A stretch of 64,000 nt of DNA, taken from Acaryochloris sp. CCMEE 5410 (GTDB lineage Bacteria; Cyanobacteriota; Cyanobacteriia; Thermosynechococcales; Thermosynechococcaceae). Below the pieces are notes generated by a model. It worked only from the letters and a program-made list of their open reading frames with translations. It was not told the origin of the DNA and made no database searches. Positions 1-64,000 of this stretch are shown here, in pieces. Made by a program: the position numbers and the translations under genes. The stretch covers positions 434,001 through 498,000 of the forward strand of contig NZ_AFEJ02000001.1 in assembly GCF_000238775.2 (NCBI RefSeq). The letters run 5' to 3'. Numbering within the stretch: the stretch's first letter is position 1; the number at the start of each line of letters is the position of its first letter.

Positions 1-455
1 GCAGCCACAATCCCCACACTATCCAGCTGAGCTTCGGGTCCCAACACCAATAGGCCCACGCCCATAAATCCAGTGATGGCAGCTAGGATCGATCTCCGAG
101 ATGGCTTCTCCCCCAAGAGTTGCCATGCAAGCAAGACCACCAGCAAGGGCTGAATCGAACCTGCGGTTGCGGCCACTCCCCCTGGGAGTCGATAGGCCGC
201 CACGAACAAGAGGGCTTGGAAAAGACCAATATTGAGTCCCCCCAGAACCAACATCCGCCCCCACCAGATACCTTGGGGGAGCTGCCTCAGGCTAAGGATC
301 AGGATCAGACCCATGGGAAGTGTTCTTAGAGCTGCCACTAACAAGGGATGCCCTGGCGGCAGTAACTCCGTCGTTATCACATAGGTGGTCCCCCAAGCGA
401 TTGGGGCTAGAGCTGTCAACAAGACATTGAACAGCCAAGCTGAGGGAGCATTCAT
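1..455 (-). CDS. EamA/DMT family transporter, N-terminal part (runs off the window)
   Basis: The minus strand is open from an ATG at 455-453 to the window edge, giving about 151 residues. The product begins MNAPSAWLFNVLLTALAP and is a run of hydrophobic helices separated by short loops. The WGTTYV stretch in helix 1 and the later PGGVAATAGSIQPLLV and GEKPSRRS segments fit the ten-helix drug/metabolite exporter (EamA) family. The C-terminal half lies outside the window. It is divergent from a MarR regulator, with a palindrome array between them, so it is probably the controlled efflux gene; the substrate cannot be told. Confidence 0.85.
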   Translation of the reverse strand, partial: MNAPSAWLFNVLLTALAPIAWGTTYVITTELLPPGHPLLVAALRTLPMGLILILSLRQLPQGIWWGRMLVLGGLNIGLFQALLFVAAYRLPGGVAATAGSIQPLLVVLLAWQLLGEKPSRRSILAAITGFMGVGLLVLGPEAQLDSVGIVA

Positions 456-460
456 AATTT

Positions 461-549
461 ATCTTGACATTAAGATACTTGACATCAAGATTCTAGCATT
501 TATCTTGATATCAAGTATCTTGAAATTAAGATTTATCAGATGTTAAGAT
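461..549. promoter_or_regulatory. Array of four or five palindromic operators between transporter and MarR gene
   Basis: Four near-identical 16-bp palindromes of the form ATCTTGANATTAAGAT lie at 461-476, 476-491, 502-517 and 517-532. They form two touching pairs with 15-bp spacing inside each pair. A weaker fifth copy, with only the right half conserved, lies at 534-549. MarR dimers bind palindromes of this size between divergent genes, so this is most likely the binding array of the adjacent regulator, covering both promoters. The repeats are seen directly; binding is inferred. Confidence 0.75.
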
Positions 550-582
550 AATCGCCATTCAAATGCTGAGCCGCCTGTTCCC

Positions 583-1074
583 ATGGATATCGATGCAGTC
601 GACGAAATTTTGGCCCAATGGCAGAGAGAACGTCCTGATTTAGATGTATCGCCCATGGGGACAATTGGCCGCATGACCCGATTGGCCAAACATTTCCAAG
701 GGGCAATGGGGGACACCTTTGCCAAATTTGGCTTGAATCCAGGCGAGTTTGATGTCCTCGCCACCTTGCGACGGTCTGGGCAGCCCTATCAGCTTTCACC
801 TACCCGGCTGTTTCACGCCATGATGGTGTCCTCCGGGACCATGACTCATCGCATTGATTGTTTGGAAAAAGCCGAGCTGGTTGAACGCATCCTCGACCCC
901 AACGATCGTCGAGGAACCCTGGTTCAGTTAACGGATAAAGGATTTGAGCTAATAGAAAAAACCGTTGAAGCTCATGTCACCCATGAACACCTTCTTCTGA
1001 GTACATTAGAGAAATCTGAAATAGACCATCTTACTCAGTTACTTCGAAAGCTTTTAGGCTCATTCGAGCAGTAA
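583..1074 (+). CDS. MarR family transcriptional regulator
   Basis: This 163-residue protein is the usual MarR length. Helices at about residues 25-60 precede a winged helix-turn-helix at about 62-125. It contains LSPTRLFHAMMVSSGTMTHR (recognition helix region) and the wing motif DPNDRRGTLVQLT, typical of the family. The C-terminal helices would form the dimer interface. It lies divergent to the EamA transporter and next to a palindrome array, so it probably represses the transporter and itself until a ligand binds. The ATG at 583 places the winged-helix domain at its usual position. Confidence 0.92.
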   Translation: MDIDAVDEILAQWQRERPDLDVSPMGTIGRMTRLAKHFQGAMGDTFAKFGLNPGEFDVLATLRRSGQPYQLSPTRLFHAMMVSSGTMTHRIDCLEKAELVERILDPNDRRGTLVQLTDKGFELIEKTVEAHVTHEHLLLSTLEKSEIDHLTQLLRKLLGSFEQ

Positions 1075-1439
1075 ATAGAGTATTTTGGCAGGTACTATAT
1101 ATCACAAAAATAGAAAGATTTTTCCGACTAAAATTCTTTCCCTTAATCAAAAATATATTCTATCGAATAAAATTTCAATGACCCGTTTTCTTAGGCATAA
1201 AGATATAGATAATTGCATTGAGTCTAGTAGAATTAGATGGACAATGACATCAAATTTTTAGATGTTGCACTGAATTAGCCATACCTGCCAACCCTATCTG
1301 AATCAAGGCCTTGGCAGATAATCAGAATCTAGCTACACTAAATTAAAATTTTATCTATACTTTCAAAGGGAGATTTTTTTGCGGGTTAATATCCTTCGCA
1401 TCATTGAAAAAGTTTTCTAGTTTTATAGATAGTTAAATA
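1075..1439. other. AT-rich intergenic region
   Basis: No convincing gene is visible in these 365 bases. The stretch is AT-rich and presumably holds the promoter of the histidine kinase that begins with TTG at 1440. I see no strong hairpin or repeat. Confidence 0.6.
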
Positions 1440-3899
1440 TTGTGGAAGGAGATAATAAATTTGAGTCTCCTAGGTTTCTTTTTTTCTTACACAAGTTTAT
1501 TGATTGCTAATCTTTTGGGTCAGCAGGAACCGTTCCCCATCGCGCTCCTTCCGGATATAACGGTTGCCTTAATGTTTGGAGGCATGGCTTGTTTATTGAC
1601 CTCTATGGCATTTCGTCATCAGACCTTTTTGAGCGATTCAAAACCCTATGGTCTGCTGATTACCTTCTTGGGGGCATGTAGCCTCATTCCGGTTTTAGAT
1701 ATTGTCTCTCTTCGCATACCCATTGCTGGAGTACAGGGGGGCGTTAAGATTCTCACCGCAGTCATTGGGATCTGGACTGCGAGGGAATATCTGGCCACTG
1801 TTCCACAGGGGTTTTCACCAAGTTATCCTTCATCCTTAATAGATGAAAAGCAAGTCCTCAAGCAGGAGCTCGATCTGACTCACCAACCAGTATCAGGACC
1901 AGATAAAAGCCTGGAACTCTTCAACTATGCCTTTGAATATGCCTTAGTCGGTCAGGCGATTCTATCCCCAGATGGGGAGTGGATCAGAATCAATCCAGCC
2001 TTCTGTAAAATACTGGGTTATTCGGAAGAGGAACTATTGCACACAACCCTCGGAAGTCTTACCCATTCCGAAGATTTAGAATTGGAGCAACAATATTTTG
2101 AGCAATTATTGTCGGGAGAGATTGCAGTCTGCCAGTTTGAAAAGCGATATTTTCACAAGCAAGGGCATTTTGTTTGGGTATTGTTGAGTATCTCTTTAGT
2201 CAGAGCCCCAAACCATCAGCCCCTCTATTTTATTGCTCAAATCGATAATATTTCTGAACGCAAACAGATTGAAGCGGACTTAAAATCAGTCATTAAGCAG
2301 CTAAAACTATCTATTGCAGAGCACTCTACAGAACTAGATAAAGCTTATGCAAACCTACAAAGATCGGCTGCTCAGTACCAAGATCTATATGACAATGCGC
2401 CTGATATGTACTTGTCAGTCGATCCTGAAACCTCGAAAGTGTTGCGTTGTAATCAAACGTTAATCAAAGAGTTGGGGTACAGCTATCCAGAAATCGTGGG
2501 GCGCTCTGTTATCGACTTGTATCATCCTGATTTTCGTTCGGAAGCCAAGAAAGCCTTTCAGACTTTTATCGATACAGGTGAAATAAGAAATATTTACCTG
2601 GTGGCACAGCGCAAAAATGGGACAACTCTAGATGTTAGCGTTAATGCGCAAGGGTTTCGAGATAAGCAGGGCAAGCTTCAATACAGCCGATCAAGCTGGA
2701 GAGACATTTCTGAACGTAAACGCTTGGAAAACCAATTGAAGCAAGTCAATGCTGATTTGGATGAAAAGGTGCAAAACCGAACTTGGGCTTTACAAGTCGC
2801 GGTCCAGTCTTTAAAGGAGAGCCAGTCCCGATTAGAACTGGCTCTAGAGGTTTCGGGGGATGGTTGGTGGGACTGGAACTTGTTCACGGATGAAGTGAAC
2901 TGGAGTGATCAGTTTTTTCAAATGCTGGAGTACAAATCAGAAGAATTATCTCCCTCGTTGCAAACTTGGCAAAGCTTGATCCACCCAGACGATCTACCCC
3001 GTGTGATGGCTTTGCGTGCAGAACACTTGCAGGACGACGCTATTCCTTATGTGTTTGACTATCGGGTACGAACCAAATCTGGACAGTGGAAATGGATTTC
3101 AGCTTTTGGGAAAGTCGTTGACTGGAACAGTCAGGGCGAACCGCTTCGTATGGTGGGGATGCACCACGATATTAGTGATCGCAAACAAGCGGAGCAAGAA
3201 CTACAGAGAATCAATGCTGAGCTGGTTCGCTCCAACCAGGAATTAGGGCATTTTGCCTATGTTGCCTCCCATGATTTACAAGAACCGTTACGAAAAATTG
3301 GGAGTTTTGCGGATCTATTGGCTGATCTCTATCAAGGCCAACTAGATGAGAAGGCAGATCGTTACATCCGATACATCACGGACGGGGCAGTCCGCATGCA
3401 AGGCTTGATTGATGATCTGTTAAGCTTTTCTCGGGTTGGCCGAGCTGAGCTGAAGATTGAACCAACCGCATTATCCTCGCTGGTTGATCAGGTCCTGACT
3501 GATTTAGACAAGGTAATTGAACAGCGCCATGTTGAAATAGTTATCGACCCCTTGCCAACGGTTGTAGTTGATCCTGTTCAAATGAGGCAAGTATTCCAAA
3601 ATCTGATTTCTAATGCCATCAAGTATTGCCAAGCAGATATTCCGAGCATTTACATTAATGCTACTCAAAATCAAGGTTTATGGACTATTTCAGTGAAGGA
3701 TAATGGCATTGGGATTGATCCTCAGTTTAATGAGCGGATTTTTATTATTTTCCAACGGTTACATCATCGAGAGGAATATTCTGGTACAGGGATTGGTTTA
3801 GCTATCTGCAAAAAAATAGTTGAACGCCATGGTGGCCGCATCTGGGTGGATTCTGAAGAAGGTCAGGGAGCGTTGTTCTCTTTCACGTTGCCCAGATAA
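1440..3899 (+). CDS. Membrane-anchored multi-PAS sensor histidine kinase
   Basis: This 819-residue protein appears to start at TTG 1440. About four hydrophobic helices lie in residues 1-125. Three PAS domains follow at about 160-275, 312-425 and 464-585; the third is of the PAS_3 type, with GDGWWDWN and HPDDL. The kinase core follows: HisKA near 605-670 with FAYVASHDLQEPLRK, where His611 is the likely phosphorylation site, then HATPase at about 710-819 with NAIKY, DNGIGI and GTGIGLAI motifs. This HisKA subtype is common in cyanobacterial phytochrome-class kinases. The receiver gene at 4062 lies downstream on the same strand and is the likely partner. The signal sensed is unknown. Confidence 0.9.
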   Translation: MWKEIINLSLLGFFFSYTSLLIANLLGQQEPFPIALLPDITVALMFGGMACLLTSMAFRHQTFLSDSKPYGLLITFLGACSLIPVLDIVSLRIPIAGVQGGVKILTAVIGIWTAREYLATVPQGFSPSYPSSLIDEKQVLKQELDLTHQPVSGPDKSLELFNYAFEYALVGQAILSPDGEWIRINPAFCKILGYSEEELLHTTLGSLTHSEDLELEQQYFEQLLSGEIAVCQFEKRYFHKQGHFVWVLLSISLVRAPNHQPLYFIAQIDNISERKQIEADLKSVIKQLKLSIAEHSTELDKAYANLQRSAAQYQDLYDNAPDMYLSVDPETSKVLRCNQTLIKELGYSYPEIVGRSVIDLYHPDFRSEAKKAFQTFIDTGEIRNIYLVAQRKNGTTLDVSVNAQGFRDKQGKLQYSRSSWRDISERKRLENQLKQVNADLDEKVQNRTWALQVAVQSLKESQSRLELALEVSGDGWWDWNLFTDEVNWSDQFFQMLEYKSEELSPSLQTWQSLIHPDDLPRVMALRAEHLQDDAIPYVFDYRVRTKSGQWKWISAFGKVVDWNSQGEPLRMVGMHHDISDRKQAEQELQRINAELVRSNQELGHFAYVASHDLQEPLRKIGSFADLLADLYQGQLDEKADRYIRYITDGAVRMQGLIDDLLSFSRVGRAELKIEPTALSSLVDQVLTDLDKVIEQRHVEIVIDPLPTVVVDPVQMRQVFQNLISNAIKYCQADIPSIYINATQNQGLWTISVKDNGIGIDPQFNERIFIIFQRLHHREEYSGTGIGLAICKKIVERHGGRIWVDSEEGQGALFSFTLPR

Positions 3900-4061
3900 T
3901 ATTTTTAAAAAATCAGCCTAAATCTATCTTCATTAGTTAGAATAATGTGGATAATCATTTTTATCTAAATTTATCCGGCAGTAATATATAACTTTCTCTT
4001 ATTTTCTTGGTTTCTTAGATGGTGCTAGAGAGTTAGTGCAATTCAATAGCGGGGACAGAAA

Positions 4062-4487
4062 ATGATTGAAATTTTGTTAGTGGAGGATGACGAAGGGGAT
4101 ATAGAGCTAACCCTTGAAGCCTTCAATCGCTCTAAAGTCACCCTGAATGTAAATGTGGTTCGGGATGGGATGGAAGCCATGGCCTATCTCCGGCAAGAAG
4201 GTGAATTCAAGAATGCTACGATGCCAGATTTAATGTTGCTGGATCTCAACTTACCCCGGAAAGATGGTCGAGAAGTGCTGGCCGAGATGCAAGAAAGCGA
4301 GAATCTAAAGCGAATTCCTGTGGTGGTACTGACTACTTCAGAAGCGGATGAAGATATTTTGAAGAGTTACCAAATTGGGGCGAATGCCTATGTCACTAAA
4401 CCAGTGGGATTGAAAGGCTTAGTCAAGGTCGTCAACTTGCTTGAAGAGTTTTGGTTCACGATCGTCAAATTACCTCCTCACCAGTAA
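4062..4487 (+). CDS. Rcp1-like single-domain response regulator
   Basis: The 141-residue receiver-only protein begins MIEILLVEDDEGD. The acidic pocket, phosphoacceptor Asp61 in LLDLNLPRKDG, the VVLTTS switch region and the Lys of VTKPV are all present. The C-terminal FWFTIVKLP tail is typical of Rcp1-type regulators paired with cyanobacterial phytochromes and related kinases. It has no output domain, so it should act by phosphotransfer or protein contact. It lies 162 bp after the PAS kinase on the same strand and is probably its partner. Confidence 0.9.
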   Translation: MIEILLVEDDEGDIELTLEAFNRSKVTLNVNVVRDGMEAMAYLRQEGEFKNATMPDLMLLDLNLPRKDGREVLAEMQESENLKRIPVVVLTTSEADEDILKSYQIGANAYVTKPVGLKGLVKVVNLLEEFWFTIVKLPPHQ

Positions 4488-4513
4488 GTGACAACAGACA
4501 AGATTTACAGGGG

Positions 4514-4921
4514 CTAACGCTTGCTAGCCTGTTCCTTTTCCACCCGATCAACGACAGCAATTAGGTCTGGTAGGTCAATGGGCTTTTTCATATATTCGTC
4601 TGCGCCTACGGTCTTAGCGATTTCCAGCACTGAAAAGCCAGGATCATGGGAACGACCACTAACTGCAATTAACCAAGGTTTATGCTCTAGGGACAACAGG
4701 TTGATTTTGGAAATCAGCATAATCCCTCCTCTCGGACTCTCTTGACTGCCTTCCAAAATAAAAATATCAATGAGGGCAATATCCACATATCCTTCATAGA
4801 GTTTGGACATGGCCACATCGATATCAGCGGTATGTTCAGCTTGGTGCCCGTGCTCGCCCAGCATCTTTTGCCAGGTTTCTGCCAGGATTTCATCGTCTTC
4901 AAAAATAAGGATATTGGCCAA
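4514..4921 (-). CDS. Single-domain response regulator paired with the phytochrome
   Basis: The 135-residue receiver begins MANILIFEDDEIL. Asp52 in IALIDIF is the likely phosphoacceptor, with a later ADEYMKKPID segment carrying the conserved Lys-Pro. A longer loop after the Asp (LEGSQESPRGG) differs from Rcp1-type receivers. It starts 13 bp after the phytochrome-type kinase at 4935-7478 ends, on the same strand, which argues for one transcript and a shared phosphorelay. It has no DNA-binding domain. Confidence 0.88.
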   Translation of the reverse strand: MANILIFEDDEILAETWQKMLGEHGHQAEHTADIDVAMSKLYEGYVDIALIDIFILEGSQESPRGGIMLISKINLLSLEHKPWLIAVSGRSHDPGFSVLEIAKTVGADEYMKKPIDLPDLIAVVDRVEKEQASKR

Positions 4922-4934
4922 GGTGCAGCTCCTT

Positions 4935-7478
4935 TTAGGCTAGGAGTTGGTGAATTGTGACATTGAGTTGGTCCCCATCAATCGGCTTTTTAAGCATGGG
5001 CACTTGGTTGAGGGCTTTTGGAAGAGTGAATTTGGAGTTGTAGCCCGTCGTAAAGAGGAAAGGAATTTGTCGCTTTAAAAGTTCTTCTGCCACCACAAAA
5101 CTATTCTCATCCTTGAGATTGATGTCTAATATACCCAGAATGTATTTTTCTTGGTCCAAGTATTTAATGGCCTGCTTGACTCTGGGGGCTGTATCTATTT
5201 CTGAAAACCCCAAAGACTCCAGTAAATTTTCCATCTCTAGCGCAAGCAACATATTGTCTTCAACGATGAGGACATGACCTGTGTCGAGATCTGACTCTTC
5301 CTCTCTTGGAGAGGAGGGAAGGGAGGTAGAAGTGGCTTCAGGTTGATCTTCTTGGAGCAGGATGAGGTGATCAGGTAACCAGAAATTAACTTGGACACCT
5401 GATCTAGGAAAGCGGATTGTCGCTTCCCCTTCAAACTCAAACGGAATGGCTCGCTCGATTAACGTCCGTCCAAATCCTTTGCGTTTGGGAGGGAAGACGG
5501 TCGGTCCATCGGATTCCTGCCAATAGAAAGCAAGCCCACCATCCTGTTCCAGCCAATGGACTTCAAGCTGACCCTCAGAAACCGATAAGGCACCGTACTT
5601 GGCAGAGTTGGTAATCAATTCATGAATGACGAGGGCAAACATGGGCACAAAGTTGGCCTTTAGACCGACTTCTGGTCCAGAGAGACTGACTTGGCGTTCC
5701 GCTTCGGCTAGGTAGGGGCGAAGTTCGATGGTGAGCAGATTGTGGAGACTGGGCCATTCCAAACCATGACCGGCCACTAAATCATGGGCATATGCTAGGG
5801 CTGCAATTCGCCGATCTAGAAGTAAGGTGTATTCTTCAATGGAGGTGGTGGAGTGACGAGTTTGGCGAGAGATGGATCGGATTAGAGCCAAAATATTTTT
5901 GACCCGATGGTTGAGTTCAGCAATCAGAAGATCTTGTTGTCGCCGTTGTCTGAGCCACTCCTGTTGCTGAACTTCTCCTTGAGTAATGGCTAACTGCATT
6001 AACCCCGTGCGCAGTTCTAGGGCAACTTCTGCTTCTGCGTCTGACCAGGGTTGGCATTGACCGGCCACGGTTTCTCGGTATTCTGCAAAGGAAGACCGGG
6101 GGCGGAGTCGTGGACCGTCAGGTCCTTCAACAATATCTTTCTCGGGTGATCCAGCCCAACGAACTTCATAGATAATTTCATTGCGAAAGAAAATAACGAA
6201 GACCTCGTCGCTGGGAGAAATTCCGAGGCAGAGGGCACCAGCCGTTTTATCTAATTGAGAGGCATCAAAGTTGTCCAGTTGGGATAGGTTTTCCAGGGGT
6301 ACTAAATCCGGAGTAGGATTCGTTTGTATCTGGCGAACCAGCTCCATGATCAAGCCGTGGCTGGGCACGTCCCCATAGGTTTGTACATCTTGCTTTGCAA
6401 TGACCGCCAGGCCATGGGATGAGAGCATGGAACACAGTCGTTCTCCCAATGCTTGGACGGTTTGAGTAAAACTGCCTTGATTAGTTAGCGTTTTAACGAC
6501 TTGAGCAATGGCTGAGGTAGTTCGTTTTCGAGTATTAAACCGTTCTTCTTCCAGGACTTGCTGAAACTTGAGGGAAAAGAGCTGTCCAAATAGATCGCAG
6601 GTGGAACGGTAATCAGGGGACAGTAACTTGTCACTATTGTGATGAAAGGCAAAAAGGGCCCATAGTTGCCGACGGACGATGATGGCCACATTCATGGCGG
6701 ATTGAACGCCCATGTTGGCAAGATATTCCAGGTGAATGGGAGACACGGCTCGCACATGGGTGAGGGAAAGATCTAGGGGATCTGCAGTCGAATCAGCAGC
6801 AATGAGGTCTGCAGTTGGGGCATCAATATCTGCGATCGCACGAATAGGCATTCTTAGGGCAATCGAACGGACTTGTTGAGGAATATCCGAAGCCGGGTAT
6901 CTGAGGCCCAGGTAGGGTTCTAAATTATCCGTCAAGGCTTCAGCGACGACTTCCCCAGCCCCATCCGGTAGGAATTGATAAGCCATCACCCGATCAAATC
7001 CAGTTACCCGCTGCAGGTCTTTAACGGCCATTTCCAGTAAGGCAGAAGTGCTGGTTTCTTCTTGCAAGCGGGCTAGCAACATCCGGGCTTGGGTAAAGGC
7101 CGTTTGGTTATCGCGATCCTCCGAGGGAAGCGGCTCTAGTTCGATCAGAAAAGAAGAGCCGCTGCGATGGAGGCTGATATCGAGATGCTGTTGGTTCAAG
7201 GGATACTTCCCGACCCGATCGCGCTGGGATTCAATGGTGGGATGACCGCCAACATTCCTCAAGTTATGGATGACCTGTTCGGGTAAGAGAACGCTTAAGT
7301 CCTGGCCCAAAGCATCATCAGGGGCAACACCTAAGACATCACCAATATTGCTGGAAACATGGGTGATGGATTCAAGATGTTTATCGGTGGCAATCAGAGC
7401 CCCAAAAGATTGGATGCAACCCGGGATATGAATCGGTTCGCTATCACAATTGGAAATAGCTAGTTCTCTAATTTCCAT
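4935..7478 (-). CDS. Bacteriophytochrome-type photoreceptor with HWE kinase and fused receiver
   Basis: The domain order in this 847-residue protein is PAS (about 1-115), GAF (about 130-310), PHY (about 325-500), HWE-type histidine kinase (about 515-705) and receiver (about 735-847). Cys11 in NCDSEPIHIPG matches the N-terminal biliverdin-binding cysteine of BphPs. The GAF has PASDIP (Asp198) and the conserved His249, but no cysteine beside that His, where plant and Cph1-type proteins carry one. The PHY tongue PRxSF motif is at 460-464. The kinase has LNHRVKN (His524) and the receiver Asp is 785. It shares a likely operon with the receiver gene just downstream. Bilin binding is inferred. Confidence 0.92.
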   Translation of the reverse strand: MEIRELAISNCDSEPIHIPGCIQSFGALIATDKHLESITHVSSNIGDVLGVAPDDALGQDLSVLLPEQVIHNLRNVGGHPTIESQRDRVGKYPLNQQHLDISLHRSGSSFLIELEPLPSEDRDNQTAFTQARMLLARLQEETSTSALLEMAVKDLQRVTGFDRVMAYQFLPDGAGEVVAEALTDNLEPYLGLRYPASDIPQQVRSIALRMPIRAIADIDAPTADLIAADSTADPLDLSLTHVRAVSPIHLEYLANMGVQSAMNVAIIVRRQLWALFAFHHNSDKLLSPDYRSTCDLFGQLFSLKFQQVLEEERFNTRKRTTSAIAQVVKTLTNQGSFTQTVQALGERLCSMLSSHGLAVIAKQDVQTYGDVPSHGLIMELVRQIQTNPTPDLVPLENLSQLDNFDASQLDKTAGALCLGISPSDEVFVIFFRNEIIYEVRWAGSPEKDIVEGPDGPRLRPRSSFAEYRETVAGQCQPWSDAEAEVALELRTGLMQLAITQGEVQQQEWLRQRRQQDLLIAELNHRVKNILALIRSISRQTRHSTTSIEEYTLLLDRRIAALAYAHDLVAGHGLEWPSLHNLLTIELRPYLAEAERQVSLSGPEVGLKANFVPMFALVIHELITNSAKYGALSVSEGQLEVHWLEQDGGLAFYWQESDGPTVFPPKRKGFGRTLIERAIPFEFEGEATIRFPRSGVQVNFWLPDHLILLQEDQPEATSTSLPSSPREEESDLDTGHVLIVEDNMLLALEMENLLESLGFSEIDTAPRVKQAIKYLDQEKYILGILDINLKDENSFVVAEELLKRQIPFLFTTGYNSKFTLPKALNQVPMLKKPIDGDQLNVTIHQLLA

Positions 7479-8088
7479 ATCTTAACTGCATGCATCAATA
7501 TGTAGCCTTCAAAATAAGCGAGTCCAATGAGCCGCATTTTTCTCATTAGGAAGAAAATAATGGCTCATTCTTTAATACGGTGAAATTAAATTTTTTAGAT
7601 AACCTATGGTCATCATAAAGGATTATGTGGTGAAGAAATTATAGTGCCATGAATTGCTTGGCACTATGAATTTACCTTCCATGCATCACTTGATTTTTTG
7701 TTTCTAGATTTTAGATGGCATAGATATATATCTTTCCTCTCAATGGATGCAGATAGATGATGGTAGTGCTTCTGAGAATAAATTTATAATGTTTTCAGGC
7801 TTCAGAACATGAGATTTTACTCTTGCCATAAATCAAAGAAATAAAGAACTTTTTATGCTGATCCCGAGTCCAAAAAAACAGGAAAAGATATAGGCTTCCC
7901 CCTTTATAGCCATGGTTTGCAAGAGAATCTTCATTTAACTGCTAAATTGATCAATATTGATTTAGAATATCCAAAAGTTTGAGAAAGTATTTTCATGTTT
8001 TAGTGTCTATCTGTAGTTAATATTTTCTATCAGTATCTCTACACTTCTGTGGAGAGTTTTAGGCCAATTGGAAGGAATTTTTTAAATA
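7479..8088. other. Divergent intergenic region, no gene seen
   Basis: These 610 AT-rich bases separate the divergent phytochrome gene and the CheB-CheR gene, so both promoters should lie here. No open frame with coding character or strong repeat is visible. Confidence 0.6.
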
Positions 8089-10173
8089 ATGGATTCTCAC
8101 GATCATCAACCCCTGGATGCTGATTCAAATGCTTTAAAAACGATGGACACTGCGTTCTACGTTGTTGCCGTTGGAGCATCTGCAGGTGGCCTTAAACCTC
8201 TTGAAGTATTTTTTGGAAATATAACCCCTGACTCAGGTGTAGCCTTTGTCGTCATTCAACATTTGTCCCCAGACTTCAAGAGCTTAATGAATGAAATTTT
8301 GGGTCGCCGCACCCAAATGGAGATTCAAATCGCAGAAGAGGGGATGGAACTTCAACCCAATTCGGTCTATTTAATTCCGTCGGGTCAAAATATGATTGTT
8401 CGGGACCATTGTCTTTATCTTTATCCCCAGAAGCGAGACCAAAAGCCAAATTTCCCAATTAATTTATTCTTTCAGTCTTTGGCAGATGATATTCAAGAAC
8501 GTGCCATTGGCATTGTTCTCTCTGGCACAGGGAGTGATGGTACCCATGGACTCCAACATATCCACGAAAGTGGGGGAATTACGTTAGTCCAAGACCCAAA
8601 TTCTGCCGAATTTGATGGTATGCCCCATACCGCTATCAGTACTGGATGTATTGATTATGTAGCGGATCCTAAAGTTCTAGCTGAAATGGTAAACGACTTA
8701 GGAAATCCTTCCATCGTTCCGGCAGATTTAGTTAAATTTAGCAGCAACTTAGGAGCAGAAGCCCATCAACTTCAAAAGATTGTAGATTTGCTAGCCAAGC
8801 ATGAGGGCATTGATTTTTCTCAATATAAGCTTTCCACCCTGGGTCGTCGAGTCGAGCGCCGACGACTCTTAACCCAAAACACTTCCCTCCATGACTATGC
8901 CAGCTTATTAGGAGCATCTGCTGATGAACGATCGCTGTTACGACGAGATTTACTGATTAATGTCACCCAATTTTTTCGAGATGAAAAGGTTTGGAATTAC
9001 TTAAAAGAGCAGGTCTTGCGTCCTGTCATTGAAGATTTTCCCACAGCTGAAACCCTAAGGGTCTGGGTAACTGCCTGTGCGACAGGAGAAGAAGCCTATT
9101 CCATGGCAATTGTTATTCGGGAACTGTGCGAAGAATTGGGGCGACAGATACCCACCAAACTCTTTGCGACGGATATCGATCAGATGGCGCTAGACAAAGC
9201 CACCTTAGGCGTCTTTGATGAATCGATCGCGGATTATGTGAGTTCAGATCGGCTACGCAAGTTTTTCACTTACGACAACGGCCATTTCACCATCAAGCGA
9301 ACCCTGCGAGAAATGCTAATTTTCTCCCCCCATGACCTCACCAAAAATGCCAGCCTGACTCGCATGAATGTGGTTTGCTGTCGGAATGTGCTGATCTATA
9401 TGCAACCCATTTTGCAGCAGTATGTCCTCCGCAACCTACATTTCTCCCTCAACAAGGGCGGAATCCTCTTGTTGGGAACCTCAGAAGACTTAGGTGAAGT
9501 AGAGCCTGAATTTGAAGTTCTACATTCTAAGAATAAGGTCTTTTCTAAATTAAGAGAGCAACGTCTAAATCTAAATTATTTCCGAACGAAAACGATTGCT
9601 ACCCCAGTGATTTCGGGGCGAGATTCACGCTACCGTCGTCAAACGGACCCTCTGCTGGAGAATGCCTTTAAAGCCCATCTTGAAGAACAACACGTTACTT
9701 GCCTGTTGTTAGATACGGACGAGAAGTTACTGCGGGTCTGTGCCGATCACCTCGATATCTTACGAATTCCAGATGGTCCAGCCACTGAGAACGTTAGAGC
9801 GTTGCTGCCCGAAGTGATGCATCTCCCCTTTATTTCAGCCATCAGTCGAGTCCAGCGGGAAAAGCAATCCGTGCAATTCAGTGGCCTCCTGTGGGAGCAC
9901 AAGAATGAGCAGTTTGAATTAAGGTTTAAGCTTAGCCCATGCCAACCCAACCATCGTGACCCCCTGTTCTTGAAGCTAGAGATTTCTACTATTTCCCGAC
10001 ACCCCACACAACCTCAACTGCAGGATGTGGAAAGTAGTACGGAGGTGATGAATCGGATCGAACAGTTGGAACTAGAACTGTCTTATACCCGAGAGAACTT
10101 GCAGGCCACCATTGAAGAGTTAGAAAGTACGAATGAAGAACAACAAGCCACTAATGAGGAAGGGCGTAGCTAA
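8089..10173 (+). pseudogene. CheB-CheR-PAS-histidine kinase fusion, 5' part cut by an IS
   Basis: The visible 694 residues hold a CheB methylesterase domain at about 24-205, with GASAGG (Ser31), VVIQHLSP and SGTGSDGT catalytic motifs. A CheR methyltransferase follows at about 222-490, with the SAM motif ACATGEEAYS. After a PAS-like stretch at about 540-640, a glutamate-rich coiled coil (ESTNEEQQATNEE) begins. The native frame ends at 10161; the last residues GRS and the stop come from an ISKra4-type element. Removing the element and one copy of the 9-bp duplication AATGAGGAA joins this frame exactly to CTG at 11656, restoring a protein of about 1,502 residues. The fragment could still make a CheB-CheR protein. 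Confidence 0.9.
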
Positions 10174-11646
10174 TGGATCGGGGATGCCTTAGACTTCGGA
10201 ATGGTTACCCCTGGGAATAGGGAGTCAAACCGTTGATTGACCCAGGCAAGCCGCAGCATGAGTAGATGATTGAAACCATCCTCACTCCAGCGCATACCAA
10301 CCCCCTTAAAGCGCTGTTGAATCAGCCACTTACAAGCACTTTCGACCATTCCTGACCCCAGCGGTATCTGTAGTTGTTCAAAGTGGCGATATTGGATGTG
10401 TCGCAGATGGCGCTGGAAATAAGCCTGTACCTGGAGCAACGTCGTAAAGATTTGCCCGTAAACAATTGTGAGTGAATCAACATCGTCAAGGACCGCAATA
10501 CTAATAGGTGTTGCCCATGTCGCAATTGGTGTCGCCAGCGCCGAAACCAGGCTTGGGCTTGAGCAGAGCGAACATCCCCAAACATCACTTTTGTTGCTCG
10601 TGCAAGATGGCCTGCTGCATGAAAAAAATCGAGAACTGCCACAGCACAGTGAGAGAACAAGGTGCGGTAGACTCGCCAGAAGCCTCGCCCCCCATCACTC
10701 AACCAGATGACGCTTGGGGCCGATTCAAAGTCTTGTTTGCGGGCTTCGAGTTGCAGTAAGGGGATGAACTGGTCGATATCGCCCAATACTGCTACCAGTC
10801 TTCGACGTAGTAGTTGGGGGACACGCTTTTGTGCTCGGGTGCCCCGTGTTCCTAGGCGGGCTAAGATAGCAACTTTGACTTCTCGCCACTGGATTTTTCC
10901 CTTGGGGGTTTTCGGGGTGGGGCGAAAGGGCACCATCACACCGTCAGCAGCAATGGCCAAAGGTAGAGCAGACAACACCTCTGAAATCGCTTCACAAGGA
11001 GTCTGGTCACCTGAGGCTTGAGCTTTGAGTTGAGTCTCTAGCTCCTGATAAGCTTTGTTGCCCATGACTTGCACCCAACTCCACAAGCTTGATGAGCTGA
11101 CGGATAAACCACTCCACTGACTCAGCATCCAACTGGCCAGTTCATAGGGCATAAATAGACTTAACAAGCAGCCTAGACGAACCAATTCTTCACTGCTGTG
11201 CTGATAGGAGGTAATCCCAATGGATTGATCCAAAGGAGCGGATAGACTACCTGGACACCTGTGGGGACAACGACCCACCCGTCGCTTTCAGGCAATATTT
11301 CCCACCAGTGTCTGCATCTGACGAGATTCCCATCCCTTCGAGTGCAAGCGGGTTCCGCAAGTGGGACACCTCGGCCATTCCAATACTGTTTTTGCTCGCC
11401 GTGAGAGTTCATCCTCCAGAAGCCATCGAGCCAAATACAAACCCATTTGCAGAACGATATAAACCATCTGACTCAGGCTGGGTGATTCTTTGAGTGCTTC
11501 GACCTGTTCTAGAAATTCGTGATGCTCTAGTACGGTTGGCAATTGCGATGTTAGGCTCATGACAAGTTTTTGATTCGGGTACAGGATCTATTGTCCTTGA
11601 CCCGTTTTTCTTTGAGCCATACATCCCCGATTCTGTGCTTACGCCC
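10162..11646 (-). mobile_element. ISKra4-type insertion sequence, copy A (1,485 bp)
   Basis: The element begins GGGCGTAGCTAATGGATCGG and ends in the near-inverse, with CATCCCCGAT and CTTACGCCC at the right end. Seven terminal bases and an inner ten-base block of the inverted repeats match exactly. A 9-bp target duplication AATGAGGAA lies at 10153-10161 and 11647-11655. A nearly identical copy lies at 17718-19200, so the boundaries are supported twice. It sits in antisense orientation inside the CheB-CheR kinase gene. Assignment to ISKra4 rests on the transposase sequence and the 8-9 bp duplications. Confidence 0.93.
10170..11560 (-). pseudogene. ISKra4-type transposase, broken (copy A)
   Basis: Translation starts MSLTSQLPTVLEHHEFLEQV at 11560 and has a zinc-finger-like CPTCGTRLHSKG segment. 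An in-frame TGA at 11288-11290 interrupts it after LVGNIA, and the same frame then continues KRRVGRCPHRCPG to about 10450. A one-base deletion in an A run near 10447 shifts the frame before LQVQAYFQRHLRHIQY. The C-terminal part runs to 10170 and contains IPLGSGMVESACKWLIQQRF, the conserved catalytic Glu region. Joined, the pieces give about 463 residues. Copy B lacks this frameshift but has others, so the parent was intact at those sites. Confidence 0.88.
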
Positions 11647-14091
11647 AATGAGGAACTGATTGCCTCCAATGAAGAGTTACAGAGTACCAACGAAGAACTC
11701 CATGCGGTTAATGAAGAACTGTACACCGTCAATAACGAACATCAATCCAAAATTCTGGAATTGACGGCCCTGAGTAATGACATTGATAACCTGTTCCGCA
11801 GTACGGAAATTGGCGTGGTATTTCTCGATCAGAGCCTGCAGGTTAGGAAATTTACCCCGGCGGCAAATCAAATTTTTCAATTTCTACCCACGGATGTGGG
11901 ACGTCCGATTCGAAATTTAGCCATCAATGTCAACTATCCCTCTTTGCTCGAAGTTTTATCGGAAACAGCGCGGACCGGCAAAGTCACCGAACAGGAAATT
12001 AACACCAATGACCAACATTTGCTGGTTCGGATCCATCCCTATATCGATAATGATGAGGAACAGCAGGGGGTAGTGATGTCGATTATTGATATTACGGCCA
12101 CTCGCAAGGTCCAGATTGAACTCCAATCCCAACGGATTAAAGCCAAGCTGGCCCAGGACACCCTAGACGTTTTTCAAGAGCGCTATCAGCAGCTCTACCA
12201 TGAAACCCCGGTGATGATGTACTCCTTGGATGCCCGAGGGGTCGTTATAGCAGTGAGTAATTTTTGGCTTTCGAAATTAGGCTATCCCCGCAACATGATT
12301 TTGGGGGCGACCGTGGATCTATTTCTCAATCCAGAATCCCAAGAGCGGTTTGAAAAGCTGTGGCCGCGTTTTCTAGAGTCTGGTTTAAGCATTGATGTGC
12401 CAATGCGGATTCAGACCAAATCCGGCGAGATCATTGATGTATTGCAATCGATGATTGCCGAGCGAGATGATCTAGGGGAGGTATCGCGATGTTTAGTGGT
12501 TTCGGTTGATATTAGCCAACGCAAACTGGCAGAAGCTGCGAGACTAGAGAGCGAACAGCGATTTCGCTCCATGGCAGACCATGCCCCTGTGATGATCTGG
12601 CTCACGGATACTCACGGACACTGTACTTATCTGAATCAAGAGTGGCTGCAGTTTACAGGGGATTCCCTAGAGCCAGCCCTAGATAAAGGTTGGACAGAGG
12701 GGATTCATCCCGAGGATGCAGAGGAAACGGCGGCAGCCTATCAGCAAGCCCTGTCAGAACGACAGCCCTTTCGCCAGGAGTTTCGACGGTGCGATCGCAA
12801 TGGCAACTATTGTTGGCTCTTAGATACCGCCAAGCCTCGATTTCTACCCACAGGGGAATTTGCCGGCATGATTGGGTCTTGTATTGATATCACCCTACAG
12901 AAACAAGCCGAACAATCCTTAGAACTATCCAACCTCACTCTGGAAGCCGATTTAGCTGAAAAAGATGCCTCTTTACATACCATCGAAGGTAACTTGCAAG
13001 AAAGCGAAGCCCGATTTTACTCCCTAGCAGATAATGCTCCAGTGCTAATTTGGCTCAGCGATGCCCAAGGAAACTGTACCTACGTCAACCAAACCTGGGA
13101 GATTTTGACTGGCCAGTCCTTGGAATCCCAACTTGACGGAGGATGGCTGCATACGATTCATCCAGAAGATCGTGAACGAGTCCAATCCCTATTCCAAGAA
13201 AGTTGTGCTCAGCAATGTCCTTTTGAGCAGGAATTTCTACAAGCCAGAGCAGATGGCGTCTACCGTTGGATTTTGGCAACGGGAGTCCCGAGGCTAGCGG
13301 CCGATCAGTTTGCTGGCCTGATTTGTTCCTGTATGGACATTTCCGATATCAAGCATTCTCAGAAAAGATTAGAGCAAGCGATTCAAGAGCTACAACGTTC
13401 GAATCAGGAGCTAGAGCAGTTTGCCTATATCGCTTCCCACGATTTACGGGAGCCTCTCCGTAAAATCCAAAGTTTTGCAGAACTTTTACAAGACGATTTA
13501 TCGACAAAGCTAGATCAAGATCAAAGCCGATACTTTGGGTACATCATGTCAGGGGCAGCGCGGATGCAATGTCTCATTCAAGATGTGCTGCAATACTCTC
13601 GGGTTGGGCGAAACGACCAACCCCTAGAGTTGATCGATCTAAACCACGTGCTCGACATTGTGCAATCGGATTTAAGTTTATCGATAGAAGAAAATCAGGC
13701 TGTTATCGAATTTGACTCACTCCCCTCGATTTATGCCCATACCGTAGAGATGACTCAAGTTTTTGAAAATCTAATCAATAATGCCATCAAGTTTCGCTCT
13801 TCTACTCCGCCTCGGATTCAGATCTCTGCAGAACAACAATCTGAATCTTGGACAATCTCCGTTAAGGATAATGGAATTGGGATTCCTCAAGACTCTTTTG
13901 AGCGCATTTTTACCATGTTCCAACGCTTACATTATCCTGATCAATATCCAGGAACAGGAATTGGTTTGGCATTGTGTCGCAAAGTTATCGAAAATTATGG
14001 GGGAACCTTGATATGCAGATCTACCCCAGGTGAAGGGGCAACTTTTGTCATCCAACTCCCCCTGCAGCCCAGGGTGCCGATATTGAAGTAG
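11635..14091 (+). pseudogene. CheB-CheR-PAS-histidine kinase fusion, 3' part
   Basis: Native sequence resumes after the IS at 11647. It starts with the rest of the coiled coil (NEELIASNEELQSTNEELHA), then a PAS_10-like domain, three more PAS domains (about 180-300, 310-420 and 440-550 of the fragment), HisKA with FAYIASHDLREPLRK (His602 of the fragment) and a HATPase with DNGIGI and GTGIGLAL. The IS end supplies an in-frame GTG at 11635, so an 818-residue orphan kinase could be made, though no clear ribosome site precedes it. The frame matches the 5' half perfectly once the IS and one duplication are removed. Confidence 0.9.
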
Positions 14092-14105
14092 TCTCTGAAG
14101 TAACG

Positions 14106-14702
14106 ATGAAGCTAGCTGAAGATTCTCATTATCTCCGTATAGAGCTCTATGAATTGATTCAAAATGATCCCTCTGTCTTTGATTTTTTACAGGGAGCGAC
14201 CCTAGATGGAGTGTGGTACTGGGATTTAGTTAACCCAGAACATGAGTGGATGAGTCCGGAGTTTTGGCTTTTTTTAGGGTATTCTCCCACCCAAAAAAAG
14301 CATCTAACATCAGAGTGGCAAGACTTAATCCATCCCGACGATTTAGTCGTGGTCAGTAAAAATTTAGAAAAGCATCTTGCCAATCCAGCTCACCCCTACG
14401 ATCAAATCGTTCGGTATACCAAGAAAAATGGAAAGATAGTGTGGGTCCGATGTCGAGGAATTGCCATTCGAGATCAGTTTGACCAGCCCGTTCGAATGTT
14501 AGGCGCCCATGTGGATGTCACAAAGCTGATGGAAGTAACAGAACTGCTGGAAATTCAGCTCCAAAGACTAGATGCCTGCAAGATGCGGCTTTCTCTAGAA
14601 CAGCAGAAAGTCAGCCAACTCGCCCATGAGAAATCACAGTTGGAAGGACAACTGCAGCAAAAGGAAAAAGAAATTCAGGTACTAAAACAACGGGTACTCT
14701 AG
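14106..14702 (+). CDS. PAS domain protein with C-terminal coiled coil
   Basis: This 198-residue protein has one PAS_3-type domain at about 30-145, with GVWYWDLVNPEHEWMSPEFW, HPDDL and the closing VDVTKLME. A long charged coiled coil follows to the end (QQKVSQLAHEKSQLEGQLQQ). It has no kinase or other output domain. It begins 14 bp after the CheB-CheR kinase stops, on the same strand, and is likely co-transcribed. It may be a sensor adaptor that pairs with that kinase through its coiled coil, or the remainder of a larger sensor. The partner is inferred from position only. Confidence 0.75.
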   Translation: MKLAEDSHYLRIELYELIQNDPSVFDFLQGATLDGVWYWDLVNPEHEWMSPEFWLFLGYSPTQKKHLTSEWQDLIHPDDLVVVSKNLEKHLANPAHPYDQIVRYTKKNGKIVWVRCRGIAIRDQFDQPVRMLGAHVDVTKLMEVTELLEIQLQRLDACKMRLSLEQQKVSQLAHEKSQLEGQLQQKEKEIQVLKQRVL

Positions 14703-15353
14703 TTTAGCCATACCCAATGAATTCTGAAACCAACCGGCATTTATCTTGCCTCACCCACCCATAGGGCTCCAATGAAATAATCTATTTCTGCGACTCCTAT
14801 TGGATTCAACAGTGATTTGTACCCGTTAGCAAGACAAGAAATCTAAAATCAGCTAAGTCTATTTGCGCTATATACACTCAAAACGAACACTAGCTTTGCC
14901 ATAGAAGCTTGCTGTGAAAGGGGTTTAGGCCGTAAAGTATACCCATAAACTGCGAAGTATAACTTATTCTTATACATTATTCTATTGACCTTCAAGCTTG
15001 CTGCAATGGTTAGGATGTTCCTATCAACAGCCGAAAATCTTCTAACGATTACAGCACTTTTTATTTTCTCTTCTAGCCCAGATCCAATGACTATCACACC
15101 TGCCAATTCTGAACAGTCTCTTTTTTTATCCAATGAGGAGATTAATAGCTTTCTCCTACTCAACTTAGACGAAGACAGTATGAATGATGCGAGTGTAAAC
15201 GTCTAAATCAAGATGATAGGGATGTCAGAGAGCACATCTCTTTGGAGGGTTGTTGGTTGATGGGCAATATAGAGGGAAGTAGTGTTCCCCTAGCTTAGAC
15301 AGGCTTTTACTCCATTACTACAATTCACAGGTAAGCGTTCACTCCAAAAAAAT
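14703..15353. other. Gap with one doubtful small ORF
   Basis: Most of this 651-base gap shows no recognisable gene. A plus-strand frame at 14985-15206 could encode 73 residues, with a hydrophobic stretch (LLTITALFIFSS) followed by an acidic tail, but I know no family for it and see no good ribosome site. A minus-strand frame at 14849-15163 overlaps it and is no better supported. Confidence 0.3.
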
Positions 15354-15827
15354 ATGGCGAAAAAAATTACGCTGGAACCCATCGAGTCTCAGGCATCTAT
15401 TAAGACGAATGATCATCTTTTGGCAGTGCTACTCCAAGAAAAGTTAGATGTTCAGTGGAAATGCGGTGGCAGGGGAAGATGTGCCACCTGCCATATTTAC
15501 ATTCAATCCGGAGAAGAGAGCTTATCTCCAAAAAGTAAAAGAGAGGTGAAAACCCTAGAGTTAATCTCGAATAGCCAAGAAAATTCTCGATTGGCGTGTC
15601 AAGCCAGAGTATTAGGAGAAGGGGTTGTTGTAGAACTCCCAGTGGGAATGTATCTGAGCGAAATTGACAATCTGGATACGTTAATTGGGAAAAAAATTCA
15701 AGAGCATATTCTTCATCCACTGAATGGAACTGTTCTGGTGCAGGAAGGCATGATGATCACCCGTTCTATGGTGAACCAACTGAAAGAGGCCCTCGTTCAA
15801 ATTGATAAAGTTCTAGGTATAATCTGA
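15354..15827 (+). CDS. 2Fe-2S ferredoxin-like protein with C-terminal extension
   Basis: The 157-residue protein carries the plant-type 2Fe-2S pattern: Cys in KCGGRGRC, then ATCHIY two residues on, and a fourth Cys in LACQARV. The first three ligands are spaced Cys-x5-Cys-x2-Cys. The fold would occupy about residues 1-100. A further 55 residues (GKKIQEHILHP, then NGTVLVQEGMMITRSMVNQL) form an extra region that looks like a small regulatory or dimerising domain. It probably carries electrons to an unknown partner. It stands alone between the sensor genes and the pilin genes. Confidence 0.82.
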   Translation: MAKKITLEPIESQASIKTNDHLLAVLLQEKLDVQWKCGGRGRCATCHIYIQSGEESLSPKSKREVKTLELISNSQENSRLACQARVLGEGVVVELPVGMYLSEIDNLDTLIGKKIQEHILHPLNGTVLVQEGMMITRSMVNQLKEALVQIDKVLGII

Positions 15828-16243
15828 ACTCGGGTACTGCCCTTTCAGCATCGGCTCAAATATTCAATCCCTTCATTAAACTCGAAGAACTTAGAAACCT
15901 ATTTTTCTTCCTTATATACTGCCAACGGCTGAGGGCTTAACATTTCAGATTGAGCTATAACTCTCTCTAACAAAGAATTTAAAGCTCATCTAAAAAGTAA
16001 ACTTTCAACTCGTTCGGAGTATAATTACTGAATTTTCAAAGTATCTATAGCCTGATCAAACAGGAAATTGAGTGTATTCCCTGTCGCCAGTTGCATTGGA
16101 CAAAAGCCATTATCAAGAGAGAATTGTCTTTTTTGCAAAGTCAATAACCATGAATGGCATTCATTCTTTCCACATGTCTGAAGATGGCTAGCTTTCTAGA
16201 AGCTTGGCTTTAATCCATCGGTCATGGAAAGAACCTTTTACCC
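15828..16243. other. Intergenic region, nothing recognised
   Basis: No coding frame of note lies in these 416 bases. The region is AT-rich and precedes decayed pilin-like sequence. Confidence 0.5.
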
Positions 16244-16858
16244 ATGCTGTCTGGGGACAGACTATCGGCTGCAATGAACATCCAAAGTATGCCATTGTCA
16301 AAACTCCTCTATTCCTTAATTGTTTATTGTTCTCGAGGCTTAAATTCTAAGTGGCAAGAACAGGGATTTGCGTTGCCTCTTGCCCTGGGTTTAGGGTTTG
16401 TGATGGTCATTTTGGGCTTGTCCACTTTCCCTATCATGAATTAAGGTTGCTGACCACAGGACCCGGATGTCCAGGGGGACAAAACACATATATTGAAGGG
16501 GTTCTATGGATGGAAGCCATTCTCAGCTCTAAGAATGAGGCCACTCATCGTAATGTGGAATATTTGGGATATGGCGGCGGTGACTACGACACAACCACGA
16601 AATCAGGTGCAACGTCTGGCATTGCTGTGTCCGAAGACGTTACTAGCCTGCTTGACCTATTGAAATATATTGACTGGCCTGCCCGCTATCGATTTGGGGG
16701 TGTTTTGCAATGGCAAAGGGTGAGGTTGTAATGAAAATGCTTTAACTCATGGTTCGCTTGCCAAATTAGACCCATTCTTGGCAATTCTCATGGCTCATTT
16801 CCCTGAACCCCGTTCTGAAGACATCCTTGTCCGTCTCCCTATCCTGTTGTAATTTCCC
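16244..16858 (+). pseudogene. Decayed PilX/GspK-like minor pilin remnant
   Basis: A 66-residue frame at 16244-16444 ends in a prepilin-like start, QEQGFALPLALGLGFVMVIL, closely resembling the N-terminus of the intact gene at 19929 (DEGFALPIAIGFGLIMVL). It stops after about 20 further bases of coding similarity. Later pieces lie in other frames: GGDYDTTTKSGATSG within 16480-16731, and GSLAKLDPFLAILM up to a stop near 16851. These suggest one gene, or two, broken by several indels. The remnant directly precedes the prepilin gene at 16859, matching the order of the intact operon further on. Confidence 0.55.
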
Positions 16859-17680
16859 ATGCTCCGCACCAGCTGCAACCCAGTCTCTAAACTTAGGTCT
16901 TCTCTTTCAGAAACAGGTTTCACTCTGACTGAAAAGATGGTGATTATTGCCATTATCGGCATTGCCGCTGTTGTTTCAGCTCCCAGTATTATGGCTGCGA
17001 TGAATCGAGCCAAAGTGAAACAGACGATGGTTAAAGTACAGGCCGCGTTGAATGAAACGCAACGAGAAGCGATCAAAGGTAATAAAATCTGCACTCTGAC
17101 CCTTAATTTTGATGCAGGACAAATTTCGGGGTCTTGTCTTAAAGTTAGCGATCGCAGTTTGGATACCAGTGTGGCTATCGCGACAAATTTGATTGATCCC
17201 ACAGCCAAAACAGCCCAAGACGATGAAAGTCAGCCTGTGTGGATCAGTTCAGATGTCCAAGCACCCTCCCTTGGCCTCAATGACGGAGAGAACATTTCGC
17301 AGATTGCCATGGCTTCTGCACCCGAGCATAAAAGCCAATGGACCGACGCAGGTATGGTGGTTCAGGTTATTGCTGAAAAATGCAAAGGGAATACTGATGA
17401 AGGCTTAGGGCTAGGGACTTGTAAAGATCAGCTCATTCCCATTAAATATGGCGTTTTAGGAAATCCAGAGTTTGCCATCATTAGCGCTCAAGCCAGTCCA
17501 ACCGACCCCAGTGGCAAGATTATTTTTTTCGATCCAAACAATGCTAGTGGAAAAAAGCACTGCATCGCTATATCCAACACCTTGGGTCTAACCCGAATCG
17601 GTACTTATAAAGGTGATATTCAACCCATTGCCATTACTAATGCAGGCCGTTGTACAGCTGATAACTGGGAAGATCAGTAA
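16859..17680 (+). CDS. Type IV prepilin-like protein (GspH/FimT type)
   Basis: The 273-residue protein has a class III leader of 20 residues ending ETG, with predicted prepilin peptidase cleavage before FTLTEKMVIIAIIGI; Glu is at mature position 5. The hydrophobic helix is followed by a soluble domain with paired cysteines, as in minor pilins. Unusually, Lys-Met follows Glu5 within the start of the helix. The gene sits after a decayed PilX-like sequence and ends 37 bp before the second ISKra4-type copy. It may be the surviving member of a duplicated minor pilin set; a function in pilus assembly is inferred. Confidence 0.8.
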   Translation: MLRTSCNPVSKLRSSLSETGFTLTEKMVIIAIIGIAAVVSAPSIMAAMNRAKVKQTMVKVQAALNETQREAIKGNKICTLTLNFDAGQISGSCLKVSDRSLDTSVAIATNLIDPTAKTAQDDESQPVWISSDVQAPSLGLNDGENISQIAMASAPEHKSQWTDAGMVVQVIAEKCKGNTDEGLGLGTCKDQLIPIKYGVLGNPEFAIISAQASPTDPSGKIIFFDPNNASGKKHCIAISNTLGLTRIGTYKGDIQPIAITNAGRCTADNWEDQ

Positions 17681-17717
17681 TAGGCGAGTAGAGGGATAAA
17701 ATTTGAAAAGAGCTGTT

Positions 17718-19200
17718 GGGCGTAGCTAATGGATCGGGGATGCCTTAGACTTCGGAATGGTTACCCCTGGGAATAGGGAGTCAAACCGTTGATTGACCCA
17801 GGCAAGCCGCAGCATGAGTAGATGATTGAAACCATCCTCACTCCAGCGCATACCAACCCCCTTAAAGCGCTGTTGAATCAGCCACTTACAAGCACTTTCG
17901 ACCATTCCTGACCCCAGCGGTATCTGTAGTTGTTCAAAGTGGCGATATTGGATGTGTCGCAGATGGCGCTGGAATAAGCCTGTACCTGGAGCAACGTCGT
18001 AAAAGATTTGCCCGTAAACAATTGTGAGTGAATCAACATCGTCAAGGACCGCAATACTAATAGGTGTTGCCCATGTCGCAATTGGTGTCGCCAGCGCCGA
18101 AACCAGGCTTGGGCTTGAGCAGAGCGAGCATCCCCAAACATCGCTTTTGTTGCTCGTGCAAGATGGCCTGCTGCATGAAAGAAATCGAGAACTGCCACAG
18201 CACAGTGAGAGAACAAGGTGCGGTAGACTCGCCAGAAGCCTCGCCCCCATCACTCAACCAGATGACGCTTGGGGCCGATTCAAAGTCTTGTTTGCGGGCT
18301 TCGAGGTGCAGTAAGGGGATGAACTGGTCGATATCGCCCAATACTGCCACCAGTCTTCGACGTAGTAGTTGGGGGACACGCTTTTGTGCTCGGGTGCCCC
18401 GTGTTCCTAGGCGGGCTAAGATAGCAACTTTGACTTCTCGCCACTGGATTTTTCCCTTGGGGGTTTTCGGGGTGGGGCGAAAGGGCACCATCACACCGTC
18501 AGCAGCAATGGCCAAAGGTAGAGCAGACAACACCTCTGAAATCGCTTCACAAGGAGTCTGGTCACCTGAGGCTTGAGCTTTGAGTTGAGTCTCTAGCTCC
18601 TGATAAGCTTTGTTGCCCATGACTTGCACCCAACTCCACAAGCTTGATGAGCTGACGGATAAACCACTCCACTGACTCAGCATCCAACTGGCCAGTTCAT
18701 AGGGCATAAATAGACTTAACAAGCAGCCTAGACGAACCAATTCTTCACTGCTGTGCTGATAGGAGGTAATCCCAATGGATTGATCCAAAGGAGCGGATAG
18801 ACTACCTGGACACCTGTGGGGACAACGACCCACCCGTCGCTTTCAGGCAATATTTCCCACCAGTGTCTGCATCTGACGAGATTCCCATCCCTTCGAGTGC
18901 AAGCGGGTTCCGCAAGTGGGACACCTCGGCCATTCCAATACTGTTTTTGCTCGCCGTGAGAGTTCATCCTCCAGAAGCCAGCGAGCCAAAACAAACCCAT
19001 TTGCAGAACGATATAAACCATCTGACTCAGGCTGGGTGCTTCTTTGAGTGCTTCGACCTGTTCTAGAAATTCGTGATGCTCTAGTACGGTTGGCAATTGC
19101 GATGTTAGGCTCATGACAAGTTTTTGATTCGGGTACAGGATCTATTGTCCTTGACCCGTTTTTCTTTGAGCCATACATCCCCGATTCTGTGCTTACGCCC
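17718..19200 (-). mobile_element. ISKra4-type insertion sequence, copy B (1,483 bp)
   Basis: Its ends are identical to copy A at 10162-11646. It is flanked by the 8-bp duplication GAGCTGTT at 17710-17717 and 19201-19208. The two copies differ by a few substitutions and four single-base indels, netting two bases. It lies just after the prepilin gene at 16859 and does not interrupt it. It faces the same way as copy A. Confidence 0.93.
17726..19114 (-). pseudogene. ISKra4-type transposase, broken (copy B)
   Basis: The start MSLTSQLPTVLEHHEFLEQV is shared with copy A. A one-base deletion near 18990 shifts the frame after QMGL. The same in-frame TGA as copy A occurs at the position equivalent to 11288-11290. 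A C lost from a C run near 18248 breaks the frame in the region read as SDGGRGFWRVYR in copy A. An A lost near 17972 breaks it again after LLQVQAY. None of these three indels is in copy A, so the copies decayed independently after duplication, apart from the shared TGA. Confidence 0.87.
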
Positions 19201-19208
19201 GAGCTGTT

Positions 19209-19928
19209 GATCTAAGAGCCTCCCTCGCATAGTAATTAAAGCCTTATGAAACTACTACTTGTGGCACAGCCTTTTCTATACAAAGGCTTTAGTTTCGAAG
19301 ATTCTGTTAACCACTAAGTGCTATCTATGCTGATACCGAAGTCTCCCTTAATAAAATATATTTCTATCAAATTCAAGATTTTTTAGCTAATCCAAGAAAA
19401 CATTTTCTATGAGTGTCAAATATCCAGTTTTTTTATTCTAACTGTATACTTTCTTTCAGAGGCTTATATATTCCCATCCATGCTCAATTATTCGGCAAAA
19501 TTTAGGATTTATGAGATTAGCCCAAGACTCGATTCACAATGAAAAATATCAGCTTTTCAGTGATTTTACCTAGAATATATATCCGTTTACACTACGATCT
19601 ACGTATGATCACTGAAGAAAGGTCCTATTTTATTTCGTATACTAAAAATATACATAAATCAAACATTTACAATAAAAACATTCAGAACAATATTTTAAGT
19701 AATTGTTATTATATATTTAGAATGTGATTGGCTTATCTCGAAAATAAATTCATATAAAAATTTCAATCAACTCTTTTCACGTTCATCTGGCTTATCAACA
19801 AATAAATCCTATTGAACTAAGGTGATGTCATCATCTTTCTTGGTTCATTGAGGGTTCGCTGCAACCTATCTCAGATTAGATAGAGCGACATAAACATATC
19901 CAATTTATATTTCTCTTCTCATCGAAAT
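19209..19928. other. Very AT-rich region without recognisable genes
   Basis: These 720 bases are among the most AT-rich in the window. A 62-residue frame at 19539-19727 has a composition dominated by Ile, Asn and Tyr, which is expected from AT-rich noncoding DNA. The upstream region of the minor pilin operon should lie toward the right end. Confidence 0.55.
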
Positions 19929-21278
19929 ATGTTGAAGTCCAGAAGAAAGACGACCGATGAAGGGTTTGCCTTACCCATTGCCATCGGTTTTGGGTTAATC
20001 ATGGTGCTGGTAGCCCTGACTTTAAGCATTAAGTCCAAGGATGATCAAGTCTCAGCCGTTTCTCAAAAGCAAACAACAGCCAGTACCACCGTTGCAGAAG
20101 GCGGAATCTCTCGCACCCTCGGATTCTTAAATCACAACTATCACATGCTGTTGAGATCGAATTACGACCCCAACAGTCTCCTAGGATCAGATAGTCCTGA
20201 TGAATGGTCTTTTCTCGCCAAGCCTCCTCCCTGTTTTACAGGGGTGAATGATATCCTCACAGGCAAGATTCCCACTAACGCACCTGCCGACACCTATACA
20301 GTCGAAGCGTATCGCTACAGTGACCCAGATGGCATCTCCAATTCTGGAGATGAGACTGGAACCTTAATTGTCAAAGGTCATCCGCCTAATTCATCTGCAG
20401 TATCGCGGATTCAGCAGACGATGAATATTTCTCAGTCAACTTCTCTAGCTAGTTTCCCAGGACTGATGGCTCAAGATATTACCTTGGGCAATAATGACGT
20501 ATTAGGTGCAATCTCGGGGAATGTCGTTTGCACAGATACCCTCAACTGTGTAGTGCCGGTTAGTGGATGTGTCAATGGTCAACCAACAAATGCAGGACTG
20601 CGCACAGCCATTAATGCGCTTAACAATGGTGTTGTACAGGGACAAATTTATGTTCGAGATGTGACTTGGCCTCCTGTTCCCACCATTCCCTCAGGTGCAA
20701 TCAATGTCTCGATCAGTGTCGCCACCAGCTTTCCTCGGATTGGAGACTCAGTAGGCGCCGATGGTGCTTACCACTATCAAGTAAGTGACATCACCCTTAG
20801 TGGCAGCGATCAGGTCACAGTGGATACCACCTCAGCCCCCGTCTATTTTTACGTTACGGGTGATATTGCAATGAGCGGCCAAGCCACGTTGGCCCATACC
20901 TGTTCAGGTTCTGCTAATAATTGCGGAACTTATGGGAGTGGTTTAGGTAGCCCAGAACGCTTTCGAATATATGGCAATGCTGATGATGGTGATAGCTTCT
21001 CCGATCAAGACTTCATATTGAATGGTGGAGCCACAGCCACCAATGTTTTCATTCACGCCCCAGATGCCCGTATGGGAATTAATGGTGGCAGCAGCAATCC
21101 TGATATACGAGGTGCCATTTGGGTCAGAGAGTGGGATGGCTCAAGTTCTAACACTGCTGAAATTACGGTCCCCAATGCCATGAAGCAACTGTTAACAGAT
21201 TCTGGTGTTGTGGTTACTTCAGCGTCCCATAAAACGTCTGCAGCAACGAGTTGGACTCGTTTAGAAGCAACTCCTTAA
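19929..21278 (+). CDS. PilX/GspK-like minor pilin, first gene of operon
   Basis: The 449-residue protein starts with a 12-residue class III leader, KTTDEG, then FALPIAIGFGLIMVLVAL. Mature position 5 is Ile rather than Glu, as in the tip minor pilins of the GspK/PilX class. The long soluble part is rich in Gly, Ser, Thr and Asn and has scattered cysteines (VVCTDTLNCVVPVSGC; HTCSGSANNC) that could form disulfides. It leads a run of four prepilin genes on one strand. The large ectodomain suggests a pilus-tip or adhesive role, by inference. Confidence 0.82.
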   Translation: MLKSRRKTTDEGFALPIAIGFGLIMVLVALTLSIKSKDDQVSAVSQKQTTASTTVAEGGISRTLGFLNHNYHMLLRSNYDPNSLLGSDSPDEWSFLAKPPPCFTGVNDILTGKIPTNAPADTYTVEAYRYSDPDGISNSGDETGTLIVKGHPPNSSAVSRIQQTMNISQSTSLASFPGLMAQDITLGNNDVLGAISGNVVCTDTLNCVVPVSGCVNGQPTNAGLRTAINALNNGVVQGQIYVRDVTWPPVPTIPSGAINVSISVATSFPRIGDSVGADGAYHYQVSDITLSGSDQVTVDTTSAPVYFYVTGDIAMSGQATLAHTCSGSANNCGTYGSGLGSPERFRIYGNADDGDSFSDQDFILNGGATATNVFIHAPDARMGINGGSSNPDIRGAIWVREWDGSSSNTAEITVPNAMKQLLTDSGVVVTSASHKTSAATSWTRLEATP

Positions 21279-21335
21279 TAAACAAACCTCCCAATAGAAT
21301 TCTCCTCACTTAGCCTCACTGCCAGGAAGACTTCC

Positions 21336-22073
21336 GTGATCACAAGAACACAAAAAAAATCTCATGAACAAGGATTTACCTTAGTTGAAGTTGCTGTCTC
21401 TATGTTGGTTTTAGCATTATTTATTGGGACCGCCATGCAGGGGTTGGTTCTCTCAACGAAGTTTAAAATGCGCGCCAAACAGTTGACTGCAGCGAATAAC
21501 TGGATTCAGCAAGACTTAGAGGAAGTTAAAGCAGTCGCCAGTGATGTAGGCCAAGTACCTCTCACTTCAGCATTACTCTATGCTGATGCCCTTCCAGGAG
21601 ATACAACGATCAAAGTTACTCAACTTGGATTTAGGTTAGGCGATTCCATTGTTATCGGTACAGAGACTAGCAGTAACGTTATAACCAATCTGCAGTTTCA
21701 AAATGACCCCGCAACCAACACAAATTATTTAGAAGTCTCCTTGCTCAATCCTTTGGCATATGCCCAAAAAGCTGACTCCACAGCTCTGGTATTGGCAAGA
21801 TGTCGATCTCATTTGGCTACAGGAGGGTTTGCCGCCTATCTTGATGAATCACTGCCTGCAGTCCAGTCAGAAACGGACAACAGTAGCACGCCTACCTCAG
21901 GGCAAAAAACTATTATGGGCCAAGAATTTACCCTGAAAAGGACAACAGCAGTCCGGCCAGCAGAACCCTATCAAATCTTAGAAGTTACTTATAACGTTAT
22001 TGATGAAAAGCTGGAGACAGTAGCCCAAGCCAATTCAGAGGTGGTGCCTAATGCGTTCTTTGCCTGTCCGTAG
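21336..22073 (+). CDS. PilV-like minor pilin
   Basis: The 245-residue protein starts at GTG 21336. The leader ends HEQG and is followed by FTLVEVAVSMLVLALFIGTA, with Glu at mature position 5. Two cysteines in the C-terminal half and a disordered linker (SETDNSSTPTSGQKT) are visible. It follows the PilX-like gene by 57 bp and overlaps the next prepilin gene by 23 bp, indicating translational coupling. It probably belongs to the minor pilin priming complex. Confidence 0.83.
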   Translation: MITRTQKKSHEQGFTLVEVAVSMLVLALFIGTAMQGLVLSTKFKMRAKQLTAANNWIQQDLEEVKAVASDVGQVPLTSALLYADALPGDTTIKVTQLGFRLGDSIVIGTETSSNVITNLQFQNDPATNTNYLEVSLLNPLAYAQKADSTALVLARCRSHLATGGFAAYLDESLPAVQSETDNSSTPTSGQKTIMGQEFTLKRTTAVRPAEPYQILEVTYNVIDEKLETVAQANSEVVPNAFFACP

Positions 22074-22572
22074 TGAACAAGGGTTTACTCAGCTCGAAAT
22101 CGTCATTGTCTTGGTCGTTATGGGGATCTTAGGAGCAATTTCAGCCCCCAGCTTTCTAAATTGGGTTAATTCCCGAAAGCTTGAAGTTGGCTTAGTTGAG
22201 CTGGAAGGGACTCTAATCGAAGGCCAAGACCAAGCTATCCGTCTCAGTAAGACTTGCACCATTAATCTGCCAACGGGAAGTAATGCTGTGCTAAGCAGTT
22301 CACCTGCAGATTGCCTACGCAATGGCAATCGCACCCTAGAAGGGCTTCAGCTTAGACATTCATTCGCTACTCCTCTCAGCTTTGATTTCAAGGGGCGAGT
22401 GCCTTCCTCATTCACCTCAGAACAAACCGTTGTTCTGTCGATTGCAAATGAAACAAGTTTCCCTTCAAAGTGCCTAGTAATTGCACCTGGAATTGGATTG
22501 ACCAGAGTTGGAGAATATATCGGCTCATCCGATACAACATTAGCCAACAACTGTAAAACCCCCACATTATGA
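22051..22572 (+). CDS. GspH/FimT-like minor pilin
   Basis: The 173-residue protein has an 11-residue leader ending SEQG and then FTQLEIVIVLVVMGILGAIS, with Glu at mature position 5. The motif APSFLNWVNSRKLEVGLVEL and the later CTINL and KCLVIAPGIGLTRVG segments match the GspH/FimT group and resemble the prepilin at 16859 (TRIGTY near its end). It overlaps both neighbours, by 23 bp upstream and 4 bp (ATGA) downstream, so the operon is tightly coupled. Confidence 0.85.
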   Translation: MRSLPVRSEQGFTQLEIVIVLVVMGILGAISAPSFLNWVNSRKLEVGLVELEGTLIEGQDQAIRLSKTCTINLPTGSNAVLSSSPADCLRNGNRTLEGLQLRHSFATPLSFDFKGRVPSSFTSEQTVVLSIANETSFPSKCLVIAPGIGLTRVGEYIGSSDTTLANNCKTPTL

Positions 22573-23222
22573 TTGCCAACACTTTAGACGCGATGACTGC
22601 CCAAATCCCATATTCTTTGCACCTTAAGACGATTCATCAAGGCTCGAATAGGTCGAAAAACGCGACTCATCAAGGGTTTACTTTAGTTGAGCTGTTGGTC
22701 GGCATGGTGGTGACCAGTATATTTCTAGCCTTTGCAGGGTCAGGGCTAATTTCAATTCTACAAAGTCATCGCCAATCGGAAGCTGAGGTGGATCAGCATA
22801 CTCAATTGAACCGTGCCATAGACTTTATCGCGGATGACATCCGAGAGGCCAAGGCAGTGTCTACTACTGCGCCATCAGGCTGGATTGTTCCGACCAACTA
22901 TAGTGCTATTCTCTACCTCACCAAGCCGGATGACACCACCGTTGCTTACTACACATTTGATACGTCTTTGGGATCTAACTGGCAAGGACCACAGGTAATT
23001 TATCGAGCCACAACTCCTAACTCAGCAGGAAATCCACTCGTTGATCGAGTCTCTAATGCGTCACCAGGGTGTTCTGGTGCAGGGACATCAGGGTTTGACA
23101 TATCGCCTTCTCCTCTAACGCCAACTCATCGATCCGTCAAATTATGCCTCTTGGGCGATTTACCCAATGGGACCACTGAACTGGTGGAATACACAGTGAC
23201 CCTTCGAAGTAATGAAGTGTAA
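22569..23222 (+). CDS. PilW-like minor pilin
   Basis: The 217-residue protein has an unusually long 36-residue leader ending THQG, then FTLVELLVGMVVTSIFLAFA with Glu at mature position 5. The ATGA overlap with the previous gene supports the start at 22569. After the helix it continues with HRQSEAEVDQHTQLNRAIDF and a domain with two Cys, in keeping with PilW proteins. It is the last gene of the operon; the next gene is on the other strand. Confidence 0.83.
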   Translation: MIANTLDAMTAQIPYSLHLKTIHQGSNRSKNATHQGFTLVELLVGMVVTSIFLAFAGSGLISILQSHRQSEAEVDQHTQLNRAIDFIADDIREAKAVSTTAPSGWIVPTNYSAILYLTKPDDTTVAYYTFDTSLGSNWQGPQVIYRATTPNSAGNPLVDRVSNASPGCSGAGTSGFDISPSPLTPTHRSVKLCLLGDLPNGTTELVEYTVTLRSNEV

Positions 23223-23319
23223 CTGATTCCATATCGGCGCATTCGTAGAGATGGCAAGACTGAGTCACCTGTCCCACACTTTGTTGATGCACAATCAATT
23301 CTTCAGTTGTTATGCAAAA

Positions 23320-25023
23320 TCAAGATGAACAGCTATAGTGAGACACACCACCAGCGTTAAAAAATGCCTTAGGTCTTAGACGATAGTATTTATCTTCTAT
23401 TTCTTGTGATTGCTCATCATAGGGATAGCTCAGTACTTCTTGAAGCTCTTTAACTAATGTATAGTCACCCTGCATGGCTTGTTGGTAGGCGGGGACAATC
23501 AACCATTCTCGCCAAGTGTATTTTGGGTTAGTCTCTTTCATATGTGTTGATATCTCAGCCAAATTGCCGTCCTTCTTGACAAGGTCGCGCCAGCTTTTTA
23601 GCCAAGATTGCCATTGCTCATCGAGTTGTTGAGACGTTTTACCGTAGAAGCTCTTTTTCAATGCTGAGATATCCTCAGGTATGTGGGATAACTCCCGGAA
23701 GAAAATGGTGTAATCTACCTCTGAGTCAGTCATTAACTGCATTAATGTCTTAAACAGCTGTGGGTTAAATTCAGTCAAGCCAAGTTTGGCTGCCCACATT
23801 TTTTGGACTTGTTGTTGCATGGCTTCTGAAAAGCCACGGCCTACTTGGTCGAACTGTTCTAAAGCATCAGCATCTTCTTCAAGTAGCGGTCTCACAGCTT
23901 TCCAAAACATATAATAATTCGCTTCTGCTGCGATGGGCTGATAGACGAATGAAAATTGTTCAGCGCCGCCGGTCCAAGGTTGAAACCAAGGGTCAAAAAC
24001 TTCACAAAACCCAAAGGGTCCATAGTCGAGGGTAAAGCCACCAGCAGCGCAGTTGTCGCTGTTAAAATTGCCCTGGCAATAACCAACACGTAGCCAGTTA
24101 GCCACCAGTGACGTAAGACGCTGGCGAAATAGCTTAGCCAACTCAACCAATTGATTAGTAAGACCAAGGTTTTGATTAATGTCGCGTTTGTATTCTCGCT
24201 CAATTAAATGGGACACGATCATGCTCAACTCTTCTAATGCTCTTGGATGAGCATTGTTGCGAGCGCGGCGGGCAAATAACTCTAGCTGTCCCACGCGCAA
24301 AAAGGAGGGGGCAACGCGAGTTGAAATGGCCACAGGATCGTCCATCAAAACATCAGGGTCAGCGGAGTAGGAGTTTTGAGAATACCAAGGCCGCTTAACA
24401 GTCTCAGATTTAGAAACATACAGGGTCAAAGAACGCGATGTTGGTACACCTAAAGCCTGCATATATTCTTGCGCTAGAAACTCCCGCACACTTGAACGGA
24501 GTACTGCGCGCCCGTCACCACCACGGCAATAAGGTGTTGGGCCACCCCCTTTCAATTGCATTTCCCAGCGTTGGCCATTGATGATTCCTTCAAACACAGA
24601 TATCGCACGACCATCGCCATAACCATTACCCGTACCGAAGGGACATTGTTGGGTATATTCGGTGCCAAGAATCGACAATGCATAACCCGTCGCCCAGCCA
24701 ATCTGACGCATAGGCTCATGGGCAGCAGTGATATCACCCGAAAATACATGGCGAAATTTTTCATTCAGTGCCAGCTCATTGCTTAACCCAAGCTCCTTAA
24801 AAAAAGTGCTGCTGTGAGCTACATATTCTGCTTCTGCAAGCGGCTTGGGTGCCACAGGTACGAAATGACCAGAAAAAACCTGGCGGGGACGGTGATCATT
24901 ACCATCGACCGTGGCATCAGGATCGGCATTTAAGGTGTCCATCAGGGAATAATCCGCCAGTTGCACAAACTCATCGAAGGTCGTTACAGAGGGCTCAGCA
25001 GATGTTTTAGATGGATATGACAT
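23320..25023 (-). CDS. selO: SelO (YdiU) family protein adenylyltransferase
   Basis: I place the start at the ATG at 25023, giving 567 residues. A 37-residue upstream extension in frame looks like spurious translation. Family hallmarks are [31 protein letters not shown] with its conserved Lys, [12 protein letters not shown], and [13 protein letters not shown] in place of the kinase DFG motif. The protein ends YSCSS, the usual SelO tail. SelO proteins are pseudokinases that transfer AMP to protein hydroxyl residues and are linked to redox stress. It stands alone, convergent with the pilin operon. Confidence 0.93.
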
Positions 25024-26306
25024 TGTTGCTAGCGTCGGTATTGTTGGGAAAGGTTCATGTTTAATTTTAGACCTTGTAGAGGTATGACAACGATTAACCA
25101 AATGAAGGGGCATAGAGCTGAAAAGCAATGGCAATATATACTCTGGCTTGCAGTGCTACCAAACCCTGAATATTATGGGGACGAAATAATATAAGTAAAG
25201 AGGTCTTATTTGGGAAAGATCATCCTTTATAAGTGTTCAAGAAGTTTGGGCCATATTATCTTGGCATTCGCGTTATCCAATTCTGAATAAATGTCTTGCT
25301 TCATCCTCCTGTAATTCAAGCCTCATCAGTACTTGACTCAAGACTGGAGTAGATATCAGGGGCCAAGCCTAGAAGTTCTAAGATTCTCTGTTGCAGTGAA
25401 GTTAACGGGGAGACATGTCCATATTCTTCGTCTTTTACGCCAAGAATGGTCAGAGATATGTCCTTAAACGCCCTTAGAATTCTTTCCGTAGTGGGTCGGG
25501 TAGTGGCGCGTTTTGGATTTCCCGGGAAGAGTCCAAACAATTTCTCCTTGTGTTGCTTTAATCGACGTTGAACAACGAATTCAATTAACGTCAAGATCCG
25601 CAGTCCCAGACTCAGTAAATGCATCAATCCTTTGGCTTGGTCATCCCTTTGCACAAAGAGTGGAGATGCCCCGAGAGGTCTACCTTTCAAGCGAGAGAAC
25701 CCACTTCCTTGAATCCAAGCGTCCCGAACAGTCAAGACAGCTTCCTCAAATGACAACTCTTCAAGGGGAGCATTCGTGACGTAAACCCGCCAGCCAAAGC
25801 GTTGTTGTGTTGTCTCAACTGCGGCTTTTATGAGTGTAACTTTGGTGATTTGGTAGCGCTCTTTCTGTTGCTTTACCGCTGGGTGATACTCACAGCTATA
25901 TTCAATCAATCCCTCAACGCGATGGGCTTTAAGGATGGCGTTAGCCTTCCGCTGAAGCTCTGAGAGGCTGCGAATTTGTCGCTTACCGCGTCCAACGGCA
26001 GGTGTCAGTGCGTTTAACTTTTGGGTTGCTCGTTTAAGTCGCTGTTCAAGACCTCGCTGTTGCTGTTGGGCATGGGTAGGAGAATGGACTAACAATACCC
26101 GTTCGCTCCACTCTATTGTGGAGCCATCCGCTTGATGATGCTCCTGCTTTCTGGAGAACTCATATCCCGTGGCAATTTCCTGGGGGTGTCCTTTCTCATC
26201 AAGACGATGAACTCCTAATAGAGGAGACTCGTTGGCAACTGCAGCGATGAGTCCTTGTTCCAGTAACTCTGGCACTGAACCCACTCTGGCTAAAGGTGTC
26301 AGGTAA

Positions 26307-27577
26307 CTGCAAGGGCGACATGGCGACTATAACCCAGCACAGACAAGCTCCATCGCTCTCATCCCCCGTTGATATTCAGGTAGCTTATTGGGAGAGAGTT
26401 TCATCAGCTCATCCACCAATCGAGCCAGAACTCCATCCCCTGTTATCGCCCACAGATGAGCAGAGAGTCCGACTCGGAATGCACTATGACGCTTGTTCGG
26501 TGAGGTGGGAGATTCGGGTCTAGTAATGTAGCGCTGGAGTCCTTTTTGCTTAAGACTTTGCCCTTGCAGGGCTGCACTGGTATAGGCAATGGCAATCAGA
26601 ATGACAATCGCAACCAAACGCTCTTCCATCGCTTGAGAGCCTTCGAGGCAATAGCCTCCCTGTTTGAAGTCGCGGAACATTTCTTCGATACAGAAGCGTT
26701 TTTGATAGCTGACGATAGCGCTGTTGAGGTCACAGAAGTTCGTGAGGATAAACCAGGCTTCATCAGGCGCAAAGCCGTGATAGCGTCGTTTCCATTTGGC
26801 GGCCACATTGAAGTGTCCAAAGCCTTTAGCCTGAGTGACGCGTACATCATTGAGAAACAGCTTTTGACCAGGGGCAAGGCCAAACTGTTGAAGTTGTTGA
26901 GTAAACTGCTGGTCCATAGACACTTCGGTATTCCGCTTGAGGCGCAGACAAAAGTGGACCTTCTGTTGAGCTAACCACTGTCCGAGCTTGACGGAACAAA
27001 ACTCTCGGTCACCGAGGATAACCAGACGATAGGCGGATAAATGGCGAATGACGTTGCTCAAATAGCCGTTTGCTCGTCATAGTTGCTGCTGCCCTTTTAG
27101 CGAGCGCTTCACACCATATGGGAATAGCGCGATGTTGCCAGACCACGCTCACCATCAATAGATTAATCACACCCCAACTGGTACGGTCGATGACGATATA
27201 AAGCTGGGAGCCTTGAGGGTACTGCTTGCTCAGCCACAGTTCAACCAGCGGTAGCCAAAGCGTTTCAAGCTCAAGGGTCGGTAAGGATAAGAACCGTTGT
27301 ATTTTTTTCGGCGACTCTCAATAGAATCGGCAGTGGCAGTCCTTCTGCTAGGGTCTCGATTTTGACACAGCGAAGCGTTTGTAAAAGATGAACCAGAATC
27401 TCAAGGAGAAGATACTGGGCAGGAGACAGTTGACGGCGTAAATGGGGTTGGTATAGTGGCAATATCATTGTCAATAAGGTGAGCTGGAGATACATCATTT
27501 TCAGCCCATCTTTTTTCTTGTCTACCTGATTATTAGCCAAAGAAGCAAGGTGTCCACAGGGCATGTCGCCCCTCCAG
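26307..27577 (-). mobile_element. IS4-type insertion sequence nested in an IS1634-type element
   Basis: The ends are CTGCAAGGGCGACATG on the left and CTGGAGGGGCGACATG on the right when read inward, 14 of 16 identical. The 9-bp duplication GTCAGGTAA lies at 26298-26306 and 27578-27586. The length is 1,271 bp. The exact duplication and the in-frame restoration of the host transposase make the boundaries firm. Family assignment is from the transposase. Confidence 0.9.
26327..27498 (-). pseudogene. IS4-type transposase, frameshifted
   Basis: It starts MMYLQLTLLTMILPLYQPHL at 27498. One base lost near 27318 ends that frame after LPIL; the true frame continues ESRRKKIQRFLSLPTLELET and DRTSWGVINLLMVSVVWQHR, carrying the first Asp. 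Further base loss near 27060-27110 shifts the frame again before LSNVIRHLSAYRLVILGDRE, with the second Asp. The last part holds the IS4 signature YQKRFCIEEMFRDFK with its Glu. All catalytic residues are present, but the frames are broken at least twice. Confidence 0.85.
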
Positions 27578-28583
27578 GTCAGGTAATAATGTTGTTGCTG
27601 ATGAATCTGTGCTCGGGTCGCTTTAGCACCCATCTTACAATCGCCTACCCACAGTAACCCTACCCGAGGAAAGCTTTTGCGGACTTGCTCAAAAATCGGG
27701 AGGTACAGTCCGTCATCCGCTTGCTCCCCCGAAACAATGTGAGTTGCCAATGGCATACCGAGTGGGTCTAAGCTCGCCAGCATGGCTTTGAGATGAGGAA
27801 GGCTCGGATCATCTTTGCTATGGCCAAACTGGAAGAGTCCGTCCTCATGGACCAGGTGGACACCCGAAACAGTGGTCGCATCTAGACGAATGCAATGACG
27901 GTCTAACTCATAAACACGCAGAGTTTGACTGTTTAGGTCGCCCTCGATTTGCTGCCAGTAATCTGGCTGGCTCAACTTACTCAAGACGATGCCTAAACGG
28001 TCGTCTGTAAAGTCTGTCTCTCTTAACGTCAGACCACAGACTTGGGCAATCATCGTGCTGCGTTGCTTGACCCAGTCTCGAACGACTACTTTGCGGTGGT
28101 CGCCTTCGGAAAGGATGTAGGAAAGCCAGATCACAATCACCCAACCCCAATCCAAGCCTTCCTGTTTCCAGTGGCGGGGAAGATGTTTGTTGAGCACTTC
28201 TGGTAAACCCATTTGCATCATCATGTGCAGCAGGAGCACTACATCATCAATACGCTCAGTCGTAACAGTAAGTTGATCCGCCATGCCGCTGTCCTAGCTT
28301 GATTGCTAGACGAGCATACGCTGAATATCTTTATGCGATCCGATTACGCGAACGTCAAGGTTTAGAGTTGGCTAATGAGGTTGGGGATTGAACCGAGTTG
28401 CATCCAACTACAATTCAACGTGTCTATCTATCAACATATGGGGAGTAACGGTACGGCTCATCTACACCTAAGAAATAAAAAATAGCCGCTGTTCCAATTC
28501 TGAATTGCTTTTATTCTTATCAGGTTATTTGCACAAGCAGGGAGACTAACGAATTCTTTGACGGAGCCTTATGCAAGCAGGAT

Positions 28584-29663
28584 TTAAGCGATTTTGGAGT
28601 GACCAACCTGTCTGCTTTGAGTGGATCGAACGAGTTGGTGGATAAATCGTAACTTGTTGATAATAAACGGGGTAAAAACCTCAGGAATAAAGTCAATTAA
28701 TCCTAGGGTTCGATTCAGTTCGTTGAGCAAAATCCCAAGCTGTCTGTACGCTGCAATCATGTCATCAAATTCAGCTGTTTGCACATAACGGGTGGCTGCG
28801 CCCCTCTGATGATGCCGGGTGGTGTGAAGAACACTCACCATATCCAAGTATGTGGCAAAGGTTTCGGCAAAGTCCTCCCACGGATGCATAGTGGCATAGG
28901 CACTAACATACTGTTGCTGCCAATCCTTGGAGGGGCCGTTCGCATAATACTGATCCATCGCCTCTGAATAGGAAGGGGAACTTGGGTCTCCGAACAGATC
29001 TTTGAAGTGGTTAAGCCAAATATTTTTAACCAAGAGCTGCCAGTAATAATGTCCGATTTCGTGGTGGAAATGTCCGATTAAGGTGCGTTGAGCCTCATTC
29101 AAATCGACCCGAAGCTGTTCTCGGACCTCATCGTCTGCTTCCCGAATATTGATGGTGATTTTACCATCTGCATGGCCGGTAAAGACCCGTTTGCCTTTGC
29201 CTAGGGTCCGCCATAGGGCATCCTTGAGAATCACATCTCCTTTGAAGTCAAAGGATAGGGGTACATCAAAGTCAGCATGACCAAAGGGCAGATTTAAAAC
29301 GTCTAAGGTATAGAGTAATCGCCGCTTCGCTACTTCTAGGTCGTACCACCGTTGCTTATTCCCTGAGATAGAAAGATCGGGAATGGTGTCAGTATATTGG
29401 CAATAATCGCAGAGAGACTGAGCCGACTCCACTTCACTGGTTGGAATGCAGCGGTTGCAGACTTGATGCACTCGATAGTTATGGCATTGAGTCAACAGGG
29501 TTTGGCAATCAGTATAGCCACACTGATAGTGGTGATTGCCGAGATCTAATAGAGTGGTGATGCGATCGCACCCTGGGCACCAGCCCACAGGCCGTTGACA
29601 TTGCATACAACGACTGTTCTCAAAAAACAGTGTGTTCCCACAAATACAGGTATAGGTTTTCAT
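28584..29663 (-). CDS. Putative zinc-binding metallopeptidase (PF10005-type)
   Basis: The 359-residue protein starts MKTYTCICGN with several zinc-ribbon cysteine pairs in the first 90 residues (CICGN, CMQC, CPGC, CDYC). The catalytic HHEIGH at 200-205 is an HExxH zinc site, followed by a downstream HPWEDFAETFATYLDM that could give the third ligand. This layout matches the putative zinc-binding peptidase family. Its ATG is directly next to the stop of the GH13 gene upstream with no gap, so the two are almost surely co-transcribed. The substrate is unknown. Confidence 0.82.
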   Translation of the reverse strand: MKTYTCICGNTLFFENSRCMQCQRPVGWCPGCDRITTLLDLGNHHYQCGYTDCQTLLTQCHNYRVHQVCNRCIPTSEVESAQSLCDYCQYTDTIPDLSISGNKQRWYDLEVAKRRLLYTLDVLNLPFGHADFDVPLSFDFKGDVILKDALWRTLGKGKRVFTGHADGKITINIREADDEVREQLRVDLNEAQRTLIGHFHHEIGHYYWQLLVKNIWLNHFKDLFGDPSSPSYSEAMDQYYANGPSKDWQQQYVSAYATMHPWEDFAETFATYLDMVSVLHTTRHHQRGAATRYVQTAEFDDMIAAYRQLGILLNELNRTLGLIDFIPEVFTPFIINKLRFIHQLVRSTQSRQVGHSKIA

Positions 29664-31319
29664 CTAGTTCCAAACAAACACTTGTGCTTCATACTCCGGC
29701 AGATCGATCAAAATCTGATCATCTCCCGCCTCTAGGTCGTAATTCCCCGTCCATTCATGCCAGGTGCCGTTAGCAGGGAAATGGGGAACTCGGTATCCTG
29801 CCAAAAACTGATCTGAGAAATTGGCGACGACGGCCACCCTCGATCCTTCATCATTCCAGCGGGTATAGGCTAGGACTTGAGAATCTGGATCCTCGTGGAA
29901 AAAATCAATATTTTCAGTTTTGACTGCAGGATTGTTTTTGCGCAGGGCAATCAGTCCTTTGCAGTACTCAAACAAACTTCGATTAAGATCATTGTCCAGC
30001 AGGGTCCAGTCAATTTTGGCCGACTCTATGGTTTTGGGTTTATATTCTCCAAACTCTTCCCCCATCCACAGCATCGGTACCCCAACCGCCGTCATCAGTA
30101 GGACCATCCCTAACTTGACCCGCTTAAAGGCCGCTTCATTGAGAATATTACGATCTCCCAATTCCGCCATCAAATGATTGTGGTCATGGTTCGTGCAGTA
30201 GTTAACCACATCCGTCGCACCCAAGAAACCTTGGCGTTTTCCGTCTAGGGCATCTTTGAGTTCTTCTAAATTAAAGCGATCACCACAGATATGGGCTAGG
30301 ACAGTGTGATAAAAACTATCGTGCCAACAGCCATCCATGGGTCCTTCCAAACCAACTATTTCAGGCGTTTCTGGGATATGTTCTGCAATGTTGTAAAACG
30401 GCTTTGGCCCCGCAGTTTGCTTTGTTTCCTGAACAATCCAGTGCAAAAAGTCGTGATTATCAATCTGGCGGGCAGCATCATACCGCACCCCATCAATGTG
30501 GTATTCGCTAATCCAAAAGCGAACGTTATCTCCTACGAATCGCCGGGCGGGATAGGTTTCTAGATTATCGTCGAAATGCTCGTAGTCAAACTCTGGTCCC
30601 CAATTGTTATCAGGGTCCTTGGGCTCGTGGTAATACCAGTAATCATGATCGATCTGAGTCAGGGGACTAGAAGATTCTGAGTGGTTATAGATACCGTCAA
30701 TAATGACCCGGATACCTCGACCGTGGCATTCATCAATGAGTCGCTTGAGATCAGCCGTGGAGCCGTAGCTGGATTCTGTGGCGAAGAAGTAGCGGGGATT
30801 GTAGCCCCAACTATGGTCACCGGGATATTCTTTTACTGGCATCAACTCAATGGCATTGATGCCCAACTCCGTTAGATAATCGAGCTTTTCAATCACATGT
30901 TGGTAAGTTCCCCGTGCATAGGGGTCATCTTCTCCTCCAGAGAAATCCCCCACATGAAGTTCGTAAATCACCAGTTCGTGATCAGCAGGTAGGGGATGAG
31001 CATCATGCTGCCAAACATAGGTATCAATAATGGGCTCCCCGTCTTTAATCCGAATAATGCCGTTCTGCGTCGAATCTTCTATATCCGTGGCGTAGGGATC
31101 GACGACCTCCACCGACTCGTCGGGTTCAAAAAACCAGCTTTTGGACTGAACTCGGAATTTATAGGTATAAGAACCATCTTCTAAGTCAATATAGGTGCGG
31201 AAAAATCCATCCTCTCCTTTTTCCATGGGGGTAGCTTGCCAGTTATTAAAGGAGCCGATTAAGGCCACTCCTTGGTTGTAGGGGGCAAATAACTTGAACT
31301 CAATCGAACTCTTCATCAT
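29664..31319 (-). CDS. CBM48-GH13 alpha-amylase family enzyme (branching-enzyme-like)
   Basis: The 551-residue protein has an N-terminal CBM48/E-set domain at about 1-90 (FKLFAPYNQGVALIGSFNNW) and a GH13 barrel with NAIELMPVKEYPGDHSWGYN, GVRYDAARQID (nucleophile Asp), FYNIAEHIPE (acid/base Glu) and CTNHDHN (third Asp). A C-terminal beta domain closes it (VVANFSDQFLAGYRV). It is shorter than GlgB and may be a maltooligosyl-type or branching-like hydrolase; the exact activity cannot be fixed. It is immediately followed by the metallopeptidase gene. Confidence 0.87.
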   Translation of the reverse strand: MMKSSIEFKLFAPYNQGVALIGSFNNWQATPMEKGEDGFFRTYIDLEDGSYTYKFRVQSKSWFFEPDESVEVVDPYATDIEDSTQNGIIRIKDGEPIIDTYVWQHDAHPLPADHELVIYELHVGDFSGGEDDPYARGTYQHVIEKLDYLTELGINAIELMPVKEYPGDHSWGYNPRYFFATESSYGSTADLKRLIDECHGRGIRVIIDGIYNHSESSSPLTQIDHDYWYYHEPKDPDNNWGPEFDYEHFDDNLETYPARRFVGDNVRFWISEYHIDGVRYDAARQIDNHDFLHWIVQETKQTAGPKPFYNIAEHIPETPEIVGLEGPMDGCWHDSFYHTVLAHICGDRFNLEELKDALDGKRQGFLGATDVVNYCTNHDHNHLMAELGDRNILNEAAFKRVKLGMVLLMTAVGVPMLWMGEEFGEYKPKTIESAKIDWTLLDNDLNRSLFEYCKGLIALRKNNPAVKTENIDFFHEDPDSQVLAYTRWNDEGSRVAVVANFSDQFLAGYRVPHFPANGTWHEWTGNYDLEAGDDQILIDLPEYEAQVFVWN

Positions 31320-31388
31320 AACGACCTCAGAGAATAAAAATTAAAGATAGATTGGACTGGAATAACTGCCAACAGAGCCTTGCACGTA

Positions 31389-32807
31389 TCAGGGCTGGAC
31401 TGGAATCGCCTGAGCCTCACTGGCAGGGAAAGGGGAATTTCGGAAAACGAGGGTATAAATATCCGTGGGCATTTCGACTTGTGCTTGTTGCAAAGCTTCC
31501 TTGATGGTTTGAGCTACCTTAGAGGTCATGGTCAAAAACTCGCCCCGCTGGGAGTTCACCCAAAACCGCACTTCCAAATTGACCGTGCTAGCGGCTAATT
31601 CCCGAACGAGTACCTCAGGCGGTGGGCTAGGTTCCACCAGATCGAGATGAGTTACAGCCGTTTGAATCACTTGCGTCGCTTGATTGATATCTGCGTCATA
31701 GTCAATCCCGACCATCACGGAACTGCGACGCTGGGGTGAAGCGGTATTGTTGGTGATACTGGCAGAGAACACTTCCTGGTTTGGAATATAGACAATCCGA
31801 CCGTCGTAGGTTCTTAAGGTCGTCCCCCGCAATTGGACTTGGGTAATGGTGCCTTCGAAATCTTCGATGACCACCTGGTCCCCCAGGCGAAAGGGCCGTG
31901 CAGCCAACAGAATAACCCCAGAAATATAGTTACTGAGAACGTCTTTGAGGCTAAAGCCAATGGCAACGCTAGTTAAACCTAATGCCCCTAACAATGCGCC
32001 GAAGTCTAGTCCCAAGACCCCAAGGGCAATAACGGCACCAATCACCCATACCCCGCCATACCCCAACCGACCAATTAAGATCTCTGTACTGCGATCGCCC
32101 TCGGTTTGTTGGGCCCAGCGAAAGGCAATGTAGCGAACGCCAACGGCCACCAGCCAAGTCGTGACAACGACAATTAGCGCACCCACTAGGGCTGGCAGCA
32201 TATCTATGGTATTCCGCCCTGCATCCCGGATCGTTGTGCTTAAACGTTGAGCAACATCAATCGCTAATGGTGGCTTATCCAAGGCTTGGTTGAGCCGATT
32301 AGCCCAGTCTGTAGCCAAGCTCTGTACGGTTTGGCCATAATCTTCGCTATCTTGCTGGGTAACGGTCATCAACACACGCTGGTTGAGCCGCAAAGTGGCG
32401 ACCTGCTGGTTGATGTCTTGAACCGAAACCTCTCCTAGAGCCTCAGAGCGCGATAGTAAACTGGCAATCCGCCGGTTGATAATTTCGGCTCTGTTAGTCG
32501 CATCCATATCAGACAAGCTACCCACCTGAAAGACTGGACGTCCCCTGACGAGAATATCGGCAAAATAAACCGATTGACTCGCAGAGGTGGGAGTTGTGGA
32601 TGTTGGCGGGGGGGTAAGGACGTCGCTTTCTTGAGCCAAGGTTGGTGCAACACTGCCGATCAAGAGCCCTACCAATAGCACAGCATCAATCAGCCCAGCA
32701 CTCAGTTGTTTTCTACTGGCCATCTGCCGTGGGCTTGGCAAGCTAAAATCCTTCTTTTGGCTGGTAGGCCAATGAATTGGCTGCGGTATCGGAAACGCTC
32801 TGTTCAT
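31389..32807 (-). CDS. MscS family mechanosensitive ion channel
   Basis: The 472-residue protein has an N-terminal signal-like helix (LIDAVLLVGLLIGSVAPTLA) and a periplasmic region to about 180. Transmembrane helices follow, with the pore-lining glycine/alanine-rich helix GALLGALGLTSVAIGFSLKD, then the MscS beta domain (RPFRLGDQVVIEDFEGTITQ, NQEVFSASITNNT) and the alpha/beta C-terminal domain. It releases solutes on osmotic downshock. It stands 69 bp after the start of the GH13 gene region on the same strand, and upstream of it. Confidence 0.9.
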   Translation of the reverse strand: MNRAFPIPQPIHWPTSQKKDFSLPSPRQMASRKQLSAGLIDAVLLVGLLIGSVAPTLAQESDVLTPPPTSTTPTSASQSVYFADILVRGRPVFQVGSLSDMDATNRAEIINRRIASLLSRSEALGEVSVQDINQQVATLRLNQRVLMTVTQQDSEDYGQTVQSLATDWANRLNQALDKPPLAIDVAQRLSTTIRDAGRNTIDMLPALVGALIVVVTTWLVAVGVRYIAFRWAQQTEGDRSTEILIGRLGYGGVWVIGAVIALGVLGLDFGALLGALGLTSVAIGFSLKDVLSNYISGVILLAARPFRLGDQVVIEDFEGTITQVQLRGTTLRTYDGRIVYIPNQEVFSASITNNTASPQRRSSVMVGIDYDADINQATQVIQTAVTHLDLVEPSPPPEVLVRELAASTVNLEVRFWVNSQRGEFLTMTSKVAQTIKEALQQAQVEMPTDIYTLVFRNSPFPASEAQAIPVQP

Positions 32808-32840
32808 CTAGAAAAATATCTCAGGGATTTTAAATTGGAT

Positions 32841-32881
32841 AGAAAAAGGTCCAGAAACCAACTTGGGTAAACCGGACCTTT
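32841..32881 (-). terminator. Rho-independent terminator after the CsbD gene
   Basis: On the minus strand an AAAGGTCC arm (from 32881) pairs with GGACCTTT (to 32845) with a partly paired middle, and a run of T follows. It lies just downstream of the CsbD-like gene. Confidence 0.6.
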
Positions 32882-32923
32882 ATACCAGAAACTAAATGAC
32901 TCAATAACTGATTCAGGCAACTG

Positions 32924-33106
32924 TTAGTCGATTGCCTTTTTGACCTTGTCTTTAGCATCCTCAGCGGTATGACGGGCTTCTGCTTCAGCTTGCTTGGCTT
33001 TACCAGCGGCTTGATCTTCAGGATCGCCCGTCACGTTTCCAAGGGCTTCTTGAGCCTTACCTTCAATATTTTTAGCTGTGGCTTTTGCTCTATTTTCGGT
33101 ACTCAT
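32924..33106 (-). CDS. CsbD family stress protein
   Basis: The 60-residue, highly charged and alanine-rich protein MSTENRAKATAKNIEGKAQE carries the CsbD pattern (NIEGKAQEALGNVTGDPEDQ). Members are general-stress proteins of unclear function, often expressed in stationary phase. It leads a group of stress genes on both strands between 32.9 and 37.6 kb. A terminator lies downstream. Confidence 0.9.
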   Translation of the reverse strand: MSTENRAKATAKNIEGKAQEALGNVTGDPEDQAAGKAKQAEAEARHTAEDAKDKVKKAID

Positions 33107-33358
33107 AAAAGTTGCGCCTCCTAGGGCTACGTCGATTTTTTGTGTATAGGCTTATCCTAGGGAAGGCTATCTTAAAACTCGTCTGTCTAAAGGAGGGTTA
33201 GTGAGTTAGGAGCGATCTCCCTTTAGATGGACTTGACATATGCTGACTGCCCAGGCACTACTCCTGTAAGAGAAGTGTTTGGAGACATACGGTCTTAACA
33301 TTATTCATGCCGAAAGAATAGTTCCCATCGTGGGCTAACTCATTCTGGTAGCCATAAA

Positions 33359-33601
33359 CTACCAATTGGCCAGAGCTTGTAGCCGCTGACAGGAAATCTG
33401 GTCCGCCTTGATTGATGTCGCATTCATTGGACTACGGATTTCCAAGACTGCACTGGGAGCAGCCTCGAAATGCAGCCTTTGTTGAGGCAAAACCGTGCGC
33501 TCAAAGCAGCGATGGGCCATGTTCTCAATCCGGATAACGAGAGGATACGTTTTGTCATTGTAAAAACTGCAAGAAATAGATTTAGGTAAAGAAAGTTTCA
33601 T
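33359..33601 (-). CDS. DUF1830 family protein
   Basis: The 80-residue protein has the DUF1830 pattern: an early CSFYNDKTYPLVIRIEN segment, FERTVLPQQRLHFEAAP, and a C-terminal LEIRSP. Members are small cyanobacterial proteins without known function. It lies in the stress group between the CsbD-like gene and the glycine-rich membrane protein. Confidence 0.8.
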   Translation of the reverse strand: MKLSLPKSISCSFYNDKTYPLVIRIENMAHRCFERTVLPQQRLHFEAAPSAVLEIRSPMNATSIKADQISCQRLQALANW

Positions 33602-33703
33602 AGATTAATTGGAAATAAATGTCAAGGCAGTTTTAGTTGGCTGTTGACCAACGGCTACTAATCAAACAGCGTAAGTTCAGTGAGGAAACTGACATCTCCA
33701 CAA

Positions 33704-34312
33704 CTAGGTATTGGGTAAAACATTATTGAGTGCCGTTGTTTGTTTAGCCCGAGCATAAAAAATTTCCCATCTGTGGATACCACTCTGATTCAGCACTTTC
33801 TCTGCTGCTTGAATTTCAGATCTGGTGCCTTCGACAATGAGCAAATAGTATCCTTTGGCAACGTAATTGTTGTAAATAATCGCTTGCTTTTCAGGAATGC
33901 CCAAACTGGCTAAGCCACCTATCAGCACACCCGTTGTTGCGCCAATGGCCCCTCCAGTTAATGTGGTTGTCAGGGTAGATGCTGTAGTACCTGCGAGTAC
34001 AATAGGACCCATTCCAGGAATGGTGAGGGTACCTAGACCAACTAGTAATCCAGCAAGTGTCCCCAGTGCCCCTCCAGTGACAGCTCCAGTGGTTGCAGCT
34101 TCTCCCGTAGGGTCTCCAGCTTGCGTTTTGACTTCCACTCCCTCCATTTCATCAGATAGTTGACTATCCTTAGCAATGATTGACAGCTTTTCCAGGGGGA
34201 AGTGATTAGCTTTTAGACTGACAACTGCTGACTCAGCGTCAGTCCGCCGGGCAAACACGCCTAATGCTCTTTGGTATTCGAGTGGTGTTTGATCGTATTC
34301 AGTAGGGGTCAT
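33704..34312 (-). CDS. General stress protein 17M-like membrane protein
   Basis: The 202-residue protein has an N-terminal ferredoxin-like domain (GVFARRTDAESAVVSLKANH, residues about 15-55). A long glycine, alanine and threonine-rich double membrane segment follows (TGAVTGGALGTLAGLLVGLG), with a C-terminal YYLLIVEGTRSEIQAAEKVL domain repeating the first fold. This architecture is common in cyanobacterial and desiccation-linked stress proteins. It is probably in one transcription direction with its minus-strand neighbours, but no operon spacing can be claimed. Confidence 0.78.
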   Translation of the reverse strand: MTPTEYDQTPLEYQRALGVFARRTDAESAVVSLKANHFPLEKLSIIAKDSQLSDEMEGVEVKTQAGDPTGEAATTGAVTGGALGTLAGLLVGLGTLTIPGMGPIVLAGTTASTLTTTLTGGAIGATTGVLIGGLASLGIPEKQAIIYNNYVAKGYYLLIVEGTRSEIQAAEKVLNQSGIHRWEIFYARAKQTTALNNVLPNT

Positions 34313-34403
34313 TAATCCTCCTTTGGATCGAGTTGTTCGTAGAAGGCGTAAGTTTCGCCTTTAGATTGGGATAGTTTGCAGAAAAACCTCCAATCCCATG
34401 TGC

Positions 34404-34436
34404 AAAAAACGTTCTTGATGGTTGACCAAGAACGTT
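34404..34436 (-). terminator. Rho-independent terminator
   Basis: Perfect 10-bp arms AACGTTCTTG (34408-34417) and CAAGAACGTT (34427-34436) flank a 9-base loop. On the minus strand the hairpin is followed by six T. It lies just after the stop of the secreted protein gene at 34463. Confidence 0.85.
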
Positions 34437-34462
34437 GGTTATTGCATCTAGCAGTAGCTGAA

Positions 34463-34825
34463 TTAACGATTGCCTAACAGCTTATCTAGGCCTTTCTGCA
34501 TATTGTCTACCGTCGTAGTTGCCCCCTCAGCATCTTCGGGGCGTAGCATTTTGTCTTTGTCAGCACTGCCTTGTACTGAATTAAGACCGCCAGCAGATCG
34601 CTCCTGGGTTTCCTTCATACCGGGCATTCGGTTATAGCCCGTCATAAATTCCTCGGTATTTTCTTGAATGTTTTCAAGATTGGGAAGCCCTTTATCAGGA
34701 GAACTTGGACCACTACCGCTGATAGCCGCAGCAGGCAAAGCATTAGAGAGCAACAGTAGACCACAGGCAAAAGCAACTGCTATTCCTTTAGCTGTTTGAG
34801 TAAAGAATGTTCGAATCATTTTCAA
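34463..34825 (-). CDS. Small secreted protein of unknown function
   Basis: This 120-residue protein has a clear Sec signal peptide (KGIAVAFACGLLLLSNALPA, then AAA) and a mature part of about 85 residues rich in Gly, Asp, Glu and Met. No family is recognised with certainty. It is followed by a strong terminator and faces the same way as the secreted CsbD-like gene upstream, with which it may be expressed. Confidence 0.7.
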   Translation of the reverse strand: MKMIRTFFTQTAKGIAVAFACGLLLLSNALPAAAISGSGPSSPDKGLPNLENIQENTEEFMTGYNRMPGMKETQERSAGGLNSVQGSADKDKMLRPEDAEGATTTVDNMQKGLDKLLGNR

Positions 34826-34905
34826 ATTAACCTCTCAGAAATTGAATCTGTTGTAGTCTGTTTGATTTTGGGTAACAGAGAGACCCAGTCGGCATGGTGG
34901 GTGAA

Positions 34906-35322
34906 TTAGTTGAATAGACCTTTTACTGTGTCTTTGGCATCTTCAGCCGCGGATTCGGCACTGTTCTCAAGGTCTCCTACAGCACTTTGGGTGCGACCAA
35001 TGTCCTGTTTGGCTTTCCCTTGAGCTTCTTTCAGGGAGCTTCCAGTCTTTTGGATATCCCTCTGAGCTTTGCCTTGGGCTTGTTTCACCACCCCTTCTGC
35101 TTGTTTGCTGGTGCCACTACCGAAAGTCTTATCAATATCAGTTTTGGCCATATCATCTAATTGCTCTGCTCGGTTAGAGCCAAATAAAGCCATGAGTTGA
35201 GGCTGATTCGGAGCTGCGATCGCATCAATAGGCATCGCCCCTAGACTGCTGATCAGAATTGAGAACGAAAGTGCCAAGGTATAAAAAACTTGGCGACCCT
35301 TTATAAAAAAGCTCGGACGCAT
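34906..35322 (-). CDS. Secreted CsbD/low-temperature-induced-like protein
   Basis: The 138-residue protein has a signal peptide (FYTLALSFSILISSLGAMPI) and a repetitive mature part with the heptad-like GKAQRDIQKTGSSLKEAQGK and GKAKQDIGRTQS units, ending SAAEDAKDTVKGLFN. The repeats resemble CsbD and LEA-like helices, so a periplasmic protective role is plausible. It is separated by about 380 bp from the divergent high-light-inducible gene, and the two may share control. Confidence 0.75.
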   Translation of the reverse strand: MRPSFFIKGRQVFYTLALSFSILISSLGAMPIDAIAAPNQPQLMALFGSNRAEQLDDMAKTDIDKTFGSGTSKQAEGVVKQAQGKAQRDIQKTGSSLKEAQGKAKQDIGRTQSAVGDLENSAESAAEDAKDTVKGLFN

Positions 35323-35702
35323 AGTCCCCTCCTTTTAAGGTTCGGGTGCAACAACACCCTAAAGTGAATTTCTACTCATATGTACCCCAGGAGAGAAGGG
35401 AGACGAATCTCCCTAGAGACCGAAAAGAAACTGATTGTTTTATCGGTAAATCTTTCTATTGGCAGAGTAATCTTGGATGAGCTTGTGCCTTCACTTTGTA
35501 CCTTCTGTGTCATCTAAAAAATGTTGAGGATGTAAGCGTTTTTACGAAAAGCCACGTATGAGATTTCTGGCTTTTCTTGCTGATGCTATGACTTAGGAAC
35601 GGGTGCTTTATAAAAGTTTACGTCTTTAGGATGATGTCGAGCCAGACATACTTCCTGGATACTGAAGACATTAAACGCAAACAAAATTACGGAGTTTTAT
35701 TT
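35323..35702. other. Divergent promoter region with a perfect hairpin
   Basis: Between the secreted CsbD-like gene and the first high-light-inducible gene lie 380 bases. A perfect 7-bp hairpin AGGGAGA-CGAA-TCTCCCT sits at 35397-35414, and a weaker GGGTG/CACCC hairpin at about 35344-35359. Either could be regulatory; neither has a T run. Confidence 0.5.
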
Positions 35703-35960
35703 ATGAGTACCGAGAATTTGTCTTCTGTATTAAATGATGAGCTGACACCTGAAGAACGCGAGCAAGGCTACATCCAAGATGACGCTGGTTTGACCAATAC
35801 TTTTGCGGTTGAACCTGAGCCCTATGCTGCTGAACCGAAATGGGGATTCAATCAATTTGCGGAAACCTTCAGTGGCCGAGTCGCCATGATCGGCTTTGAT
35901 TTATTAGTGCTTACGGAACTTGTAACCGGCAAAGGGATTATCCACACCATTTGGGGATAA
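35703..35960 (+). CDS. High-light-inducible (one-helix, chlorophyll-binding) protein
   Basis: I choose ATG 35703 (85 residues), preceded by a GGAG-type site, over an in-frame start at 35631. The single transmembrane helix carries the LHC motif FAETFSGRVAMIGF, whose Glu, Gly-Arg and Met residues match the chlorophyll-binding ExxxGRxAM pattern. The N-terminal 50 residues are acidic and hydrophilic. HLIPs protect photosystem assembly and dissipate excess light in thylakoid membranes. A second HLIP follows on the same strand, then Dps. Confidence 0.93.
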   Translation: MSTENLSSVLNDELTPEEREQGYIQDDAGLTNTFAVEPEPYAAEPKWGFNQFAETFSGRVAMIGFDLLVLTELVTGKGIIHTIWG

Positions 35961-36296
35961 TTTGAGCCTCGGTTTTTAGGCATTAGATACATTATATAGT
36001 CACTCACCATTTCATACAGAATGTGATGAAGTGACTCTGCCCCAAATAAGCTCTGCTTGATCCTGTCATTGTTAGATAAGCCAGTTTAAGGAACTTTTTC
36101 AGTGGAAGATTCGAAGTTCTGTTTTGATTGAGAATTGGTATTCACTGATTTTATATTCAGGCTTTGTTCACTCAGATATTGCATAGGATAGCGGAGCAAC
36201 TCACCACTATTCACTGTGGAAGTCTCCATGAATTGGGCACTAGTCCATCAGATTTTCACAACCCTGTCACATACTTTAATTAGGAGCATCGTAATT
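35961..36296. other. Spacer between the two HLIP genes
   Basis: No gene is seen in these 336 bases. An in-frame extension of the second HLIP back to 36216 has no domain support. The second gene's own promoter probably lies here. Confidence 0.5.
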
Positions 36297-36440
36297 ATGG
36301 AACGCCAAGAAATAAAATTTGGTTTCACTCAGTTTGCTGAAACTTGGAGTGGCCGTCTCGCCATGCTAGGATTTACCTTCTCAATTATTGCCGAGTTAGT
36401 CACTGGGCACGGCCTTTATAACTATTTGCTAGCCCTATAG
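36297..36440 (+). CDS. Short high-light-inducible protein
   Basis: The ATG at 36297 gives 47 residues: MERQEIKFGFTQ followed by FAETWSGRLAMLGFTFSII, the chlorophyll-binding helix, and a short AELVTGHG tail. An AGGAG lies 10-12 bp upstream. It is the minimal HLIP type of cyanobacteria and probably pairs with another helix to bind pigment. Confidence 0.92.
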   Translation: MERQEIKFGFTQFAETWSGRLAMLGFTFSIIAELVTGHGLYNYLLAL

Positions 36441-36522
36441 GCTTCCTTTGTATTCTGCTGGCCTTCATTACTAGCAAAATGAGAAAGCAATTCCATTCAG
36501 CGACTTAAGGCTACAGTTTGTA

Positions 36523-36570
36523 GCATATAGACCAAGTATTAGAACTTTTCCAAATACTTGGTCTATATGC
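36523..36570. terminator. Perfect 18-bp inverted repeat between HLIP and Dps genes
   Basis: GCATATAGACCAAGTATT at 36523-36540 is the exact reverse complement of 36553-36570, with a 12-base loop. The stem is long but only moderately GC-rich and lacks a T run, so it could be a terminator, an mRNA-stabilising or processing hairpin, or a small mobile repeat. Confidence 0.5.
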
Positions 36571-36725
36571 ATTAAGGTTTACGACGGAAATCAGTATAGC
36601 AACTGGCATCTTCCTCTCTACCTTTCGGTAGATCGGTAGATAGAAAATCTCACTCCCTTAGAGGAAGATAATTGACAGCTTAACTGGTTAACTGGTTGGT
36701 AGAAACAAAGAATGGAACAATAAAT

Positions 36726-37262
36726 ATGCAACCCTACAATATTGGTTTAACAACTGAGCAGCGCCAAGGTGTTATTCAAATTTTAAATCAAGATTTAGCC
36801 GATTTATATCTACTCGTCATCAAAACAAAGAAATATCACTGGGACGTAGTGGGTCCGCAATTTATGACCTTACATCAGCTTTGGGAAGAACATTATGAGA
36901 CCCTCACTACTAACGTGGATGCCTGTGCAGAGCGGATCCGGGCTTTAGGGGGATATCCTTTAGGCACTGCCAAGGGATTTTTGGATAACTCGACCCTTAA
37001 GGAACATCCCGGTGACCTACCGACCGCAACCGATATGGTGGCTCGTTTAGTACGCGACCATGAGCAGGTGATCCGTAACTTGAGAGGACACGTTGATCAA
37101 TGTACTGAGCAATTCCACGATGAGGGAACGGCAGATTTCTTAACAGGATTGATGGAAGAGCATGAAGAGATGGCTTGGATGCTGCGGTCCTTTATTGAAG
37201 GCGAGCAAGTTGATTCGAGTGGATCGCGATCTGGCCTGGATCTGCAAGCCAGTGTTCAATAG
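36726..37262 (+). CDS. dps: Dps family DNA-protection ferritin
   Basis: ATG 36726 gives 178 residues; a TTG at 36696 would add ten without homology support. The dimer-interface ferroxidase ligands are visible: His in KTKKYHWDVVGPQF, and Asp and Glu in NVDACAERIRALGGYP. The four-helix fold runs to about residue 160 (EEHEEMAWMLRSFI), followed by a short Ser/Gly tail. Dps oxidises Fe(II) with peroxide and shields DNA. It fits the stress context with HLIPs upstream. Confidence 0.93.
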   Translation: MQPYNIGLTTEQRQGVIQILNQDLADLYLLVIKTKKYHWDVVGPQFMTLHQLWEEHYETLTTNVDACAERIRALGGYPLGTAKGFLDNSTLKEHPGDLPTATDMVARLVRDHEQVIRNLRGHVDQCTEQFHDEGTADFLTGLMEEHEEMAWMLRSFIEGEQVDSSGSRSGLDLQASVQ

Positions 37263-37342
37263 GTTTTTGCGCCGATGCTGGTTTGGGTACTCAAGCCAGC
37301 ATCGGCATGAATCTGAAGATTTAAGTTGGAGTTTTAATATCA

Positions 37343-37621
37343 ATGGATACAACTTTTTTTGACACCCTATTTCGGGATAAAAATGGTGAAATTGTCATTG
37401 CTCAGCCCCCAAATTTGACTCTGTCAGTTTGGATGGGGGCGAGTCTTTTACAATTCGTCTTTACCAGTGAGCCTATCCATCAAGGATTAGAAACAATCGC
37501 TTTTATCTCTCTATTGACGTGGGCTCTTCAAGAATTGTTTGAGGGCGTCAATTATTTCCGCAGACTATTAGGTCTGATTGTATTTCTGTTTGCGATCGCA
37601 AACCAAATCAACGCTGTCTAA
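37343..37621 (+). CDS. Small membrane protein of unknown function
   Basis: The 92-residue protein has two or three hydrophobic helices (NLTLSVWMGASLLQFVF, IAFISLLTWALQELF, LLGLIVFLFAIANQI). No family is recognised. It lies 80 bp after dps on the same strand and may be transcribed with it. Confidence 0.65.
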   Translation: MDTTFFDTLFRDKNGEIVIAQPPNLTLSVWMGASLLQFVFTSEPIHQGLETIAFISLLTWALQELFEGVNYFRRLLGLIVFLFAIANQINAV

Positions 37622-37747
37622 GTGAGATTCAGAACGTCCTTTGTTTCGAATTAAATCGTTTGGCTGGCCTTCCGTCACATTGGTTAGACCCGATTTATTC
37701 AATTCAGGCTGTTCTGCCTGATATAGAAGCTATTACAACCATCATCT

Positions 37748-39292
37748 ATGCAGTTTGTTTCTGATCCATCTATCTCTCTCAAAATTAGTGAAATGAAGAA
37801 AAGGGTGTGCTGGCAACACCCTTTAGTTTCGGGACAAAATATTAATCAAACCAGGTTGGTCTTGGACACTGAAGAATCAGATGCTCAAGATTTTTCTTTC
37901 CTCGTCATCGGAGACAGCGGCACTGGACAATATCGAGGAGACAGCCCCCAGCGACGGGTCATGGAATTCCTCCTAGAACAAGGAGACGGCAGCAGCTTTG
38001 CCCTGCATACGGGAGACGTTGTGTATCTCGTCGGTTCCAATGAACAGTATTCCGAAAACTTTATCGATCCCTATCGCGAGTGGCTCGTGGGGGGACATCA
38101 GCCTGACAACATTGCCTATGACCAAATGGTGTTTCAATTCCCGTTTTTCCCAGTCCCAGGGAATCACGACTATTATGACTTGCCCTGGTTCTGGGGATTA
38201 TTGTCGCAAGTCACTTTACCCCTGCGCAAGCTCTTTCAACGCCAATTTGATTTGGATGTAGGCTGGCACGGTTCCCATAAAGGAGAGGTCTATGCCAAAG
38301 CTTTTTTGGATTACCTACAGGGGTTAAGTGATTCAGAGCTAGAGCGACATCTGGACACCCACTACGCCTCCTGCTCACAGTCCGAAAGATGTCTGCGATA
38401 TCGTCCTGGCCAATTCACTCGGCTCCCTAATCGATACTATCAATTTCGCCAAGGCGGGATTGATTTTTTTGCCTTGGATTCCAATACGTTTAATGCGCCT
38501 CAGGCTCTGCCGGATACAGAGGCGGGGCAGTTCCTGAGACAACAACTGCTTAGAAGCCGTCGAGATCTGATGCAGCAGAAAACGGAGGCATTGAGGGCAG
38601 CGGTAGAAACCACCGACTTGGACCTTGAGGATGCCTATAGCAAGGTCGAACAAATTGAAGAACAAATTCTAGATATTGATAAGCAGTTAACCAACGATTC
38701 TGAATCGATTGTTGATATTGAACAGTTAACTTGGCTGAAGCGACAGCTTATCGCATCATGGCGAGATCCCAATGCTAGGGGCCGGATTTTGTTTTTTCAC
38801 CATCCCCCCTACGTGACGGAAGCAACGAAATGGTATCAAGGACAAACCTTAGCCGTCCGGCAGAATCTACGTTGGGTCCTGAATGAAGTTCAGCATGAGG
38901 TGGGTAACCTGATCCAAGGTGGATCAATCGTCGATTTAGTGATTAATGGACATGCCCATTGCTTGGAGTACCTCAAGACTGGGGATACAGGGCATGCCGA
39001 CGCACATCTCAATTGGGTAGTTTGTGGGGGCAGTGGTTTTAGTCTGCGGCGTCAGCGATCTGAAGGGCCTGAGTTAAGGGAAAAACAGGACGGAGAATCT
39101 GAGCGAACGGTGGCGCGATCGCACCTTTATATTGGGCGATACGGACATGGCTCTCAGAAACACCGACCTTATTCGGGCTTGAGAATTGATGTCAAAGCTG
39201 GATCCCCCCCCAAGATCATCCTCCGCCCCTTAGTGGTTGAACGATTCCAGCATCAGTGGCAGAACCATGTACTTGATGCAATTGAAATTTGA
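37748..39292 (+). CDS. Calcineurin-like metallophosphoesterase
   Basis: The 514-residue protein has the phosphoesterase metal ligands in order: FLVIGDSGTG, LHTGDVVYLVG, PGNHDYYD, FFHHPPY and NGHAHCLEYL. A large insertion (about 145-315) between the NHD and HHP motifs contains a charged coiled-coil-like stretch. There is no signal peptide. It acts on an unknown phosphoester. The cyanobacterial family member commonly starts with a KRxxWQHPL-like segment, which occurs here near residue 18 and supports the upstream start. Confidence 0.88.
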   Translation: MQFVSDPSISLKISEMKKRVCWQHPLVSGQNINQTRLVLDTEESDAQDFSFLVIGDSGTGQYRGDSPQRRVMEFLLEQGDGSSFALHTGDVVYLVGSNEQYSENFIDPYREWLVGGHQPDNIAYDQMVFQFPFFPVPGNHDYYDLPWFWGLLSQVTLPLRKLFQRQFDLDVGWHGSHKGEVYAKAFLDYLQGLSDSELERHLDTHYASCSQSERCLRYRPGQFTRLPNRYYQFRQGGIDFFALDSNTFNAPQALPDTEAGQFLRQQLLRSRRDLMQQKTEALRAAVETTDLDLEDAYSKVEQIEEQILDIDKQLTNDSESIVDIEQLTWLKRQLIASWRDPNARGRILFFHHPPYVTEATKWYQGQTLAVRQNLRWVLNEVQHEVGNLIQGGSIVDLVINGHAHCLEYLKTGDTGHADAHLNWVVCGGSGFSLRRQRSEGPELREKQDGESERTVARSHLYIGRYGHGSQKHRPYSGLRIDVKAGSPPKIILRPLVVERFQHQWQNHVLDAIEI

Positions 39293-39370
39293 TGCACCAG
39301 AGAACAACCCTTCCCTTAGACCAAGACTAACTGGGACTAAGGCTCACTATGGAGGGGAGATTTTATACTC

Positions 39371-41155
39371 TCAGGCTAATCTTCGAGGCCAGGTAAAGAA
39401 AAAAGCACTCCCACGATCGTCAGACTCAACCCAAACAGTTCCTCCCTGCTGCTCGACAATCTTTTTGATAATGGTTAATCCTAGGCCGGTTCCTTTAGCA
39501 TGATCGGCAGGAGCAAGAGTTTGAAAGATACCAAAGATGCGCTGGTGATTCTCTGGAGCAATGCCAGGACCATCATCAGCAACGGTGAACTGCAACTGCT
39601 CCCCCAAGTCCTGACATCGGATTTGGATACAACCATCGGGACGATCATGGTACTTGATGGCATTACTAATCAGGTTGGCAAAGACTTGCTTTAACAAGAG
39701 GGGTTGGGTTTCAATCTGAGGAACTGCGTCAGGAAGCACAACCTGAAACTCCGCTGGAGGGGTGAGGGAGTCGACCACCTCATGCAGTAACTGCAGAATA
39801 TCTACCTGGAGGATTTCGACCGTTTGCTTGCCCGCCCGTGAGTACTGGAGAACACCATTGATGAGCTCTTCCATCCGTAGAACACGGTGTTGGATCAGCC
39901 TTAACTGCTCTTGGTTTTCCTGGGGGAGCTGCTCTTGCAGATCTTCGACCAACCACTGCGATAGGTTAGAAATACCTCGTAGCGGTGCTTTAAGGTCGTG
40001 GGAGACAATGTAAGCAAACTCATCCAGCTCTTGGTTCCGTTGATTCAGCCGATGCAACGCTTGAGCCAGTTTTCGATTCGCTCGCCCCAATTCAGTGGCG
40101 CGCTCTTGTAATTGGCGATCAATCGCCTGTTGCTTTTTTAATCCAGCTCTTAGACTCGTAACCAGTTCAGCTTGCTGGATAGCAATTGCCCCCTGCACCG
40201 CCAGCTCATCCATCAAAGTCAACTCTTCTGGCTGCCAGTCATGGGCCGTCTGACAATGGTGTGCAATCAGCAGTCCCCATAATTTGGGTTCATCCGTGGT
40301 GACGCTGTGGCTAATGATCGGGACCACCAAGTTGGCCTTCACCTGAAACTGCTGCAACATCCGTAGATGGCAGTCAGATAGTCCAGCCGTGGTAATGTCA
40401 GCAACCACCATTCTATGTCCCTGAATATACTTGTGGGCCTGATAACTTTGCTCCCCCTGAAAGCAGTTGTCTTCTAAGGTGAGTCCCATCACTGAGGTCC
40501 ATGTTGGTAGAACCGATTCAGCAACGACTATGCCACTCATGTTGATTTCAAACTGATAAATCAGGGTGCGATCGCACCCTAGCAACTGCCGTGTTCCTGC
40601 TGTAATCACCTGTAAAATCTGGTCCAGTTCTGATGCTCGATTGATTTGTAGAGCCACTTCTGTGAGGAGAGACCGCTGCTGCTGGTACTGCTCAAGCGCT
40701 GTCCTAAGCCGATGCTCGGTCAACACATTGCCTACGGTCTGGAGCAAGTTAGCGGGTGTCAACTGTCCTTTGATTAAATAATCCTTTGCGCCTGCCTTCA
40801 TGGCTGCAACCGCAACTTCCTCGCTGCCTTGGCCCGTCAACATAATCACTGGAGGACAGATTTTTAATTGTGCCGTTAGCTCTGCCATCAACTCCAACCC
40901 ATTCATATCGGGAAGGTTATAATCCAGCAGAATGAGATCAGGAACCTGGCTATGGCAAGCCACTAATGCCGCTTCTCCACAGTCATATTCTTCGATTTTT
41001 CCGACCGATCCCAAAGACCGACAATAGGTGAATCGATCGGTCTCCGAGTCGTCCACAATCAAAATTAACTGTGCTGGCAGACCAGTCGCGACAGAGTGGG
41101 CATTAGGATCTGGAACAATATTCATTACTGAGAAGTGGGTTGACATCTTATTCAA
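39371..41155 (-). CDS. Receiver-GAF (DXCF cyanobacteriochrome)-histidine kinase
   Basis: The order in 594 residues is receiver (about 28-145, Asp78 in LILLDYN), GAF (about 165-335), coiled coil, HisKA (His386 in FAYIVSHDLKAPLRG) and HATPase (about 475-590, with NAIKYH, DDGPGIAPE, GTGLGLTI). The GAF has the canonical CBCR cysteine Cys262 in SDCHLRML and a second Cys231 in the DNCF tetrapeptide at 229-232, matching the DXCF motif of dual-cysteine CBCRs. The following FQVKANLVVPI is also CBCR-like. It is therefore probably a bilin-binding photoreceptor of the blue-sensing dual-Cys type. It is next to a BphP-type gene. Confidence 0.87.
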   Translation of the reverse strand: MNKMSTHFSVMNIVPDPNAHSVATGLPAQLILIVDDSETDRFTYCRSLGSVGKIEEYDCGEAALVACHSQVPDLILLDYNLPDMNGLELMAELTAQLKICPPVIMLTGQGSEEVAVAAMKAGAKDYLIKGQLTPANLLQTVGNVLTEHRLRTALEQYQQQRSLLTEVALQINRASELDQILQVITAGTRQLLGCDRTLIYQFEINMSGIVVAESVLPTWTSVMGLTLEDNCFQGEQSYQAHKYIQGHRMVVADITTAGLSDCHLRMLQQFQVKANLVVPIISHSVTTDEPKLWGLLIAHHCQTAHDWQPEELTLMDELAVQGAIAIQQAELVTSLRAGLKKQQAIDRQLQERATELGRANRKLAQALHRLNQRNQELDEFAYIVSHDLKAPLRGISNLSQWLVEDLQEQLPQENQEQLRLIQHRVLRMEELINGVLQYSRAGKQTVEILQVDILQLLHEVVDSLTPPAEFQVVLPDAVPQIETQPLLLKQVFANLISNAIKYHDRPDGCIQIRCQDLGEQLQFTVADDGPGIAPENHQRIFGIFQTLAPADHAKGTGLGLTIIKKIVEQQGGTVWVESDDRGSAFFFTWPRRLA

Positions 41156-41246
41156 GGGATCGCTAAACTCTTGTCAAGATGAGAGATCGCCGTGTTGCTG
41201 TATAGGAACGCTGACAATCTGCCACGTATGTATTGATATGTGTTGA

Positions 41247-41684
41247 TTAGTTAGACGAGGGAAGCACCGTCGCCTGAAACCAAAATTCTAAAAACTGGTG
41301 CATTGTGGCTCTAAACTGATTTGGGTTAAATGATTTCAGTAGGTAGCCGCTGACGCCAGCATAATAACAAGTATAGACATCCTCTGGATTGGAGGAGGTG
41401 GTGAGAACCACAACGGGAATGACCTTTAACCGATCATCTTGCTTAAGTTCTGCAAGCACTTCCCGCCCATCGGTACCAGGCAGGTTGAGATCCAGTAGCA
41501 CCAAGTCTGGCAAAGGATGATCCTCGGGTGACATTAGATAGTCAAGAGCATCCTCCCCATCCACGCAGCGAGCAATCGATAGATCAAAGCGGTCAACTTC
41601 GCGAATAATGCGGCTGAAGATTTCATAGTCCTCATCACTATCTTCGACCACCAAGAGAGTGTGAGATAAAGTGGGGTCATCCAT
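41247..41684 (-). CDS. Rcp1-like response regulator
   Basis: The 145-residue receiver begins MDDPTLSHTLLVVEDSDED. Phosphoacceptor Asp65 lies in LVLLDLNLPGTDGRE, the switch is VVVLTTSS, and the conserved Lys position reads YLLKSF. It ends with FLEFWFQATVLP, typical of Rcp1 partners of cyanobacterial phytochromes. It starts 3 bp after the phytochrome-type kinase gene upstream, on the same strand. The pair is therefore a canonical kinase-regulator operon. Confidence 0.92.
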   Translation of the reverse strand: MDDPTLSHTLLVVEDSDEDYEIFSRIIREVDRFDLSIARCVDGEDALDYLMSPEDHPLPDLVLLDLNLPGTDGREVLAELKQDDRLKVIPVVVLTTSSNPEDVYTCYYAGVSGYLLKSFNPNQFRATMHQFLEFWFQATVLPSSN

Positions 41685-41687
41685 ACC

Positions 41688-44033
41688 CTATTGCCCCAAG
41701 TAGAAGTAGAACGTGCTGCCTTCCCGGGGGACAGACTGAATCGCAATACGGCCCCCATGGCGCTCCACAATTTTCTTGACGATGGTGAGACCGGCTCCTG
41801 TGCCGCCACCATAGCGATTGGGAGCATGAAGGCGCTTGAAAATCTTAAACACGTTCTCTAATTGTCGTTCACGAATACCAATTCCATTATCCCTTACATA
41901 CAGAACCATTTGATCGGTATCGAGCGTCTCAGGCAAAATTGAGCGATCTTCGTCGGGGGTAATGTAGCCAATTTCAATCCATTTATGGGGCTTGTTGTTG
42001 TACTTAATGGCATTGCTAATTAAATTGGTGAACACCTCTGTAACCCGGATGCGATCGCAGGCCAAGGTCGGCAACGATCGGGGAATCCTAAATTCCACAG
42101 ATTCCGGCTGACTCATTTGAATCACGCCGAGGACCTCCGCCAGGACTGCGCTCAGATCCGTATCGTAAATCGCGAGGTCTGCGCGTCCCAACCGAGAATA
42201 GTGCAACAGCGAACTAATCAAATCCTCCATGCGCTGGGTAAGGCGCATCAGGGTTTCCAGTTTGTGCTGACCCTCTGCATCTAGTTGCTCCCCATAATCT
42301 TCAATCAAAAAGCTCGAATAGTTGTGAATGCCCCGCAGCGGTTCTTTAAGATCATGGGAAGCAATATAGGCAAAGGCGTCGAGTTCGCTGTTGCTGCGCT
42401 GCAAATCAGCATTGAGCATCGCCAGCTCATCCACCTTCTTCAGCACAATACCAATAATGGCACCACGAAGCTCTAGGACGGCTTCTTTGGCCAGATCGCT
42501 CCAGGGAAGCGATTTCCTCCGAACCGTCTCTTGCCAGCGTTCAAAGGACTGTCTCGGTGTCAAATAAGGTAAACCCTCGGCATCAACCCCTTGCTGCTGC
42601 TTGGGTTCGCCTCCCCAATTTACCGTCTGTACCACCTCCGGTTTAAACCACAGCAGATGGATATTCTGGGCAGGAGAGATTTGCAGGGCTAACAATCCAC
42701 TAGCAACAACTTGATGGTCGGCCAGAGCAGGATACACTTTCCCCAGTTGATCGGTACTGTAGAGTAGAGCGGGGGGAGTAAGCTGTTGGCTCACCCAGTG
42801 GATTAAAGGGGCAATTGTCGGTTCCGGGGGAGTCTGTCCAAAAGCAATCAACTGTTCGCCTTCGCAGAACACTAAACCTGAGGCATCGGCCAGCACCATC
42901 AAGTCGATAGGATGATGACTGATGGCGGCCAACAGCGACTGGTAGCGACTACTGGATTGCACAAAATTGGCCTGAATCGACTGTAGTCTCACCCGCTCCA
43001 CCAAACGTTGCTTGTCCAATTTTGTGAGCAGCTCCATGGAGACGGCCTGTCCAACAAATTCACAAACTGTGCGCAGTGGGTAGGATAGGGGCTTTGGGAC
43101 ATAGTGATGGCAAGCAATTAGGCCCCAAAGCTGCTGATTGCACAGCAGCGAAATCGACAGAGACGCCCGCACCCCCATATTGTTCAGATATTCTGTATGC
43201 ATTGGCGAAACACTTCGCAGAACAGACAGGCTCATATCTAACGGGGCTTGGGTGACGGGGCTATGCAGCGGCTCCAGGGGAATCGGTTCATAGGTGGCAT
43301 CGGGAATCAGGCGCAGGCGATTGAGCCGATATAGCTGTTTGGCCTGTTTGGGAATATCAGTAGCTGGATAGTGCAGTCCGAGAAAAGGCTCTAGATCAGA
43401 TCGCCGATCCTCGGCAATCACATCGCCAGCACCGTCTGAATCAAACCGATAGACCATCACGCGGTCAAACCCCGTAATCTGACGAACTTCAGCCGCAGCC
43501 GTTTGACACAATTCCGTCAGAGTCTGAGCTTGCTGTAGGTGATTAATGGGGGCCTTGACCCATCGATAAAAATCAAAAAAATCGATGGGTTGGGGATTGT
43601 CTAGGGGTTCTAATTCCAGGACAATGACGGTCTCAGTCCGATGGGCCACTCCACCCATATCCCTGCCATTAACCCTCAGTTGGAGTGGATTAACCTGTTC
43701 AAAATCAGCTGCCAAGCATCCCCGAATCTGATCCAATTGATTGGGGGGGAGTAGCTTAGATAAAGGTTGACCCAATAGCGCCGCAGGAGGTTGTCCCAGT
43801 AGCTGAAGGGCATTCTGACTGATCTGCTGAATTACGAAATCGTCTTCAGTGCAGGTGATAAGAACCCCATGAGGCTGAATGGCGCTGGGGATATGGATGG
43901 GTTCGCGATCGCAGTTCGTCAACGACACATCCGATGGCACAAGATCAGGATCAGTGAGGATTGCGATTTCTGCTCTAACCTGCGTGTTTGGATCGGAAGA
44001 TTCAGGTGAAACCGATGATGTCATTGAAAACAA
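41688..44033 (-). CDS. Bacteriophytochrome-type histidine kinase
   Basis: The 781-residue protein has PAS (about 30-145), GAF (about 165-325), PHY (about 340-520), HisKA (FAYIASHDLKEPLRGI) and HATPase (NAIKYN, DNGIGI, GTGAGLTI). Cys41 in NCDREPIHIP is the BphP biliverdin site. The GAF has PATDIP (Asp226) and His279, without a cysteine before that His. A PRxSF tongue motif occurs in PHY (TPRQSF). It shares an operon with the Rcp1-like regulator and lies upstream of the CBCR gene on the same strand. Compared with the 4935-7478 protein it has a conventional HisKA core and no fused receiver. Confidence 0.93.
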   Translation of the reverse strand: MFSMTSSVSPESSDPNTQVRAEIAILTDPDLVPSDVSLTNCDREPIHIPSAIQPHGVLITCTEDDFVIQQISQNALQLLGQPPAALLGQPLSKLLPPNQLDQIRGCLAADFEQVNPLQLRVNGRDMGGVAHRTETVIVLELEPLDNPQPIDFFDFYRWVKAPINHLQQAQTLTELCQTAAAEVRQITGFDRVMVYRFDSDGAGDVIAEDRRSDLEPFLGLHYPATDIPKQAKQLYRLNRLRLIPDATYEPIPLEPLHSPVTQAPLDMSLSVLRSVSPMHTEYLNNMGVRASLSISLLCNQQLWGLIACHHYVPKPLSYPLRTVCEFVGQAVSMELLTKLDKQRLVERVRLQSIQANFVQSSSRYQSLLAAISHHPIDLMVLADASGLVFCEGEQLIAFGQTPPEPTIAPLIHWVSQQLTPPALLYSTDQLGKVYPALADHQVVASGLLALQISPAQNIHLLWFKPEVVQTVNWGGEPKQQQGVDAEGLPYLTPRQSFERWQETVRRKSLPWSDLAKEAVLELRGAIIGIVLKKVDELAMLNADLQRSNSELDAFAYIASHDLKEPLRGIHNYSSFLIEDYGEQLDAEGQHKLETLMRLTQRMEDLISSLLHYSRLGRADLAIYDTDLSAVLAEVLGVIQMSQPESVEFRIPRSLPTLACDRIRVTEVFTNLISNAIKYNNKPHKWIEIGYITPDEDRSILPETLDTDQMVLYVRDNGIGIRERQLENVFKIFKRLHAPNRYGGGTGAGLTIVKKIVERHGGRIAIQSVPREGSTFYFYLGQ

Positions 44034-44093
44034 ATATACTTGTGAGTAATGGTAATCCTTATTATGGAACGAAAACAGGTCACCCTTTGCAAC

Positions 44094-44735
44094 CTAAGGA
44101 GTTGTTGCAGTGCGAGGTTGGCAATCGCAGATAAAACTACTCAAAACATCCTTAGCAGCTGCTAGAGGGCCTGTCCTTGCCGCTACGTCCTCGGCACTAC
44201 CCATCAAACTATCAATGGTTCCAGCCACATCCGCTAAACGGGCACCATCAACGTATAGCTGTTGAGTTGGATACCTTTGCAGAAATTCTAAAAACGAAAT
44301 CTGGTTATCATCACTGAGGGAAAGCAGAATGGCTGATCGGAGTGCTTGCAGATTGGCCTTTTTTTCGGGGGTGTGAATGACCTGACCTGCTTGGAACAGA
44401 GCATATTCTCCAGGCAATAGATGGAGGATTTTATCTGCTGTCCGCAAATCTACCTTAAGATCTTTGGTCATAAACTGGCGAGCGGTTTCGGGGTCTTGAC
44501 CCGATACCCTTAGAAAGAATTTAAGATTAGAAGACGCTTGACCAGTCTGAGCAAACGTTTCGAGTTCATCAACGGTCAGAGATTGTCCAAATTGATTGTA
44601 AGTAAAGACAACTTTCTCTGCAGCTCGAACGGGGGTAGGCATCAAACCTGCCACTGAGATTGAGGCAATGGCGCTGAAGGTGAGGCCGATCTGCCAACGC
44701 CTAATTTGTTGAAATAACGAATACCAAGTGGCCAT
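44094..44735 (-). CDS. DUF1400 domain protein, paralog 1
   Basis: The 213-residue protein has a signal peptide (LTFSAIASISVAGLMPTPVR, then AAEK). The mature part follows DUF1400: VVFTYNQFGQSLTVDELETF, a helical middle, and the closing FLEFLQRYPTQQLYVDG. It ends SFICDCQPRT. DUF1400 is a cyanobacterial domain, often upstream of alpha/beta hydrolases; none is attached here. It has a close relative just upstream, so the two arose by duplication. Confidence 0.82.
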   Translation of the reverse strand: MATWYSLFQQIRRWQIGLTFSAIASISVAGLMPTPVRAAEKVVFTYNQFGQSLTVDELETFAQTGQASSNLKFFLRVSGQDPETARQFMTKDLKVDLRTADKILHLLPGEYALFQAGQVIHTPEKKANLQALRSAILLSLSDDNQISFLEFLQRYPTQQLYVDGARLADVAGTIDSLMGSAEDVAARTGPLAAAKDVLSSFICDCQPRTATTP

Positions 44736-44839
44736 TAGTGGACTCCAAAAAACACAGTAAATTTATGTCAGCAAAAGACCAGAGAAGAAAACAATCGTTT
44801 TCCTGTAAGTAGGGATAAACTCAAAAATTTCCTAACGTT

Positions 44840-45604
44840 CTATGGAGTCGGCGTTGGATTAGAGGGTAATGGAGTGGGGAAGACGGGGGTTAATGCACGG
44901 GTAGTGTTTTGGGGTGCCTTGTTATTTCTGGACATCGTGGTAGCCGGAGCTTTGTCCTTGCAATTCTCTGCCACATTTTGAGGTTGATAGGAGGGATTGG
45001 CCGCTACATCGGCAGAGGATTGAGCTGTATTGCAATCGCAAATAAAATCCGACAGTACATCTTTGGCGACTTCCAGAGCGGGCAAAGTTTTTTCAACAAA
45101 GCTGCTGACCTGGTTGTAGGTCCCTTCTAAACTCGTTAGGTTCACCCGAATTGTATTTTGGGGATATTTGTCGATAATTTCCATAAAGGAGATTTGATCA
45201 TCCTCAATGGACTTGAGAACTGCTGTTCTCAGAGATTCCAGGCCATCTTCCGTTCTGCCAGATGCGCTAGCAATTGCCTGGTCAAGCTTGAAAAGCAAAA
45301 ATTCTCCGTTGGACCCTTCAATAAAATTTTGTAAGAAGGTGGGGACTGTAATTTGCTCAGAAAGAGCAGTGCGGACTACTTCTGGTAGTTCTGCGTCTGT
45401 CTCTAGTAACTTCTGCAAAGAAGTAGGTAACTCTCCGGTGCTCGTAAAGTTGTTTAATTCGCTACGGGTCACCGTGACTTCGGTGTCTTTGTAGCGAACA
45501 AAAATACTCTCAGCTGCTTGAACTCGGCTAGATAATAGGGAAGTGAAAATTGCTGTAATGCTAAAAAATCCAAAACTAAGGAGCGATTGGAGAGCTTTAT
45601 TCAT
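44840..45604 (-). CDS. DUF1400 domain protein, paralog 2
   Basis: ATG 45604 gives 254 residues and has a GGAG site upstream; a longer start at 45631 adds nine non-homologous residues. The signal peptide (FGFFSITAIFTSLLSSRVQA, then AE) leads to IFVRYKDTEVTVTRSELNNF. Later FMEIIDKYPQNTIRVNL and SDFICDCN align with paralog 1 at 44094. A Pro/Thr-rich tail (TPLPSNPTPTP) ends it. It is probably periplasmic or outer-surface; the function is unknown. Confidence 0.82.
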   Translation of the reverse strand: MNKALQSLLSFGFFSITAIFTSLLSSRVQAAESIFVRYKDTEVTVTRSELNNFTSTGELPTSLQKLLETDAELPEVVRTALSEQITVPTFLQNFIEGSNGEFLLFKLDQAIASASGRTEDGLESLRTAVLKSIEDDQISFMEIIDKYPQNTIRVNLTSLEGTYNQVSSFVEKTLPALEVAKDVLSDFICDCNTAQSSADVAANPSYQPQNVAENCKDKAPATTMSRNNKAPQNTTRALTPVFPTPLPSNPTPTP

Positions 45605-45903
45605 GGAATACTCCTCAAATACGATACACAACTAGTAGAGAGCAGTTGCATCACTGTTAACTGCTAAACATGCCCTTCATTAGGAAATATTGTGATTTAT
45701 GTTCGAAAAATTGCCATCTTCTCTAGGAGTAGGATATGGCATCCATCATTCTGTCTTTAGGAAGATGCCAGGCTAGGCATTCTATGTGTGACTAGCCATC
45801 AACAGATATATATCTTGGGGATGATGTGAATTCCGACTAAGCTTTTTACGCTAAGAACCATCCATTATTGACCTATTTGGTTTCTAGAAAACGAGTTAGA
45901 ATC

Positions 45904-47178
45904 ATGGCTTACAAAACTAGAGGAAGTGTTGCCTTAATCTCTGTTCATGGAGATCCTGCTGTTAGCATTGGCTGTGAAGAAGCAGGGGGCCAAAATGTTT
46001 ATGTCCGCCAGATGGGTGAGGCACTTGCTGAGCGGGGTTGGACAGTGGACATGTTCACCCGCAAGTCTCATCCGGATCAACTAAACGTCGTTAAACATCA
46101 GCCAGGTTGTCGAACAATTCGATTGGAAGCAGGCCCTCAGACATTCGTGAGTCGAGATCGCTTATTTGAATATTTACCTAAGTTTCTATCAGCTTTTCAA
46201 ACGTTTCAACATCAAAATGGCACTATTTATCCCTTGATTCATACCAACTACTGGTTGTCTGCTTGGGTTGGATTGGAGTTGAAGCAATCCCAGGCTATTA
46301 GACTTTTACACAACAACCATTCTTTGGGAGCTGTGAAATATCGAACTGTGACAACTGTTCCCATGATTGCCAAAACTCGCTTGCAAATTGAGAAGCAATG
46401 TTTGGAACAAGCCGATTGTGTAATTGCGACGAGTCCACAGGAAAGAGACTATCTGAGATCGCATGTTTCAACCAAGGGAAATATTGAAGTGATTCCTTGT
46501 GGTACAGATACTCAAAGATTCCAGCACCAAAATTCCACGGCGTTACGACAAAAATTAGGCATTCGTGATGAAACAAAGCTAATTTTGTATGTGGGTCGCT
46601 TTGATCCGAGAAAAGGGATTGAAACCTTGGTTCGTGCGGTCGGCAATCCTGAGGTGCAGCATCACCAAAATGTGAAATTAATAATTGTGGGTGGTAGCCG
46701 ATCAGGCGAAAAAGATAGCCAAGAACAAAACCGTATCCGTGCCATTGTCAATGAGCTGGGTTTGCAAGATCAGGTTATCTTTGCAGGCCGAATTGACCAT
46801 GAGCATCTCTCGGCTTACTACACAGCTGCCGACCTATGCGTTGTACCGAGTCTATATGAACCTTTTGGTTTAGTGCCCATTGAAGCGATGGCTTGTGGCA
46901 CCCCGGTGATTGCCAGTGCGGTTGGGGGACTCAAGTTTACGGTTGTACATGGCCAGACTGGGCTGCTAGTCCCACCCAAAGCAGTAGATGAATTGGCCCA
47001 TGCGATTGATTATCTTTTCAGTCATCCGAGGGAGTTACACATCATGGGAGAGGCAGGACGTCATCGGGTGACGACTCAATTCAGCTGGCCGGGGGTCGCC
47101 GATCAAATGGATCAACTCTACCTCACTCAGTTGCATCAGCTTTGCAACAAGTTTTTCCCAGGACAATTTGTAAGTTAA
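45904..47178 (+). CDS. GT4 glycosyltransferase, sucrose-phosphate-synthase-like
   Basis: ATG 45904 gives 424 residues. The N-terminal Rossmann half begins SVALISVHGDPAVSIGCEEA with GGQNVYVRQMGEALAERG, the acceptor-side glycine loop of the GT4 group that includes sucrose synthases and SPS. The nucleotide-sugar half has VGRFDPRKGIETLV and the E-x7-E motif EPFGLVPIEAMACG. A terminator follows at 47217. Beside it is a GH13 alpha-glucosidase, so both may serve sucrose or related sugar turnover under osmotic stress. The exact acceptor is uncertain. Confidence 0.88.
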   Translation: MAYKTRGSVALISVHGDPAVSIGCEEAGGQNVYVRQMGEALAERGWTVDMFTRKSHPDQLNVVKHQPGCRTIRLEAGPQTFVSRDRLFEYLPKFLSAFQTFQHQNGTIYPLIHTNYWLSAWVGLELKQSQAIRLLHNNHSLGAVKYRTVTTVPMIAKTRLQIEKQCLEQADCVIATSPQERDYLRSHVSTKGNIEVIPCGTDTQRFQHQNSTALRQKLGIRDETKLILYVGRFDPRKGIETLVRAVGNPEVQHHQNVKLIIVGGSRSGEKDSQEQNRIRAIVNELGLQDQVIFAGRIDHEHLSAYYTAADLCVVPSLYEPFGLVPIEAMACGTPVIASAVGGLKFTVVHGQTGLLVPPKAVDELAHAIDYLFSHPRELHIMGEAGRHRVTTQFSWPGVADQMDQLYLTQLHQLCNKFFPGQFVS

Positions 47179-47216
47179 GCAACCTCTGGACTTTTTCCCG
47201 CGCTACCTATCTTGAG

Positions 47217-47246
47217 AGGATTAGTAGATTACCTGCTAATCCTTTT
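47217..47246 (+). terminator. Terminator after the GT4 gene
   Basis: AGGATTAG at 47217-47224 pairs exactly with CTAATCCT at 47236-47243 across an 11-base loop. TTTT follows at 47243-47246. Confidence 0.7.
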
Positions 47247-47324
47247 CCTCCGTGAAGGGTCTCCTGAAAAACTTTATGGAGGAACTGTTACGAACTTTTG
47301 CCTAGAATTAGTACGATTAAATTG

Positions 47325-48989
47325 ATGAGCAAATATGACCAATGGTGGCAAGATAGCGTCATCTACCAAATCTATCCCTTCACCTTTGCCGATGTCAATG
47401 GCGATGGAATCGGTGATCTCCAAGGCATTATTCAACGGTTAGATTATATCAATGACGGACATCCAGAGCGTCAATCATCTTTAGGAATCGATGCGATATG
47501 GCTCTGTCCTATCTATCCTTCACCAATGGTGGATAACGGCTATGATGTCAGCCACTACACGGATATCCATCCTTCCTTAGGGACGTTGGCCGACTTTAAT
47601 CGGTTACTACATGAAGCCCACCAACGGGATATAAAAGTCATCCTAGATTTGGTGATCAACCATACCTCTGATCAGCATGACTGGTTTGCTCAATCTCGCA
47701 CTAGCCAGGATAACCCTAAAGCCGACTGGTATATATGGCACGATCCAACCCAAGAGGGGCAGGTTCCCAATAACTGGATGTCTTACTTGGGAGGCAGTGG
47801 CTGGACCTTTGACTCCCAGCGTCAGCAATACTACTTCCATACGTTTTCCCCACATCAGCCCGATCTAAACTGGCGTCATCCACCCATGAGGGAAGCCATC
47901 TTTGAAGTGATTCGGTTTTGGCTGGATCGAGGTGTCGATGGATTTAGACTGGATGCATCTAGTGTCTATAGCAAAGATCCAGAGTTTCGGAATAATCCCC
48001 TGAAGTTTGGAATTACAGATGCTGATGGGTATAGCAGTTATCATCATCTCTATGACAAGAATCTGCCAGATAATCACCAGATTATTGCGGATATTCGCAA
48101 GGTTTTGGATGAGTATGGCCATAAGGTTCTGATTGGAGAAACCTTTATTGATAATCAAATTTATGATTCCGTGGCCTTTTATGGGGCTGACCAGGATGAA
48201 CTCGATTTAGCCTTCTCCTTTGAATTGCCGTTTAGCCCCTGGTATCCGGGGTACTTGCATCGGGCAATCGTCAAACAGGAACGATTAGTCCCTGATCCTG
48301 ACTGGCCAACTTATTTTCTGGACAATCACGATTTGCCGCGTCATCTATCTCGTTGGGTTGACTGCAGCCTGTGCACGGATACAACCGCTTTAGCGAAAGC
48401 AGCCGCTACTTTATTACTCACTCTACGGGGTACTCCCGTGCTCTACTACGGACAAGAGCTCGGGATGGAAGATAACCTAGAGATTCCTCCAGAACAGCAA
48501 AAAGACAAGGCGTCTTCTCCAGACCAAAAGGATGGACAATCCTCTAGAGATGGAGCCCGCACCCCCATGCAGTGGGACTGTTCCGTACATGCTGGATTTA
48601 GTTTTGGCAAAGCGGTTGAACCCTGGCTACCCGTTCACCCGAATGCTGCTGAGGTAAATGTTGAGAGGGAGAGTGAAGATCCAAACTCGATTCTGAATTT
48701 CTATCGTCAGTTATTGCGGATTCGCAAACAGAGCAAGGCCCTACGCCGAGGGGCTTGGAAAAGCCTAATTGCCTATCCCCATGAACATTTAGCCTATACC
48801 CGAACCACAGATAGAGAAACGATTTTGATCTTGATTAACTTCTCAGGTGCAAAAGAGATCGATTTGGGTCTCTCCTGCAAGGGCGATCGCTGGCGAGTAT
48901 TGCTATCAACAGAGCTTTCCATCGATGAAGTTGATGAGGTTCCAACAACCCTCAAGCCCTTTGAGGTGTCAATTCTCCGACAAGAATAG
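47325..48989 (+). CDS. GH13 alpha-glucosidase
   Basis: ATG 47325 gives 554 residues. The family motifs are IDAIWLCPIYPSPMVDNGYD, LVINHTSDQHDWF, GFRLDASSVY (nucleophile Asp), LIGETFID (acid/base Glu) and FLDNHDLPRH (third Asp). The QPDLNW segment and a C-terminal beta domain complete a typical oligosaccharide-cleaving alpha-glucosidase. It follows the GT4 gene after a terminator, so it has its own promoter. Substrate specificity (sucrose, maltose or trehalose) cannot be read from the sequence. Confidence 0.9.
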   Translation: MSKYDQWWQDSVIYQIYPFTFADVNGDGIGDLQGIIQRLDYINDGHPERQSSLGIDAIWLCPIYPSPMVDNGYDVSHYTDIHPSLGTLADFNRLLHEAHQRDIKVILDLVINHTSDQHDWFAQSRTSQDNPKADWYIWHDPTQEGQVPNNWMSYLGGSGWTFDSQRQQYYFHTFSPHQPDLNWRHPPMREAIFEVIRFWLDRGVDGFRLDASSVYSKDPEFRNNPLKFGITDADGYSSYHHLYDKNLPDNHQIIADIRKVLDEYGHKVLIGETFIDNQIYDSVAFYGADQDELDLAFSFELPFSPWYPGYLHRAIVKQERLVPDPDWPTYFLDNHDLPRHLSRWVDCSLCTDTTALAKAAATLLLTLRGTPVLYYGQELGMEDNLEIPPEQQKDKASSPDQKDGQSSRDGARTPMQWDCSVHAGFSFGKAVEPWLPVHPNAAEVNVERESEDPNSILNFYRQLLRIRKQSKALRRGAWKSLIAYPHEHLAYTRTTDRETILILINFSGAKEIDLGLSCKGDRWRVLLSTELSIDEVDEVPTTLKPFEVSILRQE

Positions 48990-49042
48990 CCCCTAAGGGT
49001 GGTAGTCTCTTGAGCATAGGTTGGGTAGGGGTCACAAATCGG

Positions 49043-49441
49043 ATGGACGTCGTCCAACAGTTACAGGACAGCTTGGAAATTGTTGTTTCTTTTCTGGAGG
49101 TGGTTTTAGAGGCGGCAGCAGCCTTTTGTATCGTGTTGGGTCTATTGGTGAGCATCAAGCTAGCGGTTGTGCTCCGCCGTCGTCGTTCCAGTATTCAATT
49201 TCCCTTGGGACGATTGCGATTAACCTTTGGACGATGGTTGGCGTTGGCCCTTGAGTTTCAACTAGGGGCAGATGTGTTAGCAACGACTGTGGCTCCCACC
49301 TTTGAATCGTTGGGAAAACTAGGAGCCATTGCGATTATTCGTACGTTTCTAAACTACTTCCTAAATAAAGAGCTGATTGAAGTCTTTGAGATGCAAAAAC
49401 GATTCGATGAAGATGAGACGGATTTATCTAACTCTGATTAA
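49043..49441 (+). CDS. DUF1622 membrane protein
   Basis: ATG 49043 gives 132 residues; an upstream TTG at 49010 is possible. Two or three hydrophobic helices (FLEVVLEAAAAFCIVLGLLV, LGADVLATTVAPTFESLG) flank RLTFGRWLALALEFQLGADV, the DUF1622 pattern. The C-terminal tail is acidic. The function is unknown. Confidence 0.85.
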   Translation: MDVVQQLQDSLEIVVSFLEVVLEAAAAFCIVLGLLVSIKLAVVLRRRRSSIQFPLGRLRLTFGRWLALALEFQLGADVLATTVAPTFESLGKLGAIAIIRTFLNYFLNKELIEVFEMQKRFDEDETDLSNSD

Positions 49442-49538
49442 GACGATACTTCAACTCTTTCTTGAGGAAGAGGTAGAGAAGTAGGGAGTTGGTTACTCTC
49501 ATGATGGAAGTTTTGTGACACCCTTTTAGGATATTGGT

Positions 49539-50339
49539 ATGCAACCCTTACAAGATCAAGTCGCTCTAGTCACTGGAGGCAGCTCAGGAATCGGTGCTGG
49601 TGTAGCCAAATGCTTGGCTCAGGCGGGGGCAAAGGTTGTGGTTAACTACTCCAGTAGTGCAGAAGGAGCTCAACAAGTCGTCAGAGAAATTGAATCAGAA
49701 GGGGGGACTGCGATCTCAGTTCAAGCTGATGTGAGTCAAGCTGATCGGGTTCAACATCTGTTTCAACAATTATTCGATGTGTTTGGCACAATCGATATTC
49801 TCGTTAATAATGCTGGCTTGCAAAAGGACGCAGCTTTTGTGGATATGACCCTTGATGACTGGAATAAGGTGATTAGCGTTAATCTCACGGGCCAGTTTCT
49901 TTGCTCCCAGCAGGCTGTAAAGGAGTTTTTGCGTCGAGGTATTGTCCCTGAACGCTCCTGTGCTGCTGGTAAAATCATCTGTATGAGTTCCGTTCATGAG
50001 GTCATCCCTTGGGCTGGCCGCTGTAACTATGCAGCTTCCAAAGGAGGCGTTATGTTGCTGATGCAAAGCATGGCTCAGGAACTTGCTCCCCAAAAAATCC
50101 GCATCAATAGCATTGGTCCGGGTGCCATTCAAACCCCAATCAATCGATCCGCTTGGGAAACACCATACGCAAAGGCCAAGTTATTGAATTTGATTCCCTA
50201 TAATCGTATCGGTGTTGTCGAAGATATTGGTAAGGCAGCGGTATGGTTGGCCTCAGATGAATCGGATTATGTGACGGGCACCACCTTATATGTTGATGGG
50301 GGAATGACCCTCTATCCAGGCTTTGCTACAGGCGGATAG
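49539..50339 (+). CDS. Short-chain dehydrogenase (glucose 1-dehydrogenase-like)
   Basis: The 266-residue classical SDR has the TGGSSGIGAG cofactor loop at about 12, NNAG at 89-92, a catalytic Ser in CMSSVHE and YAASKGG with Tyr and Lys. NYSS after beta-2 suggests NADP preference. The closing TGTTLYVDGGMTL is typical of the glucose 1-dehydrogenase subgroup. It follows DUF1622 by 97 bp. Confidence 0.9.
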   Translation: MQPLQDQVALVTGGSSGIGAGVAKCLAQAGAKVVVNYSSSAEGAQQVVREIESEGGTAISVQADVSQADRVQHLFQQLFDVFGTIDILVNNAGLQKDAAFVDMTLDDWNKVISVNLTGQFLCSQQAVKEFLRRGIVPERSCAAGKIICMSSVHEVIPWAGRCNYAASKGGVMLLMQSMAQELAPQKIRINSIGPGAIQTPINRSAWETPYAKAKLLNLIPYNRIGVVEDIGKAAVWLASDESDYVTGTTLYVDGGMTLYPGFATGG

Positions 50340-50460
50340 AAATACTATAGACATCAATTTCCTTCGCATTAGCACGCTTTTCTGATTTTTAGGAATACCT
50401 TTTTAAGTCTTGTCGAGTCCGTTGGACGCTTCCACACTTATCTGTTGCTCTACGACTCTC

Positions 50461-51000
50461 ATGTTTAATCATCTCAGTTTTGTGATTGAAACGCTAACTG
50501 TTGGTAGTCTTGCTTACATTGGTATTATCATTTTGCTGCGAGTGTCCGGCAAGCGCACCTTATCCAAATGGAATTCCTTTGATTTCGTAGTTACAATTGC
50601 CTTCGGCTCGATTTTAGGGGGCGTATTGTTATCTAGCAAGACTTCTTTAGTCCAAGGTCTTACAGGATTTGCACTGCTTGTATTTCTTCAGGCTGGACTA
50701 ACTTGGATCGCTGCTCGCGCTTCTATGATTTAAAAGTTGATTAAAGCAGAGCCTGCTTTATTGGTTTACCAAGGTAAGCTGCAAACCAAAACTCTGAAGC
50801 AAGAGCGAGTTGCTGAAGGAGAAGTTTTAGCGGCGCTGCGTTCCAAGGGGATTGCTGCATTAGAGGACGCAGGAGCAGTTATTTTAGAAACTGATGGTAG
50901 CTTTAGCGTGATCAAGGATTTGGGCAGTGGTTCTGCTTCTGCCCTCCGAGATGTGAAAGAGTATGGCCGAGTTTCAGCTATAGCAAAGTATTCAAACTAG
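50461..51000 (+). pseudogene. DUF421 (YetF-like) membrane protein split by one stop codon
   Basis: ATG 50461 begins MFNHLSFVIETLTVGSLAYI and carries the DUF421 motif LLRVSGKRTLSKWNSFDFVV and FGSILGGVLL. A TAA at 50731-50733 interrupts it after RASMI. The same frame then continues KLIKAEPALLVYQGKL to 51000, with the C-terminal GIAALEDAGAVILETDGSFS. Without that single codon the protein would be 178 residues, a normal family length. A nonsense mutation at a Glu-like position is the simplest reading. Confidence 0.83.
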
Positions 51001-51078
51001 AAAGTTTGTTCGGTTGCCAACCTAAGTTGTGTCTGATATTAGAGATGTTGTGTGTGCTGCTCAAACCTTCACTTCGCT

Positions 51079-51726
51079 CTATTTACTAGATATCCTGCTG
51101 AGACCCCCATTCCCGCGCCAAAAGAGTAGCCAAGAGATAGCTATCACCCAACTGATCATGAGTAGAGCTAGGAAGCGCTCATAAGCTCCGTCCCAGGCTG
51201 TTGGAACAAAGAAAAAGATGGGAGAAAGAATGGCCCAAGCGATTCCTATTCCTAAACTGAAGGTAAACCACCGAGGATGGACGTTGCGCAGCCCAAAGGC
51301 TAACAGAATCGGTATCAGCGTGAAGAGAATACCAAGGGCATATACGCAGTAAATGTGAATGGCCGCTCCACTGATATCCGCTCGACCTGCGTATTTATTG
51401 TGTTCAGAGATTAAGAGAACATCAATACCTAGGAGCATCAGCATTGCCGTTCCTACTTTCCATTTGGCTTTACCCAACCGCTAAGCGTAGAGTGCGATCG
51501 CACAAGCAATCAGACCAGCAGCAAATAGATCTAACCCTGAATCCTGGATCCAGGCTGCTTTGCCAATGGCAAGACTGCTGATCGTTTCACTAATTGGGTT
51601 ATGTTTTTGAACAACAATCGTGCCAATAATGTCCGTTAGTAGTGCAGCAAAGCAGCCTACTAATCCAACAAAACCGCAAATCAGCGATAGCTTAGAGCTT
51701 TGCCGCTGACGGTACTTCAAGGTCAT
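51079..51726 (-). pseudogene. DUF998 membrane protein split by one stop codon
   Basis: Translation from 51726 gives helices matching DUF998 (LICGFVGLVGCFAALLTDII, NPISETISSLAIG, WIQDSGLDLFAAGLIACAIA). It stops at a TAG at 51481-51483. The same frame continues RLGKAKWKVGTAMLMLLGID with further helices and ends at 51079. The full-length protein would be about 215 residues. It is the second gene in 1.3 kb broken by one in-frame stop. Confidence 0.8.
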
Positions 51727-51761
51727 TTTGATACCTCACGGCTAGTCGTTGTAAAAAAAAT

Positions 51762-52649
51762 TCAGGAGGACTTTAGCGTGAAAATGGTAACTTCTGGGGG
51801 GCAAAAGATTCGAATGGGGATATTGCTCATACCAATACCCGTATTGACATACAGATTATTGCCCAGGTTGCCATAGCCCTTGGCCCAACCGTCAGCATAC
51901 ACTTTGTCCTTTTGCACGAACCTAAGCCATGACCACTGAGGCAAGCCTGGAATGCGCATCTGTCCACCGTGAGTGTGGCCAGCAACGGCTAACGGCGCTG
52001 AGTTTGCAGGAAAAAACTCAAAGGTGTCTGGATTATGCATCAGAGCCACAGTTGGGCGATTAGTCGGTATTCCCTTTAGGGCTGCGTCAACATCAGCTTG
52101 GTTGGCCCACAGCGAGTTTACCGCCGCTAAAATAAGGGTATCGTTGCTATCGGGTAGCTGCATCTCGATGGACTCGTTTTCGAGGACAACAATTCCGGCA
52201 GTTTCCAACTCTGTTGCCAAACGGCTAGCCAGCTTTATTCGAGGTTCAGCCGTCTTGCTACTCATACCATAGTCGTGATTTCCCAAAACAGCGTAGGTGG
52301 GAATGCCTGCTTCGACCAGTGGTCGCACAATGCCGACAACCTCTTCAATCTCGGCAGCAGGGTCGGGGTTCGCATGATAGATAAAGTCGCCGCTTATGAG
52401 AACAGCGGCGGGTTGAATTTCAACTAACGTCTTAACGCCGCGACGGGCCGTTCCAGGATTATCGGCCCACATTCCGATCTGAAAATCAGAAAGCTGTCCA
52501 ATTTTTTGTCCTTCCCATGCCTTCGGCAAATTAGGGATAATCGCTGTCTCTTCTTCGAGATTAAGGACATGGGGTTCGACCAACCCCCACGCCACCAATA
52601 ACCCTAAGAGTCCCAGTCCCCCCAGCAAGAACCACTTCAATCTTTTCAT
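51762..52649 (-). CDS. Membrane-anchored metallophosphoesterase (YaeI-like)
   Basis: The 295-residue protein has one N-terminal helix (FLLGGLGLLGLLVAWGLV). The phosphoesterase motifs are LSDFQIGMW, LISGDFIYH, VLGNHDYG, LMHNPD and VAGHTHGGQMR. This is the order of YaeI-like enzymes that act at membranes, for example on lipid-linked phosphoesters. It reads the same way as the DUF998 gene downstream (35 bp gap). Confidence 0.88.
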   Translation of the reverse strand: MKRLKWFLLGGLGLLGLLVAWGLVEPHVLNLEEETAIIPNLPKAWEGQKIGQLSDFQIGMWADNPGTARRGVKTLVEIQPAAVLISGDFIYHANPDPAAEIEEVVGIVRPLVEAGIPTYAVLGNHDYGMSSKTAEPRIKLASRLATELETAGIVVLENESIEMQLPDSNDTLILAAVNSLWANQADVDAALKGIPTNRPTVALMHNPDTFEFFPANSAPLAVAGHTHGGQMRIPGLPQWSWLRFVQKDKVYADGWAKGYGNLGNNLYVNTGIGMSNIPIRIFCPPEVTIFTLKSS

Positions 52650-52770
52650 GATGTTCGTCCCAAATCAGATGGGAGCCTACTCTATCACTCAGCACAACAA
52701 TCTCAGCGAGTGAGGCTCCCGCATAATCGCTGAGAATATTCATGATATGCCGCCAATGCGTTTCTGACGC

Positions 52771-53574
52771 TTACTGAGCAGTGGGGTAGAGGGAATCAGC
52801 CACAAAAACAGGCTTATCAGAGTACTCTGCTTCTAGTTTCTGTTTGACGTCTAAATCCCAAGTTAAGTCATAGTCCCGTTCAAATTCAGTCAGGATAAAC
52901 TTGCGGAGCTTGCCAGTTACCGTGACCCTTTCACCATCAAGTGCCTCAGTGACTGGCGTATTGATCACCAGCAGATCCGTTGCCCCAAAGAGCTGCTCTT
53001 CATCTAGCGTGAAAGAAGTACTGTCGATGATATCTTCAACTTCACCTTCAACTGCGATCGCAAGATCATAAAACTTTTCTGGATTTTGGGTAATCTCGCC
53101 TGGGTCAGGCGCCAGTGCCAGAGAATTTGCTAAGAGAGCAGGCTGAGTTTCGTACTCAGCATAGATTTCTGGGTCGAGATCAAGATCATAATCTCGTTCA
53201 ACATCAACTAGCACAAAATTTTGGACCTTTCCAGTGGCTTGGATGCCGATATCCTCATCTGCGGGCAATACAAAGGGCTTACCTGAGGTATTAATCACTA
53301 AAATTTCTTCATCACTGTTGTCCAGCGTAAAGGAACTCTCCCCCACCTTCTTTTTGACTTCACTTCTCACCGTGACGGATTGACCTTCCACCTTTTCTGT
53401 TTGCTCAGCCACCTCTTCAGTGGTCACATTGCTGTCAGCATTAGGATTGGCTTGTTCTGATTCAGATGTACAGGCGGTCATTACGGTTGTCAACAGAAGT
53501 AGAGACATCACAATACCGCGTTTGCCTATCAGTCGCCTCCAAGCGATGTGGTGATCAGAATTATGGATAGCCAT
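52771..53574 (-). CDS. Lipoprotein with two copies of an OB-like domain
   Basis: ATG 53574 gives 267 residues. The signal peptide ends in the lipobox-like MTAC. Two repeats of about 90 residues follow: the first has SFTLDNSDEEILVINTSGKP and VERDYDLDLDPEIYAEYETQ, the second SFTLDEEQLFGATDLLVINT and FERDYDLTWDLDVKQKLEAE. Each ends with a PALLANSL or PVFVADSL motif. The fold is probably a small beta barrel (OB-like, as in YdeI-type proteins), by inference. It is a periplasmic lipid-anchored protein of unknown ligand. Confidence 0.78.
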   Translation of the reverse strand: MAIHNSDHHIAWRRLIGKRGIVMSLLLLTTVMTACTSESEQANPNADSNVTTEEVAEQTEKVEGQSVTVRSEVKKKVGESSFTLDNSDEEILVINTSGKPFVLPADEDIGIQATGKVQNFVLVDVERDYDLDLDPEIYAEYETQPALLANSLALAPDPGEITQNPEKFYDLAIAVEGEVEDIIDSTSFTLDEEQLFGATDLLVINTPVTEALDGERVTVTGKLRKFILTEFERDYDLTWDLDVKQKLEAEYSDKPVFVADSLYPTAQ

Positions 53575-53682
53575 ATAAGACTCCTTCTTAGTAACTAGCA
53601 CATCGACCCCCTACGCCCAATCTGGAAGCAGTAATGTACAGTTTTGCTACTGAAACAGTAGGGGACAATGCAAAAACCTTAG

Positions 53683-54213
53683 TCAATGGGTGACCAGGGA
53701 CATGCAGGTTACTCTAACGAATGAATTGCGCCATTCACCTCTACCTAAGGTCTTAAAAAAGAGTCCTAGAGTGACCTCATTAGTTATCTGTAGCGTTGGT
53801 GTCGTCGCAAAAAGATAACACTTGCTGTAGCTCAAACCGCGATCAATGCAAACTGCTTGCTGAGTGCTGAGGTTTGTGGCAACACAGCAGAATGGAACTT
53901 GTGTGTCTTCTATCTGGTGTTCTAGAAGATGGTCTGCTAGTAAGCCGTAGACTTTATCACCATCTAAGAGTCCCTGCCTGGGAAAGACAAAGTCTAGAAA
54001 TGAGACAATCTTTTTCCAGTCAAGATGGTAGATATATTCTTCTAGCGCATCAAGTTCACCAACGGCATAGAAAGCACCCACTACTGCGCCAATACTGGTA
54101 CCAGCTACGTAGTGAATTTCAATACTTGCTTCTTCCAAGGCTCTGAGGGCGCCAATATGTGCCCAACCTCTCGCGCCGCCACTACCCAGGGCAAGGCCAA
54201 CTGTTTGTGGCAT
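53683..54213 (-). pseudogene. Patatin-like phospholipase, C-terminally truncated
   Basis: The 176 visible residues start MPQTVGLALGSGGARGWAHI with the oxyanion Gly-rich motif and the nucleophile elbow GTSIGAVVG. Homology stops after CCVATNLSTQQAVCIDRG; the remaining 50 residues have no patatin character, and the catalytic Asp region is lost. The full family length is about 300 residues. It is probably a dead gene, cut by deletion or rearrangement. Confidence 0.75.
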
Positions 54214-54423
54214 ATTTAGAATCCTTTGTGTTAAAGAATGTACTTGACCTCAAATGATCAAGATAGAACGTCCCTCTAGCATAAGCAATAACGCTAAAGC
54301 CTTAGGGGACCACAGCTTCTGTGGACAAAATTGTATGCCTGAGGTTAGATGTAAAACGTCGAGTCTTTGTCTTAAGCTGCTGGCTAAGAAAATCATCTAC
54401 TACTACCTTTTACCTCAAAAGCT

Positions 54424-55290
54424 ATGACGCAAGCGACTCAGCCCGTTGCCAATCGAATTGCGATCGCCTTCGACTTTGACGAAACCCTAGTCCCCAACAG
54501 TTACGATGCCTTTCTAGAATACCTGGGCTATGATGTGAGTCAATTTCGGCAAGCGCGATACGAACCCTTAAAAGAGCAAGGCTGGGACGGTATTCCAGCT
54601 CGATTTCACACCCTAGTTCAAGCGTCGCAAGAACGTCCAGACGGTCAAAAAATCACCAGAGAGACGCTAAAAGCATTTGGTCAGCAGTTACAGCCTTTTC
54701 CGGGCGTCACCGACATGTTTGGAAGGCTGCGTCAGCAGGCCCAGGCCATTGTGCCAGACATTGACGTTGAATTTTATCTCATTACCAGTGGCTTCGTTGA
54801 AATTGCGCGTCATAGTGCGATCGCTCCCTATTTCAAGGCCATGTGGGGCTGTGAATTCCACTATTCAGATATAGGAGAGGTTCAATGTCTGAAGTGCTCG
54901 GTCACCCATGCAGAAAAGACACGCTATCTCAACTATCTTTCCAAAGGCATCGAAAATCACACCCAAGATGACCTGCTCTTTGTTTACCAAGATGTTCCTG
55001 AAGAAAAACTCCATGTCCCCTTTAGCCAAGTGATCTACGTAGGAGATGGCACCTCTGATTTGCCCTGTTTTGAACTACTGAATCGAACGGGTGGCATTGC
55101 GATCGGGGTTTTTGCGAAAGGAACTGCTGCTGACTGGAGCCAAGAGTATCAGGTCAGTCGCAGCCAACGAGTCACCAATCTCGCTCTGGCTGACTATAGC
55201 GAAGGGGCTGAGCTAATGCAGTCTCTGACGCTAGCCGTTGAGAGCATTAGCAAGAAAGTGGCGTTGTTGCAGTTCGGCCATGGCGAGTAG
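54424..55290 (+). CDS. HAD-superfamily phosphatase (phosphoserine phosphatase-like)
   Basis: The 288-residue protein has the HAD motif I FDFDETLVPN, motif II in FYLITSGF (Thr/Ser), and motif IV in IYVGDGTSDLPCFEL. The substrate cap is short. The closest general pattern is the phosphoserine phosphatase-like HAD group. The substrate is unknown. No conserved neighbour suggests a pathway. Confidence 0.85.
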   Translation: MTQATQPVANRIAIAFDFDETLVPNSYDAFLEYLGYDVSQFRQARYEPLKEQGWDGIPARFHTLVQASQERPDGQKITRETLKAFGQQLQPFPGVTDMFGRLRQQAQAIVPDIDVEFYLITSGFVEIARHSAIAPYFKAMWGCEFHYSDIGEVQCLKCSVTHAEKTRYLNYLSKGIENHTQDDLLFVYQDVPEEKLHVPFSQVIYVGDGTSDLPCFELLNRTGGIAIGVFAKGTAADWSQEYQVSRSQRVTNLALADYSEGAELMQSLTLAVESISKKVALLQFGHGE

Positions 55291-55353
55291 CTTGCAATGA
55301 TGGCTTGCGGTATTCATCTTTTAGGACCGCCAGGATTGATGATTTTGATCCAC

Positions 55354-55400
55354 TCCCACGGCTGTTAGCGAAGCTCCTCCTTTAGAGGCAGCTCGTGGGA
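55354..55400. repeat. Imperfect hairpin at the end of an IS200/IS605-type remnant
   Basis: TCCCACG at 55354-55360 pairs with CGTGGGA at 55394-55400, extended inward by GCTG/CAGC with an offset. It lies just past the stop of a TnpB remnant on the same side as expected for the right-end hairpin of IS605-type elements. Confidence 0.5.
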
Positions 55401-55408
55401 TTCGGGAC

Positions 55409-55600
55409 TCAAGCAGCAATTGCCGTCTGAGACGGTCTAACATCGCCTACTCCCAGAGACAGAGATCCTGCCTCTTTAATATTGTTTGCTGCATTGCCAT
55501 CGCGGTCATTGACCGCCTGACAACTCGGCCAGCGCCAACGCCGCACATCTAATGGCAACGACCGCAGCACATGCTTGCTCCTGTGCTGACTAGAGTTTGA
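55409..55600 (-). pseudogene. tnpB: TnpB (IS200/IS605 family) C-terminal remnant
   Basis: The minus-strand frame reads SSQHRSKHVLRSLPLDVRRW, then RWPSCQAVNDRDGNAANNIK and ends AIAA at a TGA at 55409-55411. DRDGNAANNI matches the RuvC III motif of TnpB; the zinc-ribbon cysteines ahead of it are mostly replaced. Only about 63 C-terminal residues remain. A hairpin follows. Confidence 0.7.
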
Positions 55601-55643
55601 TTGAGGTGTGAGGGTTCGATGCTGTCTTAATTGTTCATACTCT

Positions 55644-55715
55644 GCGAATGTAGTTCAGTGGTAGAACGGCTAGTTTCCCAAGCTGAATGCGTCGGTTTGA
55701 GTCCAATCATCTGCT
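55644..55715 (+). tRNA. Degenerate tRNA-Gly (anticodon CCC)
   Basis: A 72-base cloverleaf can be drawn. The D stem GTTC/GAAC is perfect, the anticodon loop is TTCCCAA, and the T stem/loop is GTCGG-TTTGAGT-CCAAT. Mismatches occur in the acceptor (A-C), anticodon (C-A) and T (C-A) stems, so it may be a pseudogene. It lies between a TnpB remnant and an ISAs1-type element. Confidence 0.55.
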
Positions 55716-55731
55716 TCTAGGGACATCCAGT

Positions 55732-56898
55732 CAGGGTTGTTTTACGTTCCTCCTAGAAAAAATAGGATGGTTCTACTGACCAACAGTAGAGAGACCGATG
55801 AGCCATCTAATTGATACTTTGAAGCAAGTCCCGGATTTCCGCAGTGCCCATGGCCGTACTCATCCGTTATGGCTTCTGTTGCTGTTGATGGTGATGGGTA
55901 TGCTTGCTGGATACCAGGGATATCGCCCCTTAGAAACCTTTACGAGCGATTATCGCCAGCCTTTAAGTGAGCTATTGGGACTTGAGAGCCTTGAAGTTCC
56001 GTCTCACTGTACCTTTCGTCGAGTGATGAAGGGGCTTGACTTCCAAGCGTTGAGCCACCAATTTGAAGCATGGATGCTCTCGAAAGCCCAGACTCACTCT
56101 CCCGATAATTATGCAGCCTCCATTGATGGCAAACGGATTCGTCAGGGGCTTACAGATGCCAAGGGGAAGCAGCGTTTTGTGGGCTTGGTGAGTTTATTTG
56201 CGGTGGAAGCAGGCATCACCCTCAAGCTCGAAGCCCTCACTCAGGAGGATAATAGCGAAATCAAAGTCGTGCAGGCACTGTTGGAAACCCTTCAACTCGA
56301 TGGCTTACTGATTACCATGGATGCCTTACACGCCCAAAAAAACACTTGAGAAGATTGTGGCCTCGGGTAATGACTATCTCGTGGCGGTCAAATCCAACCA
56401 GGGAAGACTTTACGACCACCTCCAGACTTACTTTGAGTGTCTTAAACCCATGGCTGAGCACATCCACTCCGCCCAAAGTAGAGGACGAGATGAACATCGG
56501 TGTATACAGGTTTATGAGCCTGTCGGCATAGCCCTACAAGAATGGACAGCAATTCGCTCTGTGCTTTGTGTCCAACGATGGGGCACAAAGCAAAGGAAAG
56601 GAGTATCACAACACGGCCTATTACATCAGTTCAGCTGCCACCTCACCCCAGCATTGGCAATCTCTGGTCCGAGAACATTGGGGCATTGAAAATCGGTTGC
56701 ATTGGCCGAAGGATGTTGTTTTTGGGGAAGATGATTATCGACTCGAAGATGAACAAGCACTACTCAATCGGTCAGTGCTTAGAACTATTGGGATTAATAT
56801 CCTGCGGCTAAACGACTATCAATCCCTCAAAACCGCGATGACTAAGCTTGCTAATCGGGTCGATATTATTTTTTCGCTGCTAACTTAAAACAGCCCTG
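55732..56898 (+). mobile_element. ISAs1-type insertion sequence (1,167 bp)
   Basis: Inward-read ends are CAGGGTTGTTTTACGTT and CAGGGCTGTTTTAAGTT, 15 of 17 identical. A 10-bp duplication GACATCCAGT lies at 55722-55731 and 56899-56908. The left duplication begins 7 bp after the tRNA-like sequence; the right one ends inside the stop of the coiled-coil gene. Confidence 0.9.
55798..56888 (+). pseudogene. ISAs1-type transposase, frameshifted
   Basis: It starts MSHLIDTLKQVPDFRSAHGR and includes ASIDGKRIRQGL and ITMDALHAQK with the first Asp residues. A one-base shift in the A run near 56340 ends that frame; the second frame continues KTLEKIVASGNDYLVAVKSN. A second shift near 56570 leads into SNDGAQSKGKEYHNTAYYIS and REHWGIENRLHWPKDVVFGE, which carries the Glu region. 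Joined, it is about 360 residues, the normal length. All three motifs are present but the frame is broken twice. Confidence 0.87.
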
Positions 56899-56907
56899 GA
56901 CATCCAG

Positions 56908-57677
56908 TTACCCGTCAGCGGAGGACGATTCAGTGAGCGCTCTCCAAAGTTCAAGGAGCAATCGCTGATCTCGTTGTTCTCTTTTGGCTATCGCTGTTCC
57001 CAACTGGGCTAGCTTATCCTCAAAATGTTGCCAACGTTTTCTACTTTTTCAGTGAAAAAGGCAGGTTCATTTTTTGCCCGCTGATACCAGGCTTTGGCAT
57101 CTTCTAGGTACTCTGTCACCTCTTGCTCATAGCGATCGCCATAGCGATCCACTAAATAGGCTTGCACCACCGCTAACTGAGACTTTAACTGAGCATATCG
57201 CTTGCGCATCAAGGTCATCTCCTCTGTATCTTGGAGCTTGTCAAGAGCGGATTGAATTGCCGATTTGATCGAAGATGACTGATCTGGCTGGGATTCTTGA
57301 ATTTGGTTGAGAGAGGACCTAATTTCTGTCTGTAATTGAGCTTCTTCGGCATCAATTTGAGCCTCCAGGCGTCTAATTTTATCCTGAGACTGAGAAATAT
57401 TTAATCGTTTGGACATTTCAATTGCCTCTACAGCCCCTGCGATCGCATCCTCGACTTCTGTCTGAGCAGCCTCTTTTTGCTCTGCAAACGCCGCGATAAC
57501 AGCAGATAGGACTTCTCTGACCACGGGGGCAATTTCACTTGCGCCAGCTTGTAATTCGGCCTGCGATTGAGAGAGTGCAGATTGCACAATAACTTTTATA
57601 CGCTCCGCTCTCAGTTCTCCTTGCGAACGAGCGTGGCTGAGATCAGCCTGAATTTGATCTTTGAGGGATTGAGACAT
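56908..57677 (-). pseudogene. Alpha-helical coiled-coil protein, frameshifted near its end
   Basis: The main frame from 57677 gives 222 residues, almost all helical and charged (KDQIQADLSHARSQGELRAE; NISQSQDKIRRLEAQIDAEE). It ends at 57009 with VENVGNILRIS. At the A run 57037-57040 one missing base would put VEKRWQHFEDKLAQLGTAIA in frame, running to a TAA at 56908-56910. The ancestral protein was thus about 45 residues longer. The function is unknown; a stress or structural role is possible. ISAs1 inserted exactly at its 3' end. Confidence 0.7.
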
Positions 57678-58266
57678 GAGTTAGCCTCCAGATTCGATAG
57701 GGGAACGAGAGACCATCAGCTCAACCCGAAGGTGAAGGGAAGTTGTGAACCTTGAATTATCCATTCAGCGGTTTGCCTATTTGCAGGTCTTTTTGTTGAT
57801 CTAGGGGGCCAGTACCTGAAAATACTGATGGCGTCTTGAATAATCCTAAACAGAGAAATGATCGTTTAACCTCTGCCATAGGGAATAACTCTTTGCTAGT
57901 GCTGTTTCAAAGGATGGTTTACGGCCAGCCTAGCAGTGGAGCCTGAATTGCACCTGGGGCCGTCGGCAGCAGCAAAATCGTGGACAACAAAATGGTACGT
58001 CCCCGATATACTTCTTCTAGTGATTGGTGCCACCTAAAAGATGCATGAATAGAGGGATTTTGGGTCTTCAGCACCAGCCTGACCGCCCGAACAATGATCG
58101 CTTTCTAAGCTTATTAAGATTGTTGAGCTAAATACAGCTTGCTCATCAACACCGTTATATTATTGCGATTAAGATACATATAGCTTTATTCACTTGCACA
58201 TTTTCTCAGCATTTGCCCAGGAAGTAAGTCAACTGAGTAATACGAAGGTGAACCAAACTGTTTCAG
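57678..58266. other. Intergenic region, no clear gene
   Basis: I see no recognisable gene in these 589 bases. A short minus-strand stretch near 57924-58020 reads TILLSTILLLPTAPGAIQAP before a stop but has no start or family. Confidence 0.5.
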
Positions 58267-58347
58267 GTGCAATTGAGTACCTCCCCTGTAAGCATATTTC
58301 GTTTCCCTCTCCATAGAGAAACCTCTACTCTTACTGGTCTGAAACTC

Positions 58348-58809
58348 ATGATTGTCAATTCCTTAAAGCTCGCTAATTGCCAGAGTAGTAATAGGAGCAA
58401 GGGCAATTCTTCTTTCTATCCTCCCTCTATTTTGGTCATTGAAGATGATCGGGATAATCTTATTCTTCTATACCATTTCCTGAGATCCAGTCATTTCGAC
58501 GTGTTTTTAGCCTCAGATGCTTTAACGGGCCTTAAGCTTGCTACCGCACATCCGCCCGATCTTATTCTCTTAGATATTATGATGCCGAAAATGAGTGGGT
58601 ATGAGTTGCTCCGCCACCTTCGCCAGAATTTTAAGTTGATGTCTATTCCTGTGATTGCTGTGACTGGCATGAGCACGGAAGCAGAACACAGAGACATCCT
58701 GCAGGCGGGTTGTGCTGACTATATCTGCAAACCTTTTTTGCTGGATCAATTACAAGCTGCCATTCAGAACCAGTTGACTGGGATTGCCCCCAGAGTTGCG
58801 ATTAACTGA
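58348..58809 (+). CDS. Response regulator receiver protein
   Basis: ATG 58348 gives 153 residues; a GTG at 58267 would add 27 with no domain support. The receiver begins SILVIEDDRDN; the phosphoacceptor is Asp in LILLDIMMPKMSGYELL, the switch is VIAVTGMS, and the Lys is in YICKPF. No output domain follows. It has no kinase beside it, so its partner is unknown. The DIMMPKMSG form resembles general phosphorelay receivers rather than the Rcp1 group. Confidence 0.87.
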   Translation: MIVNSLKLANCQSSNRSKGNSSFYPPSILVIEDDRDNLILLYHFLRSSHFDVFLASDALTGLKLATAHPPDLILLDIMMPKMSGYELLRHLRQNFKLMSIPVIAVTGMSTEAEHRDILQAGCADYICKPFLLDQLQAAIQNQLTGIAPRVAIN

Positions 58810-58914
58810 ACAGTAGGACCTGGTGGTTTTCTAGAGTCAGCGTTTCATGTACCCATCAATTGCCCCTCAACAACAGATCATTGTCCTGTATCTGTAGGCT
58901 GGCTGTGGTAACGT

Positions 58915-59157
58915 TTACCAGCAAACCGTGAGTTGGGAGGGCTGGCAACGTTTGATAGTGACGGTCATTTTCTTGGGCTTTTCGGCTTCTAGATCTTCAA
59001 CATATCCAGGTAAAGCAGCCTGGGCCTCTTGACAGGTTAAGAATGGACCAAAGAAATAGATACAATCTGGCGTCAGAGTCTTAACTTCAATCCACCAGGC
59101 TAAGCCTGTGAGATTAACCAGTTCAGTTATATAAATCCAAAGATTCATTGGCATCAT
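58915..59157 (-). CDS. DUF1816 family protein
   Basis: The 80-residue protein has the DUF1816 pattern: AWWIEVKTLTPDCIYFFGPF, CQEAQAALPGYVEDLEAE and the ending RCQPSQLT. The family is found in cyanobacteria and is linked by sequence to phycobilisome-linker-like regions; its role is unknown. Confidence 0.82.
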   Translation of the reverse strand: MMPMNLWIYITELVNLTGLAWWIEVKTLTPDCIYFFGPFLTCQEAQAALPGYVEDLEAEKPKKMTVTIKRCQPSQLTVCW

Positions 59158-59208
59158 TTTTGGACCCAGGATACTGTCAAATTTGCAATGCGACGATTTC
59201 GGACACCA

Positions 59209-59889
59209 CTAATGGAGAGGGTTCTCCACATATTTAAAGTCAGGTTCAGAATTCCAAGGTCCCCGTTGATCGCCTTCTCCTTGAGATAGGTTGTAGTAGA
59301 GATCCACCGTTTCGTCCGGTTGAATATCACCGAAGAATGGATCGGTGAGTTTGCCTAGGGAGTCGAGGGCATTCATAAACATCTTCGTGTGAGAAATTTC
59401 ACGAGTTAGTAGATGGACTAGGGTTTCTTTGGTGCCTGCATCAGGAGCCATCCGAATAAGGCTTTCGTAGGTTTGCCGAGCACCTGCTTCCGCAGCAATA
59501 TTGGCCCGCAAATCTCGCACGACATCTCCTCCCTCGTTGAGATAGGTCGCGGTCCAAGCTGAACCTTGAGAGTCTAGAAAGTGAGGTCCCTGTCCTCGCA
59601 CGGCAAAGAGGGTGCTTTTGTAGGCTTCGGTCTGATCGACTTTTTTCGTATGGATTTCAATCAGTTTGCCGATCATTTCTAGATGGCTAAACTCTTCTAC
59701 TGCGATATCTTGAAGCATATCTTTAATGCCTTGGTCTTCAACGTGAAAAGATTGTACCCAGTACTGCAAGGCAGCCGATAGCTCTCCAGTGGCCCCACCA
59801 AATTGCTCAAGTAAGAGTTGTGCAAATCGAGGATCGGGTTCATCCACTTCAACGGTTTTGTTGATTAGCTCTTTTGTGTGAAAAAACAT
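59209..59889 (-). CDS. Manganese catalase
   Basis: ATG 59889, preceded by an AGGAG, gives 226 residues; a 41-residue upstream extension is spurious. The dimanganese ligands are seen in FGGATGELSAALQYW, VEEFSHLEMIG, AEAGARQTYESL and REISHTKMFM. It decomposes hydrogen peroxide in the cytoplasm. It lies in a stress group with ferritin-like and DJ-1/PfpI genes. Confidence 0.93.
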   Translation of the reverse strand: MFFHTKELINKTVEVDEPDPRFAQLLLEQFGGATGELSAALQYWVQSFHVEDQGIKDMLQDIAVEEFSHLEMIGKLIEIHTKKVDQTEAYKSTLFAVRGQGPHFLDSQGSAWTATYLNEGGDVVRDLRANIAAEAGARQTYESLIRMAPDAGTKETLVHLLTREISHTKMFMNALDSLGKLTDPFFGDIQPDETVDLYYNLSQGEGDQRGPWNSEPDFKYVENPLH

Positions 59890-60004
59890 CGTTCGTTTAA
59901 GATCTCCTGAAAGTAGATTTGTTTTACCAAAGCAACAGTTTTGCTGATGGTTAGTGGAATGCTGATGGTTAGAAATCCCTAGGAAGAAGGACAGCGCTGC
60001 GGAG

Positions 60005-61031
<1,027 letters not shown>

Positions 61032-61544
61032 ATGAGTCAAAAAATCTTCAGTCCTGGAGAAATCGTTGAAGACAGCGGGCTGTATCCCGTTGTCGGCCCT
61101 GAAGGTGGAGACAAGGGATACGAGGTGACTGTTGTTAAGGGTGAACCTTTTCCGCCGTTGCCTGAAAAAGGATGGGGCTTTGGTAAGCCTCGATTGACTA
61201 AGACAACTGCCAGTAGCTCAAGTAAAGAGGTGATTGTGTATTCGCCATCCGAAGATCCAAAACATCCGTCCGTTCATGAAGGAAAGCCAGCATTAGTTCC
61301 GTCTAGCGCTCTACCTGGCGAGCGTCCTATTCTTATTGGAACTCGGCAAATCAGCAGTTTTAATCGTTTACCTCAGCATCGCCCTGTCTTTCAAAGCAAC
61401 CTGAATATTGTCGCCATGTACGGTAACCGACCAGTAATTCGTTTGCCATCGACCCTCACCCCTTCCTCGTCATTGCCAGGAAACCGTCCTATTTCAGGGA
61501 AAAAAACTACATCAGACGGGAACTTGATGGGCTACCTAGATTAG
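61032..61544 (+). CDS. Proline/serine-rich protein with repeated LPGxRPI motif
   Basis: ATG 61032 gives 170 residues. The N-terminal 55 residues form an ordered start (SPGEIVEDSGLYPVVGPEGG) found in small YjzC-like proteins. The rest is low-complexity, with the motif PSSALPGERPI, a variant YGNRPVI and PSSSLPGNRPIS, separated by linkers. The repeats suggest a binding tail. The function is unknown. Confidence 0.6.
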   Translation: MSQKIFSPGEIVEDSGLYPVVGPEGGDKGYEVTVVKGEPFPPLPEKGWGFGKPRLTKTTASSSSKEVIVYSPSEDPKHPSVHEGKPALVPSSALPGERPILIGTRQISSFNRLPQHRPVFQSNLNIVAMYGNRPVIRLPSTLTPSSSLPGNRPISGKKTTSDGNLMGYLD

Positions 61545-61839
61545 AAGTTTGCGTCACAAACTTACATTGAATGAAAATTCAGGTTATGCAAGCTGCCTTA
61601 TGTACTCATAGTATCTTCCTTTTTCTATAGCCAATTAATTACTAAGCCCCGCGAAGCAATTCTTGAACCAATATGGAAAGACCGCTGTCTCTGGTAACAC
61701 GCAGTTAGGTGAAATCGTCTCACCTGACTACGGGTTACAAGCCATTGCAAGAGAGAACAAACGATTGGATGTCACCACTTCACTCCGACAATCGTCTCCA
61801 TCATTTTGTTGTTTTGGTAAACTTCGTAGTTGTGACCTA

Positions 61840-62391
61840 TCACGGATTACTCGTAGGCTGCGGGGATTCAGAAGACTGCTGATTCGAGGGTGGGGGCGCT
61901 TGAGTCGAAGTCTTGGGTTGGGGCTGGACATTATTGAATGACGCTTCCAGTGCTTTGATCTGAGTCGTTGTTTGTTGGAGTTGGGCCTGAAGTTGTGTCA
62001 ATGTTTTTTGATTGGATTGCAAGGTATCTGTTAAGTTACCGGGAATATTCTGACTAAGATCGTTTACTTGTTTTTCGAGTTGCTCAACCTGGCTGAAAAT
62101 AGCCGAATCAACACTATCGGTCTTCCGCTGCTCTTCTTTTTCTAAAGTTTGCAAACTAATTGCTAGCCAGACAAATCCGCCAGTCATTAGTAAAATAAGT
62201 CCTACTACCAACCCCACAAGGGTGGTAGTACGACCTCGCAGTTGCTGAATGTCAGAATTGAGCCTAGTATTATCAACTCTAATGTCCTGAATCGTCCGAC
62301 TCAATTCCGCGTTAGTAGCAGGATTTGATGATTCTAGGGACGGCTCGTTAAAACTAGGATCAGAACTAGAAGGATACGGCAAATTGCTCAT
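61840..62391 (-). CDS. Membrane protein with a cytoplasmic head and long coiled coil
   Basis: The 183-residue protein has a disordered start, one transmembrane helix (TLVGLVVGLILLMTGGFVWL), then a coiled coil (IFSQVEQLEKQVNDLSQNIP) and a Pro/Gln-rich tail. No family is recognised. It resembles cyanobacterial tail-anchored or scaffold proteins, by character only. Confidence 0.7.
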   Translation of the reverse strand: MSNLPYPSSSDPSFNEPSLESSNPATNAELSRTIQDIRVDNTRLNSDIQQLRGRTTTLVGLVVGLILLMTGGFVWLAISLQTLEKEEQRKTDSVDSAIFSQVEQLEKQVNDLSQNIPGNLTDTLQSNQKTLTQLQAQLQQTTTQIKALEASFNNVQPQPKTSTQAPPPSNQQSSESPQPTSNP

Positions 62392-62494
62392 TGCTAGGAC
62401 CTCTTCACTTATTTCTTAATTGAATGTAAGATGCATCACCAGCGGCATCGGAAAAAATCAATTGATCATTAATCTTCGATGGAATCATAGATAG

Positions 62495-62983
62495 TCATCC
62501 CATCGCTATAGTGCTGGGTAAGGGAGGTTTCACTGCATTTCCCTTGATAGCTCGATAAAGTTCGCCTACTCGCTCGACATGGTACAGGAGATTATTGCTG
62601 ATTTGCTTGAATAGCTCAGTGGTCTGTGGATCGGTCAATCGAAGGTCGAGTCCGTGGGCATCCACAGCTCCTGTTTGCAGATCCCCTAGGGTCCTTCGTA
62701 TCAGTGATTCATTGTCACTAGATTGAAGCCAGCTTTGCAGAGAGGCAAGCGGCTCACCACCCATTGTCTGCCAGGTAATGGCTTCACCAAAATTCCTTAA
62801 TCGATTTTCCAGTAACTCGATGTGGCGGTGCTTCGTAGCGATTGCTTCTTGCAAAAGTGTTCTAAATTCAGCATTCGTTGCTTGTTCTTTGTACTTCTGG
62901 AATGCAGCTAAGGTATAGCGTTCTCCTACAATAGCTGTGTTCAGCGCATTCAAAATGTCTTGCTTGCTAGAGCCTTGCCACAA
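62495..62983 (-). CDS. PA2169/DUF2383-type four-helix protein (ferritin-like)
   Basis: The 162-residue protein has helical segments DILNALNTAIVGERYTLAAF, EFRTLLQEAIATKHRHIELL and a C-terminal helix NNLLYHVERVGELYRAIK. The conserved Glu and His in two helices fit a ferritin-like dimetal bundle. It is 12 bp downstream of the DJ-1/PfpI gene stop and on the same strand, so they form an operon. A role in stress is inferred. Confidence 0.8.
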   Translation of the reverse strand: MWQGSSKQDILNALNTAIVGERYTLAAFQKYKEQATNAEFRTLLQEAIATKHRHIELLENRLRNFGEAITWQTMGGEPLASLQSWLQSSDNESLIRRTLGDLQTGAVDAHGLDLRLTDPQTTELFKQISNNLLYHVERVGELYRAIKGNAVKPPLPSTIAMG

Positions 62984-62995
62984 CGCACCTAGTTC

Positions 62996-63583
62996 TCACC
63001 AGGGATAAGTGCGATCTGTGATAACTGGCAATGGCTTGTCTGGAATGGCTAGTCCCATCGCCTGCAATAACATCGTAGTAAACATCGGCAGGTCGCTTGG
63101 ACAACGTGCTGTGATCAAATTGCCGTCTATCACTACTGGTTCGTCGAAATAGTGTCCCCCCGCGTTGATGAGATCTTTGCGAATGGCTTGGTAGCCCGTG
63201 AGCCGCCTATTCTGAATCAAGTCTGCTTCTATTAGAATTTGAGGACCATGGCAGACTGCAGCTACTATTTTTCCTGAATTTACTGCATCAGCAACGAAGC
63301 GAATGGTTTGGGGATTGGTGCGAATCTTGTCTGGAGCGCCGCCACCTGGAATAACAATAGCCTCAAAATCACCTGCCCTCATTTCTGCAGTTGTAGCATC
63401 TGGCTTTTTCGAGATGTCACCTTTCGCGCCTCGGTACTCGTCATTCATCCGTGTTCCTAGAACAGTCACATCGGCTCTAGCTTGCAGCAAAGCAGTGTAG
63501 GGGACTTGGAACTCTAAATCTTCGAATTGGTCTTCTAGTAAAAAGGCGACCCGAGTGATAGTAGGATCCTGCATTTGAACCAT
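62996..63583 (-). CDS. DJ-1/PfpI family protein (protease or deglycase type)
   Basis: The 195-residue protein has VAFLLEDQFEDLEFQVPYTA, VIPGGGAPD and AVCHGPQILIEA, where the Cys is the nucleophilic elbow. The GAKGDISKKPDATTAEM loop matches the PfpI group. A strong ribosome site (GGAGGG) precedes ATG 63583. It is co-transcribed with the ferritin-like gene and likely serves in protein or glyoxal stress. Confidence 0.9.
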   Translation of the reverse strand: MVQMQDPTITRVAFLLEDQFEDLEFQVPYTALLQARADVTVLGTRMNDEYRGAKGDISKKPDATTAEMRAGDFEAIVIPGGGAPDKIRTNPQTIRFVADAVNSGKIVAAVCHGPQILIEADLIQNRRLTGYQAIRKDLINAGGHYFDEPVVIDGNLITARCPSDLPMFTTMLLQAMGLAIPDKPLPVITDRTYPW

Positions 63584-64000
63584 GGCGTTCCCTCCTTCAG
63601 ATTTCTAGGAAATTGACTCTGTTAGACAAACCTTCTGGGAGCTGAAAATCTCAAAAGATCCTAAGCAGTTACCTGATAGATGGTTGATGGCGTTGTGAAA
63701 ATCGACTTAGGGTAGGTGATGGCTGATGTTGTAAAGTCTTGATTCGCCAAATCAAGTGTAAATTTATCGGCCATAGCCTTGACGAATTAAATTTGAAGCT
63801 TCGCTGTAGTTGCACTCTGACATGTGAAGGGGGTTGATAACCCTCACTTATTTAGCGATCGCAACAGCAATACCAGACCCTCGAGAGGCTATTTGAAAAG
63901 TCCTTAAAAAATCTGACCAGGGCTGGTTTTCAATGGCTTTAGCTAAAAGACTAAAACCTATTCCAGGTCAATCTTCCTATATGACTTTCCAAGCAGCCCC
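63584..64000. other. Right edge, no gene seen
   Basis: These 417 bases hold no recognisable gene. From about 63887 the sequence GAGGCTATTTGAAAAGTC resembles an IS terminal repeat but no transposase is visible before the edge. Confidence 0.35.

Follow-up and report, generated by a model that had tools for sequence, protein, structure and literature searches.

We have found that the HWE bacteriophytochrome of Acaryochloris sp. CCMEE 5410 is followed by a gene for a separate receiver, here called REC2, whose relatives stand beside HWE phytochromes in cyanobacterial and planctomycete loci. The reading that we favour, with modest confidence, is that an AM1_5894-type bacteriophytochrome has REC2 as its dedicated second receiver and that REC2 passes the signal to a PAS-HisKA-type kinase. 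The window (the whole 64,000 nt stretch that was analysed, C1:434001-498000) comes from a genome of 8.09 Mb and holds the pair on the reverse strand:

4935-7478 (-), AM1_5894-ortholog bacteriophytochrome, 847 aa, PAS-GAF-PHY-HWE kinase-receiver
5988-7451 (-), photosensory core: PAS_2 7134-7451, GAF 6627-7046, PHY 5988-6509 (Pfam coordinates converted to bases)
7446-7448 (-), codon of Cys11, the bilin attachment site in the published ortholog (PMC4901347)
5673-5921 (-), HWE_HK Pfam region, aa 520-602, with the His524 codon at 5907-5909
5514-5522 (-), W653-x-E655 motif of the ATPase part, which reaches to ~aa 705
4962-5276 (-), fused receiver, with the Asp785 codon at 5124-5126 and the FATGUY-like strand PFLFTTGY at aa 806-813
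4514-4921 (-), REC2, single-domain receiver, 135 aa, TTG start, with the Asp52 codon at 4766-4768

The phytochrome ORF opens with ATG, and its product matches PAS_2 (aa 10-115), GAF (aa 145-284) and PHY (aa 324-497), all above the Pfam cut-off, followed by HWE_HK (aa 520-602; 85.3 bits, cut-off 22.8) and Response_reg (aa 735-839; 44.3 bits, above cut-off). The E-values of these domains (1e-36 to 1e-9) and the existence of full-length orthologs with 50-80% identity argue against a chance match. HisKA_2 scored 19.6, under its cut-off of 22.3, and neither HisKA nor HATPase_c was detected on the 847-aa protein at E 0.001 (Pfam), so that the protein does not qualify as a HisKA phytochrome. The initial annotation had described a BphP-type photosensory core with Cys11, PASDIP and PRxSF (present as PRSSF), joined to an HWE kinase and a fused receiver; both parts of this description hold. 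Besides these three motifs we found the H-box His524, W653-x-E655, the receiver Asp785 and Lys831. An N-terminal bilin Cys with PAS-GAF-PHY, then an HWE kinase and a fused receiver, places the protein among the type-2 HWE-receiver phytochromes.

For comparison we aligned 95 HWE phytochromes (the window and 94 loci, drawn from 80 named genome loci, nine plasmid loci and genome stretches; L062, a duplicate of L142, was left out, as were the repeats L060, L061 and L143-L145). Eleven positions, C11, H279, H524, N624, W653, E655, D785, G812, Y813, K831 and P832, are invariant in 95/95, among them the residues that mark the HWE kinase (H524, N624 and W653-x-E655), and two more are nearly so (H249 in 94 and D741 in 91). 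The FATGUY motif is spelled PFxFATGUY; the PFLFTTGY strand on beta4 of the fused receiver is alike but not letter for letter, with P806 kept in 91 rows, F809 in 80, and T/S at 811, G812 and Y813 in all 95. The best solved relatives of the phytochrome are bacteriophytochrome photosensory cores, led by 9rn8 and 6g1y at E ~1e-91; 6g1y we take to be the Agrobacterium Agp2 core.

The phytochrome itself is already known from a different strain, as AM1_5894 of A. marina MBIC11017; Loughlin et al. 2016 (PMC4901347) describe a gene of 2544 nt encoding 847 aa with Cys11, an HWE kinase and a receiver. Length, Cys11 and the order PAS-GAF-PHY-HWE-receiver are alike in the two orthologs, and they come from different strains; by eye, the printed cloning primers show a few mismatches to the window. 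According to the same paper AM1_5894 covalently binds biliverdin and phycocyanobilin, both at Cys11, has a Pr ground state and photoconverts (705/758 nm with biliverdin), and an identical layout occurs in CCMEE 5410 and Leptolyngbya PCC 7375; in the portion of the paper available to us there is no mention of a second receiver gene beside AM1_5894. The literature has proposed that this protein controls light-harvesting antennae, and PMC13259208 (2026) treats it as a candidate sensor for antenna acclimation, with no downstream partner named in the text available to us. AM1_5894 is the phytochrome that has been characterised in a cyanobacterium with chlorophyll d; REC2 is a small, concrete and testable candidate for such a partner. 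A search of the open-licence literature, mostly by listing, turned up no earlier account of REC2 or of HWE phytochromes from planctomycetes, and REC2 and its partnership with an HWE phytochrome appear to have been undescribed until now.

A separate receiver 13 bp after the phytochrome had been pointed out in the initial annotation, and the gene for REC2 indeed lies across a gap at 4922-4934. Its TTG start is supported by homologs that have ATG at the aligned position. Nine REC2s were aligned (L159, nearly identical to L158, was left out): all nine keep Glu8, Asp9, Asp52, Ser/Thr88 and Lys113-Pro114, and all nine have an enlarged beta3-alpha3 loop, with 12 residues (cyanobacteria) or 13 (others) from Asp52 to a Gly-Gly pair, Gly65-Gly66 in the window. 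The Asp pocket, the Lys-Pro and the 12-13-residue loop are thus common to every aligned member, the usual beta5 aromatic residue is absent in seven of the nine, and REC2 has no FATGUY motif. When one lineage at a time was omitted from the profile, the missing members were regained at 77-124 bits, whereas no other ORF in a set of 3955 scored above 39; in a tree the REC2s fall on one side of a branch, weakly supported (50/82). Judged by sequence, REC2 is a real and distinct receiver subfamily. The tree does not support an origin of REC2 by duplication of the fused receiver. The predicted model of REC2 (mean pLDDT 91) has a CheY-like fold in which the beta3-alpha3 loop is longer; the attempt to explain this loop structurally was set aside, the fold being that of an ordinary CheY and the best PDB matches generic receivers. 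The MrrA/SdrG single-domain FATGUY receivers, described as phosphotransfer intermediates that pass phosphoryl groups between kinases (PMC9981736, PMC5964349), share a like motif with the fused receiver of the window, whereas REC2 has the enlarged loop instead.

By profile search REC2 stands beside an HWE phytochrome in 10 of the 95 loci (weakest E 7e-23, next ORF 1e-10) and in none of the 84 proteobacterial loci. The ten are the window, plasmid pMB01 of Acaryochloris sp. Moss Beach (L050), where the phytochrome is 73% identical, and L158, L159, L160, L142, L063, L161, L065 and L127; by origin they are Pirellulaceae (L063 and L161), Rhodopirellula rubra (L065), a doubtful MAG labelled Acidimicrobiales (L127) and cyanobacteria. 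In nine of the ten the REC2 gene follows the phytochrome gene immediately and in the same orientation, with a gap of 13 bp in the window and 14 bp in Moss Beach, and the two genes touch or overlap in Leptolyngbya-like and planctomycete genomes. In L142 they are divergent, and there REC2 is not co-transcribed with the phytochrome. The phytochrome-linked copy is the top REC2-profile match in each of seven carrier genomes and on the Moss Beach plasmid, the models including these members. A search with the single REC2 protein, which reaches close relatives only, found it in 1/386 phylum genomes at 1e-8; of 72,556 plasmid records, Moss Beach alone gave a clear match (62%), and two more gave 28-29%.

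REC2 is absent beside the 80% identical ortholog of genome G390, whose best match to the profile over the whole genome is 2.7e-10 as against ~1e-50 to 1e-58 in carriers; REC2 is therefore dispensable in at least one strain. A receiver-GGDEF gene (9229-10362, minus strand of locus L059) lies divergent upstream of this REC2-less ortholog and could be an alternative output. The Pirellulaceae genome G632 (L161, 7638-10301 and 10329-12860) has two HWE phytochromes. Directly downstream of one of them, REC2 forms the N-terminal part of an 887-aa protein that continues with PAS repeats, HisKA and HATPase_c; the other phytochrome and a heme-oxygenase-like ORF lie alongside. This one fusion in a planctomycete gives a hint of the partner of REC2 and points to the next signalling step.

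The layout of the phytochrome had been called better known in proteobacteria than in cyanobacteria, and our searches bear this out. Over full length, only the window's own genome matches among 386 sampled genomes of the cyanobacterial phylum; among 388 genomes of the class seven give a match that passes E 1e-90, and in six the match spans the entire protein, namely the window's, G390 (80% identical), G525 (51%) and G499, G550 and G611 (50-51%, from one other genus), and the seventh, G099, matches in the photosensory core only. Among the relatives found, the HWE-receiver layout is commonest in alphaproteobacteria. A 2015 survey (Buchberger and Lamparter, PMC4422448) reported, outside Bacteroidetes and proteobacteria, an HWE phytochrome only in A. 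marina; HWE phytochromes are now extended to planctomycetes.

In the kinase-only tree the seven cyanobacterial rows form one set (SH-aLRT 96), within an 11-row set (99) that adds three planctomycete rows and Sulfitobacter L064. The photosensory-core tree has the same sets, the cyanobacterial one at 98, and a 12-row set including L127 at 100; in the kinase-only tree L127 is placed elsewhere, weakly joined to another long row. A rooted core tree of 57 rows, from which the long rows L127 and L124 were left out, splits off 13 cyanobacterial HisKA phytochromes at 100/100 and holds cyanobacterial and planctomycete groups at 99/97 each. Clustering with ordinary HisKA phytochromes, which had been named as a possible refutation, is thus contradicted both by this split and by the Pfam assignment to HWE. 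Core and kinase trees agree, so both parts appear to have travelled together, and to judge from these sequence trees both belong to a cyanobacterial/planctomycete clade apart from rhizobial Agp2. The phytochrome, REC2 and CheB/CheR kinase of L127 all sit on long branches, and the Acidimicrobiales label of this MAG may be wrong.

Two further known systems resemble the pair in part. Alphaproteobacterial type-2, Agp2-like HWE bacteriophytochromes have the domain order and invariant residues of the window's protein; they differ in being 34-37% identical to it (eight aligned), in forming a separate clade and in having no REC2 neighbour. Agp2 is a bathy phytochrome. The Acaryochloris ortholog, in contrast, has a Pr ground state (PMC4901347), which makes the bathy label unsuitable for the window's phytochrome. 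Cyanobacterial phytochromes of the Cph1/CphB type, which work with separate Rcp receivers, likewise combine a PAS-GAF-PHY core with a receiver gene just downstream, but have a HisKA kinase and no fused receiver, and their cores are split from the HWE group at 100/100.

In the mechanism that we propose, light would toggle biliverdin (or phycocyanobilin) on Cys11 between Pr and Pfr, as shown for the published ortholog, and photoconversion, as the family suggests, would alter autophosphorylation of His524 by the HWE kinase. The phosphoryl group could pass to Asp785 of the FATGUY-like fused receiver, which would probably act as sink or relay, and to Asp52 of REC2, which gene order suggests is probably made from the phytochrome transcript. 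A branched two-receiver relay, with one kinase serving both receivers, had been suggested in the initial annotation and is possible, the phospho-accepting Asp of both being intact. REC2, which has no output domain, would most likely signal to a separate PAS-HisKA-type kinase, either through contact or by handing over the phosphoryl group. For five bathy phytochromes kinase activity is reported to be low in the Pfr state (PMC11021371); if the same applied here one might guess, by analogy, that a protein with a Pr ground state is most active in the dark or in far-red light. That paper also states, citing other work, that the Asp of the fused receiver affects how active the kinase is in related HWE phytochromes.

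The domains, the intact catalytic residues, the REC2 subfamily with its linkage and the G632 fusion count for the explanation by a phytochrome with a dedicated REC2; G390, the divergent arrangement in L062/L142 and the failure of the neighbouring kinases to be singled out count against it, and a different kinase could serve REC2. A fuller version would have the light-driven HWE kinase act on REC2 and REC2 on a PAS-HisKA kinase, reached in trans in cyanobacteria and joined to REC2 in Pirellulaceae, while the fused FATGUY-like receiver would serve as a sink in parallel; this seems to us unlikely to hold in all its steps. If true, it would make a signalling unit common to cyanobacteria and planctomycetes and absent from proteobacterial HWE phytochromes. 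The fused receiver might instead signal alone, as in Agp2-like proteins, REC2 being a passive or differently wired neighbour kept by linkage. This we hold doubtful, though worth serious attention: G390 keeps its phytochrome at high identity and 85/95 loci have no REC2 beside the phytochrome, but REC2 stays linked in both cyanobacteria and planctomycetes even where identity between the phytochromes falls to ~40%, the genes touch or overlap in several loci, and the carrier genomes have no second strong REC2 copy elsewhere. Distinctly improbable, in our judgement, is that REC2 is an allosteric regulator or adaptor which binds and tunes the phytochrome or the PAS-HisKA kinase rather than accepting phosphoryl groups from the former. 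Its N-terminal fusion to a kinase in G632, the position of the enlarged loop after the phosphorylation site and the frequent loss of the beta5 aromatic would suit such a role; the conservation of Glu8, Asp9, Asp52, Ser/Thr88 and Lys113 in all nine speaks against it and argues for phosphorylation of REC2.

As to the origin of the phytochrome, one might suspect that Acaryochloris recently acquired an Agp2-like gene from rhizobia, given that 6g1y, taken to be Agp2, is among the closest solved structures and that the layout is commonest in alphaproteobacteria. We regard such a transfer as extremely improbable: both trees put the window with cyanobacterial/planctomycete genes (96-99), apart from Agrobacterium/Rhizobium, and a rhizobial origin was rejected on their evidence. 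The 2015 survey grouped the A. marina HWE phytochrome with Polaribacter as closest and proposed lateral transfer of its gene from a flavobacterium (PMC4422448); our trees contain no Bacteroidota sequences, and a transfer from Bacteroidota, as proposed there, may have taken place.

Around the phytochrome-REC2 unit of the window lie two PAS-HisKA kinase genes, 1440-3899 and 8089-14091, the latter cut:

1440-3899 (+), convergent neighbour, multi-PAS HisKA kinase, candidate downstream partner
4062-4487 (+), convergent neighbour, receiver not of REC2 type, Rcp-like by eye
8089-10173 (+), divergent neighbour, CheB-CheR section of a gene (interrupted by an insertion element) for a CheB/CheR-PAS-HisKA kinase
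11635-14091 (+), remaining PAS-HisKA part of the cut gene

Compared with the REC2-fused kinase, the two neighbouring kinases rank 4th and 6th among 31 genome matches, and the kinase at 1440-3899 was dropped as the named partner of REC2, its similarity (rank 4 of 31) not being specific. Apparent receiver and kinase remnants beside the Moss Beach pair (5306-5611 and 8938-9370 of L050) resemble, by eye, the window's convergent neighbours. The insertion element (10162-11646, 1485 bp, with a 9-bp duplication) interrupts the CheB/CheR-PAS-HisKA gene and has a second copy at 17718-19200 (99.3% identical). A CheB/CheR kinase adjoins the phytochrome in 6/95 loci, six of the ten with REC2 and none of the 85 others (Fisher p 2.4e-7, kinship ignored; flanks scanned mostly 3-5 kb, shorter at contig ends), and eight genomes searched have one to seven CheB matches each. 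The adjacent copies do not group as a single clade (AU p 1.3e-5), and their label is no more clustered in the tree than in shuffles, which suggests recurrent adjacency, not an inherited module; the idea that the CheB/CheR-PAS kinase and the pair make up a conserved module of three genes was accordingly rejected.

The window holds a second phytochrome at 41688-44033 (-), with an N-terminal NCDREP Cys and a HisKA-type kinase, in which the GAF-site Cys was not seen by eye. MBIC11017 is reported to have one canonical phytochrome and no Cph (PMC4901347), and no match to the second phytochrome was found in G390; it may therefore be strain-specific. Its own receiver lies directly downstream at 41247-41684 (-), the pair having a Cph-type form, and just beyond these two genes is a gene that reads, by eye, as a receiver-GAF-HisKA-like kinase, 39371-41155 (-).

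Follow-up and report, generated by a model that had tools for sequence, protein, structure and literature searches.

The gene at 39371-41155 (minus strand) of the window, by which we mean the whole 64,000-nucleotide stretch of Acaryochloris sp. CCMEE 5410 DNA analysed here, is the usual third gene of a conserved operon that encodes a phytochrome, an RcpB-type regulator and a sensor kinase with a receiver domain (REC) in front. The GAF domain of this kinase is, judged from its sequence, a cyanobacteriochrome (CBCR) domain with DXCF-type dual cysteines. Our results suggest a dual-input sensor kinase, in which a bilin-binding GAF domain is combined with a receiver fed by the co-encoded CphB phytochrome, and we put the probability of this reading at about one half. 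It starts from what is observed directly: the domains, the alignment positions of the cysteines, the order of the genes, the retained active site of the REC and the kinship of a solved kinase, PPHK, to the operon family.

The kinase and its operon

A single uninterrupted frame of 594 codons spans the kinase gene in the ORF analysis. Residues are numbered from a TTG start at 41155, and an alternative ATG three codons downstream is possible. The features of the operon, and a second phytochrome gene elsewhere in the window, are as follows.

39371..41155, minus strand: kinase with the order REC-GAF-HisKA-HATPase, 594 aa, PPHK-like, third gene of the operon (ORF, Pfam, PDB match 6OAP, AlphaFold2 model)
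40736..41065, minus strand: receiver domain, residues 31-140 (Pfam Response_reg, whole-protein E 2.7e-21)
40922-40924, minus strand: phosphoacceptor Asp78 of the receiver, in a complete phosphorylation site with Asp35/Asp36, Thr107 and Lys129
40178..40630, minus strand: CBCR GAF domain, residues 176-326 (Pfam GAF 5e-18; TePixJ match E 1e-24)
40460..40471, minus strand: DXCF motif DNCF, residues 229-232 (aligned with DPCF of TePixJ and with DTCF/DPCF of the operon family)
40463-40465, minus strand: second cysteine, Cys231, in the DNCF motif
40370..40372, minus strand: Cys262, the predicted canonical cysteine for bilin attachment, with His263 next to it (aligns with its canonical counterparts in TePixJ and PPHK)
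39830..40027, minus strand: HisKA dimerisation/phosphoacceptor domain, residues 377-442 (Pfam 1.1e-11)
39998-40000, minus strand: His386, in the SHDLKAPLRG motif of HisKA
39383..39703, minus strand: HATPase_c kinase domain, residues 485-591 (Pfam 8.2e-27)
41247..41684, minus strand: RcpB-type single-domain response regulator, 145 aa (Pfam; best PDB match 1K66, RcpB, E 2.8e-37)
41688..44033, minus strand: CphB-type (biliverdin-type) phytochrome histidine kinase, 781 aa (Pfam PAS_2-GAF-PHY-HisKA-HATPase)
4935-7478, minus strand: second phytochrome, PAS_2-GAF-PHY-HWE kinase-REC, 847 aa

The operon phytochrome carries Cys41 in its PAS region, within LTNCDREPIHIP, and its GAF motif, SPMHTEYL, has no cysteine. 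The CphB type, as described in PMC4422448, uses biliverdin. Only three bases separate the phytochrome stop codon from the start of the regulator, and the kinase gene follows the regulator after about 90 bases; the operon scan found no terminator-like site in this second gap, and its promoter and terminator sites were no more frequent across the operon than in shuffles. The Calothrix CphB/RcpB system (RcpB structure 1K66) matches the two upstream genes of the window, a biliverdin-type phytochrome kinase and an RcpB-like regulator. An earlier note on this DNA had set the kinase beside a biliverdin-type phytochrome operon; the type of the phytochrome was correctly recognised, while the gene proves to be the usual third member of that operon and not its neighbour. 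The genome has genes for three heme oxygenases and for one Fe-dependent bilin reductase, and a supply of both biliverdin and phycocyanobilin is therefore plausible.

Upstream of the operon lies an adjacent pair of genes for DUF1400 proteins (44094-44735 and 44840-45631, minus strand), the first of which has a weak DNA match on a plasmid of Acaryochloris 'Moss Beach'. The first 27 bases of the second phytochrome gene show two mismatches to a primer published for the Acaryochloris marina gene AM1_5894; AM1_5894, 847 aa in length, is named as the phytochrome present in strain MBIC11017 (PMC4901347). A homologue of the second phytochrome occurs in one of six same-genus genomes (80%).

Cysteines and kinship of the GAF domain

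The GAF domain resembles known CBCRs (E 2.7e-28 for PPHK, 2.3e-25 for RcaE and 1.1e-24 for TePixJ), and its similarity in sequence to solved CBCRs is much greater than chance would give. The earlier note had claimed a canonical Cys262 together with a DNCF motif (Cys231) in a receiver-first kinase, and both cysteines are present within domains recognised by Pfam. In HMMER alignments, Cys262-His263 (SDCHLRML) pairs with TECH of TePixJ and DNCF pairs with DPCF; in MAFFT alignments of relatives, Cys231 falls in the column that holds a cysteine in most family members. These alignments place Cys231 at the DXCF position. The spacing of the cysteines, which had been likened to that of TePixJ, is a different matter: Cys231 and Cys262 are 31 residues apart, owing to a three-residue insertion that follows DNCF, and the corresponding distance is 28 in TePixJ and in most relatives. 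Two Chamaesiphon relatives, L158 (EDNCFQGDLSVHLHKY) and L159 (EENCFQGEHSHSIEKY), share the spacing of 31, and hence the insert is a trait of a small clade and not an error. These relatives are 57% (L158) and 53% (L159) identical to the window kinase, and DNCF or ENCF and the canonical cysteine are retained in all three. Spacing is outside the definition of the motif; a value of 31 weakens the analogy with TePixJ and leaves the DXCF assignment as it was.

In the GAF tree, the window domain forms a four-member clade (99/97) with L079 (G234) and the two Chamaesiphon proteins, nested in an eight-member clade (100/99) of which all but one member are operon third genes. TePixJ appears on a long branch of unsettled position outside the small clade, and by this tree the window GAF domain would not be close kin of TePixJ; PPHK falls in another branch of the family than the window domain. 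Five other aligned GAF domains of the same genome have both cysteines at a spacing of 28. DXCF pockets are common, elsewhere in this genome too, and the window GAF domain is ordinary in kind.

The best solved relative of the kinase is PPHK of Leptolyngbya JSC-1 (6OAP), with an E of 5.3e-64 over window residues 28-332. PPHK is said to have been solved as a kinase that responds to both phosphorylation and light. Like the window kinase, it has a REC followed by a CBCR GAF domain in a sensor kinase (6OAP, 6OAQ, 6OB8); the two are 41% identical over 309 columns, and the REC-GAF part of our AlphaFold2 model (mean pLDDT 84.5) superposes on 6OAQ with a Z of 28.7 and an rmsd of 3.7 over 297 residues. 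Unlike the window GAF domain, PPHK has a Tyr at the second-cysteine position (EDQYF). Its Pg state is green-absorbing, at 562 nm (PMC11480761), and crystals of its REC-GAF part were obtained with BeF3- as well as in light states, according to the titles of PDB entries 6OAQ and 6OB8. TePixJ (3VV4, 4GLQ, 4FOF), a DXCF blue/green CBCR, shares with the window domain the DXCF motif, the canonical Cys-His and the GAF fold (model on 4GLQ, Z 23.5, rmsd 1.9 over 149 residues) and differs in cysteine spacing and in its output, a chemotaxis receptor instead of a kinase. The remaining Foldseek matches, beyond PPHK and the CBCRs, were phytochrome GAF and histidine-kinase structures and added little. The arrangement of receiver, GAF and kinase had also been thought rare. 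It is not, since DXCF pockets are common and a REC-GAF kinase, PPHK, has already been solved; 6OAP and the compact proteins of this layout, about 550-660 aa long, in many genomes rule out that view.

The bilin pocket is likely of the blue/green type, and a blue-absorbing state of the window GAF domain is plausible. The function of the second cysteine varies among CBCRs, and isomerization in AM1_6305g1 is reported to need no second cysteine (PMC11284453). The three-residue insert beside Cys231 may disturb the chemistry of the second cysteine; the confidence of the AlphaFold model, which has no chromophore, is moderate near the insert (block means 79 and 69).

The third gene at 93 phytochrome loci

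We surveyed 93 distinct loci of CphB-type phytochromes, including a subset of 77 picked by phytochrome similarity alone. A co-oriented REC-first kinase comes next at 69 of the 93 loci and at 53 of the 77 in the subset, and the RcpB-type regulator adjoins the phytochrome on the same strand at 66 of the 69. Several of the other phytochrome loci are rearranged, broken or at a contig edge. The nearest relatives of the window phytochrome are followed by this regulator and, in most cases, by this third gene. The phytochrome tree groups the window phytochrome with those of G234 and Chamaesiphon (SH-aLRT 99) and concurs with the tree of third-gene GAF domains on the small clade to which the window genes belong. 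The nearest relatives of PPHK among the sequences compared (at most 66% identity) are almost all operon third genes. In the literature searched, from which subscription papers were mostly missing, we met with no account of a CphB/RcpB operon that has a conserved third gene for a REC-sensor kinase.

The receiver of these third genes is nearly constant, with a complete active site in 67 of 69; degenerate sites were seen only in L137 (2468-5998, minus strand) and L153 (1826-6259, minus strand). The sensor behind the receiver is variable. A GAF domain follows in 54 of the 69 third genes, with both cysteines in 34, the canonical one only in 7, the DXCF one only in 3 and neither in 10. The other 15 (L246, L247, L249, L250, L253-L258, L260, L261, L264, L157 and L194) have the REC first, in the same position, and no CBCR GAF domain; when six of these were scanned with Pfam, a PAS domain scored above the cut-off in five and below it in one. 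One close relative of the window kinase, L079 (G234; also L160; 8687-10486, minus strand), has lost both bilin cysteines (EDHAF, ANWH) and kept its REC and kinase motifs, and it is still third in the operon; it is probably a natural blind variant. The third genes of L123, L126, L133 and L150 have about 19 residues added directly after DPC (DPCLAENYLRFSRPES...), giving a spacing of 47 between the cysteines.

Two proposed inputs to one kinase

A constant receiver in front of a variable and sometimes cysteine-less sensor is what leads us to read these proteins as two-input kinases with a phytochrome-fed receiver. For the window kinase we infer bilin binding, ligation by the second cysteine, phosphotransfer from CphB to REC and an output, along the following lines. 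The GAF domain would bind phycocyanobilin via Cys262, possibly isomerised to phycoviolobilin, and Cys231 would probably add reversibly to C10 to give a violet- or blue-absorbing state beside a longer-wavelength state. Alongside RcpB, the N-terminal receiver would accept phosphoryl groups, for which the co-encoded biliverdin phytochrome kinase of CphB type is the likeliest donor. Both inputs would then converge on the coiled coil ahead of HisKA, and their combination would set the phosphorylation of RcpB or of another regulator. The third-gene place beside a far-red phytochrome points to a possible switching of one light sensor by another through phosphorylation, although gene linkage of a phytochrome and a kinase can reflect co-regulation only. 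A comparable role is known for DpxA, a teal/yellow CBCR of Fremyella diplosiphon, which has measured kinase activity and modulates chromatic acclimation beside a second photoreceptor (PMC4937213); its likeness to the window kinase is in role only.

Helix alpha-1 of the receiver was considered as proof that CphB is the donor. Its mean identity to RcpB is 0.32 in third genes and 0.13 in C-terminal RECs; however, a comparison of operon kinases (0.289) with non-operon REC-GAF kinases (0.257) shows that the latter resemble RcpB almost equally, and so the helix does not single out CphB. The likeness is only consistent with CphB as donor. REC-first kinases of the family with the same helix alpha-1 motif also exist outside the operon, and many relatives have C-terminal RECs as well, as would be expected if the window protein were an ordinary hybrid kinase, whose REC accepts from its own histidine kinase in an internal phosphorelay or feedback, while the phytochrome signals via RcpB only and the operon serves just for the joint expression of two light systems. 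We consider this unlikely, as the adjacency of such a kinase to CphB-RcpB recurs in many families (69 of 93 loci) and the REC is intact even in the cysteine-less L079. It is similarly doubtful that the GAF domain is a single-cysteine photosensor, green/red or green/teal and not blue/green, or is not photoactive at all, with the insert keeping Cys231 off C10. The spacing of 31 in place of 28 would fit such a domain, as would the loss in relatives of Cys1, of Cys2 or of both (PPHK has its Tyr at the Cys1 position) and the variable function of the second cysteine among CBCRs (PMC11284453); the window kinase, L158 and L159 have nevertheless retained both cysteines and their spacing, and more of the operon family's GAF domains have two cysteines than any other combination (34 of 54).

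The operon was likely gained as a block. A search of six same-genus genomes did not find it, an absence that is not certain because these are drafts of 82-92% completeness. No slice of equal length in the window is richer in GC than that from 39371 to 44033 (0.501 compared with 0.461 in the flanks, rank 1 of 119), and the nine-member phytochrome clade that holds the window phytochrome has no further member from its own family. A plasmid search gave short, weak matches only. The same absence, clade and base composition could point to a recent, strain-specific import that is perhaps not expressed or not wired to native targets. The incompleteness of the drafts weakens that argument, and all three frames are intact with their catalytic motifs present; this is, in our view, the least probable of the alternatives.

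What the earlier note observed is partly confirmed and its interpretation partly supported. Its suggestion that the cell pairs far-red with another colour in one gene neighbourhood is strengthened, because the operon is conserved. We would extend the dual-input reading tentatively, at somewhat less than even odds, to many cyanobacteria, which would carry a three-gene module for integrating light signals. A biliverdin phytochrome kinase would there phosphorylate the receiver of another sensor kinase, and the history of red and far-red light would thereby gate what a blue/green or PAS sensor passes to a regulator that both share. On this view PPHK would be such a third protein, with the phytochrome as its donor.

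The conserved operon of phytochrome, RcpB and REC-sensor kinase, and the place of PPHK within that family, are the part worth pursuing. If relatives of PPHK regularly share an operon with a phytochrome kinase and a regulator, then that phytochrome kinase is an obvious and testable candidate donor, and if the operon pattern is regular, it would amount to a rule for coupling two colour channels in cyanobacteria. Behind a receiver that hardly varies, the family supplies natural variants, with two, one or no cysteines or with a PAS domain where others have the GAF, and hence its logic can be tested by swaps.
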